From: an uncultured delta proteobacterium
GTDB lineage: Bacteria; RBG-13-61-14; DRUE01
Assembly (NCBI GenBank): GCA_903930515.1
Contig: CAIYYW010000221.1
Location: 1-5,929 of the forward strand
Length of the DNA: 5,929 bases
Direction: 5' to 3'
Under the pieces are notes generated by a model. That model ran no database searches, was not told where the DNA came from, and was given only the letters and a program-made list of their open reading frames with translations. The translations under genes and the position numbers were made by a program. Below, piece after piece: positions 1 through 5,929 of the stretch; the stretch's first letter is position 1, and each line of letters begins with the position of its first letter.

Positions 1-178
1 CCGTGATTTTGGTGTTGAGACCTTTGGCATAACTTTCCACCCGGTCAAATCCCGAGATTCCAAAAGCGGGATTGGTCCCTTCTGATCCTTCCCCCTGGCA
101 TCCGGTTTGAATAAGGAAAATGGCGAAGAAAAGAACAATGATTGCCATAAAACCAAGTCCCTGGTTAAAACCTTTCAT
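1..178 (-). CDS. Putative lipoprotein, N-terminal part (gene runs off the left edge)
   Basis: An open frame starts at ATG 178-176 and stays open for 59 codons to the window edge. The protein begins MKGFNQGLGF, continues with a hydrophobic stretch (about residues 8-24, rich in I, L, F and V), and then has QTGC with Cys at residue 27. This is the layout of a type II (lipoprotein) signal peptide, although Gln at position -3 of the lipobox is not the usual Leu. The next residues (QGEGSEGTNP) are the flexible, polar linker typical of lipoproteins. An AAGGAAGG-like Shine-Dalgarno lies about 8 bases upstream (about 188-195), and a good promoter lies further upstream. The mature part seen (about 33 residues, including GISGFDRVESYAKGL) belongs to no family I recognise. 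Function is unknown; location is probably membrane-anchored in the periplasm or outer membrane. Confidence 0.75.
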   Translation of the reverse strand, partial: MKGFNQGLGFMAIIVLFFAIFLIQTGCQGEGSEGTNPAFGISGFDRVESYAKGLNTKIT

Positions 179-269
179 CTTAAATTCCTTCCTTTTTAGT
201 TGGTCGCTAAAACCTGATAAAAATAATCCCCTGCTTTATGAAAATATTAATTGTTTGCCTAATTGTAAG

Positions 270-298
270 AGTATAATAAATTTTTAAAGCAATGTAAA
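270..298 (-). promoter_or_regulatory. Sigma70-type promoter for the lipoprotein gene
   Basis: Read on the minus strand, TTTACA (complement of 293-298) is followed by exactly 17 bases and then TATACT (complement of 270-275). These match the -35 and -10 consensus at 5 and 5 of 6 positions, with ideal spacing, in a clearly AT-rich patch. Transcription would start near 263, giving an untranslated leader of about 85 bases before the ATG at 178. The lipoprotein can therefore be transcribed independently of the large envelope gene upstream. Confidence 0.6.
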
Positions 299-322
299 AC
301 ATAAAAATACGGGTGGGTCGTG

Positions 323-361
323 CCAAAGGGAAAATGTTATGGTAATTCCAAGGGGAAAATG
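323..361. repeat. Direct repeat, 14 bases, one mismatch
   Basis: CCAAAGGGAAAATG at 323-336 recurs as CCAAGGGGAAAATG at 348-361, with starts 25 bases apart. The pair lies between the end of the large envelope gene and the lipoprotein promoter, just upstream of the -35 box at 293-298. It could be a duplicated protein-binding site or chance; nothing in the sequence decides. Confidence 0.5.
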
Positions 362-447
362 ACATCCCCCTTCCCGTGCCCCCAGGGGGAAACGACCGCC
401 TGGGAATTCGGGGATAGGCAAATTGCTCCAAAGCCGGTTAAGCTTTT

Positions 448-470
448 GCCTTTTGCAATATGCCAAAGGC
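448..470 (-). terminator. Weak hairpin after the large envelope gene
   Basis: GCCTTT (448-453) pairs with AAAGGC (465-470), and GC 455-456 pairs with GC 462-463 across one mismatch, leaving a 5-base loop. It begins 8 bases after the TAA stop (479-481), where a terminator is expected. On the minus strand the 3' side is AAAAGCTT rather than a run of T, so this is not a classical intrinsic terminator. It may act only as an mRNA 3'-end stabiliser or have no role. Confidence 0.25.
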
Positions 471-478
471 GGACGGGT

Positions 479-2074
479 TTATTTTTGCTGTTTCGGTTTT
501 CCCTGTCCGCCTTGCTGGTTTCCGCCGCCTGGATGCGCTTGGCCTCCACCTTGCTGGCCGCCTCCGCCTTGGTTCGCTCCTCCTTGCTGACCTCCTCCTT
601 GCTGACCCCCGCCTTGCTGGCCTCCACCTTGCTGGCCTCCACCTTGCTGGCCTCCACCTTGCTGACCTCCGCCTTGCTGACCTCCGCCTTGCTGGCCGCC
701 ACCCTGGCTCTCATTAGCACGCTGCTGTCCGCGCTTCCGGGCCTGATAGTCGCTCTGGACATCTTGCGGGACACGGTTCCGATTTTGTTTAACCTGGCCC
801 TGGGACTGGCCCTGAGACTGGCCTTGGGACTGTCCCTGAGACTGGCCCTGGCCTTGGTATTGGCCCTGGGACTTGCCCTGGGACTGTCCCTGAGACTGTC
901 CCTGGGACTTGCCCTGTCCCTGGGATTGGGGCTGTCCCTTGCCTAGCTGCTGGGTCTGATTTCCGGCCGCGGCCTTTGAATTTTTGGGAGGATAGGCCCT
1001 GGACCATTTATCTTTATCGCCGGTGTTCTGCTGCCATCCGGTCTGGTTATGGCGGTAAACATTTCCTTGCTTGTCCACATAAACATTATTGGCTTTTCCC
1101 TGGGCAACATTGTGACGCGCGAGCCCGGGCTGGTTAACCACCCAATTTTTGTTTTCCTGGCGATGATAGATATTGGCCGGTTCCCCGCGACTCATTTCGT
1201 GATGGTAATTACCGGCATTGATCCGGTTGCCGTAGTTGACATTGCGGTAGATATTGACATTGCGGTTAATATAGGTGTTATGGTAAATATTCACATTCCG
1301 GTAGTAGTAAAAGTCCCGCGCATGCCATCCATAATATCCGGCCGGCCCGTACCAGCCCCAGCAATCCCATCCGTAGTTCCAGGCCACGCCCATAGTATAA
1401 AAACCCGTGCTCCAGGTGTATCCAATCCCCCAGCCCACCACCGGAACATAATGGGGATAAAAACCCCAGGTGCAGGGCCGCGGGTAATAATGCGCACCGT
1501 ACCATCCCGGATAATAATAGCCGGTGCCGTACACCACGGTGCCGTAATAGGGATACCATCCCAGATAACCGGGGGTGTAACCCATATAGATCACCTCCGG
1601 GGTGACATCATAAATATAAACATATTTAACATTGTAAACCGGATACTCCGGCGGAATGGTTTGAAAATCGTCCGGGACGGATTCCGCGACCACCCAGGGG
1701 CCGTTGGGCGTGGGCGCCACGAACCAGACCGCATTGGAGCAGGCGTAGTATCTGCCGTGGAGCAAGATCACCGGGGTGGTGGTGTTGACCGCATAGTCCA
1801 TATCGGTTCCCCGGATGTGATCTAATTTGGCAGGGCCGTCGTATTCAACCTCCAGGCGGGCCTCCCCGCGCTTGACCGCAGCGGTCTGCGGGATCTGAGA
1901 TTCAATCAGGGTGTCCTGCGACTCGTTGGTGCCGGGCACGCTGGCCAAAATATCCCCTTTGTCGGAGTTGGTCGGGACCTTGGCGAAGTCCTCGGGGCAA
2001 CTGGTCCGCGGGGACATAGGCCCAGGGGCCGTCCAGCGATTTGGACCGGTACCAGCGGCCGGCGAGCAGGACAT
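479..2074 (-). CDS. Exported GPW-repeat envelope protein, C-terminal part (frame-broken)
   Basis: This 531-codon frame is the continuation of the gene starting at 2987, not a separate gene. Its first 27 codons (2074 to 1994) read as Pro/Ser-rich nonsense, the ATG at 2074 has no Shine-Dalgarno, and sensible sequence starts at EDFAKVP (residue 28). That joins directly onto ADQLP of the upstream frame, giving a protein of about 835 residues. Own-frame features: third GPW repeat (about 68-136; W117, GPW 125-127), a Tyr/Trp/Gly-rich segment (about 156-265), Asn-rich NVNIY repeats (259-290), an NVYVDKQGNVYR element (330-341), an SQGQ-rich tract (about 382-428), and a GGGQQ tract running almost to the stop. 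The layout resembles a widespread, uncharacterised family of secreted proteins, some labelled carbohydrate-binding in databases. I recall that label from memory and it does not show function. It probably acts outside the inner membrane, as structural or adhesive material. Confidence 0.6.
   Translation of the reverse strand: MSCSPAAGTGPNRWTAPGPMSPRTSCPEDFAKVPTNSDKGDILASVPGTNESQDTLIESQIPQTAAVKRGEARLEVEYDGPAKLDHIRGTDMDYAVNTTTPVILLHGRYYACSNAVWFVAPTPNGPWVVAESVPDDFQTIPPEYPVYNVKYVYIYDVTPEVIYMGYTPGYLGWYPYYGTVVYGTGYYYPGWYGAHYYPRPCTWGFYPHYVPVVGWGIGYTWSTGFYTMGVAWNYGWDCWGWYGPAGYYGWHARDFYYYRNVNIYHNTYINRNVNIYRNVNYGNRINAGNYHHEMSRGEPANIYHRQENKNWVVNQPGLARHNVAQGKANNVYVDKQGNVYRHNQTGWQQNTGDKDKWSRAYPPKNSKAAAGNQTQQLGKGQPQSQGQGKSQGQSQGQSQGKSQGQYQGQGQSQGQSQGQSQGQSQGQVKQNRNRVPQDVQSDYQARKRGQQRANESQGGGQQGGGQQGGGQQGGGQQGGGQQGGGQQGGGQQGGGQQGGANQGGGGQQGGGQAHPGGGNQQGGQGKPKQQK
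583..702 (-). repeat. Tandem 15-bp repeat encoding GGGQQ units
   Basis: Eight consecutive 15-base units run from 583 to 702 (plus-strand consensus CTTGCTGGCCTCCAC). The three at 613-657 are identical and the others differ by a few bases. Each encodes five residues, GGGQQ, in the C-terminal tail of the envelope protein. Degenerate copies continue to about 545. Because the unit is a multiple of three, gain or loss of copies would change tail length without breaking the frame. Confidence 0.9.
795..945 (-). repeat. Tandem 12-bp repeat tract encoding SQGQ units
   Basis: Roughly 150 bases are built from variants of a 12-base unit (plus strand TGGCCCTGGGAC or TGTCCCTGAGAC), with occasional 6-base insertions. 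In the coding frame this gives SQGQ, SQGK and QGQG repeats. It is separated from the GGGQQ array by a charged, non-repetitive linker (about 705-790, including QDVQSDYQARKRGQQ). The low complexity also creates long open antisense frames that are not genes. Confidence 0.85.
1236..1266 (-). repeat. Short 18-bp-period repeat encoding NVNIY units
   Basis: TTGACATTGCGGT occurs at 1236-1248 and again at 1254-1266, an 18-base period. On the coding strand it encodes repeated RNVNIY-type units (YRNVNIYHN, NRNVNIYRN) after the aromatic-rich segment. It is a minor internal duplication, in phase with the reading frame. Confidence 0.7.
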
Positions 2075-2987
2075 AGTGGTACTGGGATGAGATGTCCATC
2101 AGCACATCGTTTTCGCTGTTGCTCAGGTAAAGGAGGCTGGTGCCCTTGATGGGCGAATAAAGGGCAGCCCCCTGGGTCACGATCAATTCGGCCGGAACCT
2201 GCGAGACGATGATGGCCGGCATCTCTGAATCCGGGAGGTTGTTGACCACCGGCTGTCCATTATCGGTTACCATACCCAAAACCTCCGCGGGCAAATTGCG
2301 GTCAATCCGCCAAGGGCCCGGAACCTCGGAGGCGCTGTACCAGGCGTTTCCGGAGGACAAGTAATATTTACGGGTATCGGGATGAAAAATCATCATCATC
2401 GGGGTGTTGATCACCCGCATCAGGCGGGACCCGTCAATCGCCTGTAGTTTGGGAGCGCCGTCAATCAAGACCAGGACCGCGGGATGATTGACAAAAATAA
2501 TCTTCGGGGGAGCGGTGGCCAGATTTTCCGAAGCCTTTTCCTCTTTTTGAGCGGTCTCCAAAGTCGCGAGCAGGGCGTCCAGCGAGCCGTGCAGGTTGCG
2601 CTTGGGCAATTCCCTTTCCACCGTCGCGGAAAATGCCTGCTCCTGATCCGGGGTGGAATTCGGGAACTTCACCCGGGTGACATCAATGCTTTCCAGTTCA
2701 TAGGTTCGCGTGTCCATATCAGAAACCAGCTTGGCCGTGAACCAGATGGCGCCGAAGGCGGGCGTGTCGCTGCCGGGGGGGGTCAGGGAAACCGCGGCCC
2801 GGCCGGTTAATTTATTGCCCTGAAGAATTTCCGGCTGAGGCTCGTAGATTTCAATGGCGCCGCTGTTGGATTTAATCTCCACCGGCCATTCCAGGGTGGT
2901 CCAGGATTGCTGCCCGACCAGGACGGTGGAAAAGATAAATCCCATAATAACAAACAGAATGCCAACGATTTTGGATTGGGGTTTCAT
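1902..2987 (-). CDS. Exported GPW-repeat envelope protein, N-terminal part (frame-broken)
   Basis: The frame starts at ATG 2987-2985 behind a near-perfect Shine-Dalgarno. As read it has 361 codons, but only residues 1-331 look genuine; the last 30 are out-of-frame residues after the CCCC site at 1994-1997. Residues about 7-25 form a hydrophobic signal peptide (IVGILFVIMGFIFSTVLVG) with QQSW after it, so export across the inner membrane is expected. Residues about 30-160 form a domain I do not recognise, ending in a charged helix-like stretch (about 135-160). Two imperfect repeats follow, about 162-240 and 257-331, each ending in an 11-residue W-to-W element (WYSASEVPGPW at 216-226 and WYRSKSLDGPW at 312-322). 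The third copy is in the next frame. The gene seems monocistronic, separated by 250 bases from the operon upstream. Function is unknown; a surface or periplasmic structural role is inference. Confidence 0.75.
   Translation of the reverse strand: MKPQSKIVGILFVIMGFIFSTVLVGQQSWTTLEWPVEIKSNSGAIEIYEPQPEILQGNKLTGRAAVSLTPPGSDTPAFGAIWFTAKLVSDMDTRTYELESIDVTRVKFPNSTPDQEQAFSATVERELPKRNLHGSLDALLATLETAQKEEKASENLATAPPKIIFVNHPAVLVLIDGAPKLQAIDGSRLMRVINTPMMMIFHPDTRKYYLSSGNAWYSASEVPGPWRIDRNLPAEVLGMVTDNGQPVVNNLPDSEMPAIIVSQVPAELIVTQGAALYSPIKGTSLLYLSNSENDVLMDISSQYHYVLLAGRWYRSKSLDGPWAYVPADQLPRGLRQGPDQLRQRGYFGQRARHQRVAGHPD
1994..1997 (-). other. Frameshift site (one extra base in CCCC)
   Basis: On the coding strand the zero frame reads GAC CAG TTG CCC CGA GGA CTT, whereas GAG GAC TTC GCC AAG continues the protein sensibly in the +1 frame. 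Removing one C from the CCCC run gives ADQLPEDFAKVP, which matches the other repeats (SVPDDF and NLPAEV at the same point). Downstream of this point the zero frame becomes Arg/Gln-rich and ends at 1902. Upstream of it the other frame is Pro/Ser-rich. The switch is therefore placed within a few bases. It may be a sequencing or assembly error, a real inactivating mutation, or a site of +1 ribosomal slippage. Confidence 0.8.
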
Positions 2988-2993
2988 TTTTGT

Positions 2994-3000
2994 CCTCCTT
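2994..3000 (-). promoter_or_regulatory. Strong ribosome binding site of the envelope gene
   Basis: AAGGAGG on the minus strand, six bases before ATG 2987-2985. It is the best Shine-Dalgarno in the window. It fixes the start of the envelope protein and suggests high translation, in contrast to the ATG at 2074, which has none. Confidence 0.85.
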
Positions 3001-3008
3001 TTAAGTAA

Positions 3009-3043
3009 TAGACGCTTTAGCTTCCATTTTTATTTAGACGCTT
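3009..3043. repeat. 9-bp direct repeat TAGACGCTT upstream of the envelope gene
   Basis: TAGACGCTT occurs at 3009-3017 and 3035-3043, starts 26 bases apart, just upstream of the envelope gene's ribosome binding site. The distal copy coincides with the proposed -10 element. The two may be a duplicated operator or two alternative -10 elements; chance cannot be excluded. Confidence 0.5.
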
Positions 3044-3061
3044 CCTGTCCGATTTAGGTTC
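3035..3061 (-). promoter_or_regulatory. Possible ECF-type promoter for the envelope gene
   Basis: On the minus strand GAACCT (complement of 3056-3061) is followed by 15 bases and CGTCTA (complement of 3035-3040). GAAC-type -35 and CGTC-type -10 elements with about this spacing are typical of extracytoplasmic-function sigma factors. I found no convincing sigma70 promoter in the same 250-base gap. Transcription from here would give a leader of about 40 bases. Regulation by envelope stress would suit an exported protein, but this rests on two short motifs only. Confidence 0.25.
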
Positions 3062-3180
3062 TCATTCCCGTTCCGGCTCGGGATCTTTGGAGGATGGAAT
3101 TGAGTTCAGGGCGCGACTTGTAACTTAAGGGCGGGATCAGGGCTTGAATTGGGGCTTCAGGTTCCATTTCCCGCCCAACC

Positions 3181-3195
3181 CCGGGTCATCCCCGG
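3181..3195 (-). other. GC-rich hairpin downstream of the kinase-like gene
   Basis: CCGGG at 3181-3185 pairs with CCCGG at 3191-3195 around a five-base loop, 43 bases past the kinase stop codon. It lacks a T-run on either strand, so it is not a classical terminator. It may mark the 3' end of the glycan operon transcript or be incidental. Confidence 0.25.
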
Positions 3196-3237
3196 CAATG
3201 CGCGTTTCTCAATTTTCAAAATAGAAAGCATCCGGTT

Positions 3238-4674
3238 TCAGAATAGTTTTTGGCTCTCAAATCCCTGTTTCAAAAAGGTGATTTCGGAGGATTCCAGGAA
3301 GGCGTCTCCAAGGAGTCGGGTGAGCAGGGGGGAGTTGTCAAAGTCGGGGATTTTGGACAGGCGGCTCCGAGAGAACAGCAGCCGGTCGGGACGGGAGATC
3401 TTGAATTCAAATCCGGAATCAGAGGTTTTGGCCAGGATCAGTTCGCCGGGGGCGCCGATGACCTTGACCCCGAACAAGTCCATCCGGAACAGGAATTGTC
3501 CCAACGCGGCCAGGGCCTGCTTCCGGTTTCCGGAAAAGGACGGCCCGAAAAATTCTTTGATCGGCCGGGCGCCTTCCGTGAATTCAATCCCGGCCAGGCC
3601 CTCCCGCCCTCCCGGTAATTCCACGGCCAGAAGGATGGCCCGGCAGTTGATCCTCAACTCGCGCAGATAGAAATATTTTTCCATCACCGCTTGCCCGGAA
3701 CCGGCCTCAATCATTTCCAGATTGTTGTTCCCGATTGCAATGACGCCGTGATCCGGGAGATGAGTGGATTCCAGGAATGTCTCCACCGCGCTTTTGCCCG
3801 GCTCCCGGCTGACCCGCAGTTCCAATCCGGCGGTTTTGAATTTTTCAATCAACTCGTTGGTGTCCTTGGCCCAGCTTTGTCTTTTTTCCGCGTGCCTTTT
3901 CAGCTGTCGGATTCCGCTTAAAATAACTTTCCTTCTCAACCTGCCTTTGCTGAAATCATCTCCGGCCGTCTTGGAATATTCCTCCAAAAACCACTCCATT
4001 TCCGGGCAGGATTCAATCCTGAAAAAGCCTTGGAGCATTTTCCCGAGGTTGGATATCCGATTCCCGCGCGAAAGCGGGCCGGGATAAAACTTGATCCGCT
4101 CCAGGTCGGACAGGATCAGTTCAAAACCGGGTCCGGTTTTGCGGACCAGGATGGAATCGGGCTTGAAGTCCCTTTGCAGGATGCCTTTTTGATCCAGTTC
4201 TGAAACCAGCCGGGCCAGGCTGATGAAAAGGGCTTTCCTTCCCTCGCTTTCCATCTTTTTCCAGGCCCGGTCAAAGGGCTGCAACCCTTCCCAAAAAGGC
4301 TCCAGGACCAGTTCCTCGGCCGGGAACAAACCCTCGCGCCGGTATCCGAAAGCGATCGCCTTGACCGCGGGAATTTTCAGCTCGGCCAATTTTTTAGCGG
4401 CGAAAAATTCCTGGGCGCATCTGGAGTTCCGGACCAGATATTTCATCCGCTTGCCCAATTTCGCGGGAAGATAGGCTTTGATTAGAAATTTTTCAGGTGA
4501 TCCTTCCGGGGAGAACAGATAAATCCTTCTCCGGCCTGTGGTGGTTTTAAACAGGCTGAGGCTGGGCCGGCTCTTTTCTTGAGCCTGCTTGATTTGAGAG
4601 ACAACCGCCGATCCCCGCTCATCGCTGAAGATAAATTCCCAGCCCGGATCGTTTAGTCGGAGTTCATCCAGCAT
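3238..4674 (-). CDS. WaaP/Kdo-kinase-like protein with a degenerate second kinase domain
   Basis: A 478-residue protein with no signal peptide. The N-terminal half resembles lipopolysaccharide kinases of the WaaP/KdkA type, which phosphorylate heptose or Kdo of the LPS core in the cytoplasm. Visible landmarks are FLIKAY with the ATP-binding Lys66, AQEFF with the likely helix-C Glu89, LQRDFKPDSILV with catalytic Asp169, and LILSDLER with metal-binding Asp190 followed by a basic RGNR stretch (203-206). The position after DFKPD, often Asn in kinases, is Ser174. Residues about 220-305 are a charged linker. Residues about 306-460 look like a second copy of the fold: REGL at 357-360 echoes 113-116, and 402-434 aligns without gaps to 164-196, but the catalytic Asp residues are Gly407 and Arg428. 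The start ATG overlaps the glycosyltransferase stop by 11 bases with AGGTGA six bases upstream, so the two are probably translationally coupled. Exact substrate is unknown. Confidence 0.75.
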   Translation of the reverse strand: MLDELRLNDPGWEFIFSDERGSAVVSQIKQAQEKSRPSLSLFKTTTGRRRIYLFSPEGSPEKFLIKAYLPAKLGKRMKYLVRNSRCAQEFFAAKKLAELKIPAVKAIAFGYRREGLFPAEELVLEPFWEGLQPFDRAWKKMESEGRKALFISLARLVSELDQKGILQRDFKPDSILVRKTGPGFELILSDLERIKFYPGPLSRGNRISNLGKMLQGFFRIESCPEMEWFLEEYSKTAGDDFSKGRLRRKVILSGIRQLKRHAEKRQSWAKDTNELIEKFKTAGLELRVSREPGKSAVETFLESTHLPDHGVIAIGNNNLEMIEAGSGQAVMEKYFYLRELRINCRAILLAVELPGGREGLAGIEFTEGARPIKEFFGPSFSGNRKQALAALGQFLFRMDLFGVKVIGAPGELILAKTSDSGFEFKISRPDRLLFSRSRLSKIPDFDNSPLLTRLLGDAFLESSEITFLKQGFESQKLF

Positions 4675-5638
4675 TGCCCATCACCTTTTCAAAAATCTCA
4701 AAGTAGTTCCTGACCATTGTTGACAAATATAAGTCCGGCCGTTCCCGGCATTTTTTCCTTTGGTCCAATATGGCATTTGACGCCTTGACCGCCTCATCAA
4801 TATCCACCGGGTTCGGCCCGAAATCCTCCAGGTCGTCATCCTTGGCCCCGCGCGCCGCGATCCCGCAATCCTGCACCAGCTCTTTGGTCCCGCCGCGATA
4901 TGAGCAAACCACCGGCAATCCGGACACCAGGGCCTGCGCCACCACCTTCGGGCACCATTCCTGCCAGGGAAGGTAGATAAACAAATCAGCGGCTCGGAAC
5001 ACCCGGGCCATTTCCTTATGGCTGAGCTTGCCGGTGACCTTGATCCGGGGATGAGACGGAACTTCAGCGCCATCTCCCAAAACCGCCAGTCCCAGGTCCT
5101 CGCGGTCCAGCTTTTGGAAAACCTCCACCGCCTGGTCCAGACCCTTCCACGGACGCCAGCGCGCAGCCGTGACCATCATTCGCTTAAACCCGAAATCAGT
5201 TTTGGGACCCTGGCGCGAAAAAATATTCTCGTCCGCTCCGTTGAGCGCGATGAAGCACGGCTTGTCCAGGGAAAAAGACCGCTCCCAGATTTCCCGGCAG
5301 AAATGACTCTGGAAAATCACCGCGTCGCATTTTTCATAAGTCTGATAGATCGGGTTGTCGGAGCGGGGGCTTTGGGAATCCTTGATCCCGGCGCCGTCCA
5401 CGCGCTGGACCAGCTTGGCGCCCTGGTTTCGGAAATGTTCCAGCCGGTCCCAATCTTGGTCGCAGTCAATCACCAAAAGGATGTCCGGCTTTTCCGCGTC
5501 CTTCCAGAAGGCCGCGCTCCGCCCCTGCCTTTTGGCCTCGGCCAGGAACTGCTCTCCGAAATAAGGAGAGCCCGGGAACCGCCTGGGCTGATGGTTAATC
5601 GCGACCCTGATCCCGGTATTTTTCCTTCGCCAGCGCAT
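4664..5638 (-). CDS. Glycosyltransferase, GT-B fold, family 4 type
   Basis: A 324-residue cytosolic or membrane-associated enzyme likely to transfer a sugar from a nucleotide-sugar donor to a growing LPS-core or surface glycan. The N-terminal Rossmann half begins near GIRVAINHQP (residues 9-18) and contains LVQRVDG and CDAVIFQSHF. The interdomain ALNGADENIF (NGAD at 133-136) matches the NGVD-type motif of the family. The C-terminal donor-binding half has AARWRPWKGL (K165) and EWCPKVVAQALVSGLPVV. The family's EX7E motif is E227 with Gln235 in place of the second Glu. I chose ATG 5638-5636 because AAGGGGG lies nine bases upstream (5648-5654); a TTG at 5662 is an alternative adding eight residues. 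It overlaps the upstream gene by 44 bases and the kinase-like gene by 11, which indicates one operon. The sugar and acceptor cannot be told from sequence. Confidence 0.85.
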   Translation of the reverse strand: MRWRRKNTGIRVAINHQPRRFPGSPYFGEQFLAEAKRQGRSAAFWKDAEKPDILLVIDCDQDWDRLEHFRNQGAKLVQRVDGAGIKDSQSPRSDNPIYQTYEKCDAVIFQSHFCREIWERSFSLDKPCFIALNGADENIFSRQGPKTDFGFKRMMVTAARWRPWKGLDQAVEVFQKLDREDLGLAVLGDGAEVPSHPRIKVTGKLSHKEMARVFRAADLFIYLPWQEWCPKVVAQALVSGLPVVCSYRGGTKELVQDCGIAARGAKDDDLEDFGPNPVDIDEAVKASNAILDQRKKCRERPDLYLSTMVRNYFEIFEKVMGNAG

Positions 5639-5929
5639 CCTGTTTTTCCCCCTTGCCGGCAAGCAAGGCCGAGATCAGACTTCCCCAGAGCTTGGGCTCA
5701 AACGGCTTAAGCTTGAACGCGACTTTGAGGAAATCCTTGGCCAATTCCAACTCGCCGAAATTTTTCAGCGCCAGGTACCGGTCGTAAAAATATCCGTAAG
5801 GATTTTTAAAATCGTAAAAACCGCGCAGGCGGATTTTGGTTTCCAGCCCGTGGTATTTTTCCGAGAGCCGGTCCATCTCCACCAGCGCCTTTTGATACGC
5901 GGGCTGGAGGCCGGGATCCTTGGGAAAAC
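5595..5929 (-). CDS. C-terminal part of an unrecognised protein, TPR-like helices
   Basis: The frame is open from the right window edge to TAA at 5597-5595 and gives the last 110 residues of a longer protein; the start lies outside. A GTG at 5882 is in frame but sits within continuous coding sequence (upstream residues include PKDPGLQPAYQKAL) and has no need to be a start. The visible part is helical: an amphipathic segment (ALVEMDRLSEKYHGLE), an aromatic NPYGYFYDRY, then two helices (ALKNFGELELAKDFLKVAF and EPKLWGSLISALLAG) with the spacing of a tetratricopeptide-like repeat. The tail is charged (KGEKQDALAKEKYRDQGRD). I do not recognise the family. Its position directly before, and overlapping, a glycosyltransferase and an LPS-kinase-like gene suggests a part in the same glycan pathway, perhaps a glycosyltransferase with a TPR tail. 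That is inference. Confidence 0.7.
   Translation of the reverse strand, partial: FPKDPGLQPAYQKALVEMDRLSEKYHGLETKIRLRGFYDFKNPYGYFYDRYLALKNFGELELAKDFLKVAFKLKPFEPKLWGSLISALLAGKGEKQDALAKEKYRDQGRD

Follow-up and report, generated by a model that had tools for sequence, protein, structure and literature searches.

A tandem WaaP/Kdo-type kinase with a predicted pseudokinase half in an uncultured delta proteobacterium

Analysis of a 5,929-nucleotide contig from an uncultured delta proteobacterium (hereafter referred to as the window) identified a gene encoding a 478 aa protein, P0001, in which a WaaP/Kdo-type kinase domain is followed by a second half predicted to be a pseudokinase (Table 1). We consider it reasonably probable (roughly 0.6) that this protein is an active sugar kinase, co-translated with the adjacent GT4-family glycosyltransferase, and that its former second kinase has been kept as a stabilizing, docking or allosteric module. 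Taken by itself, the window yields a modest gain, in that a divergent LPS-type kinase is now better annotated.

Table 1. Features of the tandem kinase locus, in window coordinates.
Feature	Position	Strand	Basis
Tandem kinase-pseudokinase gene (second half predicted)	3238..4674	-	478 aa; GC3 bias alike in both halves (0.64 and 0.69)
N-half kinase domain, residues 40-245	3940..4557	-	PF06293 E 2.7e-11; HMM of intact halves E 4e-32; structural matches
Lys66, predicted ATP-binding lysine	4477..4479	-	Aligned with invariant Lys of intact halves
N-half catalytic core, residues 164-196: QRD (D169), S174, D190	4087..4185	-	Alignments
C-half, predicted pseudokinase fold, residues about 276-478	3241..3849	-	AlphaFold2 model, WaaP match, hhalign
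Degenerate catalytic core, residues 402-434	3373..3471	-	G407 (HRD Asp), L412 (Asn), R428 (DFG Asp)
GT4-family glycosyltransferase, directly upstream of kinase	4664..5662	-	PF00534 E 6.8e-13; ORF coordinates; same order in G001
GT2-TPR glycosyltransferase, C-terminal end, cut by contig end	5595..5927	-	Match to G001 GT2-TPR protein

Genomic setting and N-terminal kinase domain

The reading frame of the 478 aa protein lies on the complementary strand, and the plus strand is full of stop codons over the same interval. The GT4 gene runs 11 nt into the kinase gene before its stop, an arrangement that likely reflects translational coupling. The fragment encoded at the contig end shares 62% identity over 110 aa with the end of a GT2-TPR protein from a same-genus genome (G001), which keeps the gene order GT2-TPR, GT4, GT4, kinase. 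The G001 kinase is the only close ortholog of the window protein; a contig end cuts its gene before the C-half, and a search of the other G001 contigs found no match for that half. Elsewhere in the window, two overlapping ORFs in different frames (479-2074 and 1902-2987, minus strand) look like one frameshift-broken gene, the second showing a tyrosine-rich domain and GGGQQ-type repeats at its end. The pair has no Pfam match, and the break could be a sequencing error.

Residues 76-194 of the N-half match PF06293 (Kdo/WaaP kinases) at 43.8 bits, above the Pfam gathering cut-off of 21.3, and the model of the N-half resembles PRPK (Z 18.5) and WaaP (6dfl, Z 17.1). Searched against PDB sequences, the complete protein gave weak N-half kinase matches only. 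The residues expected of an active kinase are present as a VAIK-type Lys (K66), an HRD Asp (D169) and a DFG Asp (D190), together with E89, while the HRD His and the metal-binding Asn (or the WaaP-type His) are replaced by Q167 and S174. These two replacements, and the existence in the same genome of a paralogue (P0005) that lacks key catalytic residues in both halves, would be compatible with the whole protein being a weak or inactive scaffold like P0005. We judge this improbable, given that K66, E89, D169 and D190 are intact, that the QRDFKPDS motif is identical in the window protein, P0002 and P0004, and that WaaP works with a His in place of the metal-binding Asn (PMC6147952).

The sequence-only reading had proposed a WaaP-like LPS-core kinase fused to a pseudokinase. 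Its family assignment and its dead second fold both stand, but the window protein scores only 18.3 bits against the WaaP equivalog NF011703 (RfaP; cut-off 170) and 17.9 bits against the KdkA equivalog NF002475 (cut-off 142). Judged by these scores, it is not an equivalog of either, and the label of LPS-core kinase is therefore too specific. The one line of support for an assignment as an LPS heptose or Kdo kinase is the gene neighbourhood, with its GT4 and GT2 genes.

Kinship and predicted inactivity of the C-terminal half

The gapless alignment of residues 164-196 with residues 402-434 from which the sequence-only reading had started was reproduced, with 9 identities and 16 positives in 33 columns and a BLOSUM62 score of 32. 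The further correspondences that it had listed are present as well, including REGL at 113 and 357, LAELKI (96) and LRELRI (337), and the placement of D169 opposite G407 and of D190 opposite R428. No window of shuffled C-halves matched the alignment score against the same N-terminal window (0/300). A second, off-register gapless diagonal within the protein, 189 versus 367, has a slightly higher score (38) and was rejected as the register of the repeat because it connects structurally non-equivalent elements; given this competitor, pairwise comparison cannot decide the matter by itself. The C-half on its own likewise gave weak results in HMM searches, with equally good scores in 85 of 2000 shuffles for one profile and in 6 of 2000 for another, and single-sequence evidence was therefore not relied on. 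A Pfam search with residues 261-478 returned no PF06293 match, so that the C-half is not a PF06293 member as judged by Pfam; a sub-cut-off match to DUF5983_N was treated as noise.

The kinship of the C-half with kinases is settled instead by its family-level profile match and its fold. Profile-profile alignment with hhalign was performed against 14 halves from seven tandem proteins, with 200 column shuffles as control. The score rose from 27.3 for the C-half alone (best shuffle 20.5) to 53.4 on addition of the G002 relative (best shuffle 21.6) and to 105.3 with three same-phylum relatives (E 1.5e-15; best shuffle 18.6), part of this last signal being supplied by two of the three relatives, which have recognizable C-terminal kinases. 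The register agrees with that of the 164-196/402-434 alignment, placing GVKVIGAPGELILA on the kinase HxDxxxxNxLV motif.

An initial AlphaFold2 model of the full-length protein, built from four sequences, was confident for the N-half. Of the C-half it resolved only the C-lobe core, with residues 384-434 modelled at moderate confidence as helix E, catalytic loop and strands 6-9 of another kinase C-lobe; made without intact kinases, it provides the less biased check. A second model, restricted to residues 250-478 and built from nine C-halves, had a pLDDT of 76.8 and a pTM of 0.75, with intact kinases in the underlying alignment that may favor a kinase fold. Its best Foldseek match was WaaP (6dfl, E 7.3e-6), and VIA-align 2 gave WaaP 6dfl a Z of 12.0 over 185 residues (rmsd 4.0 Å), with Bud32 and PRPK tied. 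The models thus support a kinase fold for the C-half, rather than a non-kinase one. The idea that the C-half is no kinase at all and that the repeat arose by chance, to which the weak HMM scores and the off-register diagonal would lend themselves, is strongly disfavored by the in-register profile-profile match, by WaaP being the best structural match and by the clear second kinases of tandem relatives.

Across six intact tandem proteins (12 halves), the lysine and the two aspartates, that of HxD and the metal-binding one, are invariant. All three are also kept in nearly all halves tabulated, and are absent from the window C-half, in which both model and alignments show no Lys in the strand preceding helix C. 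Because the lysine and both aspartates are missing, we regard the C-half as a predicted pseudokinase, in agreement with the inactivity originally suggested for it, and would expect it neither to bind Mg-ATP nor to transfer phosphate. Some other pseudokinases have non-canonical activities, such as nucleotide transfer. A SelO-type activity of this kind could be envisaged for the C-half, which retains a kinase-like fold in a family to which SelO is close (PMC3281104), but with the lysine, the catalytic Asp, the metal-binding Asp and the Asn all gone we consider it very improbable.

Tandem relatives and repeated loss of one half

The premise that WaaP/KdkA-type proteins are single-domain, and that a fusion would be unusual, did not hold. 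Two kinase folds per ORF are a recurrent layout among the relatives of the window protein, with many intact two-kinase ORFs in other phyla and further two-domain members in the window phylum. Tandem PF06293 proteins were found in at least nine genome families among those searched, and, for relatives in other phyla, two kinase-half profile matches per ORF were found in G026/G311, G028, G049, G058, G088, G141, G175 and G229 (twice). At least 25 of the 44 genomes in the phylum of G229 have two matches in one open frame. The phylum of G141 shows adjacent pairs of single kinases in most genomes and both matches in one frame in three only. A natural split/fused pair is provided by G278, where two kinase genes overlapping by 11 nt (L093:1702-2496 and 2486-3271) are the counterpart of one fused ORF in G141 (L092:1875-3416), the halves of the two genomes pairing with their counterparts at 100% bootstrap. 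A tblastn search of plasmids with an intact tandem relative returned short single-domain matches only. A search of the available literature found no published account of tandem or pseudokinase WaaP/PF06293 members, which is not proof of absence.

The window phylum is represented by three genomes in the set, and scans of genome contigs found two same-phylum relatives and no others. One of these genomes, Deltaproteobacteria bacterium RBG_13_61_14 (G002), which belongs to another family, encodes two two-domain members, P0002 (513 aa) and P0003 (550 aa), the latter with two PF06293 stretches. Both keep the length of two domains and have a decayed C-half, as does P0005 (524 aa). Visual inspection placed the P0005 gene, located elsewhere in the window's genome (L050:733-2307, plus strand; G000:C226), between GT9 heptosyltransferase-like and GT4-like genes, and its G002 counterpart (L004:487-2139, minus strand) in a similar setting with a GT2-like gene added; P0005 is a candidate double pseudokinase.

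Inspection of the catalytic motifs indicates that inactivation has struck the N-half in some lineages and the C-half in others. The C-half appears dead in the window protein and in P0002, and in G421 and G422 an intact N-half is joined to a C-half with HGG or HGS where HGD is expected. The reverse is seen in G418 and G419, where the N-half appears dead (LQ) and the C-half intact, and in the N-half of G028 an Asn replaces the catalytic Asp. Besides an intact tandem, G058 encodes a separate kinase with a degenerate C-half (L051:1539-2888), whose RPDLV at the DFG position resembles, by eye, the RPDRL of the window C-half.

In a tree of the halves, the window N-half clusters, with moderate support (80/80), among tandem-protein N-halves of other phyla rather than with single-domain kinases, and C-halves fall away from this group. 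Deep branches of the tree are weak and several long branches were flagged; the window C-half, being too divergent, was left out. A position among tandem N-halves is what would be expected if the ancestor was itself tandem, and is suggestive of an ancestral tandem protein whose second half decayed in the window lineage.

The main rival to our preferred reading takes this decay further, holding that the C-half is a relic, a one-time kinase domain on which selection has relaxed, which has no function of its own and is tolerated because it is harmless to the N-half. Such a relic would be in keeping with the strong divergence of the C-half, its shortened N-lobe, the loss of all three key residues and the failure to find a close ortholog of it. 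The frame has nevertheless stayed open over about 200 codons, its codon-position bias is similar to the one seen in the N-half, and P0002, from another family, has also kept its two-domain length and decayed C-half. These are mild arguments, to which is added the retention of a single dead half in several other lineages, and on balance we regard the relic as an unlikely explanation.

Proposed role and comparison with known systems

The reading that we favor, of an active kinase assisted by its former partner, would begin with an ancestral tandem protein bearing two active WaaP/Kdo-type kinase domains. In the present protein the N-half, through K66, E89, D169 and D190, would transfer phosphate to a sugar within a lipid-linked saccharide, probably the LPS core or a related glycan, made by the co-translated GT4 and presumably assembled on the cytoplasmic side of the inner membrane. 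The C-half, in which the kinase fold has been retained but the lysine and both aspartates are gone, would carry out no phosphotransfer and may now stabilize, dock or allosterically modulate the N-half. Precedents for the first two of these roles come from the stabilization of WaaP by acyl-ACP (PMC6147952) and from PA5006, a putative LPS kinase of about 493 aa encoded in the waaP-wapP-wapQ LPS-core operon of P. aeruginosa, whose C-terminal fragment 300-493 suffices to bind the membrane protein PA2576 (PMC8707732). The likeness of PA5006 to the window protein lies in its length, about twice that of one kinase domain, its operon and its fragment binding.

Among the closest known systems is WaaP (RfaP; LPS core heptose(I) kinase, PF06293, 6DFL), which both halves resemble in fold and with which the N-half shares the lysine and both aspartates; WaaP, however, is a single domain of about 260 aa, to which the window protein adds a second, predicted dead kinase fold. 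The Kdo kinase KdkA likewise shares PF06293 and is set apart from the window protein by the tandem layout and by the equivalog score given above. PRPK/Bud32 and RIO kinases, with their small atypical kinase fold, are the top structural neighbours of both halves, but they are protein or tRNA-pathway kinases found outside sugar clusters.

Pairs of kinases and pseudokinases are best known in eukaryotic signalling. JAK-type JH2-JH1 tandems also pair an active with a dead kinase fold within a single polypeptide, an analogy only; their tandem is unrelated by descent and, unlike them, the window protein has its active half at the N-terminus and probably a sugar as substrate. In several relatives (G175, G088 and G028), a GT2 glycosyltransferase domain precedes the tandem kinases in the same chain. 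We put forward, tentatively and as something that may well prove too broad, that tandem WaaP/Kdo-type kinases are a widespread undescribed class in which one half has repeatedly died and been kept to control or dock the active one, a JAK-like counterpart in glycan phosphorylation that is in places fused to the glycosyltransferase making its acceptor. If so, they would offer a natural series for testing how an inactivated kinase domain is brought into the service of its active neighbour, and tandem kinases would be a domain layout of glycan phosphorylation that has so far been overlooked across many uncultured phyla.

The ORFs combining a GT2 domain with two WaaP-type kinase domains span about 780-840 aa and occur in three genome families (L059:1-2511; L055:3-2354, minus strand; L091:902-3427). 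A different fusion is seen in G084, where a 718 aa ORF (L095:1772-3928) joins a WaaP-type kinase to a C-terminal part seemingly unrelated to kinases.
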